This document shows, piece by piece, positions 1-64,000 of a stretch of DNA of 64,000 nucleotides; within the stretch, counting starts at the first letter, position 1; every line of letters starts with the position of its first letter. The stretch is from NCBI RefSeq assembly GCF_900258045.1, contig NZ_OGVD01000004.1:744001-808000 (forward strand), given 5' to 3'. The notes under the pieces are model-generated. The model was not told where the DNA came from and searched no databases. It was given only the letters and a program-made list of their open reading frames with translations. This stretch comes from Sphingorhabdus sp. EL138 (lineage in GTDB: Bacteria > Pseudomonadota > Alphaproteobacteria > Sphingomonadales > Sphingomonadaceae). The translations under genes and the position numbers were made by a program.

Positions 1-2
1 GT

Positions 3-248
3 GCCTACACATCAGGACCGCGGTTGGCGCGTTACCTATTGAGATTGTCAGTCGTCGGCGCAGAAGAGGGGCGTTTAAAGCTGGATTTGAGTCAAAGCGA
101 GTTGGGCAATTTTGCCGGGATGTCGCGGGAACATATTAATCGGCAACTTTCAACCTGGTCAGAAGATGACATTGTTTCGGTTGAAAGCGGAAAGGTGCGA
201 ATATTGAATCACGCCGTCCTTTCCAACATTGCCAATGCGGATTCTTGA
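3..248 (+). CDS. Crp/Fnr-family transcriptional regulator, C-terminal part (5' end outside window)
   Basis: The reading frame is open from the window edge, so only the last 81 residues are seen. They form the winged helix-turn-helix of a Crp/Fnr regulator. An ARYLLRLS helix leads into LSQSELGNFAGMSREHINRQL, where the SRE-x-x-NRQL recognition helix is typical of the family, then a short wing (SVESGKVRIL). The cyclic-nucleotide-binding-like sensor domain must lie upstream, so the ligand cannot be judged. A strong terminator hairpin lies about 60 bases after the stop. The family call is firm; the target genes are unknown. Confidence 0.85.
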   Translation, partial: AYTSGPRLARYLLRLSVVGAEEGRLKLDLSQSELGNFAGMSREHINRQLSTWSEDDIVSVESGKVRILNHAVLSNIANADS

Positions 249-290
249 ATGAAGTTGGCCATTTGCGACCCGGGCTAATTTCGTCAAGAG

Positions 291-309
291 TGACACCACG
301 CGGGTGTCA
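291..309. other. Short inverted repeat (TGACACC/GGTGTCA)
   Basis: A perfect 7-base-pair stem, TGACACC (291-297) and GGTGTCA (303-309), has a 5-base loop. It lies directly in front of the terminator hairpin at 310-345. It could be part of a two-hairpin terminator for the Crp-family gene. It has no U-tract of its own. Confidence 0.35.
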
Positions 310-345
310 GGGGCAGTCGGATCCTCATCCGGCTGCCCCATTTTC
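310..345 (+). terminator. Rho-independent terminator of the Crp-family gene
   Basis: GGGGCAGTCGG (310-320) pairs with CCGGCTGCCCC (329-339) over 11 positions with one G-T wobble and an 8-base loop. ATTTTC follows. The position, 62 bases after the stop codon at 248, fits termination of the plus-strand gene. Confidence 0.75.
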
Positions 346-360
346 ATAAGTTTCTGATCC

Positions 361-397
361 AAAATAAAAAAGGCAGCCAAAGATAATTGGCTGCCTT
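361..397 (-). terminator. Rho-independent terminator of hsp20
   Basis: AAGGCAGCCAA (370-380) and TTGGCTGCCTT (387-397) form a perfect 11-base-pair stem with a 6-base loop. Read on the minus strand, the stem is followed by TTTTTATTTT (complement of 361-370), so it ends transcription coming from hsp20, whose stop is at 420. With the hairpin at 310-345 it separates two convergent genes. Confidence 0.85.
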
Positions 398-419
398 CGA
401 TACTGTTTGGAACGCCGGT

Positions 420-899
420 TTACGCAGCCTTATCCTCTGATTTTTCAGGTTTGTGATCAATCTTGGTAACATTGTCACCGGTGTTGATAGCGATTTTCTG
501 CGGCTTCATTGCATCCGGAATTTCGCGCACCAGATCAATGACCAGCAAGCCATCGCTCAATACGGCGTTATCGACACGGACGAAATCGGCAAGTTCAAAG
601 CGGCGCTCGAAGTTGCGGTTGGCAATTCCCATATGCAGAAACTGCTTTCCTTCATTTTCGTCGCTGCCTTTATTACCAGCTACGAGCAAAAGATTCTGCT
701 GCGCGGTAATTTCAATTTCATCATCTTTGAAACCAGCAACGGCCAGCGTGATTCGATAATGATCATCGCCGTTACGTTCGATATTAAAAGGGGGATAGTT
801 TTCAGATTGCTGGGCTCGAGCATTATTCTCGAGCAGATCAAACAACCGGTCAAAACCAACGGTTGAGCGGCGATAGGGGGTAAAATCAAAACGGTTCAT
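420..899 (-). CDS. Small heat shock protein, Hsp20/IbpA type
   Basis: This 159-residue cytoplasmic holdase chaperone binds unfolding proteins during heat stress. The N-terminus MNRFDFTPYRRSTVGFDRLFDLLE is the typical IbpA/HspH start, with GFDRLF conserved. An alpha-crystallin domain follows (about residues 35-125, with a YRITLAVAGF strand and ERRFELAD). A C-terminal I-x-I type motif (KIAI) serves oligomer contacts. The frame is open further upstream. The ATG at 899 is chosen because it matches the family start and has AGAGGA seven bases before it. That ribosome-binding site sits inside a ROSE-like hairpin, and a RpoH-like promoter lies further upstream, so both transcription and translation are probably heat-controlled. 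A strong terminator follows. Confidence 0.93.
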   Translation of the reverse strand: MNRFDFTPYRRSTVGFDRLFDLLENNARAQQSENYPPFNIERNGDDHYRITLAVAGFKDDEIEITAQQNLLLVAGNKGSDENEGKQFLHMGIANRNFERRFELADFVRVDNAVLSDGLLVIDLVREIPDAMKPQKIAINTGDNVTKIDHKPEKSEDKAA

Positions 900-985
900 A
901 TCTTTATCCTCTTGTGAGCAATTAAAATGGTGGACCCAAAATGGCGTCCGGTTCTGTAGTGCGAAATCCGTAAAGGCATCTCGCC
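900..985 (-). promoter_or_regulatory. ROSE-like RNA thermometer in the hsp20 leader
   Basis: Read on the minus strand, the last bases before the hsp20 ATG are TTGCT-CACAAG-AGGA-T. TTGCT can pair with the AGGA ribosome-binding site, leaving one G bulged, which is the hallmark of ROSE elements in front of proteobacterial hsp20 genes. The stem extends outward through A-U and UUUUA/UAAAGAU pairs toward the start codon. A second hairpin just upstream is GGAC-G-CC, loop ATTTT, GGGTCC, again with one bulged G. A third small stem is GGC-GAGAT-GCC. The leader of about 85 bases is the usual ROSE length. The pairings were worked out by eye, with no folding energy computed. Confidence 0.7.
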
Positions 986-993
986 TGACCAAG

Positions 994-1019
994 ATATTGT
1001 CATATTTTTCGATTTCAAG
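994..1019 (-). promoter_or_regulatory. Putative RpoH (sigma-32) promoter of hsp20
   Basis: On the minus strand CTTGAA (complement of 1014-1019) is followed 14 bases later by CAATAT (complement of 994-999). Measured from CTTG the gap is 16. This resembles the alphaproteobacterial heat-shock consensus CTTG-N17/18-CYTAT. It would place the transcript start near 985, so the leader would cover the ROSE-like element. The -10 match is only approximate. Confidence 0.5.
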
Positions 1020-1051
1020 AGGTTGAAGATGCTTGCAAGCAGACCGGAATC

Positions 1052-1084
1052 AAAAACGCCCGGAGCCATTTCTGACTCCGGGCG
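1052..1084 (-). terminator. Rho-independent terminator, minus strand, without an assigned gene
   Basis: CGCCCGGAG (1057-1065) and CTCCGGGCG (1076-1084) form a perfect 9-base-pair GC-rich stem with a 10-base loop. On the minus strand it is followed by TTTTT (complement of 1052-1056). On the plus strand it is followed by AAAATGG, so only the minus orientation makes sense. No convincing protein gene ends here, so it implies a minus-strand transcript starting somewhere in 1085-1300. Confidence 0.75.
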
Positions 1085-1215
1085 AAAATGGTGACGATAA
1101 TATCGTCCCCCTGTTTTCCTGTCTTATTCAACGCCGTTTGTCCCCCAACATGCGGCGGAACCAGAAAGGATCCCTGAACCATGACCATTAAGCGGTGATT
1201 GATTCTGTAACTAAC
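1052..1215 (-). ncRNA. Candidate small RNA or short transcript between hsp20 and lolC
   Basis: The 478-base gap from 900 to 1377 holds the hsp20 leader and then this block. On the minus strand a promoter-like TTGCAC-18-GACAAT lies near 1222-1265. It is followed by a hairpin (CGCCG 1153-1157 with CGGCG 1132-1136, inner TGT/ACA, loop TGGGGG on the RNA). Next come a palindrome GACGAT-AAT-ATCGTC (1093-1107) and the terminator at 1052-1084. One minus frame encodes a protein-like tail FRDPFWFRRMLGDKRR ending in TGA, but a stop lies just upstream and there is no start codon. The strand and 3' end are well supported. The 5' end and function are guesses. Confidence 0.4.
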
Positions 1216-1377
1216 TCTGATCGCGATGGCCGCTATTGTCATGCAAATTTTCACAAATGTGCAATATTGGTTCAGGCTTGTGTCATAATAGCAACAGCAT
1301 TTTAGCCAGCATCACTCTTGCCTGCGCCGCTCCACAACCGTAAAGCCACAATAGTTTTTCAGGAAGATCAAACTCCT

Positions 1378-2628
1378 ATGCTTCTATCCCGTTATGAATG
1401 GGTCATCGCAAAACGCTATCTTCTGCCCGGCAAGGGCGAGGGCTTTATTTTTCTCGTGGCGAGCATCAGTCTTGTCGCGGTGATGCTGGGCGTCGCCGCT
1501 TTGATTGTCGTGATGAGCGTAATGAACGGTTTTCGCGCGGAATTGTTCGACAAGATTGTAGGTTTAAATGGTCATGCCGTGATTCAAGGCTATGGGGGGC
1601 GACTTCCAGATTGGCGTGACTTGTTAGAGGATGTGCGCGAAACGGAAGGGGTGGTTTCGGCTTCTCCACTAATAGAGATGCCGTTGGCAGGCATACACAA
1701 TGGCCGGGTAGAGGCCGTGTTGGTCCGCGGGATGCTGGTCGACGATATTTTGAACAACGACACGCTTGACGGAAAAACGGTTGCAGGTGACCTAGCTGCT
1801 TTGGCTCCAGATAGCGGGCGGGTGGCAATCGGCAGTAGATTGGCCCAAACTCTTGGGGCCCAACTCGGAAGCCGTGTAACACTGATGAACCCTCAAGGAA
1901 GATCAACCCCGTTTGGTACCGTGCCTCGGGAAATATCATATGAAGTAGCCGCGATATTTGAAGTGGGCGTCTACGACTATGACAAGGCTTTCGTGATCAT
2001 GCCTATGGAGGACGCTCAGACGTTGATGTTGTTGGGCGATCAAGTAGGCATGATTGAAATACAAACCAATGATGCGCAAAATGTACAAAAGATAATAGCT
2101 CCTTTATATCCAAAAATAGATGGGCGCGCGCAGATAACAGATTGGCAATCCATGAACGCCTCTCTGTTCGAAACTTTGCAGGTCGAACGCGTTGTCATGT
2201 TCGTAATCCTCTCGATCATTATCTTGGTAGCGGTTTTCAATATCCTGTCATCATTGATCATGCTGGTCCGCGCCAAAACGCGTGATATCGCGATATTGCG
2301 AACGATGGGGGCATCACGGGCATCTTTGACAAGAATATTCGTGACTGTTGGTACATCCATTGGGGCGCTTGGCATTGCAGCGGGGATAATATTGGGCTTT
2401 ATCGCCATATATTTCCGGCAAAGTGTCATTAATTTTGTCCAGACGATAACCGGTCAGAACCTGTGGGATCCATCGATACGGTTTTTGACAGAACTACCGG
2501 CGAGGACGGATCCCATGGAGGTGTTCGGTATCGCGATGCTGGCGCTCCTCTTCAGTTTCCTGGCGACATTATATCCAGCTTACAAAGCAGCAAGCACTGA
2601 TCCTGTACAGGTGCTTCGCTATGAATGA
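1378..2628 (+). CDS. lolC: Lipoprotein-releasing ABC transporter, permease subunit (LolC/LolE family)
   Basis: This 416-residue inner-membrane protein extracts mature lipoproteins from the inner membrane and hands them to LolA, powered by LolD. Topology is the family's: one transmembrane helix near residues 22-45 ([26 protein letters not shown]), a large periplasmic domain, then three C-terminal helices with the FtsX-like segment [16 protein letters not shown]. The frame is also open from a TTG at 1318. The ATG at 1378 is preferred because [15 protein letters not shown] is the usual start and AGGAAG precedes it. Alphaproteobacteria generally carry one LolC/E-type permease acting as a homodimer with LolD, and only one is seen here. 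It overlaps lolD by 8 bases. Confidence 0.93.
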
Positions 2629-3304
2629 TATGGGAGCCAAGGTCGTTGAACTGCGCAACGTGAAACGCAGCTTCAAGCAGGGCGATGTGCAGATTGACGT
2701 GCTCAAGGGCGTTGATCTCGATATCCGATCTAACGAAATAGTCGCGCTGCTGGGGCCGTCTGGCTCAGGCAAATCAACTTTGTTGCAGGCTGTTGGTTTG
2801 CTTGAAGGCGGATTTGAAGGGTCGATCAAGCTGGATGGCGAAGAAACGGCACAGATGTCGGCCAGCGGCCATACGCGGATCCGCCGGGAGTTGCTTGGCT
2901 TTGTCTATCAGTTTCACCATTTGCTGCCTGATTTTTCTGCTCAAGAAAATGTGGTCATGCCACAACTTATTGCCGGGACTTCGCAAGCAGCCGCTGAAGA
3001 GCGGGCAGAATCTCTACTTCGCAGTTTAGGACTTGGTGAGCGGTTGGATCACAAACCCAGCAAGCTGTCAGGGGGTGAACAGCAACGCGTCGCGGTGGCA
3101 AGAGCTTTGGCCAATGCCCCAAAACTGGTTTTGGCCGATGAGCCTACCGGCAATCTTGATGAAACAACGGCGGACATCGTGCTGGCCGAACTTATGGCTT
3201 TGGTTCGCGAAGAGGGTAGTGCTGCGTTGATCGCAACGCATAACGAGCGCCTGGCAGCAAAAATGGACCGTGTCGTTCGGCTTCATGACGGGATATTAAG
3301 CTAG
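2621..3304 (+). CDS. lolD: Lipoprotein-releasing system ATP-binding protein LolD
   Basis: This 227-residue cytoplasmic ATPase of the Lol lipoprotein exporter shows the full ABC signature. The Walker A is GPSGSGKST (residues 45-53). A Q-loop region follows ([17 protein letters not shown], typical of LolD), then the [15 protein letters not shown] signature, Walker [13 protein letters not shown] and H-loop ATHN. The ATG at 2621 lies inside the end of lolC (8-base overlap), which suggests translational coupling. An ATG three codons later is a possible alternative start. The next gene is about 100 bases away, so lolCD is probably a two-gene operon. Confidence 0.95.
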
Positions 3305-3405
3305 CTTTTTCAGAGCGTAGCAAGATAGGCTTTGACATTTGACAAGCGACTACCAATCTGACGCCTAGTATCGGGGAACAAAATTGCAAAGAACGGGGTG
3401 CATCG

Positions 3406-3879
3406 ATGCAAATTACAGAATTTGAAGTCAAACAAGCTGACGGTTCGATGTCGGACCTTTCCCAATATAGGGGTAAAGTGCTGCTGATCGTAAATACCGC
3501 TTCAAAATGCGGGTTTACGCCGCAATATGAAGGCTTGGAAGTGTTGCACAAAGAATATGCAGATAAAGGATTGGAAATATTAGCCTTTCCATGCAATCAA
3601 TTTGGCAATCAGGAACCTGGTGATGCAGAAGAAATCAAGAATTTCTGTACGCTGAACTATGATGTGAGCTTTCCTTTGATGGGAAAGATTGATGTCAACG
3701 GCAAGGATGCCGATCCCTTGTGGAATTATCTGAAGTCTGAGAAATCTGGTCTGCTGGGTTCACGAATTAAATGGAATTTCACCAAATTCCTCGTTGATCG
3801 CGACGGGAATGTCGTGGCTCGCCACGGACCAGCGGTGAAGCCGGAGCAGCTTAAAAGCGAGATTGAAGCGCTCCTTTAG
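3406..3879 (+). CDS. Glutathione peroxidase family protein
   Basis: This 157-residue thiol peroxidase reduces hydroperoxides with glutathione or thioredoxin. The catalytic cysteine is Cys35 in NTASKCGFTPQY, at the selenocysteine position of animal enzymes. NQFGNQEPG (64-72) supplies the conserved glutamine, and KWNFTKFLVD carries the Trp and Asn of the catalytic tetrad. Length is normal for the bacterial BtuE/GPx family and there is no signal peptide, so it acts in the cytoplasm. It stands alone between lolD and dnaE with about 100-base gaps on both sides. The ribosome-binding site is weak (GGGGTG). Confidence 0.93.
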   Translation: MQITEFEVKQADGSMSDLSQYRGKVLLIVNTASKCGFTPQYEGLEVLHKEYADKGLEILAFPCNQFGNQEPGDAEEIKNFCTLNYDVSFPLMGKIDVNGKDADPLWNYLKSEKSGLLGSRIKWNFTKFLVDRDGNVVARHGPAVKPEQLKSEIEALL

Positions 3880-3975
3880 GAAAAATCCAAACTAGTTGTG
3901 GAAAACCAGTCGATAGGTCGCGTTGATTCGATCTGGTCGTGGTCAAAACTCTTCTGCCACGCTAGAGCTTAGTAC

Positions 3976-6900
3976 ATGTCCAAGACTCCGTTCGTTCATC
4001 TGCGTGCTTTTTCGGCCTATACCATTCTGGACGGCGCGATGGAGCCAAAGGCGATGGGTGCAGTGGCCAAGGACCGTGGATTTCCGGCAATTGCGCTCAC
4101 GGACCGCATAGGTCTTTTCGCTTCGATGGCTTTTGATGACGGCTGTCGAGCCAATGGCATTCAACCAATAACCGGCTGTTTTTTGAGGGTAGCGCGGCCC
4201 GGTAGCGGTGCGGGCGATAAACCGGCATTGGACTGGATCGCGCTATATGCGCAGAATGAAGATGGTTATCAAAACCTCTGCAGACTGGTGTCGGCTTCTC
4301 ATCTGGAGCGCCCGGCAGAGCTCGATGCCCATATTCCGCTTGAGATGCTGGAACAGCATAATGCCGGCCTTTTGGCACTAACCGGTGGCGGGGAAGGGGC
4401 CGTCGCCCGGCTGATTGCGGAAGAGCAGCAGTCGGAGGCAGAGGCCTATTTGTCGCGGCTTCAGCAATATTTCCCTGACCGGCTGTATATCGAACTATCC
4501 CGCCGCGATGATCCAGTTGAAATGGCAGCTGAGTCCTGTTTGATTACACTGGCAATGGACAGGAATATCCCGCTCGTCGCAACCAATCCAAGCTGTTTTG
4601 CCGAACCCGGTTTTCACGAAGCCCATGATGCAATGAAATGCATTGCGGGGTCCGCTTATGTCGAGAATGATGACCGCGATAAACCGTCTCCGCATCTTTG
4701 GATAAAGAGCGATATGGTGATGGAGGATTTATTCTCCGACCTTCCGGAAGCGCTTGAAAACACGCTTGTGATAGCAAAGCGCTGCGCCTATTCACCGCCA
4801 CGCCGAGATCCCATTTTGCCCAGTCTGGCGGGCGATCTCGCTGGTGAGGCTGAACAGTTGCGCCGTGACGCGACAGCGGGGCTTGAGGAACGCCTTGCCC
4901 ATGCTGGTGAAATGGAAGAATCAGATCGGCAGGAATATTTTGACCGGCTTGATTTTGAAATCAACGTCATCGTCAATATGGGTTTTCCGGGCTATTTTCT
5001 GATCGTTGCAGACTTCATCAAATGGGCAAAGGATCAGGATATTCCAGTAGGCCCGGGGCGTGGCTCTGGTGCTGGCTCGGTGGTCGCATGGGCGCTGACG
5101 ATCACCGACCTTGATCCGATCAAACTGGGCCTGCTGTTCGAACGTTTCCTGAACCCGGAACGTGTGTCGATGCCTGACTTCGACATCGATTTCTGCGAAA
5201 CCCGCCGCGGTGAAGTGATCCGATATGTGCAGGAGAAATATGGCACGGGACAGGTCGCCCAGATTATCACCTTTGGTAAACTGAAAGCGCGAGCGGTTCT
5301 GCGCGACGTTGGCCGCGTTCTGCAAATGCCTTATGGGCAGGTCGACCGGTTGACCAAACTGGTGCCCAATCATCCAACGGATCCATGGGATCTGAAAAGG
5401 GCGCTGAACGGTATTTCTGAGCTGGCGCAAGAATATAAGCAGGCCGATGTGAAGCGCCTGTTCGATCTGGCGATGAAACTGGAAGGTTTGCCGCGCCACA
5501 GTTCGACCCACGCCGCCGGTGTCGTCATTGGTGACAGGCCGCTGGACCAGTTGGTCCCGCTCTATCGCGATCCACGATCGGATTTGCCCGTCACCCAGTT
5601 TGATATGAAATTTGTCGAGCAGGCGGGTCTGGTAAAGTTCGACTTTTTGGGTTTGAAAACGCTCTCTGTCCTGAAGAAGGCGGTGGAGCTGCTCGCCGAG
5701 CGCGATATAGAAGTTGATCTGTCGACATTGGCTTGGGACGACCCCAAGGTGTTCGAGCTGCTGCAAAGAGGCGATACCGTCGGTGTGTTCCAGCTTGAAT
5801 CGGAAGGTATGCGGCGGACGCTGGCGGCGGTTAAACCTACGAATTTCGGGGATATTATCGCTCTCGTTTCGCTCTACCGACCGGGCCCGATGGACAATAT
5901 CCCGCTCTTCGGAGATCGCAAGAACGGACGCGCGGAGCTGGCCTATCCGCACCCGCTGCTCGAAGATATCCTGAAAGAGACTTACGGGATCATCGTCTAT
6001 CAGGAACAGGTGATGCAGGCCGCGCAGGTCATTGCTGGCTATTCGCTTGGTGAAGCCGATATGCTGCGGCGTGCAATGGGCAAGAAGATCCAGTCTGAAA
6101 TGGATGCGCAGCGCAGTATCTTTGTCGAAGGCGCAGCCAAAAACGATGTTGAAAGTGATCAGGCCAATGAACTGTTTGACCTGATCGACAAATTTGCCGG
6201 CTATGGCTTTAACAAAAGCCACGCGGCTGCTTATGCGTTGCTGGCCTATCAGACGGCCTGGCTCAAAGCGCATTATCCGCATGAGTTTTACGCAGCCTCC
6301 ATGTGTTTCGATATGCATCAGAGTGACAAGCTCAGCATTTTTGTTGATGACATGAAGCGGCTTGGCGTGACGATATTGCCACCATCGATCAACAAAAGCC
6401 GACCGTCTTTTGCGGTTGAAGAGCAGGAGGGATCGCTGCTCGCCGTGCGTTATGCTTTGGCAGGGCTCAAAAATGTCGGCGAGAAGGCGATGCAGTCGTT
6501 GGTCGCCGAACGTGCCGAGAGCGGGCAGTTCCAGTCGATGGACGATTTTGCAAATCGTGTTGATCCGTCCGGCATGAACAAAAGACAGATTGAAAGCCTT
6601 GCCGCCGCGGGCGCCTTTGATGAAATGGAACCCAATCGCGCTGCCGTTTATGAAGGGGCGGACATGTTGCTGTCGGTTGCCAACAGTGCGGCAGAGGCAC
6701 GGACGAGCGGGCAGGGCGGTCTTTTCGGCGAAGGCGGAGCGGGTGACATGCAGGCCATCCGGCTGCCAGCGAACAGCAACTGGAATCTCAGCGAAATCAT
6801 GATGCGGGAGCGCGATGCTTACGGCTTCTACTTTGCCTCCCACCCGGTTACACAGTTTCAGGCGGTAACCTCCTCTCACGGGGCCATGACCTACGCAGCC

Positions 6901-7497
6901 TTGTGTGAAGAGGGGCCGATTGCCGAGGGGCAACGCAAGCCTGCGGTGATGGCAGCGCTGATCGAGGGCGTGCGCTGGCGGGAGAGCAAGCGCGGCAAAC
7001 GGTTCGTGCTTGTGGATCTGTCGGACAGCAGCGGGCAGTTTTCCGGCAGCTGTTTTGAGGAAGAGCAATGCGAATTGCTGGCTGATATGGCCAAGGAAGG
7101 TAGCTGTGCGCTGCTCAATGTCGAACTTGATCAGCGGTCTGATGACGAAAGTCCGCGGGTGGCGATCCGGCGGGCGCAGGCCATGGACGGTCTGGAAAAG
7201 ACCACCCGGACCCGGATGGAGCTGGAGGTTGCTGATCTCGACGCGCTGCAGGAGCTGAAGAATTTTCTCGCACCATTGGCAGGCGGCAAGAGCGAGTTGA
7301 TCGCGACGGTTCCCAGCTTTGATGGAGAAGTCGCGCAAATCTGCCTTGGCCGGTCTTTTCAGCTGGATGCGCAAGCGGCTGAAACACTGAGCCATATTAC
7401 TGGACTGGAGAATATCCGCTTGGGCCCTGCCACCGGTTCGCGGCCAGTTCGTCATCGCAATTCCAATTCAAGGCCCAATTTAAGACTTGTAAGCTGA
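3976..7497 (+). CDS. dnaE: DNA polymerase III subunit alpha
   Basis: This is the replicative polymerase catalytic subunit, 1173 residues, close to the usual length of DnaE1. The N-terminal PHP domain begins HLRAFSAYTILDGAM and lacks the second His and Asp of an active metal site (E. coli reads HLHVHSDYS), so it is probably structural. The palm aspartates are Asp401 and Asp403 in PDFDIDF, the same numbers as in E. coli. Other landmarks are GPGRGSGAGS, HSSTHAAGVVI, VKFDFLGLKTL, SLYRPGPM and NKSHAAAYA. A helix-hairpin-helix region and an OB fold follow towards the C-terminus. It is a single gene in its own transcription unit. The long minus-strand frame at 4921-7455 is its shadow. Confidence 0.97.
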   Translation: MSKTPFVHLRAFSAYTILDGAMEPKAMGAVAKDRGFPAIALTDRIGLFASMAFDDGCRANGIQPITGCFLRVARPGSGAGDKPALDWIALYAQNEDGYQNLCRLVSASHLERPAELDAHIPLEMLEQHNAGLLALTGGGEGAVARLIAEEQQSEAEAYLSRLQQYFPDRLYIELSRRDDPVEMAAESCLITLAMDRNIPLVATNPSCFAEPGFHEAHDAMKCIAGSAYVENDDRDKPSPHLWIKSDMVMEDLFSDLPEALENTLVIAKRCAYSPPRRDPILPSLAGDLAGEAEQLRRDATAGLEERLAHAGEMEESDRQEYFDRLDFEINVIVNMGFPGYFLIVADFIKWAKDQDIPVGPGRGSGAGSVVAWALTITDLDPIKLGLLFERFLNPERVSMPDFDIDFCETRRGEVIRYVQEKYGTGQVAQIITFGKLKARAVLRDVGRVLQMPYGQVDRLTKLVPNHPTDPWDLKRALNGISELAQEYKQADVKRLFDLAMKLEGLPRHSSTHAAGVVIGDRPLDQLVPLYRDPRSDLPVTQFDMKFVEQAGLVKFDFLGLKTLSVLKKAVELLAERDIEVDLSTLAWDDPKVFELLQRGDTVGVFQLESEGMRRTLAAVKPTNFGDIIALVSLYRPGPMDNIPLFGDRKNGRAELAYPHPLLEDILKETYGIIVYQEQVMQAAQVIAGYSLGEADMLRRAMGKKIQSEMDAQRSIFVEGAAKNDVESDQANELFDLIDKFAGYGFNKSHAAAYALLAYQTAWLKAHYPHEFYAASMCFDMHQSDKLSIFVDDMKRLGVTILPPSINKSRPSFAVEEQEGSLLAVRYALAGLKNVGEKAMQSLVAERAESGQFQSMDDFANRVDPSGMNKRQIESLAAAGAFDEMEPNRAAVYEGADMLLSVANSAAEARTSGQGGLFGEGGAGDMQAIRLPANSNWNLSEIMMRERDAYGFYFASHPVTQFQAVTSSHGAMTYAALCEEGPIAEGQRKPAVMAALIEGVRWRESKRGKRFVLVDLSDSSGQFSGSCFEEEQCELLADMAKEGSCALLNVELDQRSDDESPRVAIRRAQAMDGLEKTTRTRMELEVADLDALQELKNFLAPLAGGKSELIATVPSFDGEVAQICLGRSFQLDAQAAETLSHITGLENIRLGPATGSRPVRHRNSNSRPNLRLVS

Positions 7498-7542
7498 GCC
7501 GTTTCTGTCAAAAAAACAGCCAATAACTAACGGGAGAGACCA

Positions 7543-9150
7543 ATGGCTGGAGCTATGCAGGGCAGTGCGCTCAAAATCACCAATCTGATTGACCATGCAG
7601 CGCGTGAACATTCCACACGAGAAATTGTCAGCTATTGGGCCGACGGTTCGCTCACCCGCACCAATTGGGGTGAAATTGGTGAAGAATCGCGGAAATTTTC
7701 TCAGGCGCTGCAACGGCTTGGTATGAAAAAGGGCGACCGGATCGCGACTATCGCGATGAATCATGCCCATCATTTGATCAGCTGGTACGGCTCTGCGGGT
7801 ATTGGCGGCATTCTCCACACCGTGAACCCGCGGCTTTTTGAAGAACAACTGGTCTATATCATCAATCATGCCGAAGACCGGGTCCTCCTTTTCGACAAGA
7901 TGTTCACTCCGATCATCGAAATGCTGAAACCGCAGCTGAAGACGGTTGAACATTATATCCAGTTTGACGGAGAAAAGGGCGACTATCCAACTTTCCGTGA
8001 GCTGGTTGATGCCGAAGACGGAAATTTTGACTGGGTTGATGTCGATGAGAATGACCCCTGCGGCCTTTGTTATACCAGCGGCACCACCGGCAATCCCAAG
8101 GGTGTGCTCTATGAACATCGCTCCAATGTCCTGCATGCCCTGACCGAGGTGCAGCCTGATATTATGGACCTCGCGACGCGCTCCGTGATGCTGCCCGTCG
8201 TGCCGATGTTTCACGCCAATGCCTGGGGACTGCCTTTTGCCTGTGCGGCGGTTGGCGCGAAGATGGTTTTTTCGGCCAGCAACGAGGCGCCGGTTCTGTG
8301 GAAACTGATCCGCGAAGAGGGCGTTACCCATAGCGCTGGCGTACCGACCGTCTGGCTGTCGATGTTTGCCGATATGGACGCCAATGGCGGCGATTATGGC
8401 AAGCTGCAGGTGATCACGATCGGCGGTTCGGCCTGTCCACGGTCGATGATCGAGCGGCTGATGAAAAACGGCATGCGGGTGGCCCATGCCTGGGGGATGA
8501 CGGAAACCTCGCCCATCGGCACCGCAGGCTCGCTTCCCGCCAACTGGGACGACCTCGGCTTTGACGAACAGGTGGATGTGATCTGCAAACAGGGGCGGCC
8601 GCCCTTTGGTGTGGAACTCCGGGTGGTGGATGACGAGGGCAATGTCCTGCCGCGCGATGGCGAGTCGAGCGGGACCTTGGAAATCCGAGGCCCCTGGATC
8701 ATCCAGCGCTACTACCGCGCCGATGAAGAAGCGGTTGAGGATGATCTGTGGTTCGACACCGGTGACGTCGCCGTGCTCCATCCTGACGGGACAATGCAGA
8801 TTACTGATCGTGCCAAGGACGTGATAAAGTCGGGCGGCGAGTGGATCAGTTCGATCGAACTGGAAAACGCGGCCGTAGGCTGTCCCGGCGTCGCGGAAGC
8901 CGCTGCGGTCGGCGTCTATCACCCGAAATGGGATGAGCGGCCTCTGCTGCTCGTCGTCAAAAAACCTGACGCCGATGTGACTGGTGATGAGATAATCACC
9001 TATCTGACCGACAAGGTCGCAAAATGGTGGCTGCCCGATGAAGTGAAATTCATCGACGAATTGCCGCACACAGCGACCGGTAAAATCCTGAAACGGGCGC
9101 TGCGTGACGAGTATAAGGATTACAAGCTGAAAAGTCTGGCGGAGGCTTGA
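7543..9150 (+). CDS. Long/medium-chain fatty-acid-CoA ligase (AMP-binding family)
   Basis: This 535-residue acyl-CoA synthetase of the ANL superfamily activates a fatty acid to the acyl-adenylate and then to acyl-CoA. The P-loop is [11 protein letters not shown] (177-187). The A5 motif is AWGMTETSP, and A7 is WFDTGDVA. The hinge/A8 segment is [16 protein letters not shown], and the A10 lysine is in TGKILKR. It resembles the FadD/AlkK group acting on medium- to long-chain acids, but chain length cannot be read from sequence. GGGAG sits eight bases before the ATG. The gene is alone, converging on the HD-GYP gene. A 593-residue minus-strand frame over it is an antisense shadow. Confidence 0.93.
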
Positions 9151-9197
9151 GTTCAGGAGCGCTTTGTTGTGACAAAGACTTCTCTTCATCAAACCCG

Positions 9198-10493
9198 TCA
9201 ATCGGGGACTTTTGCAGCCAGCAGTTCTGCCGAGAAGACCGGCCAATCGGTAAAACCCCAATCTTCAGGTTCCTCAATCGCCAATATTTTTCGGGTGTTT
9301 TTGCTGCCGGTGTCGATGTCCTGGGGAGTGATGGCGTGGTCTTTATCCAGCGCCTGAAACGTGCGCACGACAGGCGCGGCATAGTTTGAGGGCGATTCGC
9401 CAATCACTATGGCCAATTCGTCATGGCTTAGACGGACAAGGGTTCCAATCGGTACAACGCCAAGACTGTCTGCAAAATCACGAAGGATGAGCTGATCGAA
9501 ATGTCCTGACCAGGACTGCATTTTTGCAAGAGCCTGTGATGCCGACAAAGGCGTGTTGTAGGGACGCTGTGACGTGATCGCATCGTAAACGTCGCAGATA
9601 GATGACATGCGAGTGATAATGCTCAGATCATCGGCGGGCAGTTTCCCGGGATATCCCGTCCCATCCATCTTTTCGTGATGCCTGAGGCAGACCTCCAACG
9701 CGATATCGCATACGCCTTCCGATGCGGACAATATTTCATGTCCTCTTTGCGGATGATTGCGAACGGTTTCCCATTCGTTGTCATCCAGCTTGCCGGGCTT
9801 GGATAAAATATTGTCGGGAATGGCCATCTTGCCGACATCGTGAAGCATGCCGGCCATGCCAATATCCTTAATCTGGGCTTCCGGCAGGCGCATTTTGCGA
9901 GCTAGGTTAATCATCAGCGCGGATACTGCTACCGAATGGAGATATGTGTACTCGTCCTTGGTTTTCAGCCTCGCTATATTGAGGATGATTGTCGGATCAA
10001 CGCTTACCGAATTGGATATCTGTTCCACCAACGGGGCCAGTTTTTTGGACTTGACCGCATTTCCAAGACGGGCATCTTCAAAAAGGTTCATGACCGCTGT
10101 TCTTGAGCGCTTGATAGCGCCTGATGCCTTGCGTACCTCCGCTGCGCGTTCACGTGGTGAAAGGCGTGTGAAACGCTGTTCCTCCGTTGGCGGTACATAT
10201 GATCTTAGAGCGGTCCCGGCTGATCGTTTCGAAACTGTCGCGGGCTTTTGAGAGCGTTCAGGCTCCGTTGCTTTTACGGAAGCTGCCTCCTGCTCCAAAG
10301 GCTTTTGTGGGCTTTTGCCTTTGGTATCATCGATTGTTACCCAAGTGATACCGTTGGAGACAAGTCTTTCAATCTGTTCGGTTTCTCTCAGCACAAATCG
10401 TGGACGCCAGAACGGGTTCTCAAGCCACGACGCATCCATCGAATGGACAAACATGCCCAACTCAAGCTCACTTGTTCTTATTTTGTGAAGCAT
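9198..10493 (-). CDS. HD-GYP domain c-di-GMP phosphodiesterase-like protein with DUF3391 N-terminus
   Basis: This 431-residue predicted cytoplasmic phosphodiesterase should degrade c-di-GMP. Residues 1-60 match the DUF3391 module usually found before HD-GYP domains (LELGMFVHSMDASWLENPFW). A poorly conserved charged linker covers about 60-130. The HD-GYP domain has the HD pair at His218-Asp219 (MLHDVGKMAIPDNIL), and HHEKMDGTGYP at 272-282, so the metal and GYP motifs look complete. The tail beyond about 350 is variable. The gene is monocistronic as far as can be seen. With the EAL and PilZ proteins later in the window it points to an active c-di-GMP network. Confidence 0.93.
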   Translation of the reverse strand: MLHKIRTSELELGMFVHSMDASWLENPFWRPRFVLRETEQIERLVSNGITWVTIDDTKGKSPQKPLEQEAASVKATEPERSQKPATVSKRSAGTALRSYVPPTEEQRFTRLSPRERAAEVRKASGAIKRSRTAVMNLFEDARLGNAVKSKKLAPLVEQISNSVSVDPTIILNIARLKTKDEYTYLHSVAVSALMINLARKMRLPEAQIKDIGMAGMLHDVGKMAIPDNILSKPGKLDDNEWETVRNHPQRGHEILSASEGVCDIALEVCLRHHEKMDGTGYPGKLPADDLSIITRMSSICDVYDAITSQRPYNTPLSASQALAKMQSWSGHFDQLILRDFADSLGVVPIGTLVRLSHDELAIVIGESPSNYAAPVVRTFQALDKDHAITPQDIDTGSKNTRKILAIEEPEDWGFTDWPVFSAELLAAKVPD

Positions 10494-10672
10494 GAACAGA
10501 TACTCGGAGCCAGATTAGTTACGGCTTGAATTGACGGTGGAAAGTGAAAATATTTAAGTCCAGCTGCTTCCGATTCATTGAGGTTTTCAGGGCAAGTCAG
10601 ATACTTCCCACCAAGATCAATCATATCGGTTCTTCAGCCGTTTCAGCCAAAGCAGAAGTTTTCAAAAACCCA

Positions 10673-11791
10673 TTACTCAGAAATACATTTCCGAAAATCC
10701 GCCTCGCCGGACCTGGCTGTTCGTCGGTCATTCGCAACTGTCATTGTCGCGGTGGAAAATTTTGCTGATTTTTCAAGATTATCACCATCTTCCAGCGCAT
10801 GCTGGTAGGCGAGGATATAATTCTCGAAAGGCAATTTTAACAGACAGGCTATGGCCGCCACCCCGAAGCTATGTTCGATTTCCGCTGTCATCTGTTGCCC
10901 GACAAAATAGGAATGCTCGCCGAAGGAGCCGTCAAAGGCCAGACCGTATATCTCCGGAAACCGGTTTTCAATTTCTGCCGGTTTGTGGTCGATCGCTTCG
11001 ATCATATAGTCGAATAGTTGGAAATTATATTCCAGATGACGGAAGTTTCTTCGGGCCAGTGAGCGGGAAAATTCAGAGTATCTGCCATCTCCCTTGATGT
11101 CCCGCATGTCGCCGATATGCGATGCGGATCCCTCTATGGCCAAACGCTCGAACATGAAGTCATAGGCGCCTGCTTGTGTTTTAATCTCGCTCAACTCCGG
11201 TGAAGCGGTATAGGCGAAGCTGTTCTGCATGGAATGATAGGTTTCATGGGCGATCAGCCTTATGATCGCATCATATTCGCCTTCGATATCCGCGGCCAAG
11301 CAAGGGATATCGATAAAGAAGATGCCCTCCTTTTGAAATCCGCCGCAGGAAAAGCTGGCTCCGGCGAGAACGACTTTGCCCTCAAATATAAAGTCCTCGG
11401 GAACATAGGGTTTCAGGAGTTCAGTGACACGTGCGCTTAGTTGCTGGCGATTTCGTGACAGAAAATCGATGGCATCACGCATTTTGTCGCGGCGTTCGAC
11501 AAGCGCAGAGAACCGGAACGGGTCCGGTGATGGAGTTTCGCAGTGTGAAATGCGCCGCAACCCGGTCATATAATTTTCAAACGAGAAGCGCTCAGCAAAT
11601 TGCCTATGGTGGACCAATTGTACCTGTAACTGCTCTGATGCGGCCCATTCCGCTTCATCAATTTCCGCATTCGAACAGGCAATTTCGAGCAGGCGTTCAG
11701 CCTGTGAAATATCGATTTTGAGCTTGATGGTTTGGGCAGCCGTAGGGGAAACAAGCGTGAATAGGCAGATAACTGACAAGACCAAGCGCAT
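10673..11791 (-). CDS. Exported protein with HExxH metallopeptidase-like motif (unassigned family)
   Basis: The protein has 372 residues with a signal peptide (MRLVLSVICLFTLVSPTAAQ, cleavage likely after TAA), so it acts outside the cytoplasm. HETYH at about 182-186 is an HExxH zinc-site motif. It is followed about 30 residues later by FERLAIEGSASHIGD, where a glutamate could be the third ligand. This layout resembles Zn-peptidase-like families such as DUF5700 or DUF2268, but I cannot assign one with certainty. The ATG at 11791 is chosen because AGGA lies seven bases upstream; a GTG at 11797 is also in frame. That AGGA lies inside one arm of a perfect 15-base inverted repeat (11797-11834), implying tight regulation. 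It follows the kynU-like gene on the same strand. Confidence 0.65.
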   Translation of the reverse strand: MRLVLSVICLFTLVSPTAAQTIKLKIDISQAERLLEIACSNAEIDEAEWAASEQLQVQLVHHRQFAERFSFENYMTGLRRISHCETPSPDPFRFSALVERRDKMRDAIDFLSRNRQQLSARVTELLKPYVPEDFIFEGKVVLAGASFSCGGFQKEGIFFIDIPCLAADIEGEYDAIIRLIAHETYHSMQNSFAYTASPELSEIKTQAGAYDFMFERLAIEGSASHIGDMRDIKGDGRYSEFSRSLARRNFRHLEYNFQLFDYMIEAIDHKPAEIENRFPEIYGLAFDGSFGEHSYFVGQQMTAEIEHSFGVAAIACLLKLPFENYILAYQHALEDGDNLEKSAKFSTATMTVANDRRTARSGEADFRKCISE

Positions 11792-11796
11792 AATCA

Positions 11797-11834
11797 CATC
11801 CTAACTGTATTGGTAATATAATACAGTTAGGATG
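11797..11834. promoter_or_regulatory. Perfect 15-bp inverted repeat covering the ribosome-binding site of the HExxH gene
   Basis: CATCCTAACTGTATT (11797-11811) and AATACAGTTAGGATG (11820-11834) are exact reverse complements with an 8-base spacer. On the minus strand the proximal arm includes the AGGA ribosome-binding site and the alternative GTG start of the 10673-11791 gene. It starts 28 bases after the stop of the upstream kynU-like gene. It has no U-tract, so it is not an ordinary terminator. It may be a repressor operator or an RNA hairpin that hides the start site. Confidence 0.75.
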
Positions 11835-11861
11835 ATCGGGCGCAAGCTGAAAATTCACAAA

Positions 11862-12992
11862 CTATTCCAGCGCCTGAATTTGGGCAAGAAACCGCAGCAG
11901 ATGGTCAACATCATCCGCATCATGATAAAGTCCAAAGCCGATACGCAAGACATCTCCGCGCACGTCGGTCACGATGTTCCGTTCGGCAAGTGCCGCGTAC
12001 AGGGCCGCTGCACTTTCTCCCTTGAACGCCAGAAATCGGGCATGAGGCCTGCCATCAAGGGGGTTGAGCAGGTGCATGTTGGGTAGTGGATCCTGTTTCA
12101 GAAACTGCTTTTGCAATGCCACGACATGGTTTGATATTTTGCCTGTCGACAGTCCGGCATCAGACAACATCGCCCGTACGGCGTTGAACCGGTAGAGGCC
12201 CGACGGATCAAAAGTGCTGCCCAGAAACCGGCGGCCATCAGCGGCATAGCCGACCTTGCCGGGCGGCAGTGCGAGATCATCAAAGGCGGCATACCAGCCA
12301 GTCACTGGTGGCCGCGGTGCGTATCCGGGCGGGGAGTGGAGGAAGCAGGCGCCTTCTCCTGACATTGCATATTTATAGCCGCCGGACAGGTAGAATATCC
12401 GGTCTGCAACGGAGAAAAGGTCAGTGTCGAGCGCCATAAACCCGTGATAGCCGTCAATGACCACCCACGGCCCTTCCGAGCGGGCCAGCGCGGCCAATTG
12501 ATCGATGCCGTTCAGCACCGTGCCGGAGTTAAACAGCACCTGGCTGGCGAAGATCAGGTCATGGCCGCCGGATTGTGCTTTTTCCGCCAGTGCATTTGCC
12601 GGGACCGCCTCGACAACGACATCTCCGCTTTCTGACCAGCGATCCATTTGCCGCCGAAAGCTGTGAAATTCACCATCGGTTGTCAGGACACGGACCGGAC
12701 GGGCTGGAATGGCTGATATGATGCGGACCAGAAAATCATGCGTATTGGGCGCAAAGGCAATGGTCCCCGGATCAGGCAGGTTGAGCTCTGCGGCGACATG
12801 GCCCTGTGCTTCCGCCCAGACCGGGCCCATTATCTTGTTCCATTTGTGATCGGCCAATCTCATGGCGTCATCGCAGGCCGCTATATGACCTTCATAAGCC
12901 GCATCCGGCCAAAGATGATGGCTATGTGCAGCAAAATGCAGCCGGTGGGGATTGGCGGTCAGGGCCTTGGAAAAGAGTGTTTTCCAACTCAC
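11862..12992 (-). CDS. Kynureninase-like PLP-dependent aminotransferase-fold enzyme (class V)
   Basis: This 376-residue cytoplasmic PLP enzyme probably cleaves kynurenine to anthranilate and alanine. The Schiff-base lysine is Lys207 in SGGYKYAMSGEG, and the PLP-binding Asp is in VVIDGYHG (Asp180). The N-terminal substrate loop FAAHSHHLWP differs from the NSLG-type loop of classical kynureninases, and the protein is shorter than their roughly 420 residues. The assignment therefore leans on context: it starts with GTG overlapping the tryptophan 2,3-dioxygenase stop by four bases (GTGA). No kynurenine formamidase is found beside it. A different class V desulfurase/lyase activity is the alternative. 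Confidence 0.68.
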   Translation of the reverse strand: MSWKTLFSKALTANPHRLHFAAHSHHLWPDAAYEGHIAACDDAMRLADHKWNKIMGPVWAEAQGHVAAELNLPDPGTIAFAPNTHDFLVRIISAIPARPVRVLTTDGEFHSFRRQMDRWSESGDVVVEAVPANALAEKAQSGGHDLIFASQVLFNSGTVLNGIDQLAALARSEGPWVVIDGYHGFMALDTDLFSVADRIFYLSGGYKYAMSGEGACFLHSPPGYAPRPPVTGWYAAFDDLALPPGKVGYAADGRRFLGSTFDPSGLYRFNAVRAMLSDAGLSTGKISNHVVALQKQFLKQDPLPNMHLLNPLDGRPHARFLAFKGESAAALYAALAERNIVTDVRGDVLRIGFGLYHDADDVDHLLRFLAQIQALE

Positions 12993-13786
12993 AAGGCGGT
13001 CCGCACTGACCAGAGTTCGGGAAAGGCACGCTTGGACAAGGTGGATTGCAGATAGGAAACCCCGGCGGTGCCGCCGGTTCCCATTTTGCCGCCGATAACG
13101 CGCTCGACCGTCAACACATGCTTGTGTCGCCAGGTGGCCATGGCATCATCCAGATCAACAAGTTTTTCGGCTAGCTGGTAAAGCTCCCAATAGCGCTGCG
13201 TATCACGATAGACGGAGAGGAAAGCGGCTTCCACCTCTGGTGAGGGAACGTGCGATGTGCTGAAATCGCGTTCGAGAATGGTGGATGGAATATCAAAACC
13301 GGCGCGGGCGAGGGCGGCAATGGCATGGTCCCAAAGGCTGGGTGCTTCCAATGCCTTTTGCATCGCGGCCTGCGCCTCTGGCCGGTCATCCTGATATTTC
13401 AGAAAGCCCCTGTCTTTCAGCCCCAGCAGATATTCAACCGTCCGGAATTGGTCGGACTGAAATCCGGAACTTTCCCCCAACACATGGCGAAACCGGCTAT
13501 AATCACTTGGCGTCATGGTGGAGAGCACATCCCAGCTCAGCGTCATTACTGCCTGTATCCGGCTGACCCGCGCCAGCGCCTTATAGGCAGGCACCAATGC
13601 ATCATTTGAAATTTGCGTGATTGCCAGATGCATCTCGCGGATAATCTGTTTCAGCCATAATTCCTTGGTCTGGTGGATAATGATGAAGAGCATCTCGTCA
13701 TCATTATCCGACTTCGGGTGCTGGGCCGACAGCAAGGTGTCGAGAGCAAGATAGCTTGCGTAAGTAACATTTTGTTTTTTGATCAT
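12989..13786 (-). CDS. kynA: Tryptophan 2,3-dioxygenase
   Basis: This haem enzyme opens the indole ring of L-tryptophan to give N-formylkynurenine, the first step of tryptophan catabolism. It has 265 residues. The distal-site motif IIIHQTKELW has its His at residue 38. The proximal haem ligand is expected at His223 in WRHKHVLTVERVIG, followed by the substrate loop GKMGTGGTAGVSYL. The frame continues upstream to a TTG at 13852, but the ATG at 13786 begins the family-like segment YASYLALDTLLSAQHP. The ribosome-binding site is poor. It forms a two-gene unit with the kynureninase-like gene downstream (4-base overlap). Confidence 0.93.
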   Translation of the reverse strand: MIKKQNVTYASYLALDTLLSAQHPKSDNDDEMLFIIIHQTKELWLKQIIREMHLAITQISNDALVPAYKALARVSRIQAVMTLSWDVLSTMTPSDYSRFRHVLGESSGFQSDQFRTVEYLLGLKDRGFLKYQDDRPEAQAAMQKALEAPSLWDHAIAALARAGFDIPSTILERDFSTSHVPSPEVEAAFLSVYRDTQRYWELYQLAEKLVDLDDAMATWRHKHVLTVERVIGGKMGTGGTAGVSYLQSTLSKRAFPELWSVRTAL

Positions 13787-13848
13787 GGGGAAATGTAACC
13801 CTGGCGCAGGGCAAAGGAAAGGATTTGGTTTTCCTATCTGCCGCAGGA

Positions 13849-14946
13849 TCAAAACAATTCCATCTGACTGCCTTTGACAATCGGCCGCCGGAACAAATCT
13901 GTCCTCAGAGCGAATTTCGTTTTCCCCAGACTATTTTTTCGAGCGGCGATAGAGGCGCGGTGGTGCAGCAATTCTGCCCAAGGGCCTTGTCCTTTCATAC
14001 GGCTGTGGAAATTGGGATCGTTTTTCTTGCCGCTGCGCAGGGACTCGATGATACCCATGACCTTTTGTTTGCGGTCAGGGAAATGCGCTTCGAGCCATTG
14101 TTCGAACAAGGGCGCGACCTCATGCGGCAGGCGCACCGGAATGATGGAAATGCTCTGTGCGCCATGTTCTGCGGCAGCGGCCACTATCGCTTCAATTTCA
14201 TGATCGGTGATGGCGGGAATGACCGGCGCGATGTTGACATGCACGGGAATGCCGAGGTCCCGCAGCCTGCGAACCGCCTCCAGCCGTTTGGCCGGGGAGG
14301 GCGCGCGCGGCTCTAATATGCGCGCCAGGGATCCATCCAATGTCGTGACGGAAATAGCGACGGCCGTAAGCTTCAGGCGAGCCAATTCAGCCAGTATCTC
14401 AATATCATCAATCACGCGGTTGGACTTGGTGGTGATGCCGACCGGGTGCCGTGTTTCCAGCATGACCTGCAATATCTGGCGCGTAATCTGATAGCGTTTT
14501 TCAATCGGTTGATAGGGATCGGTGTTGGTGCCGATGGCAATGGGAGCTGGGCGATAAGTGGGTTTGGCAAGGGTCTCGCGCAGCAAGGTCGCAGCATTAG
14601 GCTTGGCAAATAATTTGGTTTCAAAATCCAGCCCCGGTGACAGGTCATGATAGGCATGGGTGGGGCGGGCGTAACAATAGACGCAGCCATGTTCGCACCC
14701 GCGATAGGCATTGATCGACCGGTCAAAAGGGATATCCGGTGAAGTGTTAAAGCTCAATATCGATCGGGGTGCCTCAGCCGTCACCTCGGTGCGCAGCTTG
14801 GCAGGCGCGTCGCCCAGTGCCTTACGCTCGTCCAACCAGTCGCCATCGGCTTCGCGGCTTGGCAAATTGAATCGGCTGCTGTCGCTGTTGGTCACCGCGC
14901 CGCGCCCTTTCAACGCAGGCAAAGACGGCCTTTTTTCCTGTTCCAT
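13849..14946 (-). CDS. PA0069-family radical SAM protein (SPL-like)
   Basis: This 365-residue radical S-adenosylmethionine protein has a [4Fe-4S] site formed by Cys84, Cys88 and Cys91 in YRGCEHGCVYCYARPTHAY. The spacing and the YARPTH stretch define the PA0069/spore-photoproduct-lyase-like group, which is widespread in proteobacteria and has no established reaction. The barrel contains IAIGTNTDPYQPIE and GITTKSNRVIDDI. The start is set at the ATG MEQEKRPSLP; a TTG eight codons earlier is in frame. It lies between moaB and kynA, with gaps of about 40 and 60 bases, on the same strand. Confidence 0.9.
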   Translation of the reverse strand: MEQEKRPSLPALKGRGAVTNSDSSRFNLPSREADGDWLDERKALGDAPAKLRTEVTAEAPRSILSFNTSPDIPFDRSINAYRGCEHGCVYCYARPTHAYHDLSPGLDFETKLFAKPNAATLLRETLAKPTYRPAPIAIGTNTDPYQPIEKRYQITRQILQVMLETRHPVGITTKSNRVIDDIEILAELARLKLTAVAISVTTLDGSLARILEPRAPSPAKRLEAVRRLRDLGIPVHVNIAPVIPAITDHEIEAIVAAAAEHGAQSISIIPVRLPHEVAPLFEQWLEAHFPDRKQKVMGIIESLRSGKKNDPNFHSRMKGQGPWAELLHHRASIAARKNSLGKTKFALRTDLFRRPIVKGSQMELF

Positions 14947-14985
14947 GTATCTTTTATAGCACGAGAACAAAAATAGAACAAATAA

Positions 14986-15513
14986 CTATTGCTCCAGCAA
15001 TCGCGGGATCAGTTCGACGAAGTTACAGGGCCGGTGGCGGCTGTCGAGCTGCGTATCCAATATGCCGTCCCAACCGTCCTTTACCGCACCATTGGAGCCG
15101 GGCAGTGCGAAAATATACGTGCCTCTCGACACCACGGCGCAGGCGCGGGACTGAACCGTGGATGTCCCGATCTTGTCATAGCTGAGCCAGCGGAACAATT
15201 CGCCAAAGCCGGGAATATCCTTATCCTTCACCGCATCGAGTGCTTCAGGTGTGATGTCGCGCCCAGTTAACCCGGTGCCACCGGTGGTAATGATTACATC
15301 GACCACCTCTTCGTCGATCCATTGGTGCAGCTGCGCGACAATTTTCGATTTCTCGTCACGGATCAGATTGCGATAAATCAGGGTGTGGCCTTTGCTCGCA
15401 ATACGCTCTGCAAGGATGTCACCTGATGTGTCCTCCTTGATAGAGCGGGTGTCAGACACCGTCAAAAGGGCAATATTAATCGCTTTGAACGTGCGGCTTT
15501 CGTCGATGGGCAT
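14986..15513 (-). CDS. moaB: Molybdenum cofactor biosynthesis protein MoaB
   Basis: This 175-residue cytoplasmic protein of the MoaB/MogA fold takes part in the adenylylation/molybdate steps of molybdopterin synthesis. The signature TTGGTGLTGRDITPEA and the ALPGSNGAVKDGWD loop are present. The ATG at 15513 (MPIDESRTFKAINIALLTVSDTR) is chosen because GGAG stands seven bases before it; the frame is open thirteen codons further. moaA lies at 38.4 kb and no other moa/moe gene is in the window. A bare MoaB without an obvious MogA partner nearby is common in alphaproteobacteria. Confidence 0.93.
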   Translation of the reverse strand: MPIDESRTFKAINIALLTVSDTRSIKEDTSGDILAERIASKGHTLIYRNLIRDEKSKIVAQLHQWIDEEVVDVIITTGGTGLTGRDITPEALDAVKDKDIPGFGELFRWLSYDKIGTSTVQSRACAVVSRGTYIFALPGSNGAVKDGWDGILDTQLDSRHRPCNFVELIPRLLEQ

Positions 15514-15626
15514 AGGATTCTCCGATGAATTTTCGGCCGCTTTATAACCCATATTATCCGACTTTTATAAGCCTTAAAGAATAGGGGCTTTTCGCGGCTG
15601 CCCGAACCGTCTAATCGCTTGTAATA

Positions 15627-17975
15627 ATGTCGAACGTTCCGGACTTAACCGCTGTCATATTGGGCCTGATTCTCGCCGCATGGCTGGCTGCGTCCGCATG
15701 GGCGGTGTGGACCGGTCTGGCGATGAAGAAAAAGGCGGAATCAACCTTGCGGCAATCGGGTCGTTTGGGCCGGCTGCTGGAAACATCGCCGGCCTTGCCA
15801 TTATTGGTCAGGTCTGACGGAAAACTGGAGGCATCGCAGCGACTGATGCACTGGTTGGGCTTTGATTATCTGCCATCACATATTTCGGAATTATACAGCC
15901 AGGATGCCGGGATGAGCCGGGAAGATATGGAAGCGCTCACGCAGGACGTTAACCTTGCCCAGAAATCGGGAAGCAGCTTCACGCGCGCTATCAGGGTTAT
16001 CGGGTCGGACAAATCCCTGCTGATCCGGGGCGGTCTGGCGGATCAGCAAATTGCACCCAATGGCAGCGCCCTGTTATGGATATTCGATGCCACAGAGAGT
16101 CAAAGCCAGATTGATGAACTGCGTGCAGAGAATGAAGAAGCCCATGCCGCTTTTGATGCCTTGTCGGCTTTGATCGAGGCCGCGCCGATGCCGATGTGGC
16201 ATCGTTCGCCCGATATGAAGCTCACACTGGTGAACAGCGCTTATGTCAGGGCTGTGGACGCCAGTGATGGCGCGCAGGTGGTCGAAGAAGGCATTGAGCT
16301 GATTGAGACAATAAACGGTGTGAGCCCAACCGATGCGGCGACTCAGGCGAGGGAGAAGGGCGAGCCGCATGAACGGGTTGTTGCAACCACTATTGGCGGG
16401 CAGCGCCGGACGACGCAGGTGGTCGACGTGCCGCTCGGCAAGTCGGGCATTGCCGGCTATGCGATCGATATTCAGGAGCTGATAGATTCGCGCAAGGAAC
16501 AGCGCCGGTTTAATGAATCACAGCGCGATATGCTCGACAAGATATCGGCCGCCGTGGTGCAGTTTGATGCGGACAAGTCCCTGCAATTTTGTAACCTGCC
16601 GTTCCAGCGCATATTCTCTATGCGGCAACAATGGATTGCCGAGCGTCCGGAATTCCCAAGGGTGCTGGACCGGATGCGCGAGATGAACCGGATTCCGGAA
16701 GTTCGCGATTTTCCCGAATGGCGGGAGGAGCGGACCCAATGGTTCCAGTCCACCGGTTCGATCGAGGAGAATTGGTTACTGGCGGACGGCACCCATTTGC
16801 GTGTGATCGCCAATCCGACACCTGATGGCGGTCTGTTGATGATCATAGAAGACCGGACCGAGCAGGTACAGCTGGCCAGTGCCAGAGACACTTTGCTGCG
16901 TGTGCGCACCGCGACTTTCGACAATCTGTTTGAGTCCGTCGCAGTCTTCTCTGCTGATGGAAAACTGAATATCTGGAACCATCAATTCGCGAGTACCTGG
17001 GATCTGGATGAAGAAGATCTCGGCAAGCATCCGCGTGTCGATTCCCTGATGCAGAAAATGGCCATGCAACTGAAGCAGCCCGCCCGGATATCGGAGGTGC
17101 GCGCGATGGTGCGTACGGCCACGTCCGAGCGCGAACAGCAGAGCGGGCAGATATCCTTTGTCGACGGGCGCCGTTTTGAATTTGCTGCTATCCCGCTGCC
17201 GGACGGCAATGCGCTGTTTACGATGCTCGACATATCCGACAGTCGCCGCATTGAGTTGGCCCTGCGCGAACGTAATGAAGCGCTGGTCGAAGCGGATTCA
17301 ATCAAGGCGTCTTTCCTGTCCAACATGAGTTATGAGTTCCGCACGCCGCTGACGTCGATTGGCGGGTTTGCAGAATTGCTGGATAACGAGGTTGCCGGGC
17401 CGTTGACGGAGCAGGGGCATGAATATGCGCGCGCCATTCTGCAATCGGTCAAACGTCTGGGTATGCAGATTGATAACGTGCTGGACCTTAGCCAAAGCGA
17501 AGCAGGTGCCCTTCCTATTGCCAAGGAGAAGGTGAACCTGAACAAGCTGGTCGAGGATGTCGCGGCGCAGTTCGCCGATGATGCTCAGGCCAAGACCATC
17601 GAAATGGAATTGCAGCTGGATGACACTCTGGGGTCAGCCTTGGCCGACAGGAAAAGACTGTCACAGGCAATTGGGCAAATTATCGACAACAGCATTCGCT
17701 ATACCGGTGAAGGTGGGCGTCTGTTGATCAATGGCAGCGGCAACGTGAAACAGGCGGTCATCCATATTTCCGATGATGGTCCAGGCATGAGCGCAGGCCA
17801 GCAATCGAAGGCATTCGACAGTTTCGCCCGGTCGCGCAACAAGACTGGGGAGAATGTCGGGGGGCTGGGGCTTCCGCTGGCCCGGCAGCTGATGCTGGCG
17901 CACGGCGGTGAACTGACATTGACCTCTGAACCGGGTCAGGGAACGCTGGTCACCATTCACCTGCCGCGGCAATAA
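15627..17975 (+). CDS. divL: DivL-type PAS pseudo-histidine kinase (phosphoacceptor His replaced by Tyr)
   Basis: This 782-residue membrane sensor has one N-terminal helix (about 8-32), several PAS-like modules (about 45-535) and a C-terminal DHp/ATPase module. The H-box reads FLSNMSYEFRTPLTS, with Tyr569 where histidine kinases have the phosphorylated His. Caulobacter DivL shows the same swap, the same length (about 770) and the same architecture. DivL there is an essential cell-cycle regulator that controls CckA and so CtrA. The ATPase keeps DNSIRYT, DDGPGMS and GGLGLPLA. The downstream order tsaE, amgK, murU, addB, addA, trxA also fits the alphaproteobacterial divL locus. The function here is inferred from Caulobacter. 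Confidence 0.85.
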   Translation: MSNVPDLTAVILGLILAAWLAASAWAVWTGLAMKKKAESTLRQSGRLGRLLETSPALPLLVRSDGKLEASQRLMHWLGFDYLPSHISELYSQDAGMSREDMEALTQDVNLAQKSGSSFTRAIRVIGSDKSLLIRGGLADQQIAPNGSALLWIFDATESQSQIDELRAENEEAHAAFDALSALIEAAPMPMWHRSPDMKLTLVNSAYVRAVDASDGAQVVEEGIELIETINGVSPTDAATQAREKGEPHERVVATTIGGQRRTTQVVDVPLGKSGIAGYAIDIQELIDSRKEQRRFNESQRDMLDKISAAVVQFDADKSLQFCNLPFQRIFSMRQQWIAERPEFPRVLDRMREMNRIPEVRDFPEWREERTQWFQSTGSIEENWLLADGTHLRVIANPTPDGGLLMIIEDRTEQVQLASARDTLLRVRTATFDNLFESVAVFSADGKLNIWNHQFASTWDLDEEDLGKHPRVDSLMQKMAMQLKQPARISEVRAMVRTATSEREQQSGQISFVDGRRFEFAAIPLPDGNALFTMLDISDSRRIELALRERNEALVEADSIKASFLSNMSYEFRTPLTSIGGFAELLDNEVAGPLTEQGHEYARAILQSVKRLGMQIDNVLDLSQSEAGALPIAKEKVNLNKLVEDVAAQFADDAQAKTIEMELQLDDTLGSALADRKRLSQAIGQIIDNSIRYTGEGGRLLINGSGNVKQAVIHISDDGPGMSAGQQSKAFDSFARSRNKTGENVGGLGLPLARQLMLAHGGELTLTSEPGQGTLVTIHLPRQ

Positions 17976-17997
17976 GCAGTGGGGCAATAGACAGGGC

Positions 17998-18447
17998 ATG
18001 CCGTTGATACTGGATAATGAAGCCGCGACGTTGGCATTGGGAAAAAAGCTTGCGGAGGCCTTGCGGCCCGGTGACAAGATCGCTTTGACCGGCACGCTGG
18101 GGGCAGGGAAGACCACGCTGGCACGCGGCATATTGCGGGGGCTTGGCTTCGGCGATGATGTGCCGAGCCCGACCTTTGCCATTGTGCAGCAATATGATCT
18201 GCCGGAGGTCAGGATTCCGGTGGCGCATGTGGACTTCTATCGTATCGAGGAGCCTGATGAAGTTCAGGAACTTGGCCTGGATGATATCCTGATGGATGGT
18301 GCCATGATCGCGGAATGGCCGGACCGTATGCCGGCTTCTTTCTGGAGCGATGCGCTGCAGCTTACCCTTGAAATCGAAAATGATGACACTCGCCAGTTGA
18401 CTTGGACGGCTGGTCCCGCTTGGAAAGACAGATGGCCAATAACATGA
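17998..18447 (+). CDS. tsaE: tRNA threonylcarbamoyladenosine biosynthesis ATPase TsaE
   Basis: This 149-residue small P-loop ATPase works with TsaB/TsaD to attach threonylcarbamoyl to A37 of ANN-decoding tRNAs. The Walker A is GTLGAGKTT (residues 32-40). SPTFAIVQQY and HVDFYRIEEPDEV are the switch and Walker B regions, and MIAEWPDRMP is the conserved tail motif. It starts 22 bases after divL and its 3' end overlaps amgK by 16 bases, so it is part of the long plus-strand operon. Confidence 0.95.
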   Translation: MPLILDNEAATLALGKKLAEALRPGDKIALTGTLGAGKTTLARGILRGLGFGDDVPSPTFAIVQQYDLPEVRIPVAHVDFYRIEEPDEVQELGLDDILMDGAMIAEWPDRMPASFWSDALQLTLEIENDDTRQLTWTAGPAWKDRWPIT

Positions 18448-19424
18448 CACCGCCTGCAACGGCGCAGGATTTTCTGAACAATCATGGCTGGGGCGGCGCA
18501 GAGATTTTGCCCGTGGCGGGCGATGCGTCTTTTCGCCGGTATTTTCGAGTTGTTGCCGGTGACCGCAAGGCGATTTTGATGGACGCACCACCCCCGCATG
18601 AAGACCCGCGCCCGTTCATCCATATCGCACGCCACCTGAAAGCACAGGATTTCGCCGCGCCGGAAATTTTCGGCGAAGATCTCGACCACGGACTGGTTCT
18701 GCTGGAGGATTTTGGCGACCACCGGATGCGGGAGCATCTTGATCACCATCCTGAGGACGAAGAAGTAATCTATCGGCAAACAGTGGACCTGATAAAGGCG
18801 CTGCACGAGAAGCCGGCGGCCGACATAGCGCCTTACGACTGGGATCAATATCTGAGGGAAGTAAACTTGCTTCCGGATTGGTATTGCCCGGCGCAGGCAC
18901 TGGATGTGGACGCGGCGGGTTTTGTCGATGCCTGGCATGGAGTTTTGCAGCCGGTAATCGCATCCCAAAAATCGCCTGTAACAGTCCTTCGCGACTATCA
19001 TGCCGAAAACATCATGTTGCTGGATGACAATCGTCTGGGCCTGCTCGATTTTCAGGATGCACTGGCCGGGCACGCTGCTTATGATCTGGTGTCGATGTTG
19101 CAGGACGCGCGCCGCGATGTTTCGGACGATTTGGAGAAGGCGATGATCGACTATTATCTGGACGGGCAATCATCAGATAAAGCCGAACAATTTCGTAGCC
19201 ACTATGCGATTTTGGGAGCGCAGCGGAACACCAAGATCATCGGCATATTTACCCGGCTTTTTGTTCGTGATGGCAAGCCGCGTTATCTCGATTTTCTGCC
19301 TCGCATGTGGCGGTTGCTTGAAAAAGATCTGGCGCATCCGGATCTTGCACCGGTCGCGGACTGGTTTGACCGAAATATTCCGGCGGATATCCGCAACAAA
19401 CCGATTGCGGCATCGCAGGCATGA
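18432..19424 (+). CDS. amgK: N-acetylmuramate/N-acetylglucosamine anomeric kinase (aminoglycoside phosphotransferase fold)
   Basis: This 330-residue APH-fold kinase is predicted to phosphorylate the anomeric position of MurNAc and GlcNAc, the first step of the AmgK-MurU cell-wall recycling route. GDASFRRYFRV is the nucleotide loop. RDYHAENIMLL carries the catalytic Asp188, and LLDFQDA the metal-binding Asp206. The start at 18432 (MANNMTPP) is preferred because GGAAAG precedes it; an in-frame ATG lies ten codons upstream inside tsaE. The immediate neighbour murU (4-base overlap) supports the assignment over a generic phosphotransferase. Confidence 0.9.
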   Translation: MANNMTPPATAQDFLNNHGWGGAEILPVAGDASFRRYFRVVAGDRKAILMDAPPPHEDPRPFIHIARHLKAQDFAAPEIFGEDLDHGLVLLEDFGDHRMREHLDHHPEDEEVIYRQTVDLIKALHEKPAADIAPYDWDQYLREVNLLPDWYCPAQALDVDAAGFVDAWHGVLQPVIASQKSPVTVLRDYHAENIMLLDDNRLGLLDFQDALAGHAAYDLVSMLQDARRDVSDDLEKAMIDYYLDGQSSDKAEQFRSHYAILGAQRNTKIIGIFTRLFVRDGKPRYLDFLPRMWRLLEKDLAHPDLAPVADWFDRNIPADIRNKPIAASQA

Positions 19425-20137
19425 GCAAGGTTGAAACGGCAATGGTCATGGCGGCTGGCCTTGGCAAACGCATGCGCCCGCTGACCGCAACACGGCCCAA
19501 GCCGCTCGTCAAAGTGGCGGGCAAGGCGATGATCGACCATTGCCTCGACAAATTGTGGGAAGCGGGAGTGATGAAGGTTGTCGTCAACGCCCACTATCTG
19601 CCCGACGCGCTGGAAGCGCATCTCAAATCCGTCAATTATCCCTTTGACATCCGGATTTCCGACGAACGCGCGCAGTTGATGGAAACCGGTGGAGGACTGG
19701 TGCAGGCCGAGCCTCTGATTGATGAGGACCGGTTCTTTGCGATCAACAGCGACAATCTTTGGACCGATGGCCCTACTAACAGCCTGCAGCGGCTGGAAGA
19801 GCGGTGGAATGACGCGGAAATGGACGCGCTGCTGCTCCTGGTGCCGCAAACGTCTGCGCACAATTATAAGGGCGCCGGGGATTTCAAGCTTGATGACCAT
19901 GGCCGGGTGTCCCGCCGTCTGCCGGATCGTCAGGCGCCTTTTATTTACACTGGCATCCAGCTTCTATCAAAACGTCTGCTCCGCGATGCACCCGAGGGGC
20001 CGTTTTCGACCAATGTTTTGTGGGATCGTGCGATCGAAGAAGGGCGACTATTTGGACTGGTACATGAAGGCAGCTGGTTTGAAGTCGGATCGCCTGACGC
20101 AATCGCGCCAACGGAACAGGCGATGAGCCGTGCATAG
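19421..20137 (+). CDS. murU: N-acetylmuramate alpha-1-phosphate uridylyltransferase
   Basis: This 238-residue nucleotidyltransferase is predicted to make UDP-MurNAc from MurNAc-1-phosphate, which bypasses the fosfomycin-sensitive MurA step. The signature AAGLGKRMRPLT (11-22) and the RPKPLVKVAGKAMIDH stretch are typical of sugar-phosphate nucleotidyltransferases. ETGGGLVQAEP and the Asp of FFAINSDNLW supply the substrate and metal sites. Its ATG overlaps the amgK stop by four bases (ATGA). A generic mannose-1-phosphate guanylyltransferase label is possible, but the pairing with amgK makes MurU much more likely. Confidence 0.9.
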   Translation: MSKVETAMVMAAGLGKRMRPLTATRPKPLVKVAGKAMIDHCLDKLWEAGVMKVVVNAHYLPDALEAHLKSVNYPFDIRISDERAQLMETGGGLVQAEPLIDEDRFFAINSDNLWTDGPTNSLQRLEERWNDAEMDALLLLVPQTSAHNYKGAGDFKLDDHGRVSRRLPDRQAPFIYTGIQLLSKRLLRDAPEGPFSTNVLWDRAIEEGRLFGLVHEGSWFEVGSPDAIAPTEQAMSRA

Positions 20138-20143
20138 TCCCGC

Positions 20144-23143
20144 ATGAGCAAGCGGCTTCAGCCCGCCATTTACAATATCGCCGCGCATGGCGGCTTTGCC
20201 GATGCCCTTGCACAGGGTTTGATTGACCGGTTTGCCAAAGACCCATTAGGTTTGGCACGGGGTCTCATAATCCTACCCAATAATCGGGCGCGCCGTGCCG
20301 TCCATGATGCTTTCGTTAGGCTCAGCGAAGACGGGCTGTTGTTACCGCAAATGGCGGTGATTGGTGATCTCGAGCTGGACGAATCCATCGGAGTTGCACT
20401 GGATCGGGGCGAGCTGGCTCTCGACATAGCACCAGCAGTGGATCCGCTGGATCGCCTGCTGGTGCTGGCCCAGCTGATTGAAAGGGAAAGTGCGGCGAAG
20501 GGCAGGGCTTTATTGTCCAAGGAAGCACTGCGGCTGGCGCGCGAATTTGCCCGGACGCTGGATCAACTGACGGTCGAGGAAATCGCACTCAAGGATCTTT
20601 TTGATATTGATGTGGAACCAGAACTGTCCGGTCATTGGCAGGATGCGCTCGCGTTTTTTCGCGTGATTACCGAGAAATGGCAGGCAAAGCTGACGGATAT
20701 GGGCGCCGTGGATGAAGCTGCGCGGCGCAATGCCCTGTTCGATCAAACTGTGAAGGCATGGAAAACGGCCCCACCCAATCATTTTGTGGTCGCTGCTGGT
20801 ATCACCACCTCCGCTCCGGCCATTGCGCGTTTCCTGAGGGCCATTGCTTTCCTGCCTGAAGGAATGGTGGTGCTGCCGGACCTCGATATGGTCATGGCCG
20901 ATGAAGAATGGGGCATGCTTGGCCCGTTTCAACCCGATGCCGAGACTGGCAAGGTGGAACGTGCGCAGGAAACCCATCCGCAATATCACATGAAACTGCT
21001 GCTCGAACGCATGTCGATTGCGCGCGGCGAGATCATGCGCTGGCCAAGGACAGGGACCAGCGGAGCGGCGGCAAAGCGCAGCCGGGCACTCAGCAATGCC
21101 TTTGCTATCCCGAAGCTGACATCGCGCTGGCAGTCGCTGGATAGTGATGAACGCAGTCTGGCCGGTGTGCAGACAGCGGAAGCGCGCAACAGTGCCGAAG
21201 AGGCGCAGATTATTGCGCTGTTGGCGCGTGAGGCGTTGGAGACACCGGAACGCCGCGTTGCGATAATTACACCGGATCGCGCATTGGCAGGCCGGATTTC
21301 GGCGCATCTCGAGCGCTGGATGATTGCGGCAGACGATACAGCGGGACAGCCGTTGTCCAAAAAACCGGAAGGCATATTCTTCCTGGCCTTGCTGTCCGCC
21401 GCAACAGACGGATTTCCTCCGGCTGAGTTTCTCGCATTGCTGAAACATCCGTTGGTGCGGGCAGGGGAAGGACGTTTGGACTGGCTTGCCCAGGTTCGTA
21501 AACTGGACCTGTTAATGCGCGGTCCCCGGCCAGCGCCGGGATTGGCTGGAATTGACAGCCTGTTCCAAAGTGAAGATCGCCGCACCAAAAGCCTGCGAGA
21601 CAATTTGCGTCCGTGGTGGACAGATGTGCGGGCAATATTTGCACCAGCGGCCACAGCCTTGAGTGGAGCCATGAACTGGACCGAGATGCTGGCAGAAGTC
21701 CGTCAATTGGCGGACTTGCTGACCAACGGCCAGGTCTGGGCCGGACCGGCAGGCCGCCAACTGGCTGACTTTCTTTCCGATATGGAAGATCGCGCAGCCT
21801 TGGGACCGATGAAGATCCAGGCACCCGAGATTGCCGGATATTTTGAGACCTTTTTGGCCGATATGCCCGTGCGTCCCCCTTATGGCGGACATCCTCGCAT
21901 CGCGCTCTACGGCCTGCTCGAAGCGCGGTTGCAACAGGCGGATCTGGTTATCTGCTGTGGTCTCAACGAAGGCAGTTGGCCTCAGGCGATAACGCCCGAT
22001 CCATGGTTGGCACCGATGGTGCGGAAATCCCTGGGACTGCCTGCGCAAGAACGGCAAATTGGTCTGTCCGCGCATGACCTGGTTGGCGCGATGGGCGCGC
22101 GCAATGTTATTCTCACGCGGGCCCAGCGTGACGGGTCTGGCCCGGCCATTGCCTCGCGCTTCCTGCTCCGCCTGAAAGCGATGTGCGGCCCCAATCTGAA
22201 AGAGCATCCCGTCGCTCGGCAATGGGCGACGCGCATCGATCAGCCGGAGGAGTACATCCGGATCGAACAGCCAGCACCCGAGCCAACTGCGGATCAGCGG
22301 TTGGTGAAGTTATCGGTCACAGATGTAGACCGGTTGATTGCTGACCCCTTCGCTTTTTACGCAGCCAAAATCATGCGCCTGGGCACGCTCGATATGATCG
22401 ATGCGGAGCCAAGTCCGGCATGGCGCGGATCGATTATCCATGACATTCTCGACAAATGGGCGAAAGAGGATGGCTATGATCCTGACGCTCTGAAACGACG
22501 CGCTGAAGGCTTCTTGAATGAGCGCTCTTCGCATCCCCTGATGCGCACTTTATGGGCGCCGCGTTTGATGGAAGGTCTGTTATGGATTGCCGATACTGTG
22601 GCGCAGCAGCGCGCAGGCGGGCGCGGGCCGCTGAAGTCTGAACAGAAGGGTGTTGCACGCATAGCTGGTGTCGATCTTTTTGGAATAGCCGACCGTATCG
22701 ATCGCATGGCCGACAGCAGACTTGCCATTGTCGACTATAAAACCGGCGGCCCACCGTCCAACAGAGCCGTGAAAGAAGGGTTCGCATTACAACTCGGCCT
22801 GCTGGGGGCTATCGCCGAAAAAGGCGACTTTGGCGGTCTTTCCGGCAAAACAGGCGGCTTTGAATATTGGTCACTGGCAAAGCAGGGCGGCAAAAACAGC
22901 TTTGGTTATATTGCGACGCCGACCAACCCGCGCAGTCCCGACAAGATAGAAGCTGATCAGATGGTCGATCATGCTGTGACGGAATATACCAAGGCGGTGA
23001 ACAGCTATATCCATGGCGATGAGCCTATGGTGGCAAAGCTCCATCCGGAATATGCGCCTTACGCGGACTATGATCAGTTGATGCGGTTTGAAGAGTGGTA
23101 CGGCCGCGCCGACGTGTTGGAGCAGGGAGGCGAGCATGAGTGA
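20144..23143 (+). CDS. addB: Double-strand break repair protein AddB
   Basis: This 999-residue subunit of the alphaproteobacterial AddAB helicase-nuclease resects broken ends for RecA loading. The N-terminal region is an inactivated helicase-like fold (LARGLIILPNNRARRAVHDAF). The C-terminal nuclease has the PD-(D/E)XK core in AIVDYKTGGPPS, preceded by the GSIIHDILDKWA helix. It starts 6 bases after murU and overlaps addA by 8 bases. The alphaproteobacterial AddB type lacks the full iron-sulfur cysteine set of Bacillus AddB, and none is evident here. Confidence 0.93.
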   Translation: MSKRLQPAIYNIAAHGGFADALAQGLIDRFAKDPLGLARGLIILPNNRARRAVHDAFVRLSEDGLLLPQMAVIGDLELDESIGVALDRGELALDIAPAVDPLDRLLVLAQLIERESAAKGRALLSKEALRLAREFARTLDQLTVEEIALKDLFDIDVEPELSGHWQDALAFFRVITEKWQAKLTDMGAVDEAARRNALFDQTVKAWKTAPPNHFVVAAGITTSAPAIARFLRAIAFLPEGMVVLPDLDMVMADEEWGMLGPFQPDAETGKVERAQETHPQYHMKLLLERMSIARGEIMRWPRTGTSGAAAKRSRALSNAFAIPKLTSRWQSLDSDERSLAGVQTAEARNSAEEAQIIALLAREALETPERRVAIITPDRALAGRISAHLERWMIAADDTAGQPLSKKPEGIFFLALLSAATDGFPPAEFLALLKHPLVRAGEGRLDWLAQVRKLDLLMRGPRPAPGLAGIDSLFQSEDRRTKSLRDNLRPWWTDVRAIFAPAATALSGAMNWTEMLAEVRQLADLLTNGQVWAGPAGRQLADFLSDMEDRAALGPMKIQAPEIAGYFETFLADMPVRPPYGGHPRIALYGLLEARLQQADLVICCGLNEGSWPQAITPDPWLAPMVRKSLGLPAQERQIGLSAHDLVGAMGARNVILTRAQRDGSGPAIASRFLLRLKAMCGPNLKEHPVARQWATRIDQPEEYIRIEQPAPEPTADQRLVKLSVTDVDRLIADPFAFYAAKIMRLGTLDMIDAEPSPAWRGSIIHDILDKWAKEDGYDPDALKRRAEGFLNERSSHPLMRTLWAPRLMEGLLWIADTVAQQRAGGRGPLKSEQKGVARIAGVDLFGIADRIDRMADSRLAIVDYKTGGPPSNRAVKEGFALQLGLLGAIAEKGDFGGLSGKTGGFEYWSLAKQGGKNSFGYIATPTNPRSPDKIEADQMVDHAVTEYTKAVNSYIHGDEPMVAKLHPEYAPYADYDQLMRFEEWYGRADVLEQGGEHE

Positions 23144-26100
23144 CACGCCAACGCTTTTTCCGCTGGCCGACAAACAGAATGAGGCGGTGCAGCCGGATGA
23201 CAATATCTGGCTGAGTGCATCTGCTGGTACTGGCAAAACACAGGTGCTGACCGCACGGGTTTTCCGGCTTTTGCTCCGCGAAAATGTGAATCCGGAACAT
23301 ATATTATGCCTGACCTTCACCAAGGCAGGGGCGGCTGAAATGGCGGACCGGATCCACCGGCAACTGGCCAGTTGGGTGCGGCTTGATGATACGAAACTGG
23401 CCGCCGATCTTTCCGCCATCGGCGCGCCGGTTGACCCCGCGACACGGGAATATGCACGTACCTTGTTCGCCCGTGTGCTGGACGCGCGCGGTGGCGGTCT
23501 CAGGATCATGACCATCCACAGCTTCTGCCAGACGTTGCTCGCGAGCTTTCCGGAAGAGGCCGAGATTCCGGCACTGTTCAAACCGATTGAAGAACGCGAC
23601 CAGAAGATATTGGCGCGCCAGGCGCTGGGCGATTTGCTGCTGGACGAAGAGGCGGCGGGCAATACCGCAATCATTCAGGCGATACAGGCGCTCAGCGTGC
23701 GGATGGGTGAAGAGGAAGCCGAAAAATATCTGATGACCTGCGCGTCCAAGGCCGATGCTATGGAAAGCCTGCCGAGCGGCGTGCTTCCTTTCGTTCGCGG
23801 ATTGCTGGGGCTGCCGGTTGATGGCGATGCGCAAAGCTGGCTTGAGCAGCGGTGCAGCGATGAGGCCTTTGATATCACGGCGTTGCAGAACATGGCGGAT
23901 GCACTGGCCAGTTGGGGCACCAAGACGGCGACCGGGTATATCGAAAAAATTCGTACATGGATCGCCGCCAGTCCTGTCGATCGGGCAGAAACATTGCCCG
24001 AGCTCCATAAAATCTGGGCAAAGGCCGATGGCGAGTGGCGCTCGGTGCCAAAGGGGTTGGATAAGGCCGCACCGCATTATCATGAACTTAGCGTCGATAT
24101 GTACGATCATTGCCGCCAGTTGATCGAGACGAAGGTGCTGTTTGATTATGCCGATCTGTTTGTAGGGGCGCTGAATGCTGGTCGCGGTTTTTATTATCGC
24201 TATCGGGATGCAAAGAAACTGCAGGGCGTGGTTGATTTTGATGATATGATCCGGATGACCGCCAAGTTGCTCAACCAGGGCAATATGGCCGAGTGGATTC
24301 GCTACAAGCTCGACCAACGCACCGACCACATACTGGTCGACGAAGCACAGGACACCAATCTCGCCCAGTGGGATATTGTCCGGGCGCTGGCAGGAGAGTT
24401 TTTCGCCGGTCTGGGCGCGAATGCTGATAAAATTCGGACATTGTTTACCGTCGGCGACTTCAAGCAGGCGATTTTTGGCTTTCAGGGAACCAGCCCGCAT
24501 AATTATGTCAAAGCGCGTGACGATTTCTTTGCACGGGCAGGGGCGTCGGAACGGCCCTTCAGTGACTTGTCACTGGACCGCAGTTTTCGATCCACGCCGC
24601 CAGTGCTGGAGGTAGTCGACAAGGTACTGGAACATGTCGGGGAAAAGGAACTTGGTCTGGATAAGGCCATACCATCCCATCAGAGCCACTATGCGGGCGA
24701 GCCGGGAAGCGTAACGACATGGAGGCCCGTTGCCCATGGCGCGGTTAGCAATACGGATGATGACGAAACGTGGCTAAGTGATGAAAAACGGGTTTTTGCC
24801 CAAAGGCTTGCGATTCAGCTTAAGGAATGGCTCTCGCCGGAAACAGCGCTTTGGCTGAACCGCGAGAATCGACCGCTTGAACCCAAAGATATCATGATCC
24901 TGGTCAGCAAGCGCGATGACCTCAGCGCCCTAATCGTGGCGCGGCTCTTTGCTGAAAATGTTCCCGTCGCGGGTATCGACCGGATCCGCCTCAACCAACC
25001 GCTGGTGGTGCAGGATCTGCTGGCCGCGATCCGTTTTGTCTTGCAACCGGAAGATGACCTAAATCTGGCATCACTGCTGGTGTCTCCGCTTCTGGGCTGG
25101 TCGCAGGACGATCTGCTGGAACGCGGTTACCGGGGAGAGGAACATAAGGACAAAAGCCTGTGGGAATATCTGCGGACTCAAGACCGACTGAAACAGCATG
25201 TCGAGCCTTTACGCGTGCTGTTGAATATGGCGGATTTCAATACGCCTTATCAGTTTCTGGAAACCATCGTTTCCGGCCCGATGCAGGGACGCAAGAAACT
25301 GACAGCACGCCTTAGTCACGCGGCGCTCGACCCACTCGAGGAGTTGCTCAATACCGCGCTGGCCTTTGAGCAGGGCCATATTCCGACCTTGCAGGGCTTT
25401 CTCGACTGGTTTGATCGCGGGGATGTTGAAATCAAGCGGGATCAGCTGGAAGGCGGGAATGAAGTCCGCCTGATGACCGTCCATGGGGCCAAGGGTCTGC
25501 AAGCACCTCTCGTCATTCTTGCCAACGCGACATTTGACCCGGCGAACAAGAAAAGCGGCGGCTTTGATATCCCGGACCCGACGCGACCGGATGATGACCT
25601 CGAATATCCTGTCGTACAGGTTCGCAAAGCCGAACGTATCGGATTGCTGGACGCCTATGCCACTGTGGCAGATGCCCGGGAACGGGAAGAGCATTGGCGT
25701 TTGCTCTATGTCGCCATGACCCGCGCGGAGGAACATCTCGTCGTCACCGGGATATTGGGACCAAAAGCCAAAGGTGTCGTGCCGGAGTCCAGTTGGTATC
25801 ACGCTGTGGAGCATGGCTTGACTGCGTTGGGAACGGAGCAAACGGATTCCGTGCGCTGGATTGCCGAGCGAACATATACGGGGCCTGATGCACCGGACAA
25901 AGCCGGACGAAGGACCAAGGCCGCCGAGCCGTTACCAGATGAAGAGCAGGCCGCCTTGCCAGAATGGTTATTTGCACCAGCCCCAAAAGAGGCCCGGCCG
26001 CCGCGGCCTTTGACGCCGTCGGATATGGGCCCGGACGATGCTGCGAACCCGCCACCGGCAAAGGCGATGCGCGATGCGGCCGAACGCGGCAAACTGCTCC

Positions 26101-26594
26101 ATAGCCTGTTCGAGCGACTGCCCGATATTGCGCCTGAAAACCGAGCGGATGTCGCCGGCCGCTGGCTCGCCAAGCAAAAACAGGTCAGTGATCCGGCAGA
26201 GCGTCGGGCGCTTATTGAGACGGTGTTGTCAGTCTTGGGCAATCCCGCATGGTCAGAGCTGTTCTCTCCCGGCAGCTTTGCCGAGGCCCCGATCGCGGCC
26301 GTGGTTGACGAGCATGTGATTTCGGGCACCGTTGACCGTCTTTTGATCACTGATGATTTGATCACCGTCATTGATTTCAAAACGGGGCGCGCAGTGCCCA
26401 AAGAACCTGCCAATGCGCCTTTGTCTTATCTGCGCCAAATGGCTACATATCTCACTGCACTTGAAAAGATTTTCCCCGGACGCCCCACTAAAGCCGCCCT
26501 GCTGTACACGCATGGTCCCACCCTGCTGGAGCTTTCCGACGATCTGATCGCACGGCATAAGCCCAGCAACAAGCCAAGCTTTGAGCGCCCATGA
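23136..26594 (+). CDS. addA: Double-strand break repair helicase AddA
   Basis: This 1152-residue UvrD-type 3'-5' helicase with a C-terminal nuclease is the partner of AddB. The Walker A is SASAGTGKTQVLTARV. Motif Ia is CLTFTKAGAAEMADRI and motif II is LVDEAQDTNLAQWDIV. Motifs III/IV are FTVGDFKQAIFGFQG and LDRSFRST, and motif V is VHGAKGLQAPLVIL. The nuclease core is TVIDFKTGR near residue 1080. The ATG at 23136 has GGGAGG before it and overlaps addB, so the frame's upstream ATG at 23088 is not used. trxA follows after 78 bases. Confidence 0.95.
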   Translation: MSDTPTLFPLADKQNEAVQPDDNIWLSASAGTGKTQVLTARVFRLLLRENVNPEHILCLTFTKAGAAEMADRIHRQLASWVRLDDTKLAADLSAIGAPVDPATREYARTLFARVLDARGGGLRIMTIHSFCQTLLASFPEEAEIPALFKPIEERDQKILARQALGDLLLDEEAAGNTAIIQAIQALSVRMGEEEAEKYLMTCASKADAMESLPSGVLPFVRGLLGLPVDGDAQSWLEQRCSDEAFDITALQNMADALASWGTKTATGYIEKIRTWIAASPVDRAETLPELHKIWAKADGEWRSVPKGLDKAAPHYHELSVDMYDHCRQLIETKVLFDYADLFVGALNAGRGFYYRYRDAKKLQGVVDFDDMIRMTAKLLNQGNMAEWIRYKLDQRTDHILVDEAQDTNLAQWDIVRALAGEFFAGLGANADKIRTLFTVGDFKQAIFGFQGTSPHNYVKARDDFFARAGASERPFSDLSLDRSFRSTPPVLEVVDKVLEHVGEKELGLDKAIPSHQSHYAGEPGSVTTWRPVAHGAVSNTDDDETWLSDEKRVFAQRLAIQLKEWLSPETALWLNRENRPLEPKDIMILVSKRDDLSALIVARLFAENVPVAGIDRIRLNQPLVVQDLLAAIRFVLQPEDDLNLASLLVSPLLGWSQDDLLERGYRGEEHKDKSLWEYLRTQDRLKQHVEPLRVLLNMADFNTPYQFLETIVSGPMQGRKKLTARLSHAALDPLEELLNTALAFEQGHIPTLQGFLDWFDRGDVEIKRDQLEGGNEVRLMTVHGAKGLQAPLVILANATFDPANKKSGGFDIPDPTRPDDDLEYPVVQVRKAERIGLLDAYATVADAREREEHWRLLYVAMTRAEEHLVVTGILGPKAKGVVPESSWYHAVEHGLTALGTEQTDSVRWIAERTYTGPDAPDKAGRRTKAAEPLPDEEQAALPEWLFAPAPKEARPPRPLTPSDMGPDDAANPPPAKAMRDAAERGKLLHSLFERLPDIAPENRADVAGRWLAKQKQVSDPAERRALIETVLSVLGNPAWSELFSPGSFAEAPIAAVVDEHVISGTVDRLLITDDLITVIDFKTGRAVPKEPANAPLSYLRQMATYLTALEKIFPGRPTKAALLYTHGPTLLELSDDLIARHKPSNKPSFERP

Positions 26595-26615
26595 AAATCC
26601 TTTTCGGGCAGAGAC

Positions 26616-26644
26616 TTGAGCAATGGGCTGTGCGGGCCTAGATT
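26616..26644 (+). promoter_or_regulatory. Putative trxA promoter
   Basis: TTGAGC (26616-26621) and TAGATT (26639-26644) are separated by 17 bases, 29 bases before the trxA start codon. This is a reasonable sigma-70-type match in the only gap of the divL-trxA run, so trxA may have its own promoter besides read-through from addA. Confidence 0.4.
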
Positions 26645-26672
26645 ATATTCAAACAAGCAAAGGAGATTCCCT

Positions 26673-26999
26673 ATGGCTACCAAAGCAATTACTGACGAGA
26701 GTTTTGAACAAGATGTCCTGAAAGCCGACGGCCCCGTGCTTGTTGACTTCTGGGCAGAATGGTGCGGCCCCTGTAAGATGATCGGCCCAGCGCTGGAAGA
26801 AATCAGCGACGAATTGGGCGAGCAAGTGACCATCGCCAAGCTCAACATCGATGACAGCCCGGATGCACCCGGAAAATACGGCGTGCGCGGCATTCCGACA
26901 ATGATACTGTTCAACAATGGTGAACCGGTTGAAACCAAAGTCGGTGCGGCGCCAAAGAGTCAGCTGAAATCATGGCTGGAAGAAAGCCTACCCGCTTAA
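26673..26999 (+). CDS. trxA: Thioredoxin
   Basis: This 108-residue cytoplasmic disulfide reductant has the active site [13 protein letters not shown] with Cys31 and Cys34, and the cis-proline segment GIPTMILF. Length and sequence are those of the main housekeeping thioredoxin. The ATG at 26673 follows a clear AAGGAGA ribosome-binding site; the frame's earlier ATG is ignored. It ends the plus-strand repair/recycling run and converges with the inositol-monophosphatase-family gene, leaving only 11 bases between stops. Confidence 0.96.
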
Positions 27000-27010
27000 T
27001 ACTGGTCAGC

Positions 27011-27823
27011 TCAATCGGTAAAAACATCCCCCAGAAGCTCGGCGGCCTCATCCCATAGTTTGGGCGATGAGGCCCCGAGCAAACCGGTTTTGCGATCTGC
27101 AGGCCGATAGGCGTCGCCGTTCCAGCGTGCCGCTTTCCCGCCCGCTTCATTCAGGAACAATATCCCCGCCGCATGATCCCAGGGCAGGCTGCGTTCAAAG
27201 GTTGAAATGTGGTTCGTACCCAGCGCCAGTCGGGGATATTGTTCCGCCGCACAGCGCGGAATATCGACAATCTCATAATGTCCGTCAGCCGCGAGAAGAA
27301 GCTTGTCACGTTGCTGTGACGTCATGAAGCCAGTGGCAAGAGCGGCTATGGGTTTTCCGTCTGGATCGACTGATACGCTAAGCTTTTCACCATTGATAAA
27401 GGCACCTTGCCCCTTCGCAGCATAGCAAAGCCGGTCTTGCAGAGGATCATAGAGCCAGCCAGCGACAGTCTCATTTTCCTGCGACAGCGCGACAATCATT
27501 CCAAAAGGCGGTTTACCTGCTGCAAAATTTCCGGTTCCATCAATCGGGTCGATAATCCAGGTCTGCTTGTCAGCCAGATGATCCATGACCGATGGGTCGG
27601 CGGCGCTGGCTTCCTCACCCACAATAGCTGCATCGGGCAGGAGAGTACCCAATTTTTCGCTGAGCATCTCTTCGCTCAGCCTGTCAGCCACGGTTACCAG
27701 ATCGCCGGGTGCCTTTTCCTCAATATCGGCGGTTTTGAGGTTCTGATAATGTGGGAGTACGACCTCTTTCGCTACATCCTTTAGGATATCCTGCACCGGC
27801 AGATGAAGGCTGGAATGGCTCAT
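27011..27823 (-). CDS. Inositol monophosphatase family protein (HisN/SuhB-like)
   Basis: This 270-residue lithium-sensitive-type phosphatase binds metal through GEE (69-71), DPIDGT (92-97) and PWDHAAG (Asp216). Substrates in this family include inositol phosphate, histidinol phosphate and 3'-phosphoadenosine phosphate, and sequence alone does not decide. It is the last gene of a three-gene minus-strand operon (argJ, GST, phosphatase) and overlaps the GST stop by four bases (ATGA). Its place behind argJ slightly favours an amino-acid-biosynthesis role such as histidinol phosphatase, but this is speculation. Confidence 0.85.
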   Translation of the reverse strand: MSHSSLHLPVQDILKDVAKEVVLPHYQNLKTADIEEKAPGDLVTVADRLSEEMLSEKLGTLLPDAAIVGEEASAADPSVMDHLADKQTWIIDPIDGTGNFAAGKPPFGMIVALSQENETVAGWLYDPLQDRLCYAAKGQGAFINGEKLSVSVDPDGKPIAALATGFMTSQQRDKLLLAADGHYEIVDIPRCAAEQYPRLALGTNHISTFERSLPWDHAAGILFLNEAGGKAARWNGDAYRPADRKTGLLGASSPKLWDEAAELLGDVFTD

Positions 27824-28719
27824 GCGGGCGACAATATCTGCCCCAACCGCGGGAAATGAACATGGAGTGCGCCAACTTGTTCATCCTCTCGTTTGATGAT
27901 TATCTCTCTATCATTGAGACCCACCAACTCTCCGACAACGGCTGCAGGATCAGGCGTCTCGGTTCTCACGGAAACCTTATCACCAGCGGAAAAGCCGGAT
28001 GCTGGATACACTGAACCGCTGCTGACCGGTTCTGATGCCTTGGCATAGTCGATCGCTTGCTGTCCCGTCCATTCCTCGAAATTACCATAGCCAATGCCGT
28101 CAATGCGATCATACCAGGCCGCGACATTGCTGCCGAAGTCGGATGGTTTTTTTCCTGCAAAGCTCGCAAAGCGGATGTTCATATAGAGCATCAAATCTGC
28201 GTGCCCGGCTTTGTCGCCGCTGATATAGTTTCTCCCATCTGCGAGGGTTTCGGCCACCAATGCCGCTCCTGCCTCAAACTGCCCTGTCAGATGCGGCACC
28301 ATCGGCAGGAATTTCCGGCGATCCATGCCGAACCGTTTAGCGCGATCTTCCCAAAATTCATCGCTGACAATCTCAGGGTTGGTGCCCAGAGCGACCCCGA
28401 CTGCAGGCATGAACCACTGGCCGCCCGACCATAAAGCAATTATCCGACCGGCGAAGCCAAGTGGCTCGGGATAGAGGCTTGGTTCAGGCTTAACTGCCTC
28501 AAGCGCGTCAACGATGACGGCCGTGTCGCAATAAATCTCCGACCCGAATTGCAGCACAGGTATGCGCTCATATCCGCCCGTCAGAGCGCTGAGATCCGGT
28601 TTTGGGCAAATGTCAGGTTGTTGGACAGACTTCCAGTCGATGCCCTTCAGACCGAGCGCGAGCCGCATCGCCTGCCCGAAAGGCGAGTTTTCGTAGTGAT
28701 GCAATATGATTTCGGTCAT
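27820..28719 (-). CDS. Glutathione S-transferase family protein with a C-terminal extension
   Basis: The protein has 299 residues. Residues 1-80 form a thioredoxin-fold GST N-domain (ILHHYENSPFGQAMRLALGL, then RIPVLQFGSEIYCDT). Residues 85-220 form the all-alpha GST C-domain. About 65 residues follow that normal GSTs lack, containing FSAGDKVSVRTETPDPAAVVGELV and EIIIKREDE. This looks like a small beta-rich domain. The ATG at 28719 is one base past the argJ stop, and its AGGAGC ribosome-binding site is made from the last sense codons of argJ. Substrate is unknown. Confidence 0.85.
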   Translation of the reverse strand: MTEIILHHYENSPFGQAMRLALGLKGIDWKSVQQPDICPKPDLSALTGGYERIPVLQFGSEIYCDTAVIVDALEAVKPEPSLYPEPLGFAGRIIALWSGGQWFMPAVGVALGTNPEIVSDEFWEDRAKRFGMDRRKFLPMVPHLTGQFEAGAALVAETLADGRNYISGDKAGHADLMLYMNIRFASFAGKKPSDFGSNVAAWYDRIDGIGYGNFEEWTGQQAIDYAKASEPVSSGSVYPASGFSAGDKVSVRTETPDPAAVVGELVGLNDREIIIKREDEQVGALHVHFPRLGQILSPA

Positions 28720-28720
28720 T

Positions 28721-29950
28721 CTAGCTCCTGTAGTCGGCATTTATTGAGATATATCCGTGGGTCAGGTCACAGGTCCATACTGTGGCCTTCCCGTCACCGA
28801 TCCCGATATCGACGCTGATGTCAATTACGTCGCCTTTCAGGTGCTCGGCGACCGGAGCCTCGTCATAATCGGGTACAACCAGACCGTCGCGGGCAACCGT
28901 GATACTGCCAAACCCAATGGATAGCCTGTCACGATCTGCTGGTTCGCCGGCTTTACCAACCGCCATAACCACCCGGCCCCAATTGGCGTCTTCTCCGGCA
29001 ATAGCGGTTTTGACGAGCGGGGAATTGGCGACCGACAAAGCGATACGTTTTGCGCTTTCGTCGCTTTGCGCACCCGTAACGGCAATTTCGATAAACTTGC
29101 TGGCGCCTTCGCCATCGCGGACCACGAGATGGGCCAGTTGCATACATAGATCGCTCAGGGCTGCCTGAAACGCATCAGCACCGGCGTCGTCAAACGATGT
29201 CAGGGCAGGGGTGTCACTTTGACCTGTGGCAAAGGCCAAAACAGTGTCGCTGGTCGATGTATCGCTGTCGACCGTGACGCAGTTGAAGCTTTTCGCCGTT
29301 GCTGCGTTTAGCATTTCCTGCAGAAAACCGGCGTCCACTGCGGCATCAGTGAAAATATAGCCGAGCATTGTCGCCATATCCGGCGCGATCATGCCGGAGC
29401 CTTTGACAATACCATTCAAATATACCGTTTTCCCACCGACAATTGCGCTTGTGGTTGCCATTTTGGGAAAGGTGTCGGTGGTCATGATCGTCGACGCAGC
29501 ATCTTCCCAGCCGCAAGGTGCGGATGTGAAAGCCGCCTTCAGGCCGGCCTCTGCGCGATCTTTTGGTAATGGTTCACCAATGACGCCGGTAGAAGACACA
29601 TATATCTCTTCCTCCGTGCAGTCCAAGTAATCACTGGTGAGCGACAATATCCGTTGCACTGCCTCCATGCCGCGCGCGCCTGTAAAGGCATTGGCGTTAC
29701 CAGCATTAACGACCAGTGCTCTTGCCTTGCCACCGGGCAAGGCTTTCCGACACCATTCCACCTCTGTTGACGGACATTTGCTCTGGGTCAGTACGCCTGC
29801 GACAGATGTACCCTCGGCCAGTTCGACATAGGTCAGGTCACAGCGATCCCATTCCTTGTATCGCGCTTGAGCGATGCGACAGGTGACGCCCGAAATTTCT
29901 GGAAGTTCTGGAGTATGTGCTGGGGCAAGGGGTGATTTGGTTTCTGACAC
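28721..29950 (-). CDS. argJ: Bifunctional glutamate N-acetyltransferase / N-acetylglutamate synthase ArgJ
   Basis: This 409-residue enzyme of arginine synthesis transfers acetyl from N-acetylornithine to glutamate, and in bifunctional forms from acetyl-CoA as well. The proenzyme cleaves itself before Thr194 in [15 protein letters not shown], the family's Ala-Thr cleavage and nucleophile site. [10 protein letters not shown] and the C-terminal INADYRS are also diagnostic. The start is GTG with AAGG nine bases upstream. It heads the operon with the GST and phosphatase genes and is divergent from the small secreted gene before secA. Confidence 0.95.
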
Positions 29951-30008
29951 TTAACTTGCCTTTATCTATTGGTTTGCTAAAGCGAAGTTCTTCTCACAGG
30001 GCTTATTG

Positions 30009-30293
30009 ATGAACGTCTATATTGCAAGTTTTATGTTGCTGCTTTTCAATGCAGTTGGCGTTAATGCGCCGGCTGCTGCTATGGCAACAGAAACAGCCGG
30101 CAATGAGGTTGCTTCTGAGACGGAATTGGCGGCACCAGCTGATCATGATAACGCCACGCAAGGCTTCATCTACAGCGATACGGCCCTTGCGCTGCGCTCA
30201 CGAGGCGGAGGCGATACTAAAGCTGACTGGCCAGTATTGCCGGTCCAGTCGACCAATGGCGACAAGCTGGAGCATGAAGAAGGCGCGCCTTAG
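30009..30293 (+). CDS. Small secreted protein upstream of secA
   Basis: This 94-residue protein has a signal peptide (hydrophobic IASFMLLLFNAVGV, then APAAAMA as a likely cleavage site). The mature part is short and acidic (ETELAAPADHDNA), includes YSDTALALRSRGGGD, and ends EGAP. I do not recognise a family. It is on the same strand as secA, whose ATG is 110 bases after its stop. In E. coli the unrelated secreted arrest peptide SecM occupies this same position and tunes secA translation, so a leader role is conceivable. An in-frame TTG lies one codon before the ATG. Confidence 0.6.
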   Translation: MNVYIASFMLLLFNAVGVNAPAAAMATETAGNEVASETELAAPADHDNATQGFIYSDTALALRSRGGGDTKADWPVLPVQSTNGDKLEHEEGAP

Positions 30294-30303
30294 TCGCCTG
30301 CTC

Positions 30304-30339
30304 GGACGATCACCTACGTTGATTTGTCCCCAATCGTCC
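30304..30339 (+). other. Hairpin between the small secreted gene and secA
   Basis: GGACGAT (30304-30310) and ATCGTCC (30333-30339) form a 7-base-pair stem with a 22-base loop, starting 10 bases after the stop of the small gene. A second weaker stem, TGAGCG/CGCTCA, lies at about 30357-30375. Neither is followed by a U-tract, so they are not clear terminators. They may shape the secA leader RNA. Confidence 0.35.
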
Positions 30340-30402
30340 CTAAATGCAGTCAAGAATGAGCGTTAAACCCGCTCAATATCTAAAGAAATATCGGAAATCA
30401 TC

Positions 30403-33129
30403 ATGATCGGCGGCTTTGCCAAATCCCTATTCGGGTCTTCTAACGACCGTTACGTTAAATCCATCATGAAAGTGGTTGATAAAATCAACGCTTTCGAACC
30501 GGAAATCGAACCGCTTAGCGATGATGAGCTAAAGGCGAAAACACCGTATTTCCGCGAACGGGTCGCCAATGGAGAAACGCTGGATGATATTCTGCCAGAG
30601 GCATTCGCGGTCGTGCGTGAAGCTGCGAAACGGACCTTGGGCCAGCGCCACTATGATGTGCAGATGGTCGGCGGTATTGTGCTGCATCGCGGTGAAATCT
30701 CCGAGATGCGGACGGGTGAAGGTAAAACGCTCGTTGCCACGCTCGCTTGCTATCTCAATGCAATTGAAGGCAAAGGCGTCCACGTCGTTACGGTAAATGA
30801 CTATCTCGCCCGGCGTGATGGTGAGTGGATGAGTCAGGTCTATAACTTCCTGGGCATGAGCGTCGGAACGATCATTCCTAACATCGGTGAAGAACAACGG
30901 CGTGAGGCTTATGCCGCCGATATTACCTATGGTACGAATAACGAGTTTGGTTTCGACTATCTGCGCGACAATATGAAACATGACCGCGGGCAGATGGTCC
31001 AGCGGCCTTTCAACTTTGCGATTGTCGATGAGGTGGATTCGATCCTGATCGATGAAGCCCGGACGCCGCTAATTATTTCAGGCCCGACGGACGATAAGTC
31101 AGATCTTTATATTTCGGTGAACGAGATTGTTCAGCATATTGATGAAGAAGATTATGAAAAGGACGAAAAAAGTCGCCAGATATCGTTAACCGAAGATGGA
31201 ACGGAGAAAGCGGAACGCCTGCTCGAAGAGGCGGGATTGCTAGAAGGTAATAATCTCTACGATTATGAAAATACGCAGGTTGTCCATCACCTCAATCAGG
31301 CCTTGATGGCCAATGTCATGCGTAAGCGGGACACCGATTACATCGTCAAGGATGGCAAGGTTGTCATTATCGACGAATTTACCGGTCGTATGATGGATGG
31401 TCGGCGTTGGTCCAATGGACTGCATCAGGCGGTTGAAGCCAAGGAAGGTGTTCAGATTGAACCTGAAAACCAGACAATGGCATCGATCACGTTCCAGAAC
31501 TATTTCCGTATGTATCCAAAGCTGTCAGGCATGACCGGTACTGCAGAAACGGAGGCGGCCGAGTTCTTCGAGATTTACAAGATGAACGTCGTAACCATTC
31601 CGACGAACAAGCCAATTCTGCGACTTGATGAAAATGACGAATTTTACAAGAATACGCTCGATAAATTCGCGGCCATTGCCAAGAAAATCAAGGAACATAG
31701 CGATAAGGGCCAACCCGTTCTGGTGGGCACGGTATCGATCGAGAAATCAGAGCTTTTGTCAGACTTCCTGAAAAAGGAAGACGTGACGCACAATGTTCTC
31801 AATGCCCGCTTTCATGAACAGGAAGCGCACATTGTTGCACAAGCGGGTGCTCCGGGCGCGGTGACGATCGCGACCAACATGGCTGGCCGCGGCACGGATA
31901 TTCAATTGGGTGGCAATATTGATTTTCGTATCGAGCAGGAACTCGCCGATATGGAGGAAGGTCCAGAGCGGGACAAGGCCGTTGCCAAGATTGAAGAAGA
32001 AGTCCGGGCGTTGCGTGAAGAAGTGCGCGCAGCGGGCGGTTTATTTGTTCTGGGCACGGAACGGCATGAAAGTCGCCGCATTGATAATCAGCTGCGTGGT
32101 CGTTCGGGTCGTCAGGGTGATCCAGGACTCAGCCGTTTCTATCTGTGCCTGGAAGACGACCTGCTTCGGATTTTTGGTACCGAGACGATGTTCGCCAAGA
32201 TGATGAACAAAAACCTCGAAGATGGCGAGGCCATTGGCGGTAAATGGCTCTCCAAAGCCATTGAAACGGCCCAGAAAAAGGTTGAAGCACGTAACTACGA
32301 AGCGCGGAAACAGGTTGTCGAATATGATGACGTGATGAATGACCAGCGCAAGGTGATTTACGAGCAGCGCTCTGAAATCATGGATGCAGAGACGGTCGGC
32401 GATGTGGTCGAGGATATGCGGCTTGAGACCGCCAATGCCGTCGTTGCCGACAGCTGTCCTCCCGGAAGCTATCCTGAGCAGTGGGATATCGACATGCTCA
32501 AGAAGCGCGTCGAAGAGGTATTTGGCCTTACGCCGGATATCGATGCCTGGATGCAGGAAGATGCGGTTGAGCCGGAGATCCTTGAAACACGGATCGCCGA
32601 ATTGGCCGATGCCGATTTTAACGCAAAAGTGGAACAGATTGATCCGGAAATCTGGGTGCAGATTGAAAAATCAATTCTGCTGGAATCGCTTGATCATAAC
32701 TGGAAAGAACATCTCGCGACGCTTGACGCGCTGCGGCAGGTTGTCTTCCTGCGCGCCTATGCCCAGAAGAAACCACTGGATGAGTATAAGAAAGAAGCCT
32801 TTGGTCTTTTCGAACGCATGCTGGAAGTTATCCGTGAAAGCGTGACGAAAACCATCGCCGTCAGCCAGTTCCATCGCCAGGAAGAAATTGAAGTGCCGGA
32901 ATTGCCGGAACTGCCCGATTTCCTGACCACGCATATTGATCCGCTGACCGGCGAAGATGACAGCAACGATATTGACGGCGGCACATTGGGTACGGTCTCG
33001 ACTGCGCTGCCGCCACGGCAGTCCGGTGGCGCGGCTCCCGCCGATATCAATTTTGACGGGGTGAGCCGAAATGCGCCATGTCCGTGCGGCTCGGGCCGAA
33101 AATACAAGCATTGTCACGGCAAATATTGA
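30403..33129 (+). CDS. secA: Preprotein translocase ATPase SecA
   Basis: This 908-residue motor drives unfolded preproteins through SecYEG at the inner membrane. The Walker A is [10 protein letters not shown] (102-111), followed by VNDYLARRD. The DEAD-box-like motif is [16 protein letters not shown], and [11 protein letters not shown] and [12 protein letters not shown] are helicase motifs. The C-terminus ends in the SecB/zinc tail with Cys893, Cys895, Cys904 and His905 ([14 protein letters not shown]). The start ATG has GGAAATCATC before it. Full length with no sign of a second copy. Confidence 0.97.
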
Positions 33130-33161
33130 TATTGTAAGCAGCATGCCGAGCGAGACCTGAT

Positions 33162-33944
33162 ATGGCGGTTGGCATTGCCGGTCTTGCTTTACTCTTCCTG
33201 CTGACAGCAGCACTCTATGCGTCGGTGGGCTTCGGCGGTGGTTCGACCTATATCGCGCTGCTGGCTCTGGCCGATATAGACTATCGACTGCTGCCGATTG
33301 TTGCGCTGATCTGCAATATCATCGTCGTCATGGGCGGAACGTTACGTTTTCAGGCGCGCGGATTGATTGAATGGCGGAGGATTTGGCCGATCCTGCTGTT
33401 ATCGGTGCCTGCGGCCTGGCTAGGAGGGCGTCTGGCCATAGATCAGGACAGTTTTCTCGTCCTGCTGGGTCTGTCTTTGACTGTTGCCGCTCTGTTGCTC
33501 CTCACAGAACCCTTTTTCAAAAGCAGAATGGTTGGTTCACAGACCCCAAAGGAGCACGGCGGCTGGTTCGCTCCAATTGTTGGTTGCGGCATAGGTTTCC
33601 TGTCCGGCATGGTAGGTATCGGTGGCGGAATATTTCTCGCCCCGATCCTTTTGCTGATGAACTGGTCCGATAGCCGCAGAATAGCGGCGACCGCCAGTGT
33701 CTTCATCCTCGTTAACTCAGCAAGCGGGTTATTTGGGCAACTGATGAAATCGGCGTCGGGGCAGGTAGGGCAGGGGACCGACATGGTCTTGTCCTACTGG
33801 CCATTGTTCCTTGGCGTGCTGGTGGGCGGGCAGATTGGCAGTTTTCTGGCTAGCAAGGCACTACCGGAACACTGGATCCGCCGACTGACGGCATTGTTGA
33901 TCCTCTATGTGGCTGGCCGTATGTTCTGGCAGCAATTTGGATGA
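33162..33944 (+). CDS. TauE/SafE-family sulfite/anion permease
   Basis: This 260-residue integral membrane protein has about eight hydrophobic segments. It shows the two internal repeats of the family: ASVGFGGGSTYIALL near the N-terminus and SGMVGIGGGIFLAPILLL in the middle, both with the Gly-rich loop. Family members export sulfite, sulfoacetate or other organic anions, and the substrate here is unknown. It begins 33 bases after secA on the same strand but is not functionally linked to it in any obvious way. Confidence 0.85.
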   Translation: MAVGIAGLALLFLLTAALYASVGFGGGSTYIALLALADIDYRLLPIVALICNIIVVMGGTLRFQARGLIEWRRIWPILLLSVPAAWLGGRLAIDQDSFLVLLGLSLTVAALLLLTEPFFKSRMVGSQTPKEHGGWFAPIVGCGIGFLSGMVGIGGGIFLAPILLLMNWSDSRRIAATASVFILVNSASGLFGQLMKSASGQVGQGTDMVLSYWPLFLGVLVGGQIGSFLASKALPEHWIRRLTALLILYVAGRMFWQQFG

Positions 33945-34014
33945 GTGACCTGGGGATGAAAATTAATATCTGCTATGGACGCAAAGGCGGACGCTAGGTT
34001 TGGGCGACTAACGA

Positions 34015-34398
34015 TTAAAAGGCAGCCATCGCCAGATCGGGACTCAGGATAGCCAGAACGAGACCAATACCAATCGATCCAAAGAAAAACGTATGAAACT
34101 TGTTTCGTTCAAATGCGCCGGTGGCCAGTAAAGCTGAGGTAGCTCCAAGGTTGGAGACTATTCCCATAAAGACCACGCCAATTGGAAATTCGCCTTGTGT
34201 GATATGATAAATTCCACCTGAGTACCCAACCAGCAAGGCCAGTACCGCGATACCATAAATTCTATACAGGGTTGTGGATTTGGATTTCATGTTCATGATT
34301 GCATCAATTTTTTCGCCGGAAAAAACGACGAATGGAGTTACAACCGTCAAGAGAGATACGGCGATTTTGATGATCAATAATATCGTGAGAGGGGTCAT
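34015..34398 (-). CDS. Small four-helix membrane protein of unknown function
   Basis: This 127-residue protein has four hydrophobic segments (about 4-25, 46-64, 70-93 and 102-122), so it is an inner-membrane protein with short loops. I do not recognise a family. AAAGGA stands before the ATG. It is the last gene of the three-gene minus-strand unit with the exported HD-domain protein and the flavin monooxygenase, 53 bases after the HD gene, and so is presumably under the same TetR operator. Confidence 0.65.
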   Translation of the reverse strand: MTPLTILLIIKIAVSLLTVVTPFVVFSGEKIDAIMNMKSKSTTLYRIYGIAVLALLVGYSGGIYHITQGEFPIGVVFMGIVSNLGATSALLATGAFERNKFHTFFFGSIGIGLVLAILSPDLAMAAF

Positions 34399-34451
34399 CC
34401 GAATATCCTTTCAGAAGATTTGAAAATGCGGTGAGCTGGAATTTTCTGTGC

Positions 34452-35153
34452 TCACTCGGCGAAAGGGGCGTTTCGGATCAGGTCGCTGACCGGAACCTGT
34501 TTGTAAGTTTGTCCGATCCGAGAATTTGGTTTCGCAAGAGCTTGGCGTTCGAGCATTGAAATCAAGAGCGATTTTGTACCGTGCCTGGGATGTGACTTTA
34601 GGATATTGCCAATGACGTCCGGGTCGAGTCTATCCAACCCCGCGCCCACAACATCGGCCAACGCACCGCGCGCTACCAAGGCAAATTCATAGTTATCGTG
34701 CCTGGCTGTGGCAGGATTGGTATGGAGGTTTATAGCTCGAGCTACTTTCTGGCCGAGTTCAGCAAAACCTTGCTGTGTTAGAAATGCCTGCGCTGCTTCA
34801 CCGCCGTTGGTTTCAAAATCACCCGCTTTATCAAATGGATCTTCCAAACCAATATCATGCAAAAGCATGGAAACATAAACCAGTTCTGTATCGAACGATT
34901 TACCCTCGGCCTCTGCAAAGGCCGCAGCAAACAGATAGGACCTCTTGACGTGAGAGACCATTATGTCACCGCTGTAATCCTCTACAAATCTCTCGGTTGC
35001 CCGGATTGCTGGCGTCTCGGGAAACTGGCTCGTAGAGTTTTCGGCCTCAATGTCATCATGCCGATCTTCTATCTCATCAGCATGAATTGCAGGTGTCATT
35101 GTAAGGGCTAAGGCCAATCCGAACGCGGTAATTATTCTGTTCTGATTCATCAT
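34452..35153 (-). CDS. Exported HD-domain protein, cyanamide-hydratase-like
   Basis: The protein has 233 residues with a signal peptide (IITAFGLALALTMTPAIHA), so the domain sits in the periplasm. The HD fold shows HVKRSYLFAAAFAEA, the metal pair in MLLHDIGLEDPF, INLHTNP, and ADVVGAGLDRLDP. The order H...HD...H...D and the DIGLE stretch recall the cyanamide hydratase branch of HD proteins, not c-di-GMP or nucleotide phosphohydrolases. Exported HD enzymes are uncommon. It lies 22 bases after the flavin monooxygenase gene. The activity is not known. Confidence 0.75.
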   Translation of the reverse strand: MMNQNRIITAFGLALALTMTPAIHADEIEDRHDDIEAENSTSQFPETPAIRATERFVEDYSGDIMVSHVKRSYLFAAAFAEAEGKSFDTELVYVSMLLHDIGLEDPFDKAGDFETNGGEAAQAFLTQQGFAELGQKVARAINLHTNPATARHDNYEFALVARGALADVVGAGLDRLDPDVIGNILKSHPRHGTKSLLISMLERQALAKPNSRIGQTYKQVPVSDLIRNAPFAE

Positions 35154-35175
35154 ACTTCCATCCTTTGTTGAGCGA

Positions 35176-36465
35176 TTAGATATTTAGTTGTTCTTCCAAA
35201 TGCTTAAGGGCCGAGAGATAATTTGCATTGTCGACATATCCGACATGGCGAGATGAGTTGATCTTGCCGGTCGTGTGCGCTTTCAAATCCGCTTCATTGA
35301 CCATTTCGGTGAACGCAGAATCGCGGCAGGATTTTGCTGCTTTTTGTGCAATGAGCCGGGCAATGATCTTGGCCAGACGATCGAACAGCCCGAAGACGCC
35401 GCCATTTGTTTCGATCATGCCATTGAAATAGATATTTTGCGCCGACGGGTGGAAAGCTGACATTTTAAGGCTTGGCCGCGTACCCTCCTGATAGTTCAGT
35501 AGATTGTCCGGCAAAAAGCTCATCGTCGCCCGATAACCGGTGGCGCAGATAATCTCGTCTACTTCATCCAGTTCCCCGGACTTGAAACATACCGATTCAC
35601 CTTCCAGACACGCAACATCTCCTCTTGGCTGAATGCGACCATGCCCTAGGTGCTGCAATATGTCGTTGTTCATAATAGGGTGGCTGGCCAGCGGTTCATG
35701 ATCCGGTGCTGGCAAACCGAAACGCTTTGGATTTCCGACCATCATCGCTAGAAAAGCGGTAAAATCAGGTGGTGAAAGCCAATCAGGCATTTTCATGTTT
35801 CGAGCAAAGAAGACATCCGTTGGATGGCCCATGACAAATTTTGGCAAGAACCAATATCCGCGGCGCAGGCTCAGATAAGCTTTGTCTGCCGTTCGAGCAG
35901 CGTCGCAGGCGATGTCCACGCCCGAATTTCCGCAGCCAAGTATCAGTATCTTTTTGTCGCGAAATTCCTCCGGATCCCGGTAGGTTTGGCTGTGCCGGAT
36001 CATACCTGAGAATGAACCCTCGAATTCCGGCGTCACAGCATCCCACAAAGTTCCACTGCACACAATGATCGCATCGCAGTCTTCCGAAAACCCCTGACCA
36101 TCGATCCGCCATCCACCATTTTCCAGGGGGCGACATCGCTCTATTTCCGATTCAAACCGGATCAGCGGGTAGAGGTCCTCCAGGTCGGCAAAAGACCGCA
36201 AATAATCATGCACCTGTGCATGGCTGGGATATTCCGGAATATCGGTCGAAAACGGATGTCCCGCAAAATGAGACATATCATGGCCCTTCGACGAAATGAA
36301 ATGGGCCGACCGGTACATGGGCGTACCGGGCGCTTCGATGTCCCAAATTCCACCAACATCTCGATTTCTTTCAAAGACAATAGTTTCAAAGCCTGCATCT
36401 TTCATTGCCCGTGCGGTAGCCAGACCAGCTGGACCCGCTCCAATTACACCAATCTTTAGTTCCAT
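35176..36465 (-). CDS. Flavin-containing monooxygenase (FMO/BVMO-type)
   Basis: This 429-residue FAD/NADPH enzyme would oxygenate a soft nucleophile (N or S) or a ketone. The FAD Rossmann motif is GVIGAGPAGLATA at the N-terminus. The FMO fingerprint is FSGMIRHSQTY. The NADPH Rossmann motif is ILGCGNSGVDIA, and ICATGY is near the C-terminal third. The ATG at 36465 is preferred to a TTG four codons earlier. It heads the operon with the exported HD protein and the four-helix protein, and its promoter is interleaved with the TetR operator, so it is probably induced by a small molecule. Confidence 0.9.
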   Translation of the reverse strand: MELKIGVIGAGPAGLATARAMKDAGFETIVFERNRDVGGIWDIEAPGTPMYRSAHFISSKGHDMSHFAGHPFSTDIPEYPSHAQVHDYLRSFADLEDLYPLIRFESEIERCRPLENGGWRIDGQGFSEDCDAIIVCSGTLWDAVTPEFEGSFSGMIRHSQTYRDPEEFRDKKILILGCGNSGVDIACDAARTADKAYLSLRRGYWFLPKFVMGHPTDVFFARNMKMPDWLSPPDFTAFLAMMVGNPKRFGLPAPDHEPLASHPIMNNDILQHLGHGRIQPRGDVACLEGESVCFKSGELDEVDEIICATGYRATMSFLPDNLLNYQEGTRPSLKMSAFHPSAQNIYFNGMIETNGGVFGLFDRLAKIIARLIAQKAAKSCRDSAFTEMVNEADLKAHTTGKINSSRHVGYVDNANYLSALKHLEEQLNI

Positions 36466-36492
36466 TACGTTTGCCAATCACAATTAACTTAT

Positions 36493-36537
36493 AACATGAA
36501 TAATGTTCATATTTGATAAATGAACATTATTCATGTT
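36493..36537. promoter_or_regulatory. Double TetR-type operator in the FMO/tetR intergenic region
   Basis: AACATGAATAATGTTCAT (36493-36510) and ATGAACATTATTCATGTT (36520-36537) are exact inverted repeats 9 bases apart. Each contains its own palindrome, ATGAA-N5-TTCAT, so two regulator dimers could bind side by side. On the minus strand TTGACA (36545-36540) and ATTTAT (36521-36516), 18 bases apart, could be the FMO promoter with the right-hand site in its spacer. On the plus strand TTGATA (36513-36518) and TTACTG (36536-36541) could serve tetR. Binding should block both directions. Confidence 0.85.
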
Positions 36538-36548
36538 ACTGTCAAGCT

Positions 36549-37184
36549 ATGCCCACGGAAAAAGAAAAATTTGACAACAATACTACTTGGCGCGAGCCGG
36601 TTCAGGCGCGTGGAAAGAAGCGCGTAGCGGCCATTCTGGACGCCGCCAGAGAACTCGTTGTAGAATTGGGTTCGACTGATTTGAAAATGACTGAATTGGC
36701 TCGAAGAGCCGAAATACCGGTCGGCTCTCTATATCAGTTTTTTCCGACTCGCGCTTCGTTACTCTCGCGATTGTTCGAGATTGAAATGGGACCGATTGAT
36801 GATGCTTTGAGAAAAGGCCTCAAACACGCCAACTCGGTCGATGAAATCGTTCGAGGTGTCGAATCCCTAATGAAACTCACACTTAAACTTGTTCGCCAAC
36901 GCCCTTGCCTGTTTGTGATTTGGTCCAGCCCGGAAACCAACCCCGTTATCCGGCAAGCTGATTTTGACAATACCAAACGCAATAGCGCGGCTTTGTCCAA
37001 GCGCATATCTGAGCTTGCGAGCGAGAGTATCAATCCAAAAAAGGTACATGCAACGTCGATGCTCATTTGTCATCTTTGGGGGGCAGTTGTTCGGCTATGC
37101 ATTACCGCCGATGAGGAAGACTATTCCGATGCCATATTACCAGAATATGTAGAGATGATCCAAAGACATTTGCGAAACCTCTGA
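36549..37184 (+). CDS. TetR-family transcriptional repressor
   Basis: This 211-residue protein has an N-terminal TetR helix-turn-helix: ILDAARELVVELG, then MTELARRAEIPVGSLYQFFPTRASLLSRLF, where the YQFFP segment is the recognition helix. The C-terminal half is a variable ligand-binding domain. The ATG at 36549 is chosen although the frame opens earlier, because the upstream ATGs lie inside the operator. A plausible promoter would give a nearly leaderless mRNA. It is divergent from the FMO operon across an 83-base gap holding the double operator, so it probably represses both itself and that operon. Confidence 0.9.
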   Translation: MPTEKEKFDNNTTWREPVQARGKKRVAAILDAARELVVELGSTDLKMTELARRAEIPVGSLYQFFPTRASLLSRLFEIEMGPIDDALRKGLKHANSVDEIVRGVESLMKLTLKLVRQRPCLFVIWSSPETNPVIRQADFDNTKRNSAALSKRISELASESINPKKVHATSMLICHLWGAVVRLCITADEEDYSDAILPEYVEMIQRHLRNL

Positions 37185-37534
37185 CGATGCGTGTGCCCGC
37201 TTTCGGGATAAGGCAGACATCCCTCTATTTTCCTACAACCCGTCTCATGGATTATGCTCGACTTGGTTTTTTGACATTGGCAAATATGAGGTGGTGATGC
37301 GGTTTGGTGGGCACTTTCGAAAGGTCACACTCGCTTAAGTCAATTCTATTATTAATTAATTGATACTAAAAGATTTTTTGTAACGAATATCGAGAGCAAA
37401 ACTGGCTTTCCATGTGAACAACAGGCGCATGCTCGTGGTTCGCTTTCGGAATCATGTGGGCGCAAAAATCAGCACACGATCAATCCGACGCGACCGTACC
37501 CGTATATATATTTGATCTTGTTTTGAGAGAAAAA
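37185..37534. other. 350-base gap without a recognised gene
   Basis: This stretch between the TetR gene and tRNA-Asn has no credible coding frame. It contains an AT-rich block around 37345-37385 (TATTATTAATTAATTGAT) and T-runs. No direct repeat of the tRNA 3' end, no integrase remnant and no strong terminator hairpin was seen. On the minus strand the bases just after the tRNA read TTTTTCTCTC, which could be where the tRNA transcript ends. Confidence 0.5.
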
Positions 37535-37609
37535 TGGCTCCCCGGGACGGATTCGAACCATCGGCCAATCGATTAACAGTCGATTGCTCTACCACTGAGC
37601 TACCGGGGA
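37535..37609 (-). tRNA. tRNA-Asn (anticodon GTT)
   Basis: On the minus strand the 75-base gene starts TCCCCGG and ends CCGGGGA-G-CCA, so acceptor arms pair fully and CCA is encoded. The D-loop is AGCTCAGTGGTAGAGC. The anticodon loop CTGTTAA holds GTT in the stem ATCGA/TCGAT. The T-arm is GGTTCGAATCC. It sits between the TetR-controlled module and nadK. Confidence 0.97.
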
Positions 37610-37672
37610 ATAGAAGCGATTTGCATCACAACGAGCGCGGCTATAGCAACGTCATTCGCACCCGGCAAGCCA

Positions 37673-38446
37673 TCAAACGACAAATTGTTCCATTGCTATC
37701 CGATCATCCAATGCATGTTCTGGATCAAACAGCATGGTCAATGTCTGGTTGCGGTCAATGGAGATGGTTACCTGGGCAACATCACGAACCTCTTGCTGGT
37801 CGCCAACCGCACTAACTGGCCGTTTTTCAGCGTTCAGTACCTTGATGCTGATAGGCATTTTATCTGGTAAAATCGCCCCTTTCCAGCGTCGTGGACGAAA
37901 CGGGCTGATCGGCGTGAGGGCCAGCAGATTTGAACCAAGCGGCAATATTGGTCCGTTGGCTGACAGATTATAGGCGGTCGATCCCGCCGGTGTTGCGATC
38001 AATATGCCGTCGCAAACCAGTTCTTCCAGCATGATTCGGTTATTGACCTGAATTTCGAGTTTTGCGGTTTGCCGCGTCTCTCTTAGCAGGGACACCTCAT
38101 TAATCGCCGGGAGCACAAAGCTGGCGCCGGAAATTGTTTCGACTTCCATCTTGAGCGGGCGGACCTTGAACGGCCGTGCGCCTTCAATGCGGCGGACCAG
38201 GTCATCTTCGTGCCAGTTGTTCATCAGGAAACCGACCGTGCCGAGATTCATTCCATAAACCGGCATGATTTTCCGCCGGTTGAGCATTTGATGCAATGTC
38301 TGCAGCATGAAGCCATCACCGCCAAGAACGACAGCTTGATCCGCTTCTTCAATCGGAACCCAGTCCATCAAAGGCTGCAGTTTGTTTCCCGCCTCTTGTG
38401 CCTGCGGGGTAGGGGACACGACAAGTGCCCATTTTGATTCGCTCAT
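37673..38446 (-). CDS. nadK: NAD kinase
   Basis: This 257-residue enzyme makes NADP from NAD and ATP. The GGDG motif is at 42-45 (VVLGGDGFMLQTLH). NEVSLLRE and the nucleotide loop CDGILIATPAGSTAYNLSANGPI are the family signatures. Its length is typical of the shorter alphaproteobacterial form. The ATG overlaps the moaA stop by four bases, so it is translated from the moaA-nadK message, and tRNA-Asn lies 64 bases beyond its end. Confidence 0.95.
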   Translation of the reverse strand: MSESKWALVVSPTPQAQEAGNKLQPLMDWVPIEEADQAVVLGGDGFMLQTLHQMLNRRKIMPVYGMNLGTVGFLMNNWHEDDLVRRIEGARPFKVRPLKMEVETISGASFVLPAINEVSLLRETRQTAKLEIQVNNRIMLEELVCDGILIATPAGSTAYNLSANGPILPLGSNLLALTPISPFRPRRWKGAILPDKMPISIKVLNAEKRPVSAVGDQQEVRDVAQVTISIDRNQTLTMLFDPEHALDDRIAMEQFVV

Positions 38447-39429
38447 CCGCCCGTGACGTTCATGTGACGCTCCAATATCTCTGCGGACCCGTCTAGTTGC
38501 GCATTAAAATCATGTCGTAACGGTTTGAGCTTCAAAGCTTTCTGAAGCAACCGGTCAACAGCCTCAATGCCTTCATTGCGCACGGCGGCGCGTAAATCAA
38601 CATGCGCGTTGTGACCAAGGCACATAAATATTTTGCCATCTGTGGTCAGACGCAGACGATTGCAGTTATCGCAGAAATTATTGCTGAGCGGCGTAATCAT
38701 GCCAAGCCGCAATCCCAGAGGTTCGACCGCCATGTAACGTGCAGGGCCAGCGCTCTTGTGCGCTATCGGACTGACAGAATATTGATCCGACAGAGGGGCG
38801 ATAAATTCCTCTGCTGAAATATGCTCCAGTTTCCGGTCCGCGCCGACGTCACCCAAGGGCATTGTCTCGATAACCGTCAGGTCATGACCATTTTTCGCGC
38901 AATATTCCGCCATCGGCATCAGCGCGTCCTGATTAAAGTCCCTGAGGGCAACCATGTTGATCTTTACGCTTATACCCGCTTGCCGGGCGGCTGAAATGCC
39001 GGAAAGCACCTGATGGACATCGGCACCGCGCGTAATCTCCGCAAATTTGTCGGGATCAAGCGTGTCCATGCTGACATTTATCCGGCGCACATTATGTTCT
39101 GCCAAATGGTCCGCATATTCTTCCAGCAACGACCCATTAGTCGTTAGCGTAAGTTCCTCCAGTTTACCTGATTTGACTTTACGTCCAAGCCTTTGGATCA
39201 CATCGCTCATATCACGTCTGACCAGTGGTTCTCCCCCGGTCAGGCGAATTTTCTTAACCCCATGGCCGATAAACCGTTCGGCTATCAGCGTGATTTCTTC
39301 CAGAGTCAGCAGCTCGCTCTTTGGCATGAACGTCATCTTTTCGGACATGCAATATTGGCAGCGGAAATTGCATCGGTCTGTTACCGAGATACGCAGATAG
39401 TCTATTTTGCGGCCAAATCCGTCGAGCAT
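38443..39429 (-). CDS. moaA: GTP 3',8-cyclase MoaA
   Basis: This 328-residue radical SAM enzyme converts GTP to the cyclic intermediate in the first step of molybdopterin synthesis. The N-terminal [4Fe-4S] ligands are Cys20, Cys24 and Cys27 (SVTDRCNFRCQYCM). The C-terminal cluster is held by Cys253, Cys256 and Cys270 (FCDNCNRLRLTTDGKIFMC). The protein ends in the double glycine (NVTGG) that MoaA needs for activity. It is the first gene of a two-gene unit with nadK and is divergent from the EAL-domain gene. Confidence 0.96.
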   Translation of the reverse strand: MLDGFGRKIDYLRISVTDRCNFRCQYCMSEKMTFMPKSELLTLEEITLIAERFIGHGVKKIRLTGGEPLVRRDMSDVIQRLGRKVKSGKLEELTLTTNGSLLEEYADHLAEHNVRRINVSMDTLDPDKFAEITRGADVHQVLSGISAARQAGISVKINMVALRDFNQDALMPMAEYCAKNGHDLTVIETMPLGDVGADRKLEHISAEEFIAPLSDQYSVSPIAHKSAGPARYMAVEPLGLRLGMITPLSNNFCDNCNRLRLTTDGKIFMCLGHNAHVDLRAAVRNEGIEAVDRLLQKALKLKPLRHDFNAQLDGSAEILERHMNVTGG

Positions 39430-39502
39430 TATGTTTTTTCCATTGCAGCTTTGGCTTAAATCCTAGCGTTTTGTTTAGAAGCAGGCAACGGGCTATAAAG
39501 GT

Positions 39503-41629
39503 TTGCTCGCTATAGAAAAGAATAGGGGGACTGGGTATCGGTTTGCGCCCCCACTACGGAATAAAAGGGTATTGCAAGTCATTCAGGAATCTTCACCTAT
39601 CTCCGGTCAAAGGGACGCCAAGCATTTATTCTTGCTGTCCTTTCATGATCGTGACCCTATGGCAGCAAGAATTTCTGCGATGGGTTGGCGCGTCAGTTCG
39701 GCTCGGCGACGGGATGAACTGGCGGGACGTTTTTTGTCTTCGAACGCCTTGATTGCCGTTATCGACCTGCGCGAAGCTGTTGATGATGGCTTGAAAGCGA
39801 TTTCGGATATTGCTGCACTAGTGGATGATAGCGGTATCGCAATCCTCGCTTTTGCCGATCAAGCCATGCATAATCATATCGCGGCTAGGTGTCATGACGC
39901 CGGGGCCACCCATTTTCTCGATATTTCCAACCCGCACGCGGACATCGGGCCGGCCATAAATTTTGCCTATCGCTATGTAGAAAATATTCGTGGCGGCTCG
40001 GAGGCTACACAGAATTTCAATAGCTTACTCGCGCAGATTGAGGAGAAATGGGCTTTCTCCATAACGGGACTGCAGCAAAACTGGGTCAGCGATCAACTGC
40101 GGGAAAATGTGAAAAATGTAGATTTTGATACTTATCCCGCGACCGGCATTTACCGCATTCTCTCGCCGGATGAACGGCTTAGAGTTCGCGGAGCCTTTGG
40201 GCGGCTGCGCACCGGAGCTCCACAGGCCGCAGTGTCTCATTTGTTGAATGGTAACAAGGTTATCCATCATTTGCATGTTTCCGGTGATTATATTCACGGC
40301 CGTCTGGAACGTGTCGCCGCAGAAGAGGCCAGCCACAGCTGGACCGATCGCGATCTTTTGTCGGGCCTGCGCAACGGATCAGCAGCGCGAAGCTGGATGC
40401 GAGATCGTTTGGAGCGGGGTGAAAATCTTGGCCTGATGATCATCGGTCTCAAAAATTTCGGAACGATCAATGCGGCCTATGGGCGACCTATTGGCGATGA
40501 AATCATGCGCCGCACCGGTCAGCGGTTGATTGCCGAGACTATTGACGAGCCATCCGACAAATGCATGGTTGCCAGAATGGACGGCCAAAATTTTGTCGTC
40601 GCGAAGACACTGGATGGCGATCTAGGTGATATGGCAGGAAAATTGACTAGCTATGCAGAGCAGCTTTTAGCCCGCAATTTCGGGCCTATTTCTATTGAAG
40701 GCCGTAAAATCGGACTCGTCGCGCGCGCGGGCGTCGCGGTTGGACGAGATTCATCAGATGAAACGCTGCTGGTTAGACGAGCGACCCTGGCCCTGGCAGA
40801 GACAATGGTGTCTGATGCTGTGCCCGTTAAAATCAGTGGGTCATCCGAAAAAAATATTTTGCTGGAGCAAAAGCTGGAAGGTGACCTGGCCCACGCGCTG
40901 GAGCGTGATGAGATAACGATTGCCTTGCAACCACAGATTAAAGTGGATGACGGACAGCTGATCGGTGCCGAGGCACTTGCCCGGTGGAATCATCCTGAAC
41001 TGGGTTTTTTGGGTGCCGCTACGCTGTTTTCTGTGGCCGAACGGGCCGGTTTGATGAAACTCCTGTCATCGCACATTCATGCCGCCGCTTTCGCCACAGC
41101 GGCCAGATGGCCGGATAGCCTTTCGTTTCTGCGGCTGTCGGTCAATGTCACGGCAGGGGATCTAGCTGCCCCAGATTTTGCCCAAAATATTATGGACAAT
41201 ATTGCTGCGTCCGGTTTTTCCGCGGAGCGGGCTACACTTGAAATCACAGAGTCTGAATTAATAGGCAATCTGTCCACCGCGGCACAGCGTCTTGCGGTGC
41301 TGAGAGAGCAGGGGGTCCGGATCGCCATCGACGATTTCGGGACCGGGTATAGCAGTTTGGCCTATTTGCAGAATCTGCCGCTGGACTATCTGAAGATTGA
41401 TAGTGGTCTAACAAGTGATATTAGTGGATCCACGAAAGACCAGGTCGTCGTGAAATCGATCATTAACATGGCGCGCAGCCTTGATCTGGCGGTCATTGCC
41501 GAAGGTATAGAAACCGAGGCACAGCTGGAAAGCCTGGCCCGGGAAGGTTGCGAATATTTCCAAGGATTCCTGCGGTCTGGCCCTATATCGCAAGAGGAAT
41601 TCGAGATATTTGCGCTAAGAAGTAACTAG
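39503..41629 (+). CDS. EAL-domain c-di-GMP phosphodiesterase with degenerate GGDEF and receiver-like domains
   Basis: In this protein of up to 708 residues, roughly 40-150 look like a decayed receiver domain (LFLLSFHDRDPMAARISAMGW...ALIAVIDLREA) without the usual phosphorylation Asp context. A GGDEF-type fold follows, but the signature is replaced by MVARMDGQNFVV, so cyclase activity should be lost. The EAL domain looks active: GAEALARWNHPELG, NVTAGDL, LEITESELI, DDFGTGYSSLAYL and EGIETEAQ. It probably degrades c-di-GMP under control of the degenerate domains. The start is uncertain: TTG at 39503 is the first option, with others downstream. Its stop shares CTAG with the mfd stop. Confidence 0.85.
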   Translation: MLAIEKNRGTGYRFAPPLRNKRVLQVIQESSPISGQRDAKHLFLLSFHDRDPMAARISAMGWRVSSARRRDELAGRFLSSNALIAVIDLREAVDDGLKAISDIAALVDDSGIAILAFADQAMHNHIAARCHDAGATHFLDISNPHADIGPAINFAYRYVENIRGGSEATQNFNSLLAQIEEKWAFSITGLQQNWVSDQLRENVKNVDFDTYPATGIYRILSPDERLRVRGAFGRLRTGAPQAAVSHLLNGNKVIHHLHVSGDYIHGRLERVAAEEASHSWTDRDLLSGLRNGSAARSWMRDRLERGENLGLMIIGLKNFGTINAAYGRPIGDEIMRRTGQRLIAETIDEPSDKCMVARMDGQNFVVAKTLDGDLGDMAGKLTSYAEQLLARNFGPISIEGRKIGLVARAGVAVGRDSSDETLLVRRATLALAETMVSDAVPVKISGSSEKNILLEQKLEGDLAHALERDEITIALQPQIKVDDGQLIGAEALARWNHPELGFLGAATLFSVAERAGLMKLLSSHIHAAAFATAARWPDSLSFLRLSVNVTAGDLAAPDFAQNIMDNIAASGFSAERATLEITESELIGNLSTAAQRLAVLREQGVRIAIDDFGTGYSSLAYLQNLPLDYLKIDSGLTSDISGSTKDQVVVKSIINMARSLDLAVIAEGIETEAQLESLAREGCEYFQGFLRSGPISQEEFEIFALRSN

Positions 41630-44600
41630 CCTGTTTTTTGCTGCGCCAGTTTTGACAATCCCGTCGTCAGCTGTGTGAGGCCATGGAGCCGCGACTTGGG
41701 ATCGCGCCATCGCCGTTCGATAAACAGCTTGTTATCCGGCCTGATCCGGGCGGTACCTTTCAGGCGCTCGGCATAGGCCAGCAGCCCCGGAACATTAGGA
41801 AACTTGTCGTTATGAAAGCTCACCAATGCGCCGCGCGGGCCCATTTCAATCTTGGCAATATGGGCTTTGACGCAGTTCAGTTTGATTTCCATCAGCTTGA
41901 GCAGATTGTCGGTTTCGACCGGCAATTCTCCGAAACGATCGATCATTTCTGCTGCAAAGGCCTGAATTTCCTGATGACTATCCAGTCCGTTCATACGCCG
42001 ATACAGACCCATGCGGAGCGATAGATCGGGGACGTAGTTTTCGGGGATCAGGATGGGTGCGTCGACAGTTATCTGTGGCGAGAAGCTCTCGGCTTCTGCA
42101 TCTAGCCCGGCGCCCTTTGCCTTCGCTTCCAAAATGGCGTCTTCCAGCATCGATTGATAGAGCTCGAAACCTACTTCCCGGATATGGCCGGATTGCTCGT
42201 CGCCAAGCAGATTTCCGGCTCCGCGAATGTCGAGATCATGACTGGCCAACTCAAAGCCCGCACCCAGACTGTCGAGATCACCGAGAATTTTCAGACGTTT
42301 TTCAGCCTTTTCGGTGATGATCCTGTCCTTTGGTGTGACCATATAGGCATAGGCCCGCGTCTTTGACCGGCCAACCCGCCCGCGAAGCTGGTAAAGTTGC
42401 GCAAGGCCGAAGCGATCGGCACGATGGATGATCAGGGTATTGGCGCTTGGAATGTCGAGGCCACTTTCGACAATGGTTGTGGCCAGCAGAACATCATATT
42501 TCTTGTCGTAAAAAGCCGACATGCGTTCTTCGACCTGCGCTGGCGGCATCTGGCCATGGGCGACAACATAGGTGATGTCAGGCACATATTCTTTCAGAAA
42601 TTCCTGAATTTCCGGCAAGTCAGCAATACGCGGCACTACAATGAAGCTCTGTCCGCCGCGATAATGTTCGCGCATCAATGCTTCGCGTAGAGGAATTGGG
42701 TCCCAAGGCATGACATATGTGCGCACCGCCAATCGATCTACAGGCGGTGTCTGAATAACCGATAGTTCACGCAAACCGGTCATCGCCATTTGCAAGGTTC
42801 GGGGAATCGGCGTTGCGGTGAGGGTCAAGACATGGACGTCCGATTTCATCGCCTTCAATCGCTCTTTGTGGGTGACACCGAATCTTTGTTCTTCATCTAC
42901 GATGATCAGCCCAAGGCGCTGAAACTCCACGGATTTGGCCAGCAAAGCATGGGTGCCGATGACGATATCGATATTACCATTGGCCATACTTTCTTTGGTT
43001 TTCTTGGCCTCTGCAGTCGGTACAAGTCTGGACAATCGTCCAATATTGAGGGGGAAGGGGCGAAAGCGCTCTTCAAAATTCGTAAAATGCTGACGGGCAA
43101 GCAAGGTCGTAGGGGCAATAATGGCCACCTGCATGCCGGCCATAGCTGCGGCAAAAGCCGCACGCATGGCGACTTCGGTCTTGCCAAAGCCGACATCGCC
43201 GCAAACCAAACGGTCCATCGCCTTGCCCGACCCCATATCGCCAAGGACCTCTTCGATAGCCTGCTGTTGGTCATCCGTTTCCTGATAGGGGAAGCGGTCA
43301 ACAAAACCGGCCATGTCACCGGCCTCAATCCGCGCCGGTGTCGCTGGTTGCAACGCCCGGGCGGCGGCGGTCTTGAGCAATTCATGCGCAATCGCCCTGA
43401 TGCGTTCTTTAAGTTTGGATTTTCGTCGCTGCCAGCCTTCTCCACCCAGACGGTCCAGCACCACCGTTTCTCCGCCTTCGCCATAGCGGCTGAGAACGTC
43501 GATATTTTCCACCGGAACAAATAACTTGTCCCCACCGGCATATTTTAGCGAGACGCAGTCATGGGGGCTTTCACCCACCGGGATAGATACAATCCCCTCG
43601 TACAGGCCAATGCCGTGCTCCAGATGAACGACCAGATCGCCCTGACTGAGCGCTGACAGTTCCGCGAGGAACGCGTCACCGCTTTTCCGCCGTTTTGACT
43701 TACGCACCAACCGATCGCCGAAAATATCCTGTTCGGTGAGCAAAGCCAGACTGTCTGTGCGAAAACCAGCCGCCAGTGGCAATATCGTCAAGGCAACCGC
43801 CGCTTCGGCAGTACTGCAGGATTTCCAGTCATCACAGAGCATTGCCGTCTTGACGTCATGATCCTTCAGCAGGTCAAAAAGCCGAGCGCGAGAGCCTTTG
43901 CTGTAGCTTGCGACAACAGCAGTTGTACCAGCTTTTGTAAGTGTATTCAGATGTACAGCCAAAGCCTTGTAAATATTCTCGTTACGCGCACGTTCGGGTG
44001 AGAAGTCGCGAGGCGAAGACACGGAGAGGGATAGAACGGTCGATGATTCCGGTTCATCAAACTCGCTCATGATGTGAATGGGCCCGTCGGTCTGTTGTTC
44101 TTGCCATTCTGAGGGCTCCAGATACAGCATTTCCGGCTCTAGTGGGCGGTAGCTCGATAAATTTGCCTTATCGGCTTCTTGCCGGTTTTTGTAATAATCC
44201 TGAATAGAAGAAAATTGCGCGTCTGCAGCTGCAGTAACTGCTGCATCGCGAAAAACCAGCGCGTCCTCCGCAAGATAATCAAAGAAGCTCGCCAGATTTT
44301 CTTCGATCAATGGCAGCCAATGCTCCATCCCAGACAGCCGCCGGCCTTCCGAAAGGGATTGATAGAGCGGATCACTGGTAGCAACCGCACCAAACAGCTC
44401 CCGATAACGGGTTCGGAAACGGGTGATGCTCTCTTTGTCCAGTAAGATCTCTGAAACAGGCAGCAGATCGAAGCCGTCGATATTCCCGATAGTGCGCTGA
44501 TCGGCGGGATCAAACTGGCGCAGCGTGTCAATCTCGTCGCCAAAGAGATCGATACGCAGCGGCTTGTCGGCGCCCGGAGGAAACAGATCAATCAGCCCTC

Positions 44601-45096
44601 CGCGCGCAGCAAATTCGCCGCTATCCGCAACTGTATCGACCCGAACAAAGCCATTGGCATAGAGAAAGGAAACAAGTTTTTCCTGCTCAATCACGGTACC
44701 GGGTGCCAGTCGGGTGACCAGTTCTTTTACCCGCTCCGGGGCCAGTACCCTTTGTGTGACGGCATTTGCAGTCGTGATCACAAGCTGGCCGCCTGAGGAA
44801 GGGGACGCTAGCCGGGAAAGGGCTGCCAAACGTTCCGAAGTCGTGTGCAAAGCAGGCGATGCACGGTCGTAGGGCAGGCAATCCCAGGCCGGGAATTCAA
44901 TGATGTCTAGACCCGGTTGAAAATAACGCGCCGCTTCCGCCATGGCGCTCATCGCTGCATCATCGGTCGCAACAAAAACGGTTCGCTGGCCGGACCGGAC
45001 GGCGATATCCGCCAGACAATAGGGCCGATATCCCGCCGTTACGCCGGCAAGAGTCATTCCGTCTTTTGCGGATAATAATTTATCTAAATAAGACAC
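41626..45096 (-). CDS. mfd: Transcription-repair coupling factor Mfd
   Basis: This 1156-residue ATPase removes RNA polymerase stalled at lesions and recruits UvrA. The N-terminal UvrB-like module (about 1-330) includes LPYDRASP. A CarD-like RNA-polymerase-interacting domain follows (LVHLEHGIGLYEGI). The RecG-like motor has Walker A GDVGFGKTEVAMRAAF near 633-648, DEEQRFGV, TLTATPIPRTLQMAMTG, and LRGRVGRSKTRAYAY. The C-terminal TRCF domain ends KLAQQKTG. It lies 34 bases after sdhE on the same strand and converges with the EAL gene, sharing overlapping stop codons. Confidence 0.96.
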   Translation of the reverse strand: MSYLDKLLSAKDGMTLAGVTAGYRPYCLADIAVRSGQRTVFVATDDAAMSAMAEAARYFQPGLDIIEFPAWDCLPYDRASPALHTTSERLAALSRLASPSSGGQLVITTANAVTQRVLAPERVKELVTRLAPGTVIEQEKLVSFLYANGFVRVDTVADSGEFAARGGLIDLFPPGADKPLRIDLFGDEIDTLRQFDPADQRTIGNIDGFDLLPVSEILLDKESITRFRTRYRELFGAVATSDPLYQSLSEGRRLSGMEHWLPLIEENLASFFDYLAEDALVFRDAAVTAAADAQFSSIQDYYKNRQEADKANLSSYRPLEPEMLYLEPSEWQEQQTDGPIHIMSEFDEPESSTVLSLSVSSPRDFSPERARNENIYKALAVHLNTLTKAGTTAVVASYSKGSRARLFDLLKDHDVKTAMLCDDWKSCSTAEAAVALTILPLAAGFRTDSLALLTEQDIFGDRLVRKSKRRKSGDAFLAELSALSQGDLVVHLEHGIGLYEGIVSIPVGESPHDCVSLKYAGGDKLFVPVENIDVLSRYGEGGETVVLDRLGGEGWQRRKSKLKERIRAIAHELLKTAAARALQPATPARIEAGDMAGFVDRFPYQETDDQQQAIEEVLGDMGSGKAMDRLVCGDVGFGKTEVAMRAAFAAAMAGMQVAIIAPTTLLARQHFTNFEERFRPFPLNIGRLSRLVPTAEAKKTKESMANGNIDIVIGTHALLAKSVEFQRLGLIIVDEEQRFGVTHKERLKAMKSDVHVLTLTATPIPRTLQMAMTGLRELSVIQTPPVDRLAVRTYVMPWDPIPLREALMREHYRGGQSFIVVPRIADLPEIQEFLKEYVPDITYVVAHGQMPPAQVEERMSAFYDKKYDVLLATTIVESGLDIPSANTLIIHRADRFGLAQLYQLRGRVGRSKTRAYAYMVTPKDRIITEKAEKRLKILGDLDSLGAGFELASHDLDIRGAGNLLGDEQSGHIREVGFELYQSMLEDAILEAKAKGAGLDAEAESFSPQITVDAPILIPENYVPDLSLRMGLYRRMNGLDSHQEIQAFAAEMIDRFGELPVETDNLLKLMEIKLNCVKAHIAKIEMGPRGALVSFHNDKFPNVPGLLAYAERLKGTARIRPDNKLFIERRWRDPKSRLHGLTQLTTGLSKLAQQKTG

Positions 45097-45130
45097 TTAT
45101 GGAATCTATATCAATCTTAACTTGAAGGTT

Positions 45131-45397
45131 TCACTTGGTGAAGTCGAAGTAATCTAGCTGTTGCATCGCGGTCATCTGATCATTCTGAAACTGCTCTGGC
45201 GGCGTCTGCTTTCCGATTGCCCAGGCCATGATATCTACATCCTCTTCCTCAAGCAGCTTTTCAAACCAGTCGATTTCTGCATCGGACCAGCTCTGTCCCC
45301 ATTTGTCGAAAAAGCCGCCGATCATATTGTCGGCTTCCCGCGTGCCCCGGTGCCAGCTGCGAAAATGGAGCCGTTTGAGCCTGACTTCGCGTTCCAT
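45131..45397 (-). CDS. sdhE: Succinate dehydrogenase assembly factor SdhE
   Basis: This 88-residue cytoplasmic protein promotes covalent attachment of FAD to SdhA and to fumarate reductase. The family motif RGxxE is present as HRGTREADNMIGGFF (Arg17-Gly18...Glu21). It is followed by ...WFEKLLEEEDVDIMAWAIG, the rest of the five-helix bundle. The frame is open upstream, but the ATG at 45397 has AGGAGC just before it and gives the correct family length. It precedes mfd in the same direction and is divergent from recG across 91 bases. Confidence 0.94.
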   Translation of the reverse strand: MEREVRLKRLHFRSWHRGTREADNMIGGFFDKWGQSWSDAEIDWFEKLLEEEDVDIMAWAIGKQTPPEQFQNDQMTAMQQLDYFDFTK

Positions 45398-45488
45398 ATC
45401 TGCTCCTGAATCTTTGCTTAGTGACTGCATCAATGCACAGGGACTGTGTCTGGTATATTGATCCCGCTTGCGTATAAGGCGGATAGAC

Positions 45489-47543
45489 ATGCGGCCCGAG
45501 ATACTCAATCCATTATTTGGCGAAACACAGTCACTCAAAGGTGTTGGCAAAGCGCTTGCCAAACCACTGGAGAAACTGCGCCTGACGCGTGTGAAGGACC
45601 TGCTCTATCATAAACCGAGCTATTGGATGCGGCGCAAACGGGTGCAGGAGCTGGACGATGCGGATGTCGGCCTGACGATTATCGCGGAAGTGACGCCGGC
45701 AGACTATCGGAGCGGCGGACCGCGAAGCCCGTTTCGTGTGCAGGCGACTGACGCGCACGGTAATTATATCAGCCTGACCTTTTTTGGACGGAACACCGGT
45801 TGGCCAAAGAAATTGCTGCCGCTCGGGGAAAGCAAGATCATCTCGGGCAAGCTGGAGCGCTATGGCGACGAGCTGCAGATGCTGCATCCTGATGTGCTGG
45901 AATTGGCGGAAGAAAAGGACATTGCGCTGATTGAGCCGATTTATCCGCTGTCTGATGGTCTGGGTAATAAGCGGATGGGGCAGCTGGTCACGCAAGCCGT
46001 GGATATGGCTCCGCAGCTGGCTGAATGGATTGAGCCGAGCCTGCTCGAGTCCAAGAAATGGGAAGGTTGGCGGGAAAGCATTGTATCTCTGCACAGCCGG
46101 GAAGATGTCAAAAATATCGACCGACTCGCCTATGATGAGATTTTTGCCAATCAACTGGCTTTCATGCTTGTCCGCGCAAGCAATCGCCGCAAGAAAGGCA
46201 TTCCGATCCAAGGCGACGGGCGCCTGCGGGATCAGATCAAGCTGCCTTTCGAGCTGACCGGCGCGCAAAAGCGGTGCATATCGGAAATTGAGGGTGATCT
46301 AGCGCAATCGTCGCCAATGCTTCGGCTTTTACAGGGTGATGTGGGGTCAGGGAAAACACTGGTTGCGTTGATGGCATTGCTGGGCGCGGTTGAGGCCGGC
46401 TATCAGGGCGCCTTTCTGGCGCCGACGGAAATCCTGGCGCGGCAGCATTTTGAAGGACTGCAAAAGCTTCTCACCGGGCTCCCTGTTAATCTTGCGATCC
46501 TGACGGGGCGTGACAAGGGAAAGGTTCGAGAGTCTACCCTGATGGGGCTTGCCGATGGTTCGATCGACATCCTTGTGGGTACACATGCAATCTTTCAGGA
46601 GAAGGTTCAGTATAAAAAGCTCGCGGTGGCGATAATTGATGAACAGCATAAATTCGGCGTTTCGCAGCGTTTGATGCTCACCCAAAAAGCGGAAAATACA
46701 CCGCATCTTCTGGCCATGACAGCCACACCGATACCGCGGACGCTAACGCTCAGCCAATATGGCGGGATGGATGTGTCGCGGATTGATGAGCTGCCGCCAG
46801 GGCGTCAGGCCATCGAAACGCGGGTCATTTCAGATGGTCGCTTGCCGGAAGTGGTAGACGGGCTCGGTCGCCATATTGCGGGCGGTGGTCAGGCCTATTG
46901 GGTCTGTCCTTTGGTGGAAGAGAGCGAGAAAAGCGATCTGGCTGCTGCAGAAGAGCGCGCGGCCGCCCTGAAACTGCGATTTGGCGATCAGGTCGGACTT
47001 GTTCACGGGCGCATGAAAGGGCCTGAGAAAGATGCCGTTATGGAAAAATTCCAGCGCGGCGAAACCCGGCTCCTGGTTGCGACTACCGTCATTGAAGTTG
47101 GCGTGGATGTGCCTAATGCCAGCCTGATGATCATCGAAGCTGCCGATCGCTTCGGTTTGGCGCAATTGCATCAGTTACGCGGCCGTGTGGGAAGGGGGGA
47201 TGTCAAATCCAACTGCCTGCTGCTGCGCGGTGATACGCTCAGCGAAACGGCCCGGGCTCGATTGACTTTGCTGCGCGAGACCAATGACGGTTTCAAGATC
47301 GCCGAAGAAGATCTAAGGCTGCGCGGCGCCGGCGAATTACTGGGTACGCGGCAATCCGGCGATGCGGGCTTTCGGATAGCCACGCCGGATCAGATATCGC
47401 AACTGATTTCGGCGGCGACAGATGATGCGCGGCTGTTGCTGGACAGGGACGGCGGACTGAGCAGCGAGCGCGGTCAGGCCGCTCGTATCGCGCTATATCT
47501 GTTTGAAAGAGATTGGGGGGTCAGCCTGATCCGTAGCGGCTAG
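45489..47543 (+). CDS. recG: ATP-dependent DNA helicase RecG
   Basis: This 684-residue fork-reversal and Holliday-junction helicase has an N-terminal wedge/OB domain (about 60-150, with VQATDAHGNYISLTFFG) that binds branched DNA. The motor domains show GDVGSGKTLVALMAL, the DEQH box as IIDEQHKFGV, MTATPIPRTLTLS, TTVIEVGVDVPNA and LHQLRGRVGRG. The ATG at 45489 with AAGGCGG upstream is chosen over a TTG seven codons earlier. The stop overlaps that of the convergent PilZ gene within a CTAG. Confidence 0.95.
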   Translation: MRPEILNPLFGETQSLKGVGKALAKPLEKLRLTRVKDLLYHKPSYWMRRKRVQELDDADVGLTIIAEVTPADYRSGGPRSPFRVQATDAHGNYISLTFFGRNTGWPKKLLPLGESKIISGKLERYGDELQMLHPDVLELAEEKDIALIEPIYPLSDGLGNKRMGQLVTQAVDMAPQLAEWIEPSLLESKKWEGWRESIVSLHSREDVKNIDRLAYDEIFANQLAFMLVRASNRRKKGIPIQGDGRLRDQIKLPFELTGAQKRCISEIEGDLAQSSPMLRLLQGDVGSGKTLVALMALLGAVEAGYQGAFLAPTEILARQHFEGLQKLLTGLPVNLAILTGRDKGKVRESTLMGLADGSIDILVGTHAIFQEKVQYKKLAVAIIDEQHKFGVSQRLMLTQKAENTPHLLAMTATPIPRTLTLSQYGGMDVSRIDELPPGRQAIETRVISDGRLPEVVDGLGRHIAGGGQAYWVCPLVEESEKSDLAAAEERAAALKLRFGDQVGLVHGRMKGPEKDAVMEKFQRGETRLLVATTVIEVGVDVPNASLMIIEAADRFGLAQLHQLRGRVGRGDVKSNCLLLRGDTLSETARARLTLLRETNDGFKIAEEDLRLRGAGELLGTRQSGDAGFRIATPDQISQLISAATDDARLLLDRDGGLSSERGQAARIALYLFERDWGVSLIRSG

Positions 47544-47872
47544 GCTTGGCCCGGGTCAGAATGTCCGATCTGATCAAGCAGGGCGACGAAATCTGGCTCG
47601 CGAATAACGCGCTCAAACTCAAAACCGGAACGGCCGCTATGGGACCATACCAGAAACGCCTCAATGCGCCCCGCAATAGGAAGACGAACGACAACACGGT
47701 CACCCTTGTTGAGTTCAACCTCGTGAATAAACTGACAGCCATGAGCGGAAATGTTGCTCAGTTTAACAGAAAACTCACCATCTTTGCGCGTTTCGCAAAT
47801 CGTTTCGAAATCAACCGGAAAACGCGTTGCGCGGCGTAATTCGGGCATTTTTTTGTTCGATACGCTTGGCAT
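47540..47872 (-). CDS. PilZ-domain protein
   Basis: This 110-residue single-domain protein is a potential c-di-GMP receptor. The binding motifs are RRATR (13-17, RxxxR) and NISAHG (40-45, D/NxSxxG), followed by the beta-barrel segments VRLPIAGRIEAFLVWSHSGRSGFEF. Both motifs look intact, so ligand binding is plausible. It lies 86 bases downstream of tyrS on the same strand. An ATG eight codons further in (MPELRR) is an alternative start, and neither start has a good ribosome-binding site. Confidence 0.9.
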   Translation of the reverse strand: MPSVSNKKMPELRRATRFPVDFETICETRKDGEFSVKLSNISAHGCQFIHEVELNKGDRVVVRLPIAGRIEAFLVWSHSGRSGFEFERVIREPDFVALLDQIGHSDPGQA

Positions 47873-47958
47873 TAAGGACGCTCCGTCGATTGATGAAACC
47901 CTTAATTAACCTAATTTCCCCAATAAAAGGTAAACCAGCGTAACAAAAATCCGTACTT

Positions 47959-49191
47959 TTATAATGCGCGTCGCAAAAGCCCGTGCTTCTTCTTACCGGC
48001 GGAAATTTTGATATCACCGTCTGAGATAGCGATCATCGCGCCCGCATCCTTGATGGGTTCATCATCAATGCGCGCACCGCCGCCTGCGACCATCCGCTTA
48101 GCCTCGCCCTTGGACGCACAAAAACCAATGCTCACTAATGCGTTGAGGATAGAAATTTCACTGTCGGCCACTTCAAAAACCGGTAGATCGCCGCCAGCAT
48201 TGCCTTGCTCGAACGTCTGTTGGGCCGTGCTCGCCGCATCTCTCGCCGCATCTTGGCCATGGGCCATCGCCGTTGCTGCATCGGCAAGGATTTTCTTGGC
48301 CTCGTTTATCTCGGAACCTTGCAAGGCTTCGAGCCGGGCGATTTCATCAAGATCAATGTCGGTGAAAAGTTTCAAAAACCGGCCAACATCCGCATCCTGT
48401 GTATTGCGCCAAAATTGCCAGTAGTCGTAGGGAGCAAGCTGGTCAGCATTCAGCCACACGGCTCCGCTGGCTGTTTTGCCCATCTTTCCGCCATCGGCGG
48501 TGGTAATCAACGGTGTTGTCAGACCAAATAATTGTTTGCCGTCAATACGCCGCGTGAGCTCAATGCCGTTTACAATATTGCCCCATTGGTCAGACCCGCC
48601 CAGCTGCAGCCGGCACTTGTTACGCCGGGACAGTTCCAGAAAATCATATGCCTGAAGAATCATGTAGTTAAATTCCAGGAAGGTGAGGGGTTGCTCCCTG
48701 TCGAGACGGAGCTTTACCGAGTCGAATGTCAACATCCGGTTGATCGTGAAATGCGGTCCGATATCGCGCAGAAAATCAACATATTGCAGGGCATCAAGCC
48801 AATCAGCATTGTTGATCATCACTGCATCGGTCGGACCATCGCCAAATGTCAGGAAGTTGTCGAAAATCCGCCTGATGCTCGCGATATTCTCATCAATATC
48901 TTCCGCACTGAGCATCTTCCGGCTCTCGTCTTTGCCAGAAGGATCACCCACTTTGGTTGTGCCGCCGCCCATGACCACAATTGGTTTGTGGCCAGCCTGT
49001 TGCATACGGCGCAGCATCATGATCTGGACCAGACTACCGACGTGCAGAGAGGGTGCCGTCGCATCAAATCCGATATATCCAGGTATAATCGTCTTGGATG
49101 CAGCAGCATCCAGCCCGTCTGCATCGGTTAATTGGTGGATATAGCCGCGATCATTCAGTAAGCGGAGGAGGTCAGATTGATAATTGGTCAT
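47959..49191 (-). CDS. tyrS: Tyrosyl-tRNA synthetase
   Basis: This 410-residue class I synthetase charges tRNA-Tyr. The HIGH motif appears as PSLHVGSL and the KMSKS loop as [22 protein letters not shown] and the C-terminal S4-like RNA-binding domain ([23 protein letters not shown]) are present. The frame extends about 80 codons upstream through low-quality sequence. The ATG at 49191 ([20 protein letters not shown]) matches the family start. It is divergent from the DOMON-like gene across only 38 bases, so their promoters must overlap. Confidence 0.95.
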
Positions 49192-49229
49192 GGAGTGGTT
49201 CGTTACATGCAGCAGAGGAAACTCGCAAT

Positions 49230-49775
49230 ATGCGTTTAGACCTGCAATGCCATCCTTTGACGCCTGTCTCTGTGGTGGACGAAATTTCACTGACCTATGA
49301 ATGGAAGGATCACGAAAGCCTGTGGCTGAGATACCATGCCGAAGGCCTGCTTCATGATCTTGACCTGCCGGAATGGACAGAAGCACGGCGCACTGACGGA
49401 CTGTGGCAAACCACCTGTTTCGAGCTATTCCTGCAAGAATCATTGGCCAACAGATATTGCGAGTTTAACTTTTCGCCTTCCAGTCGTTGGGCCGCCTATC
49501 AGTTTTCAAATTATCGCGATGGCATGAGGCATCTGCAATTGCCAACGCCACCAGATATCTCTCTGGATATAAGCGATTCTCATGTTGCTGTTGAAATCAC
49601 GCTGGGGTTGCCGGATATCTGGGGGGAGGTTCCTCTCAACGCATCTTTTTCGGCCGTGATTGCGGAGAATAGCGGCCCCAAATCCTATTGGGCTTTGTCG
49701 CATCCTCCGGGAAAACCGGATTTCCATCACAAAGATTGCTTTTCACATCAACTGAAGGCAGCAGGTAATTTATGA
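49230..49775 (+). CDS. DOMON-like domain protein
   Basis: This 181-residue protein resembles the DOMON-like family seen mostly in alpha- and cyanobacteria. It has a beta-sandwich with LWLRYHAEG near the start, [37 protein letters not shown], and a final [16 protein letters not shown]. No signal peptide is visible. Sugar or haem binding is the family idea, but the role is not established. AGAGGAA stands before the ATG. Its stop overlaps the NamZ-family start by four bases, so the two are probably made together, which hints at a link to sugar handling. Confidence 0.75.
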
Positions 49776-50968
49776 AATTTGGAATTGATCGACTTCTCGC
49801 CGAGCCGGAATTGCGAGCGCCGCTTGCCGGTAAACGGGTGGCTCTATTGGCTCATCCCGCCTCTGTCACCGAAGACCTAACTCACTCGCTCGATGCCTTG
49901 GCGCGGTGTGACGATATCAATCTGACCGCCGCTTTTGGCCCGCAACATGGTCTGCGTGGTGACAAGCAGGACAACATGATTGAATCGCCGGACTATGTGG
50001 ATCCAGTTCACGAAATTCCAGTGTTCAGCCTGTATGGAGATTCCCGCCGACCAACGGGCCAAGCGATGAGTACGTTTGATGTTCTGATCATCGATCTGCA
50101 AGACTTGGGTTGCCGGATTTATACCTTCATTACGACTCTGCTCTACATGCTGGAAGCAGCCGCGGAGCAGAACAAAACCGTGTGGGTACTTGATCGCCCC
50201 AATCCCGCCGGTCGCCCCATAGAAGGCATGATGCTGGAAGAAGGTTGGGAGAGCTTTGTCGGTGCTGCGCCAATGCCGATGCGTCATGGCCTTACTCTGG
50301 GAGAAATGGGCGCCTGGTTTGTCAGCCATTTCAATCTTGATGTCGACTATCGCGTGATTGAAATGCAGGGATGGCAGCCAGAGGGCTCAGGCTTCGGTTG
50401 GCCGACCGATCGCGTTTGGATCAATCCCAGTCCCAATGCACCGAACCTGTCAATGGCGCGGGCCTATGCCGGCACCGTCATGCTGGAGGGAACGACATTA
50501 TCGGAAGGGCGTGGAACAACGCGTCCATTGGAGCTTTTTGGCGCACCGGACATCGATGCCAAAGCGGTTATTGCCGAAATGCAGCGCAAGGCGCCGCAAT
50601 GGCTGGAAGGCTGCGCGTTAAGAGAATGCTGGTTTGAACCAACTTTCCATAAACATGTCGGATTGCTTTGTAATGGCGTCCAGATTCATGCGGAGGGCCC
50701 ATTTTACGATCACGCTGCTTTCCGTCCATGGCGATTGCAGGCGCTGGCGCTGAAAGCCATCAGCAAGCTCTACTTCGGCTACGAACTATGGCGGGACTTT
50801 GCTTATGAATATGAGGAAGGGAAGCTAGCCTTTGATGTAATCAATGGCGGCCCTGCGCTGCGCGAATGGATTGATAATCCATCGGCAATCGCCAACGATC
50901 TGGAAGCCATAGCTGCTCCTGAGGAGCGGATGTGGGGACAGATGTTAAAGGATCATCTGATTTACTGA
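49772..50968 (+). CDS. DUF1343 / NamZ-family protein (exo-beta-N-acetylmuramidase-like)
   Basis: This 398-residue protein has DUF1343 hallmarks: the N-terminal Rossmann-like fold with GKRVALLAHPASVT, FGPQHGLRGDKQDNM, LIIDLQDLGCRIYTFITT, VLDRPNPAGRPIEG, and later GTTLSEGRGTTRPLELFGAP. The characterised member NamZ removes terminal MurNAc from peptidoglycan fragments. No signal peptide is obvious, so it would act on imported fragments. The amgK-murU pair in this window is the downstream route for free MurNAc, so a recycling role fits well although the genes are 30 kb apart. Confidence 0.82.
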   Translation: MKFGIDRLLAEPELRAPLAGKRVALLAHPASVTEDLTHSLDALARCDDINLTAAFGPQHGLRGDKQDNMIESPDYVDPVHEIPVFSLYGDSRRPTGQAMSTFDVLIIDLQDLGCRIYTFITTLLYMLEAAAEQNKTVWVLDRPNPAGRPIEGMMLEEGWESFVGAAPMPMRHGLTLGEMGAWFVSHFNLDVDYRVIEMQGWQPEGSGFGWPTDRVWINPSPNAPNLSMARAYAGTVMLEGTTLSEGRGTTRPLELFGAPDIDAKAVIAEMQRKAPQWLEGCALRECWFEPTFHKHVGLLCNGVQIHAEGPFYDHAAFRPWRLQALALKAISKLYFGYELWRDFAYEYEEGKLAFDVINGGPALREWIDNPSAIANDLEAIAAPEERMWGQMLKDHLIY

Positions 50969-50972
50969 TATC

Positions 50973-51275
50973 CTAACGCCCTAAGGCCGGAAGCCTCTTT
51001 GCTATCGGCGGGGTTTCCGGAGCGGTCCAGCGCGGCTCGCCAGCCAGTTGGTCATCCAGCACCACAAGCACTGGGCAATTATCCACCCGCCGGTCAACCG
51101 CAGCAATTATTGCTGCGGGCGCTTCTCTGTCGAGCGTACGCATCTTTGGCTTGTCTGTTTTGTCGACGTCAATATTTTCGACAATATCCAAACATTTGGC
51201 GGGGTTGGGAGCTGCATTTGCCGGGCTAGTTGCGGCTAATAGCGGCAGTGTCAGGGGCAGGAATATTTTATGCAT
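50973..51275 (-). CDS. Small secreted protein of unknown function
   Basis: This 100-residue protein has a signal peptide (MHKIFLPLTLPLLAATSPANA, cleavage after ANA). The mature part has two cysteines (AKCLDIV and VDNCPVLVV), which could form a disulfide in the periplasm, and a Pro-rich tail. I do not recognise a family. GAGGAGG precedes the ATG at 51275, which is why the longer open frame is not used. It converges with the DUF1343 gene with four bases between the stops. Confidence 0.65.
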   Translation of the reverse strand: MHKIFLPLTLPLLAATSPANAAPNPAKCLDIVENIDVDKTDKPKMRTLDREAPAAIIAAVDRRVDNCPVLVVLDDQLAGEPRWTAPETPPIAKRLPALGR

Positions 51276-51343
51276 GGGGGACCTCCTCTGGGAAATCTTA
51301 CCATATGTAAGAGATATTCGAAAGTGAGTTGGCCGGTTTAGGC

Positions 51344-51362
51344 AATGTTGCAATGCAACATT
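51344..51362. promoter_or_regulatory. Palindrome AATGTTGC-AAT-GCAACATT in front of the 51401 gene
   Basis: This is a perfect 8-base inverted repeat with a 3-base centre, in the 125-base gap between divergent genes, about 40 bases before the plus-strand ATG at 51401. A further GTTGC follows at 51366. The size and TGC-centred symmetry suit a regulator operator. PhaR-type repressors of alphaproteobacteria use TGC-rich palindromes, but this match is only suggestive. Confidence 0.5.
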
Positions 51363-51400
51363 TCTGTTGCGTCGTCCTCTATTTTTGATATCTTGCAGCC

Positions 51401-51703
51401 ATGCTACCAAACAAAGAATTTTTGGAAGGCGTTGCACTGAAAAAATGTGTGACTGCCACTTATAACAAAATGCAGGTTACCCTTGCGCCGCATATTCTCT
51501 ATACTCGTCATGATGAGATGCATGTTGATGCCGTCACGATCGAGAGGGAAGGGCAACCGCCTCGCGAGTTGAAATTAGGCACGTTCAAACTTTCAGGCCT
51601 GAAAGAGGTAGTGGTCGAAGATCGGCAGTTTGAACCATCGGACCTTTTTGATGCAGCGGCTGAAAAATACCAGGGAACAACCTTGCTGGCGGTTGAAGCG
51701 TAG
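51401..51703 (+). CDS. Small protein resembling an isolated WYL-type domain
   Basis: This 100-residue protein has a strand-rich pattern, with KCVTATYNKMQVTLAPHILY, MHVDAVTIEREGQPPRELKLGTFKLSGLKEV and then an acidic tail. This follows the usual WYL ligand-binding layout (basic residue/Tyr strand, 'P..L...' turn, Arg-x-Phe/Leu strand), but without a helix-turn-helix. Free-standing WYL-like proteins occur in sphingomonads. The assignment is tentative. Its stop is four bases from the convergent VWA gene. A palindromic operator candidate stands upstream. Confidence 0.55.
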   Translation: MLPNKEFLEGVALKKCVTATYNKMQVTLAPHILYTRHDEMHVDAVTIEREGQPPRELKLGTFKLSGLKEVVVEDRQFEPSDLFDAAAEKYQGTTLLAVEA

Positions 51704-51707
51704 CGCT

Positions 51708-52892
51708 TTATGACCCGTGTTTGCGGGTCAATTCCTTCATAGCGTCGCTCAAACCTTCCAGCGTCAGCGGGTACATACGGTCATTCATCAATTCCTTGAC
51801 GATTTTGACACTCTGAGAATAACCCCATTGCTTTTCCGGTACCGGATTTAACCAAGCGGTCGCGGGATATGTATTGGTCATCCGATTAAGCCAGGTCACG
51901 CCGGCTTCCTCGTTAAAATGCTCGACGGAACCGCCGGGATGCGTGATTTCATAAGGGCTCATTGACGCGTCACCGACAAAAATCAGCTTATAGTCATGGC
52001 CATATTTATGGAGGATATCCCATGTATTTGTCCGTTCTGAGAAACGCCGGCGATTGTCCTTCCACACACCTTCATAAACGCAGTTATGAAAATAGAAAAA
52101 TTCGAGATTCTTGAATTCGGTAGTCGCAGCAGAAAAAAGTTCTTCGCACAGCTTGATAAAAGGATCCATCGATCCGCCTACATCAAGAAACAAAAGCAGC
52201 TTCACTGCATTGTGCCGCTCAGGGCGCATATGGATGTCGAGCCAGCCCTTTTTGGCGGTTCCATTGATGGTGCTGTTGATATCCAGCTCATCGGCAGATC
52301 CTTCACGGGCAAATCTCCGCAACCGCCGCAGGGCGACCTTGATGTTCCGTGTGCCAAGTTGCTTGGTGTTGTCGAGATTCTGAAACTCGCGCTTGTCCCA
52401 AACCTTGATGGCTTTCTTTTGACCGCCTTCACCACCGATCCGGACACCTTCGGGGTTAAAGCCGCTGTTACCGTAAGGAGAAGTACCACCGGTGCCGATC
52501 CATTTGCTGCCGCCTTCATGACGCTTTTCCTGCTCGGCAAGACGCTCTTTCAGCGTCTCCATAATCTCGTCCCAGCTGCCAAGTTTCTTGACTTCGGCCA
52601 TTTCTTCTTCGGACAGATATTTTTCGGCAACAGCTTTCAGCCAGTCGAGCGGAATATCTTCTTCCTGCATCCCATAACTGGTTTCAATACCCTTGAAAAC
52701 CTTCGAGAATACTTGGTCGAAGCGATCCAGAAGTCCTTCATCTTTAACAAAAGTTGCTCGAGACAGATAATAAAATTCTTCCGGACGGCTTTGGATGACT
52801 TCCTTGTCCAGCGCCTCCAGAAGCACCAGATGTTCTTTGAGCGATGCGGTGATTCCCGCAGCCCTTAGCTCGTCCATGAAATTGAAGAACAT
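51708..52892 (-). CDS. von Willebrand factor A domain protein, CoxE-like
   Basis: This 394-residue protein of the CoxE/VWA group partners MoxR-type ATPases. The N-terminal half is helical (FMDELRAAGITASLKEHLVLLEALD). A glycine-rich linker (GGTSPYGNSGF) follows. The C-terminal VWA domain has the MIDAS motif DVGGS in LLLFLDVGGSMDPF, with FFYFHNCVYEGVW and LIFVGDASMSPYE. It is translated 14 bases after the MoxR-like gene, so the pair probably acts as a metal- or cofactor-inserting chaperone. The client enzyme is not apparent nearby. Confidence 0.88.
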   Translation of the reverse strand: MFFNFMDELRAAGITASLKEHLVLLEALDKEVIQSRPEEFYYLSRATFVKDEGLLDRFDQVFSKVFKGIETSYGMQEEDIPLDWLKAVAEKYLSEEEMAEVKKLGSWDEIMETLKERLAEQEKRHEGGSKWIGTGGTSPYGNSGFNPEGVRIGGEGGQKKAIKVWDKREFQNLDNTKQLGTRNIKVALRRLRRFAREGSADELDINSTINGTAKKGWLDIHMRPERHNAVKLLLFLDVGGSMDPFIKLCEELFSAATTEFKNLEFFYFHNCVYEGVWKDNRRRFSERTNTWDILHKYGHDYKLIFVGDASMSPYEITHPGGSVEHFNEEAGVTWLNRMTNTYPATAWLNPVPEKQWGYSQSVKIVKELMNDRMYPLTLEGLSDAMKELTRKHGS

Positions 52893-52906
52893 CTGGTCCG
52901 CTCCGT

Positions 52907-53752
52907 TTAACGCGCTTCGCGTTTCGCCATGAATGCCAAGCGTTCGAACAGCATGACGTCCTGCTCATTCTTGAGCAAGGCCCCGTGCAGTGGCGGAATG
53001 GCTTTGCTTGGGTCCTGCGATTGCAACACTTCAAGAGGCATGTCTTCGGAAAGCAAAAGCTTCAGCCAGTCGAGTAATTCCGAAGTGCTCGGTTTCTTTT
53101 TCAGGCCTGGAACTTCCCGAACATCGTAAAAGATATCCATCGCCTTTTTGACCAAAACCCCTTGAATATCAGGGAAGTGGACGTTGATAATTTCCTGCAT
53201 CGTCTCGCGATCCGGGAATTTGATATAGTGGAAGAAGCAGCGGCGCAGGAAGGCGTCGGGCAATTCTTTTTCATTGTTGGACGTGATCACCACAATCGGC
53301 CGTTCCGCGGCCTTGATAGTTTCTTTCGTTTCATAGACATGGAATTCCATGCGATCGAGTTCCTGCAACAAATCGTTGGGAAATTCGATGTCCGCCTTGT
53401 CAATCTCGTCGATCAGCAGGACCGGCAATTCCTTACTGGTAAAGGCTTCCCAGAGTTTACCTCGGCGGATGTAGTTGGAGATATCATGGACACGCTCGTC
53501 GCCTAACTGACCATCGCGAAGCCGTGCAACCGCATCATATTCGTAAAGACCCTGATGAGCCTTCGTGGTGGACTTTACATTCCATTCGATCAGCGGCGCG
53601 CCAGTAGCCTTGGCAATTTCATGCGCAAGAACGGTTTTACCGGTGCCGGGTTCGCCCTTGACTAAAAGAGGACGTCGAAGCGTCACGGCAGCGTTGACCG
53701 CAACCTTCAAATCATCGGTTGCTACATAATCTTTGGTACCGTCAAAACGCAT
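52907..53752 (-). CDS. MoxR-family AAA+ ATPase
   Basis: This 281-residue AAA+ chaperone has Walker A VKGEPGTGKTVLA, Walker B VLLIDEIDKADIEFPND, sensor 1 IVVITSNNEKELPDAFLRRC with the arginine finger, and the short C-terminal lid. It resembles the MoxR group paired with CoxE-type VWA proteins, and such a gene follows directly. No substrate enzyme lies next to the pair, so the client remains open. Confidence 0.92.
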   Translation of the reverse strand: MRFDGTKDYVATDDLKVAVNAAVTLRRPLLVKGEPGTGKTVLAHEIAKATGAPLIEWNVKSTTKAHQGLYEYDAVARLRDGQLGDERVHDISNYIRRGKLWEAFTSKELPVLLIDEIDKADIEFPNDLLQELDRMEFHVYETKETIKAAERPIVVITSNNEKELPDAFLRRCFFHYIKFPDRETMQEIINVHFPDIQGVLVKKAMDIFYDVREVPGLKKKPSTSELLDWLKLLLSEDMPLEVLQSQDPSKAIPPLHGALLKNEQDVMLFERLAFMAKREAR

Positions 53753-53859
53753 ATTCCATATTCCCTTGCCGTAAACGTCAATGGAATAGCGATAGGGAAA
53801 AGGCCGTTTTGAGGCAAGTTAATCATTTAGTTAATCAAACAAATGCGTGATGTTGCCGG

Positions 53860-54528
53860 TCAGCTTGCGTTACGCGCATTCTTGCGGGCTTCAAGGAGCT
53901 GCCAAAGGCCGCGATGTTGGGTCAATATCTGATCTACGCCAAAATTGATTGCGCGCTCAACCGCACTGGATTGCGACAGTTCAGTATTTAGAACATGCGT
54001 TACTTCCGCCGAAGGTAGAATCGCTTTTCTGGGTTCTATACCCAGTTTTATGGCGACCTTTTCAAGCAATGGCCGGATAGCTTGCCAATCCAGAACAAGG
54101 GCAAATGACGCACCCAAGGCACAGCCGTTACGGTCAGACTGCGAAAGCATCTCGAGCGCTTTGCGCTGGGCGAGCACCGTTGCATTGCTCTGGTCTTCAG
54201 TGCGCACGCCCGATATCGGTCCGGCGGCGACAGTCAAAGTTGTCAGAAAAGCGCGTTCGGCGGAAAAACCGTCCATCGCTTCCACAAGCCATTCGCGGGC
54301 CACAACATCAGCGGTCTTGGTCGCGGCATGATCGACCACGCCGGGGTGGCGGCCGTGCAAAACGCAAAGAAAATGAGCGATATCGGCAATATCCGCGCCG
54401 CTTAACGTCGTGAAATCGCTCTCGATCGTTTCAATATAGCTGGCAGATTGCGTGCCATGTTCGGCGACATGGTCCACCAAAGATGGTCGCGCGGATGGTA
54501 TTAAACTGGTTTCTGGCATTGCGCTCAC
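53860..54528 (-). CDS. Hypothetical protein, mostly helical
   Basis: This 222-residue predicted soluble helical protein has no signal peptide or membrane segment. The only notable stretch is an ordered helical core (LSGADIADIAHFLCVLHGRHPGVVDHAA) followed by FLTTLTVAAGPI. The type resembles a sphingomonad-restricted hypothetical family, but I cannot name it firmly. It sits about 160 bases after rpoD on the same strand, so read-through is possible past the weak terminator there. Confidence 0.6.
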   Translation of the reverse strand: MSAMPETSLIPSARPSLVDHVAEHGTQSASYIETIESDFTTLSGADIADIAHFLCVLHGRHPGVVDHAATKTADVVAREWLVEAMDGFSAERAFLTTLTVAAGPISGVRTEDQSNATVLAQRKALEMLSQSDRNGCALGASFALVLDWQAIRPLLEKVAIKLGIEPRKAILPSAEVTHVLNTELSQSSAVERAINFGVDQILTQHRGLWQLLEARKNARNAS

Positions 54529-54669
54529 ATCACGTTAGAGTTCCCGGTGACCTGCCGGACATTTGATGCCCGGCAAATCGCGTTACAACTCGTGATTAGC
54601 GCAAAAACCTAAATACCCGGTTTACGCCGCGTTAGCTAAGTGCAAACCATAGTATCGAAATGGTCGAAA

Positions 54670-54687
54670 ACCCCGGAAAACCGAGTT
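54670..54687 (-). terminator. Weak terminator-like hairpin after rpoD
   Basis: On the minus strand CTCGG-TTTT-CCGGG forms a five-pair stem (one wobble) followed by GTTTTC, directly after the rpoD stop at 54688. The mirror image on the plus strand ends in TTTTA. It is short, so termination would be partial at best. Confidence 0.35.
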
Positions 54688-56712
54688 TTATTGATCCAGG
54701 AAGCTGCGCATTTTCCGGCTACGGCTTGGATGTTTCAGTTTCCGCAACGCCTTAGCCTCAATTTGGCGAATACGTTCCCGCGTCACGCTAAACTGCTGAC
54801 CGACTTCTTCCAGAGTGTGGTCGGTATTCATGCCGATGCCGAAACGCATCCGCAAAACCCGCTCTTCACGCGGTGTTAGGCTTGCCAACACCCGTGTCAC
54901 AGTCTCTTTGAGATTCGCCTGAATGGCGGCATCCACAGGAATGATCGCATTTTTATCTTCGATGAAATCGCCCAGATGCGAATCTTCTTCATCACCAATT
55001 GGCGTTTCCAGGCTGATCGGTTCTTTCGCGATCTTCATGACCTTGCGCACTTTTTCAAGCGGCATGGACAGACGCTCTGCCATTTCTTCAGGAGTCGGCT
55101 CACGGCCCTGCTCGTGGAGGAACTGGCGTGAGGTGCGGACCAGCTTGTTGATCGTTTCAATCATATGGACCGGAATACGAATCGTCCGCGCCTGATCGGC
55201 AATTGATCGGGTAATCGCCTGACGAATCCACCAGGTTGCATAGGTCGAGAATTTATATCCGCGGCGATACTCAAACTTATCAACCGCTTTCATGAGGCCG
55301 ATATTGCCTTCCTGGATAAGATCGAGAAACTGCAGGCCGCGGTTGGTATATTTTTTAGCGATGGAAATAACGAGCCGCAAATTGGCTTCGACCATTTCTT
55401 TCTTGGCGATTCGCGCCTCGCGCTCACCCTTTTGGACCATGTTGACGATACGGCGGAATTCGCCGAGCGATGTTCCGGTTGCGGCCGATATATCGGAGAT
55501 TTCCGCGCGAATCCGTTCAACAGATACTGCTTCCTTTTCTGCAAAGGCCGCCCATTTCTTGTCGGTTTTGGCCATGCTGGCCAGCCAGCCGTCGTCCAGT
55601 TCGTGGCCGACATAACCTTCCAAAAAGGCGCGGCGCGGTACTTTGTGCCGCTCTGCAAGCCTCAACATCTGGCCGCCAAGCGCCGTCAACCGGCGGTTGA
55701 ACGAGTAAAGCTGGTCGACCAGAAATTCGATCTTGTTGGCATGAAACTGAACGCTTTCGACCAACGCGGTGAGTTCTTCACGCAGGTTGTGATATTTTTT
55801 CTCTGACGCCGCAGGAAAATCGTCACCAACCGCAAAGGCTTCCATGCGGGTGTTCTGCAATTTCGAGAATTTCTTGAATACGGAAGTGATGGTTGCGAAT
55901 TTTTCGAGAGCCTCTGGTTTTAGGGCTTCTTCCATCTGCGCTAGAGAAAGCGTGTTATCTTCTTCCTCTTCTTCGACAACGCGTTTGGTCCGACGTTCCG
56001 TTAATTCGTCTTCATCGTCGCCTTCACCTTCGGCTGCTTCCGGTTCGTCTTCAACCTCATCATCATCCTTGAAAGATGGACCAGCCGTTTTTTCGCTGAT
56101 TTCGCCGTCATCATCATCTTCGTCTTCAAGATTTTCCGGCACAGGATCTTTTGACAGCATCGCATCAAGGTCGAGTATTTCGCGCAGCTGCATCTCGCCA
56201 TCATTAAGGGCGGTGGACCATTCAATAATCGCGTTAAAGGTTGTCGGGCTTTCGCAAAGGCCCCAGATCATTGTGTCCCGGCCGGCCTCGATACGCTTGG
56301 CAATGGCAATTTCACCTTCGCGGCTGAGTAGTTCGACAGCGCCCATTTCGCGCAGATACATGCGCACAGGATCATCCGTGCGGTCGCCAGCTGCTTTTTT
56401 CGGCGCGGCAGCGGTGGTTGTTTTCTTATCCTTGTCGGAACCGTCGATGGACTCGACTTCATCGCCGCCCATTTCCTCGGCAGCTTCGTCATCATTTTCG
56501 ACAATCTTCACGCCCATATCGGAAATTGACGACATCACATCTTCGATTTGCTCGCTGGACATCTGGTCCTGCGGCATGGCTTCGTTCAATTCATCATAGG
56601 TCAGGTAGCCCCGTTTTTTTGCCTTCGTGAGAAGTTTTTTGATACCGGACTCATTCATGTCAATGAGCGGCGCATCTTCTGTTACCGCTGGTTTTTTTGC
56701 TTTGCTTGCCAA
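54688..56712 (-). CDS. rpoD: RNA polymerase primary sigma factor RpoD
   Basis: This 674-residue housekeeping sigma-70 has region 1.1 at about 18-75 ([30 protein letters not shown]). A long acidic, poorly conserved insert follows (runs of E/D at about 205-260). Regions 2.1-2.4 include [41 protein letters not shown]. Region 3 follows, and region 4 has [17 protein letters not shown] with the helix-turn-helix [22 protein letters not shown]. The start appears to be TTG, with AAGGG ten bases upstream, because the sequence after it matches other sphingomonad RpoD proteins. It follows dnaG by 48 bases. Confidence 0.96.
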
Positions 56713-56760
56713 GTCTCGGGGCCCTTATTTTTAAAAACTAATCTTCAAAGTTCACACAAT

Positions 56761-58629
56761 TCACACGATGTCATCGACCTGGGTGAGTTCAACTAATCTG
56801 TCATGAAATTCCTGTTTTGCCTGCCGCAATCTTTGTTGCTCCGCATAGCTTTCTTCATCGAGATTATCCTGCACCCGCCGTGTTGCCTCTGCCAAAGCCG
56901 CTTCCAGTCCCGGTCGCGCAGTGATTACCTTAATCGCTTCTGCCAAATCATTCTGCGCCCGTTCGATATCGTCCGACGGGGCATTATCTGGCAGTTTGCG
57001 GTTGAAAGTGAAATTCAGCGCATCGGCCCGTAACAGCCCTTTTGCGACATTATAACAATCTGTCTGTTCCAATATGGTAAGAAGGCCCTGCATATCAAGC
57101 ATTTCTTTGCTCATTGCCGCATGTATCAACTCCGATAGCAATGCCTGCATCTGCGAATCGGCCAACCGCAGCACGGTTAGTTCTTCAAAATGCTTGGAAA
57201 TCTGGGAAGGATGGCGGATCAGACCGCCCAAAATCGCTTTTGCAATACGCAGGTCATGGCCATCGATCAAAACGGACTTGGTATCGTCCATTGGCTTGAA
57301 CGAAACATATTGAGATTTGAAACCGCCTTTCGAACGTGCAAACTGTTTCTGACCCGGGGCGTTGTCACGCCTTCTGAAAAAGGCCTCTTCATATCGCTGT
57401 TGAAAATCCTGGCGGTAATGCTGCGCGATATCCTGATCGGCTATATCACGGACATGATCGGATAGTCGTTTTTTCAGGCCTGCCTTGGTTTCCGGCGTGT
57501 TTAGCGGTTCGGCCTCAAATTCCACCTGCCATATCTTATCGCCGAGCATTTGTGGTTGGTCGATTAAAGCTGCAAATGCTTGTGGCCCTTCTGATCGCAG
57601 CAGATCATCAGGGTCTTGCCCTGCCGGCAGCGCGATGAAATTCAGGCTGTGGGACGGCCGCAATATTGGCAAGGCCCGCAAGGCAGCCCGCATGGCGGCT
57701 TTTTGACCCGCATTATCCCCGTCAAAGCAGAGGGTCGGGGCCTCCACCATCTTCCATATCCGTTCAATCTGATGTTCTGTCAGCGCGGTGCCCAACGGTG
57801 CGACGACGTCCTCGAAACCGGCCTGGGCCAGTGCAATGGCATCCATATAGCCTTCCACGACCAATATCCGTCCGGTTTGACGGGATGCCGGTGACGCCTT
57901 GTCGAGATTGTAGAGTGTGCGGCCTTTGTCGAACAAAGGCGTATCAGGGGAGTTAAGATATTTGGGCTCACCATCGCCCAATATCCGGCCGCCAAAGGCG
58001 ATCACACGGCCCCTTGGATCGCGGATCGGGATCATCAGTCGGCCGCGGAAGCGATCATAGGGATCACGATCGTCGACCTTTATGAGCAAACCGGCCTCAA
58101 CCAGCTGATCAACCCCGTGAACCGAAAGGGCTTCCTTGAGCCGACCACGCGAATCTGGCGCAAAACCAAAGCCAAATTCGCGGATGGTGTTCTCGGAGAT
58201 ACCGCGATTTTTCAGATATTCACGAGCGGCGGCGCCTTCAATCCCGTTAAACTGCGTGACAAACCAGTCCTGTGCTGCCGCCATGACGTCATGTAGCGTC
58301 GCCCGGGCTTCCTGGCGCTGTGCGGCCCGCGGATCGGGGGCAGGGACTTCCATCTGTGCCTCGGCCGCCAAATCCTTCACCGCATCCATGAAGCTGAGGC
58401 CGCGCTGGTCCGTCATCCATCGGATGGCATCTCCATGCGCGCCGCAACCAAAGCAATGGTAGAAGCCTTTTTCGTCGTTGATCGTGAAGCTTGGTGTTTT
58501 CTCGTTATGAAACGGGCAACAGGCCTTAAACTCGCGTCCTGCCTTCTGGACCTTCACCGTCCGGCCGATCAGCGTGGACAAGGTCGTCCGGCTGCGCAGT
58601 TCATCAAGCCATTGGGGAGAGAGGGTCAT
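56761..58629 (-). CDS. dnaG: DNA primase
   Basis: This 622-residue enzyme makes RNA primers for replication. The zinc site is Cys38, His41, Cys59 and Cys62 (CPFHNEKTPSF...YHCFGCGAHGD). The RNA polymerase core has FGGRILGDGEPKYLNSPDTPLFDKG. The TOPRIM site has VVEGYMDAIA and CFDGDNAGQKAA. A DnaB-binding C-terminal domain completes the protein. Its ATG overlaps the stop of the preceding 119-residue hypothetical gene by four bases. With yqeY upstream and rpoD downstream it forms a macromolecular-synthesis-type operon. Confidence 0.96.
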   Translation of the reverse strand: MTLSPQWLDELRSRTTLSTLIGRTVKVQKAGREFKACCPFHNEKTPSFTINDEKGFYHCFGCGAHGDAIRWMTDQRGLSFMDAVKDLAAEAQMEVPAPDPRAAQRQEARATLHDVMAAAQDWFVTQFNGIEGAAAREYLKNRGISENTIREFGFGFAPDSRGRLKEALSVHGVDQLVEAGLLIKVDDRDPYDRFRGRLMIPIRDPRGRVIAFGGRILGDGEPKYLNSPDTPLFDKGRTLYNLDKASPASRQTGRILVVEGYMDAIALAQAGFEDVVAPLGTALTEHQIERIWKMVEAPTLCFDGDNAGQKAAMRAALRALPILRPSHSLNFIALPAGQDPDDLLRSEGPQAFAALIDQPQMLGDKIWQVEFEAEPLNTPETKAGLKKRLSDHVRDIADQDIAQHYRQDFQQRYEEAFFRRRDNAPGQKQFARSKGGFKSQYVSFKPMDDTKSVLIDGHDLRIAKAILGGLIRHPSQISKHFEELTVLRLADSQMQALLSELIHAAMSKEMLDMQGLLTILEQTDCYNVAKGLLRADALNFTFNRKLPDNAPSDDIERAQNDLAEAIKVITARPGLEAALAEATRRVQDNLDEESYAEQQRLRQAKQEFHDRLVELTQVDDIV

Positions 58630-58985
58630 GAGGCGTCGGCCACCGGATAAATTTGCGTGAGATTGGGTTCAAATGCCGGGAACATAACGGTCAACATCCA
58701 TTCAGGCGTTACGCCAAGGTGATTTTCCAACCTTTCCAAAACTTCTGAATATCCCTCGGCATCCTCCGCTATCTCGATGATGCCATCTTTGGTGGTAAAA
58801 GCCAAACATACACAGTCGACGGTCACCAGATCCCGTTTGAAAGCATGGACTTTTTCGATATCGTCCCATCGCAAGTGCGCCGTTTTCTTCCGAAAACGAT
58901 GAGTCAGGCCATTGTCATCACATTCCACAATTTCAACATTGCGCAGCCGCCATTTGAGATAGCGCTGCCACAAGCTTTCCTTCAT
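58626..58985 (-). CDS. Hypothetical protein between yqeY and dnaG
   Basis: This 119-residue cytoplasmic protein alternates beta strands (VEIVECDDNGLTHRF, VDCVCLAFTTKDGIIEI) with a final helix and a PEWMLTVMFPAFEPN tail. I do not recognise a named family. It is translationally tied to both neighbours: its ATG overlaps the yqeY stop by one base and its stop overlaps the dnaG start by four (ATGA). Co-production with primase suggests, without proving, a housekeeping role. Confidence 0.7.
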   Translation of the reverse strand: MKESLWQRYLKWRLRNVEIVECDDNGLTHRFRKKTAHLRWDDIEKVHAFKRDLVTVDCVCLAFTTKDGIIEIAEDAEGYSEVLERLENHLGVTPEWMLTVMFPAFEPNLTQIYPVADAS

Positions 58986-59449
58986 CAGGAAAGTGCGGCC
59001 TTCACCAGACCGCTGGCCTTGCTCATGTCGATTTCACTGCCGTGGCGGGATTTCAGCTCCGCCATTACGCGGCCCATGTCTTTCATGGACTCCGCTCCAA
59101 GCTCTGTCTTGATACCGTCAATCAACGCCGCCGTATCGGCTTCGCTCAGCTGCGCAGGCAAGAATTCCTCGATCACGGCAAGTTCCATCTTCTCGCCCTT
59201 GGCCAATTCATCGCGGCCACCTGATTCGAACATCTCTATCGATTCGCGGCGTTGCTTCGCCATTTTCTGGAGCACGTCGGTCACCATGACATCGTCATCG
59301 AGCTTGCTGTCTTTGGTGCGCAGCTCGATATCCTTGTCCTTGATCTTCGCCAGCATGGCGCGTGTGGCGGCCGTGCGATCCTTGTCGCCGGCTTTCATAG
59401 CCGCAATTTGTGCCGCTTTCACGGCGTCGCGAATCCCAGTGCGAATCAT
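58985..59449 (-). CDS. GatB/YqeY domain protein
   Basis: This 154-residue protein resembles the tRNA-binding tail domain of the GatB amidotransferase subunit. Markers are AAMKAGDKDRTAATRAMLAKIKDKDIE, MELAVIEEFLPAQLSE and MGRVMAELKSRHGSEIDMSKASGLVKAAL. A role with tRNA-dependent amidation is suspected but unproven. The ATG at 59449 has GGGGAA before it, and the twelve codons further upstream in the frame are not used. It heads the minus-strand unit yqeY, hypothetical, dnaG, rpoD and is divergent from carA. Confidence 0.9.
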   Translation of the reverse strand: MIRTGIRDAVKAAQIAAMKAGDKDRTAATRAMLAKIKDKDIELRTKDSKLDDDVMVTDVLQKMAKQRRESIEMFESGGRDELAKGEKMELAVIEEFLPAQLSEADTAALIDGIKTELGAESMKDMGRVMAELKSRHGSEIDMSKASGLVKAALS

Positions 59450-59601
59450 AGCGTTCCCCGTAATTTTGGAATAAGCTACCAACATAGCCGCAACTTATTT
59501 TTTTTCATAGATTGTGACGGTAAAAAACTACACCTAGGCACGGCGAAATTTGCTTGAAGCGCAGGAGCATGCGGCTCCCGCCATAGATAAGGACAATGCC
59601 C

Positions 59602-60783
59602 ATGACCGACACCAGCATCCCCGCCGCTCCCAAGGGCGCCACTGGGATATTGGTATTGGCCGATGGCACTATTATTTGGGGACGCGGCTTTGGCGCGACC
59701 GGTTCTGCAGTTGGTGAAGTCTGTTTCAACACATCGATGACCGGGTATCAGGAAGTGATGACCGACCCCAGCTATGCCGGACAGATGGTCACCTTCACCT
59801 TTCCCCATATCGGCAATGTCGGCACCAATGATGAGGATGTCGAGGCGGATGCGCCCCATGCTCTGGGCTGCATTGTTCGCGAAGATGTGACCGAGCCGAG
59901 CAGTTTCCGCAACAACAAGCCGTTTGACCAGTGGATGACAGACAATGGCCGGATCGGCCTGGCCGGTGTGGATACACGGGCATTGACGCGCCGGATCAGG
60001 GAAGCCGGCGCGCCCAATGCGGTGATCGCGCATGATCCGGACGGTCAGTTTGATATAGATGACCTGCTCGCCAAGGCCCGCGACTGGGCCGGACTGGAAG
60101 GCATGGATCTGGCGGTTGAGGTGACCGGGCATCAGACGAAGATCTGGGATAGCGGTATCTGGCGTCTTGGCCATGGCTATGCGCCGATGGAGGATATGGA
60201 GACAAGACCGCATGTTGTGGCGATGGACTTTGGTGCCAAGCGGAATATCTTCAGAAACCTTGTGAGAGTTGGCGCAAAAGTGACTGTTGTTCCTGCGCAA
60301 ACTTCATTGGATGATATCATGGCGCTGGAGCCTGTGGGCGTATTTCTCTCCAACGGCCCCGGTGATCCGGCGGCGACGGGGGACTATGCGGTTCCGGTGA
60401 TAAAGGCGCTGCTGGAGAAGGATATACCGCTATTCGGCATCTGCCTGGGCCATCAGATGCTGGCGCTGGCAGCGGGCGCAAAAACGGTCAAAATGCATCA
60501 GGGCCATCGCGGCGCCAATCACCCGGTGCAGCGGGTTGGCGGCGACTGGGATGACAGCGAAGGACTGGTTGAAATAACCAGCATGAACCACGGCTTTGCG
60601 GTCGACAGCGAAACGCTCCCCGACACGGTCATGGAAACCCACAAAAGCCTGTTCGACGGCAGCAATTGCGGCATCAGCATCACCGGCAAACGCGCCTTTG
60701 GTGTGCAGTACCACCCGGAAGCCAGCCCCGGTCCGCAGGACAGTTTCTATCTGTTCGAGAAGTTTGTCGGGGGATTGGAGTAA
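59602..60783 (+). CDS. carA: Carbamoyl-phosphate synthase small subunit (glutaminase)
   Basis: This 393-residue subunit releases ammonia from glutamine for carbamoyl phosphate, the precursor of arginine and pyrimidines. The N-terminal CPSase domain has VGEVCFNTSMTGYQEVMTDPSY and GVDTRALTRRIR. The class I glutaminase domain has the nucleophile Cys281 in FGICLGHQMLALA and the His/Glu pair in QYHPEASPGPQ. Two ATGs, 59596 and 59602, are possible; the second is better spaced from AAGGA. carB lies downstream but is separated by an AT-rich ORF. Confidence 0.95.
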   Translation: MTDTSIPAAPKGATGILVLADGTIIWGRGFGATGSAVGEVCFNTSMTGYQEVMTDPSYAGQMVTFTFPHIGNVGTNDEDVEADAPHALGCIVREDVTEPSSFRNNKPFDQWMTDNGRIGLAGVDTRALTRRIREAGAPNAVIAHDPDGQFDIDDLLAKARDWAGLEGMDLAVEVTGHQTKIWDSGIWRLGHGYAPMEDMETRPHVVAMDFGAKRNIFRNLVRVGAKVTVVPAQTSLDDIMALEPVGVFLSNGPGDPAATGDYAVPVIKALLEKDIPLFGICLGHQMLALAAGAKTVKMHQGHRGANHPVQRVGGDWDDSEGLVEITSMNHGFAVDSETLPDTVMETHKSLFDGSNCGISITGKRAFGVQYHPEASPGPQDSFYLFEKFVGGLE

Positions 60784-60813
60784 TGAGTGCTATATTTCTG
60801 ATGAGAATCCAGC

Positions 60814-61440
60814 GTGATTTGGAAAATTAGGGTGAAATCAATTCAACACCAATTTTTTCTGGTGTCATTTTGTCTGGCGCTCATGTTTTCTGTTTCTGAA
60901 GCGGATGCTCGAACGGAAGTCGATAAACATGAAATTGGCCCTTTCGATGTTACAATTGAAAGGTGGAGCCATGATACTCCAATAACGCACGCCCCAAACA
61001 GCGGAAAAAACGTCTCATTAAAGTGGTTATCGTCAGACAAAAAAGTTGAAATATCGCTTTTGGACAACGGTTATACGGTGTCGCTGAATTTTGACTACAA
61101 GCAAAACGAAACAGATTCTACATGTAGAAGATCAGCGGATTTTTCTGACAGTATCGGAGGGAAACCCTCAAATCCTGCTTTTTGGAATTGGACCATGACA
61201 AGTTTTAGCAGTTTCTTTGAGACCCACTGCCCAGCTTTGACGGACAAGCAGCGGCTTAGTTACGTCCGAGAAATCTCTACGGATACACAAGCTTATCCTG
61301 CTGCTGCTGATTTTTGGAAAGACCAATTGTTGGTTGAATTCAATGGGCGCACGAAACGTTGTAAAAAATTCCGTGACCCTAGTGGTATGATTCAAATCGA
61401 GCCACTACCTTGCGAAAAATGGTCAAAAGGCTGGAAATAA
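60814..61440 (+). CDS. AT-rich hypothetical secreted protein inserted between carA and carB
   Basis: This protein of up to 208 residues has a signal peptide ([20 protein letters not shown]). The mature part has four cysteines ([26 protein letters not shown]) that could pair in the periplasm, and many aromatic residues. The start is GTG at 60814 or GTG at 60832. I do not recognise a family. The stretch is visibly richer in A and T than carA and carB and uses different codons, which suggests later acquisition. It is 30 bases after carA and 7 before carB, same strand, so the operon is not broken. Confidence 0.6.
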
Positions 61441-61447
61441 GAACAAG

Positions 61448-64000
61448 ATGCCCAAAAGAACTGACATAAAATCCATCCTTATCGTTGGCGCTGGACCGAT
61501 CATTATCGGGCAGGCTTGCGAGTTTGACTATTCGGGCACACAGGCGTGCAAGGCTCTGAAAGAAGAGGGCTACCGGATCATCCTGGTCAACTCCAATCCG
61601 GCGACGATCATGACCGATCCGGAGATGGCGGACGCGACCTATGTCGAGCCGATTACGCCGGAAATTGTCGAGAAGATCATCGAGAAGGAACGCCCCGATG
61701 CGATTCTGCCGACCATGGGCGGACAGACGGCGCTAAACACGGCGCTGTCGCTCAATAAAATGGGCGTGCTCGAAAAATATGGCGTCGAGATGATCGGTGC
61801 CGATGCCAAGGCGATCGACAAGGCCGAGGATCGTGAGCAGTTCAAGACGGCGATGGACAAGATCGGGCTGGAAAGCCCGCGTTCGGCGGTGGCGCATAGT
61901 GAAGAGCAGGCTCTGGAAATCCTGGAAGATATTGGTCTGCCGGCGATCATGCGGCCGAGCTTCACCATGGGCGGAACCGGTGGCGGCGTCGCCTATAACC
62001 GCGAAGAATTTATCCATTATGTGCGGACATCGCTGGAGGCGTCTCCAACCACCGAAGTGCTGATCGACGAGTCCCTGATAGGCTGGAAAGAATATGAGAT
62101 GGAGGTTGTTCGCGACAAGGCGGATAACTGCATCATCATCTGTTCCATCGAAAATGTGGACCCAATGGGCGTGCATACCGGGGACTCGATCACGGTGGCA
62201 CCGGCCCTGACGCTGACCGACAAAGAATATCAGATCATGCGCAATGCCTCATTGGCCGTCTTGCGAGAAATCGGAGTCGAAACAGGCGGTTCCAACGTAC
62301 AGTTCGCAGTTAATCCGAAGGATGGGCGTCTTGTTGTGATCGAGATGAACCCGCGGGTATCGCGCAGTTCAGCCCTCGCGTCCAAGGCCACCGGCTTCCC
62401 GATTGCGAAAGTCGCGGCGAAGCTGGCGGTAGGCTATACGCTCGATGAAATTGATAACGATATTACCGGCGCGACCCCGGCATCATTTGAGCCGACCATC
62501 GATTATGTCGTCACCAAAATCCCGCGCTTCGCCTTTGAAAAGTTCAAGGGAGCGGAGCCATTGCTCGCCACGGCGATGAAATCCGTCGGCGAAGTCATGG
62601 CCATCGGTCGCAATATCCATGAATCGCTGCAAAAGGCACTGCGCGGTCTGGAAACCGGACTGGACGGCTTTAACAAAGTGCAGGAATTGATCGGCGCCTC
62701 GCGTGACGAGATTGCGGCGGAATTGGCTCGGCCAACGCCAGACCGGCTGCTGGTCGCGGCGCAAGCGATGCGTGAGGGCTTTAGCAATACCGAAATCCAC
62801 GAGATCGCCCATTATGATCCGTGGTTCCTCGCAAGAATCCGCGAGATTATCGATGCCGAGCAGGATATTCTCGATAACGGCCTGCCCAATGGTGCGGAAG
62901 CGCTCCGCAAGCTGAAATCCATGGGCTTTTCCGACGAGCGGCTTGCCAAGCTGGCGGTCGATGCCGTGCATGTCGCGGGCGGGGCAGGGCGCGCAGTTGC
63001 TGGCGGACACGGGCTGGTTCATGACGCCGTCGCCGCCATGGCTGGTGCAACGACCGAGAAGGAAGTCCGCGAGCTGCGCCACAAGCTGGGCGTGCGGCCC
63101 GTGTTCAAGCGGATCGACACTTGTGCGGCGGAGTTTGAGGCCAAGACGCCCTATATGTACTCTACCTATGAAGCGCCGATTTTCGGTGAGCCGGAGAATG
63201 AGGCGCAGCCTTCTGACCGCCGGAAGGTAGTGATTTTGGGCGGTGGACCAAACCGGATCGGGCAGGGGATCGAGTTTGACTATTGCTGCTGCCACGCCTG
63301 TTTCGCACTGGCGGACGCGGGTTTCGAAACCATCATGGTCAACTGCAATCCGGAAACGGTTTCGACGGACTATGATACGTCGGACCGGCTTTATTTCGAG
63401 CCGCTGACCGCCGAGGATGTTCTTGAAATTCTTTCGGTTGAGCAAAGCAAGGGCGAACTGGTCGGCGTCATCGTGCAGTTTGGTGGGCAGACGCCGCTGA
63501 AACTGGCTTCTGCGCTGGAAGACGCCGGCATTCCGATATTGGGGACAACGCCCGATGCGATTGATCTGGCCGAGGACCGCGAGCGCTTTGCAAAACTGGT
63601 CAATGATCTGAAGCTGAAACAGCCGGACAACGGCATGGCACGGACGGAAGAGGAAGCGGTGAAAATCGCCGAACGCATCGGTTATCCGGTACTCATCCGC
63701 CCGAGTTTCGTGCTTGGCGGCCGTGCCATGGAGATTGTCGACGGGCCAGCGCAGCTCGAAGATTACATTAACACTGCCGTGCAGGTTTCCGGCGATCAGC
63801 CTGTTCTTGTTGACCAATATCTGCGCGATGCAGTGGAAGTCGATGTCGATGCCATCTGTGACGGCGATCAGGTCGTTGTTTGCGGTGTGCTTCAGCATAT
63901 CGAGGAAGCAGGCGTCCATAGCGGCGACAGTGCCTGCACCATTCCCCCCTATAATCTCAGCGATGAAATTATTGCGGAGATGGAGCGCCAGGCAGAGGCA
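61448..64000 (+). CDS. carB: Carbamoyl-phosphate synthase large subunit (3' end outside window)
   Basis: The first 851 residues of an enzyme usually near 1,080-1,100 are seen; the frame is open to the window edge. The first ATP-grasp half shows [47 protein letters not shown] and [21 protein letters not shown]. The second half begins at [21 protein letters not shown], followed by [14 protein letters not shown] and [15 protein letters not shown]. Between them a Gly/Ala-rich segment (about 508-525) lies in the oligomerisation region. The reading frame was followed throughout and no frameshift was found. No -35/-10 was seen in the seven bases before it, so it depends on upstream transcription. 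Confidence 0.95.

Follow-up and report, generated by a model that had tools for sequence, protein, structure and literature searches.

A putative TetR-linked cassette of a flavin-containing monooxygenase, a predicted exported HD-domain protein and a small membrane protein in Sphingorhabdus sp. EL138

Flavin-containing monooxygenases (FMOs) carry the signature FxGxxxHxxx(F/Y), while the type I Baeyer-Villiger monooxygenases carry the motif FxGxxxHxxxW. Small multidrug resistance transporters have four helices and a length of about 110 amino acids. Cyanamide hydratases convert cyanamide to urea by adding water. For the HD superfamily, a 2020 review (PMC8177086) names the cyanamide hydratase Ddi2 as the single known lyase and gives its Zn ligands as H ... 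HD. Here we describe a locus where genes for an FMO, a Ddi2-related HD protein and a small membrane protein are found together next to a TetR gene. The analysis covered a window of 64,000 nucleotides, i.e., the whole stretch of DNA from Sphingorhabdus sp. EL138 to which all positions refer.

Gene layout, putative operator and site of insertion

The genes for the FMO (35176..36477), the HD-domain protein (34452..35153) and the small hydrophobic membrane protein (34015..34398) were all located on the minus strand, with intergenic gaps of 22 and 53 bases in the open reading frame listing of the window. A gene for a TetR-type regulator (36549..37184, plus strand) diverges from this trio, and a perfect inverted repeat resembling an operator (36492..36538) is located in between. 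The first-pass annotation had described three closely spaced genes divergent from a TetR gene across a large symmetrical operator, and the reading frames, the gaps and the repeat were all confirmed.

The regulator matched PF00440 and PF17928 above their cut-offs, with 33.9 bits for TetR_N (cut-off 24). The arms of the repeat (36492-36510 and 36520-36538) are complementary at 19 of 19 positions with 9 bases between them, and each arm contains a near-palindrome (12 of 15 positions). The 15-base core had two matches in the window at two or fewer mismatches (0.14 expected), and a search of the whole genome with the 19-base arm at up to three mismatches returned two matches, which were the two arms themselves. 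Since the listed TTG start codon of the TetR gene (36513) falls inside the repeat, the ATG at 36549, giving a protein of 211 amino acids, is the more likely start. With a TetR_N domain above the cut-off, a divergent gene and a palindromic repeat between the two, the locus has the layout of a TetR-type system as proposed earlier; the repeat is a putative operator and the regulation itself is predicted. A promoter scan gave no excess (4 found, 5.5 expected), and the outcome of a terminator scan (8 found, 4.1 expected) was given no weight.

The cassette is situated in a stretch that extends from tauE to a gene for tRNA-Asn (gtt) on the minus strand (33945..37534 and 37535..37609, respectively). 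In five congeners tauE and the tRNA gene were only 47-71 bases apart, i.e., the site is nearly empty, and the G+C content of the stretch was 47.8% compared to 53.9% outside. On these two grounds the window copy looks inserted, and it was probably acquired horizontally. Only short, chance-like direct repeats were found at the borders of the stretch. The content beside tauE differed among congeners.

Features of the three proteins

The FMO has 433 amino acids when read from the TTG at 36477, while the ATG at 36465 may serve as an alternative start (429 amino acids). It matched the FMO-like family PF00743 over nearly its full length (172 bits, cut-off 22) and contains GxGxxG twice, FSGMIRHSQTY and ICATGY. 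The Pfam score, the motifs for FAD and NADPH and the FMO signature all place it in the FMO family. The nearest solved chains were 8z16/8z12 (432 aa, E 1.9e-52). FSGMIRHSQTY ends in Tyr and not in Trp, so it departs from the type I Baeyer-Villiger motif. The score of the protein was below the NCBIfam equivalog cut-offs for trimethylamine monooxygenase (93.9 of 675 bits) and ArsO (97.8 of 425 bits).

The HD-domain protein (233 amino acids) matched PF01966 with 29.3 bits (cut-off 22) and Ddi2 by profile with an E-value of 1e-7. A structural model built from three sequences (mean pLDDT 62.5, pTM 0.68) superimposed on yeast Ddi2 (6dka, 6dk9, 6dkd) with Z 17.9 over 179 residues, rmsd 2.9 and 20% identity, and the next entry, which no other listed HD protein exceeded, had Z 10.0. 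As judged from this model, the protein has a Ddi2-like fold clear of other HD folds. The candidate metal-site residues H68, H99-D100, H144 and D167 were conserved in all nine aligned sequences, including three copies from this genome. H68 and H99-D100 align with the H...HD Zn ligands of Ddi2, and the histidine at H144 aligns as well. Opposite T157 of Ddi2, where a Ddi2-type protein would carry no Asp, the alignment has a gap of one residue, and in a reading that assumes a tag offset the equivalent may be either A166 or D167. The first-pass annotation had called the protein cyanamide-hydratase-like; this stands for the fold and the ligands, but the curated cyanamide hydratase model TIGR03401 gave only 46.2 bits (E 3.9e-12), far below its cut-off of 109.85.

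Residues 7-25 form a hydrophobic stretch, and signal-like hydrophobic N termini were found in all three HD copies of this genome, consistent with the earlier proposal of export; the protein is accordingly predicted to be exported. No hydrophobic N terminus was present in the HD relatives L037, L038 and L048.

In the three HD copies of this genome an extra histidine, H152, completes the order H...HD...H...H...D, which is the oxygenase motif order in PMC8177086. This would fit a PhnZ/TmpB-like diiron oxygenase acting in tandem with the FMO. However, H152 was present in only four of the nine aligned sequences (the three own copies and L038), and PhnZ ranked 40th in the fold search with an E-value of 0.81 compared to 2.1e-5 for Ddi2. 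The spacing also differs from that in PhnZ, which we count against this explanation, and altogether we find it very improbable.

The membrane protein (127 amino acids) had no Pfam family at E ≤ 0.1. Small multidrug resistance transporters were considered as a candidate family; of the two further copies of the protein in this genome, one had no Pfam match at E ≤ 1 and the other matched only DUF7555 (17.1 of 28 bits). An alignment of six sequences gave LY(R/K)(L/I)YG and G(L/I)(V/L)SNxG as an approximate family signature. The protein was initially described as having four helices. A single-sequence model of low confidence (mean pLDDT 56.5) did contain four long helices plus one short helix, but hydropathy indicated three hydrophobic stretches in the window copy and more in the other copies.

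Recurrence within the genome and in other genomes

Contig C3 of this genome carries a second trio with the same gene order (L021, 6098-8580), with 69, 59 and 54% identity to the FMO, HD and membrane protein of the window. A third FMO-HD pair (L021, 306-2334) is followed by a tautomerase gene, and an FMO C-terminal remnant of 39 amino acids (E 1e-9) is followed by genes for a tautomerase and a membrane protein (L021, 4396-5268). The three full FMOs of this genome group together with a support of 100/100. This recurrence agrees with the first-pass proposal that the genes make up one unit. The FMO-HD order was kept in all three copies, the identity to the window proteins being 56-69% for FMO and 56-59% for HD, and their regulators differ: the C3 versions are flanked by HxlR regulators or a remnant, while the window copy adjoins TetR. 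The best NCBIfam match of the C3 HxlR proteins was the redox regulator RrpB, below the cut-off (46-48 of 175 bits). Genes for GST and for FrmA/FrmB (formaldehyde detoxification, above their cut-offs) were found near the C3 versions.

The membrane-protein family was present in 5 of 384 other genomes of the class, from three other genera. An FMO relative was present in nine of the 384, among them all five with the membrane protein; the probability of such a co-occurrence by chance is 1.9e-9, or 1.0e-5 when genomes were collapsed to genera. As immediate neighbours the trio was found in this genome only (two intact sets and partial ones). In a comparison that included the proteins of the window, an HD relative was near 2 of 13 FMO relatives, both from one genus (g127), the membrane protein was near none of the 13, and none of the five membrane-protein relatives was near an FMO or HD gene. 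For the refuting condition of the first-pass annotation, that homologues of the three genes are rarely neighbours, the outcome was mixed. The three genes are inherited together, and the set they form is uncommon and occupies varying positions.

HD relatives were found in 10 other genomes of a 196-genome sample of relatives, the best matches being at most 34% identical. Neither FMO nor membrane protein was found at 13 HD-relative loci examined from this sample, most of which had only about 1.5 kb of flank. GTDB contigs, scanned with the single HD protein and then with the three-copy alignment, held no close relatives, and the two distant loci obtained (Kordia and a Flavobacteriales MAG) showed neither an FMO nor the membrane protein in the stretches examined. 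Viral contigs gave no FMO match. Plasmids gave no membrane-protein match at E ≤ 0.01, and their HD and FMO matches were all below 60% identity; in a DNA-level plasmid search with 543 records, the 20 matches listed were all at the tRNA.

The genes could also be separate stress genes gathered as cargo, sharing a regulator and acting on different toxicants with no common substrate. The variable stretch beside tauE, the tautomerase, GST and FrmA/FrmB genes intermixed with the C3 versions and the different predicted compartments of FMO and HD fit this explanation, as do the membrane-protein relatives elsewhere, which lie apart from FMO and HD and in two of five cases adjoin HxlR. However, the FMO-HD order was maintained in three diverged copies beside different regulators, and genus g127 likewise has an HD relative close to an FMO relative. 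We consider unconnected cargo rather unlikely.

TetR relatives were found in the stretches around 8 of the 13 FMO relatives, and the window TetR did not match those of L043, L044 and L045. A short-chain dehydrogenase/reductase (SDR) gene was adjacent to, or within the read stretch of, 10 of the 13 (L036, L037, L038, L042-L047, and L098), as named by Pfam for L038, from the record annotation for L045-L047 and by eye for the others. These SDR neighbours would suit an FMO of the Baeyer-Villiger type, or one acting in ketone/alcohol catabolism, with the exported HD protein hydrolyzing its product (ester, amide or phosphate) instead of hydrating a nitrile. Likewise, HD keeps Asp D167, as do the HD hydrolases described in PMC8177086. 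The cassette itself, however, lacks an SDR gene, the FMO motif ends in Tyr, and the HD fold is much nearer to Ddi2 than to the other HD proteins listed; we rate this alternative slightly below the cargo one. Several observations weigh against a joint pathway of the trio, namely that its genes were seen as neighbours only in this genome, that SDR is the commoner FMO neighbour elsewhere, that the five membrane-protein relatives lie apart from FMO and HD, that HD scores below the cyanamide hydratase cut-off and that the promoter scan gave no excess.

Proposed pathway and comparison with known systems

We give an even chance to the reading that the locus is a mobile cassette serving detoxification or catabolism under inducible control, which would combine a cytoplasmic flavin oxygenation with a periplasmic metal-dependent hydration or hydrolysis. 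TetR bound to the 19+19 repeat would silence its own gene as well as the operon of FMO, HD and membrane protein genes, and a small ligand would release it. As expected from its family, the FMO would be a cytoplasmic enzyme that, with FAD, NADPH and O2, oxygenates a small compound containing nitrogen or sulfur. The exported HD protein, with a metal held by H68/H99/D100, would add water in the periplasm to the same compound or to the product of the neighbouring step. Judged from the fold, this step could hydrate a nitrile-type group or be a different hydrolysis. With the FMO predicted on one side of the membrane and HD on the other, a shared substrate would have to cross it, and the small membrane protein may be a partner. 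A bolder version, which we hold only tentatively and deem improbable, is that an exported branch of the cyanamide hydratase fold and an FMO form a two-compartment pathway linked by small membrane proteins of a new family, in a cassette that switches between TetR and HxlR as it moves.

A predicted exported bacterial Ddi2 relative in a repeated cassette offers a handle on other roles of this fold, and regulator, FMO and HD enzyme would be expected to answer to one compound class. In addition, the cassette draws attention to a membrane-protein family that lacks annotation and that, in the class sample, co-occurs with FMOs of this group in three further genera.

Compared to known FMOs of PF00743, the window FMO is set apart by the adjoining HD and membrane protein genes. 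The window HD protein differs from Ddi2 in being predicted to be exported and in scoring below the curated cyanamide hydratase cut-off. The closest gene arrangements were FMO-SDR units from other genomes of the class (L036, L037, L038, L043, and L044), where a TetR gene diverges from an FMO 39-42% identical to that of the window; in these units an SDR gene adjoins the FMO or lies close by, whereas the window cassette has the exported HD protein and the membrane protein instead. The C3 versions resemble HxlR-flanked stress gene sets, with an RrpB-like HxlR and with GST and FrmA/FrmB nearby, while the window copy has TetR instead.

Organization of the window cassette

The first-pass annotation had described three minus-strand genes, encoding a flavin-containing monooxygenase (FMO), a predicted exported HD-domain protein and a small membrane protein, divergent from a TetR gene. 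The ORF listing agreed with these positions and with the gaps of 22 and 53 bases between the three genes. The large symmetrical element noted between FMO and TetR was found to be a perfect inverted repeat (36492-36538) with 19-base arms and a 9-base spacer, making it a candidate operator. FMO probably starts at the ATG at 36465 and TetR at the ATG at 36549; since the repeat would then occupy most of the interval separating the two start codons, binding here should block both genes. Each arm contains a 15-base near-palindrome (12/15 positions), an arrangement that would accommodate a pair of adjacent repressor dimers. A whole-genome scan allowing up to 3 mismatches found no further site for the 19-base arm. 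Based on the gene spacing and the repeat, co-regulation of the trio is likely.

The FMO matched PF00743 with 172 bits (cut-off 22) and carries the FAD and NADPH motifs, FxGxxxHxxxY and ATGY. Among solved chains it came closest to 8z16, a flavin monooxygenase of 432 residues (E 1.9e-52), and to ancestral FMOs, and it fell under the cut-offs of the ArsO and trimethylamine monooxygenase models. The small membrane protein had no Pfam family match.

The HD protein matched PF01966, while its 46.2 bits for the cyanamide-hydratase subfamily model fell short of the cut-off of 109.85. By profile, the top solved relative was the yeast cyanamide hydratase Ddi2 (E 1e-7). A structure model built from three sequences (mean pLDDT 62.5, pTM 0.68) resembled Ddi2 with Z 17.9 across 179 residues in a fold search, the next entry having Z 10.0. 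Residues H68, H99, D100, H144 and D167 were conserved in all nine aligned sequences, the three copies of this genome among them. All three copies have a hydrophobic N-terminal stretch, and in copy C a lipobox-like LVGC was recognized by eye. The stretch was lacking in the three relatives checked (L037, L038, and L048). FMO and HD protein are predicted to be on opposite sides of the membrane.

Probable insertion beside tRNA-Asn and further copies

The window cassette stretch (33945-37534) is bordered by tauE and tRNA-Asn, which are 3590 bases apart. tauE was present at E ≤ 1e-40 in 25 of 30 genus genomes including our own, giving 24 congener loci with about 1.5 kb of flank each; tRNA-Asn was found within this flank at seven. 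The distance was 47-71 bases in five congeners (L073, L075, L076, L077, and L081), while L071 and L072 had another gene in the interval, which measured about 0.9 and 1.2 kb. The near congener L094 had no tRNA-Asn in about 9 kb past tauE, and the remaining 16 loci had no tRNA in the short (about 1.5 kb) flank. The G+C content of the window stretch was 47.8% vs 53.9% outside, and none of 303 window stretches of the same length was equally low. Flanking repeats were not found at its borders. The simplest reading is that the cassette was acquired beside the tRNA gene.

The interval beyond tauE was variable in the genus, being nearly empty in five species and holding other genes elsewhere. By eye, L094 has two LysR-like genes after tauE and L096 a flavodoxin-fold-like protein.

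The genome (3.66 Mb, 4 contigs) carries further cassette versions on contig C3, at locus L021. A second trio in the same order (6098-8580) was 69, 59, and 54% identical to the window FMO, HD and membrane proteins, respectively. An FMO-HD pair at 306-2334 (56 and 56% identity) is followed by a protein without Pfam match and by a GST. The Pfam-less protein is 37% identical (E 1e-37) to a tautomerase (PF01361) located together with a more distant membrane protein (33%) at 4396-5268. A remnant of an FMO C terminus, 39 residues long (E 1e-9), lies in the gap preceding this tautomerase. This remnant and the FMO at 306 each have a divergent HxlR gene, and HxlR fragments precede the FMO at 6098. The FMO and HxlR remnants (4120-4396 and 5268-6098) show that C3 cassettes were lost and rearranged. 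Altogether, FMO occurs at four places in the genome (one being the remnant), and HD and membrane protein at three each, with varying neighbouring regulators.

Beside an HxlR gene, a perfect 18-base inverted repeat with a 9-base spacer (4134-4178) has the layout of the window TetR repeat, and a CTGAGT/ACTCAG motif was seen again ahead of the FMO at 6098. Upstream of the C3 cassettes, at locus L020, a large serine-recombinase-like protein (715-2340) and a transposase-like frame (4385-4834) were recognized by eye from translation.

Distribution of the three families

FMO relatives at E ≤ 1e-100 were found in 10 of 385 class genomes, membrane proteins at E ≤ 1e-5 in 6 and HD proteins at E ≤ 1e-30 in 4, our own included each time. 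Within the order, only our own genome among 396 had an FMO relative at E ≤ 1e-90; in the phylum sample, FMO relatives occurred in 4/200 genomes, one of them new. Excluding our own, all five membrane-protein genomes were within the nine FMO genomes (chance 1.9e-9, or 1.0e-5 by genus), as were two of three HD genomes (chance 1.5e-3); these chances are rough, as the thresholds were self-chosen and the genomes are related. Adjacency of the three families was weaker than this co-occurrence. In the 11-15 kb stretches read around 13 FMO relatives (9 from the class genomes, 1 from the phylum sample and 3 from plasmids), HD was near in two, both from one genus (g127) and also carrying TetR, serine hydroxymethyltransferase, SDR and a GFA gene, and the membrane protein in none. 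A relative of the window TetR lay inside the stretch for 8/13, and an SDR, mostly named by eye, was adjacent or near in 10/13. None of the five membrane-protein relatives had FMO or HD nearby, and two, from one genus, were divergent from an HxlR gene. The trio was shown to be co-inherited, and since its place varies, its G+C is low and it is rare, it follows that it is mobile.

Two genomes have an apparent transporter-monooxygenase fusion, with the FMO relative behind an amino-acid-permease-like protein (L042 4378-7209 and L046 5507-8407; frames of 943 and about 966 aa). The permease part was named by eye in L042 and by annotation in L046, where the fusion is near an annotated dimethylamine monooxygenase subunit.

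Putative function and relation to known enzymes

FrmA and FrmB, both over their cut-offs, are encoded just upstream of the C3 cassettes, and a second GST lies behind the membrane protein of copy B. The best NCBIfam match of two HxlR proteins was the redox regulator RrpB (46-48 of 175 bits). Because HxlR, GST, and FrmA/FrmB adjoin the C3 versions, the context points to reactive-compound stress.

No paper on an FMO with a cyanamide-hydratase-like HD protein was found among the titles and abstract openings listed by searches of a collection of open papers. The matching table row of PMC7764795 has a putative FMO without such a cassette, and the passages matched in PMC10574752 were entries of its reference list.

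With FMO and HD protein predicted on different sides of the membrane, they may share a diffusible compound, or the HD step may be a first line of defence outside. By the chemistry of its family, the FMO would carry out N- or S-oxygenation, and by its Ddi2 fold the HD protein would use a metal to add water to a small compound.
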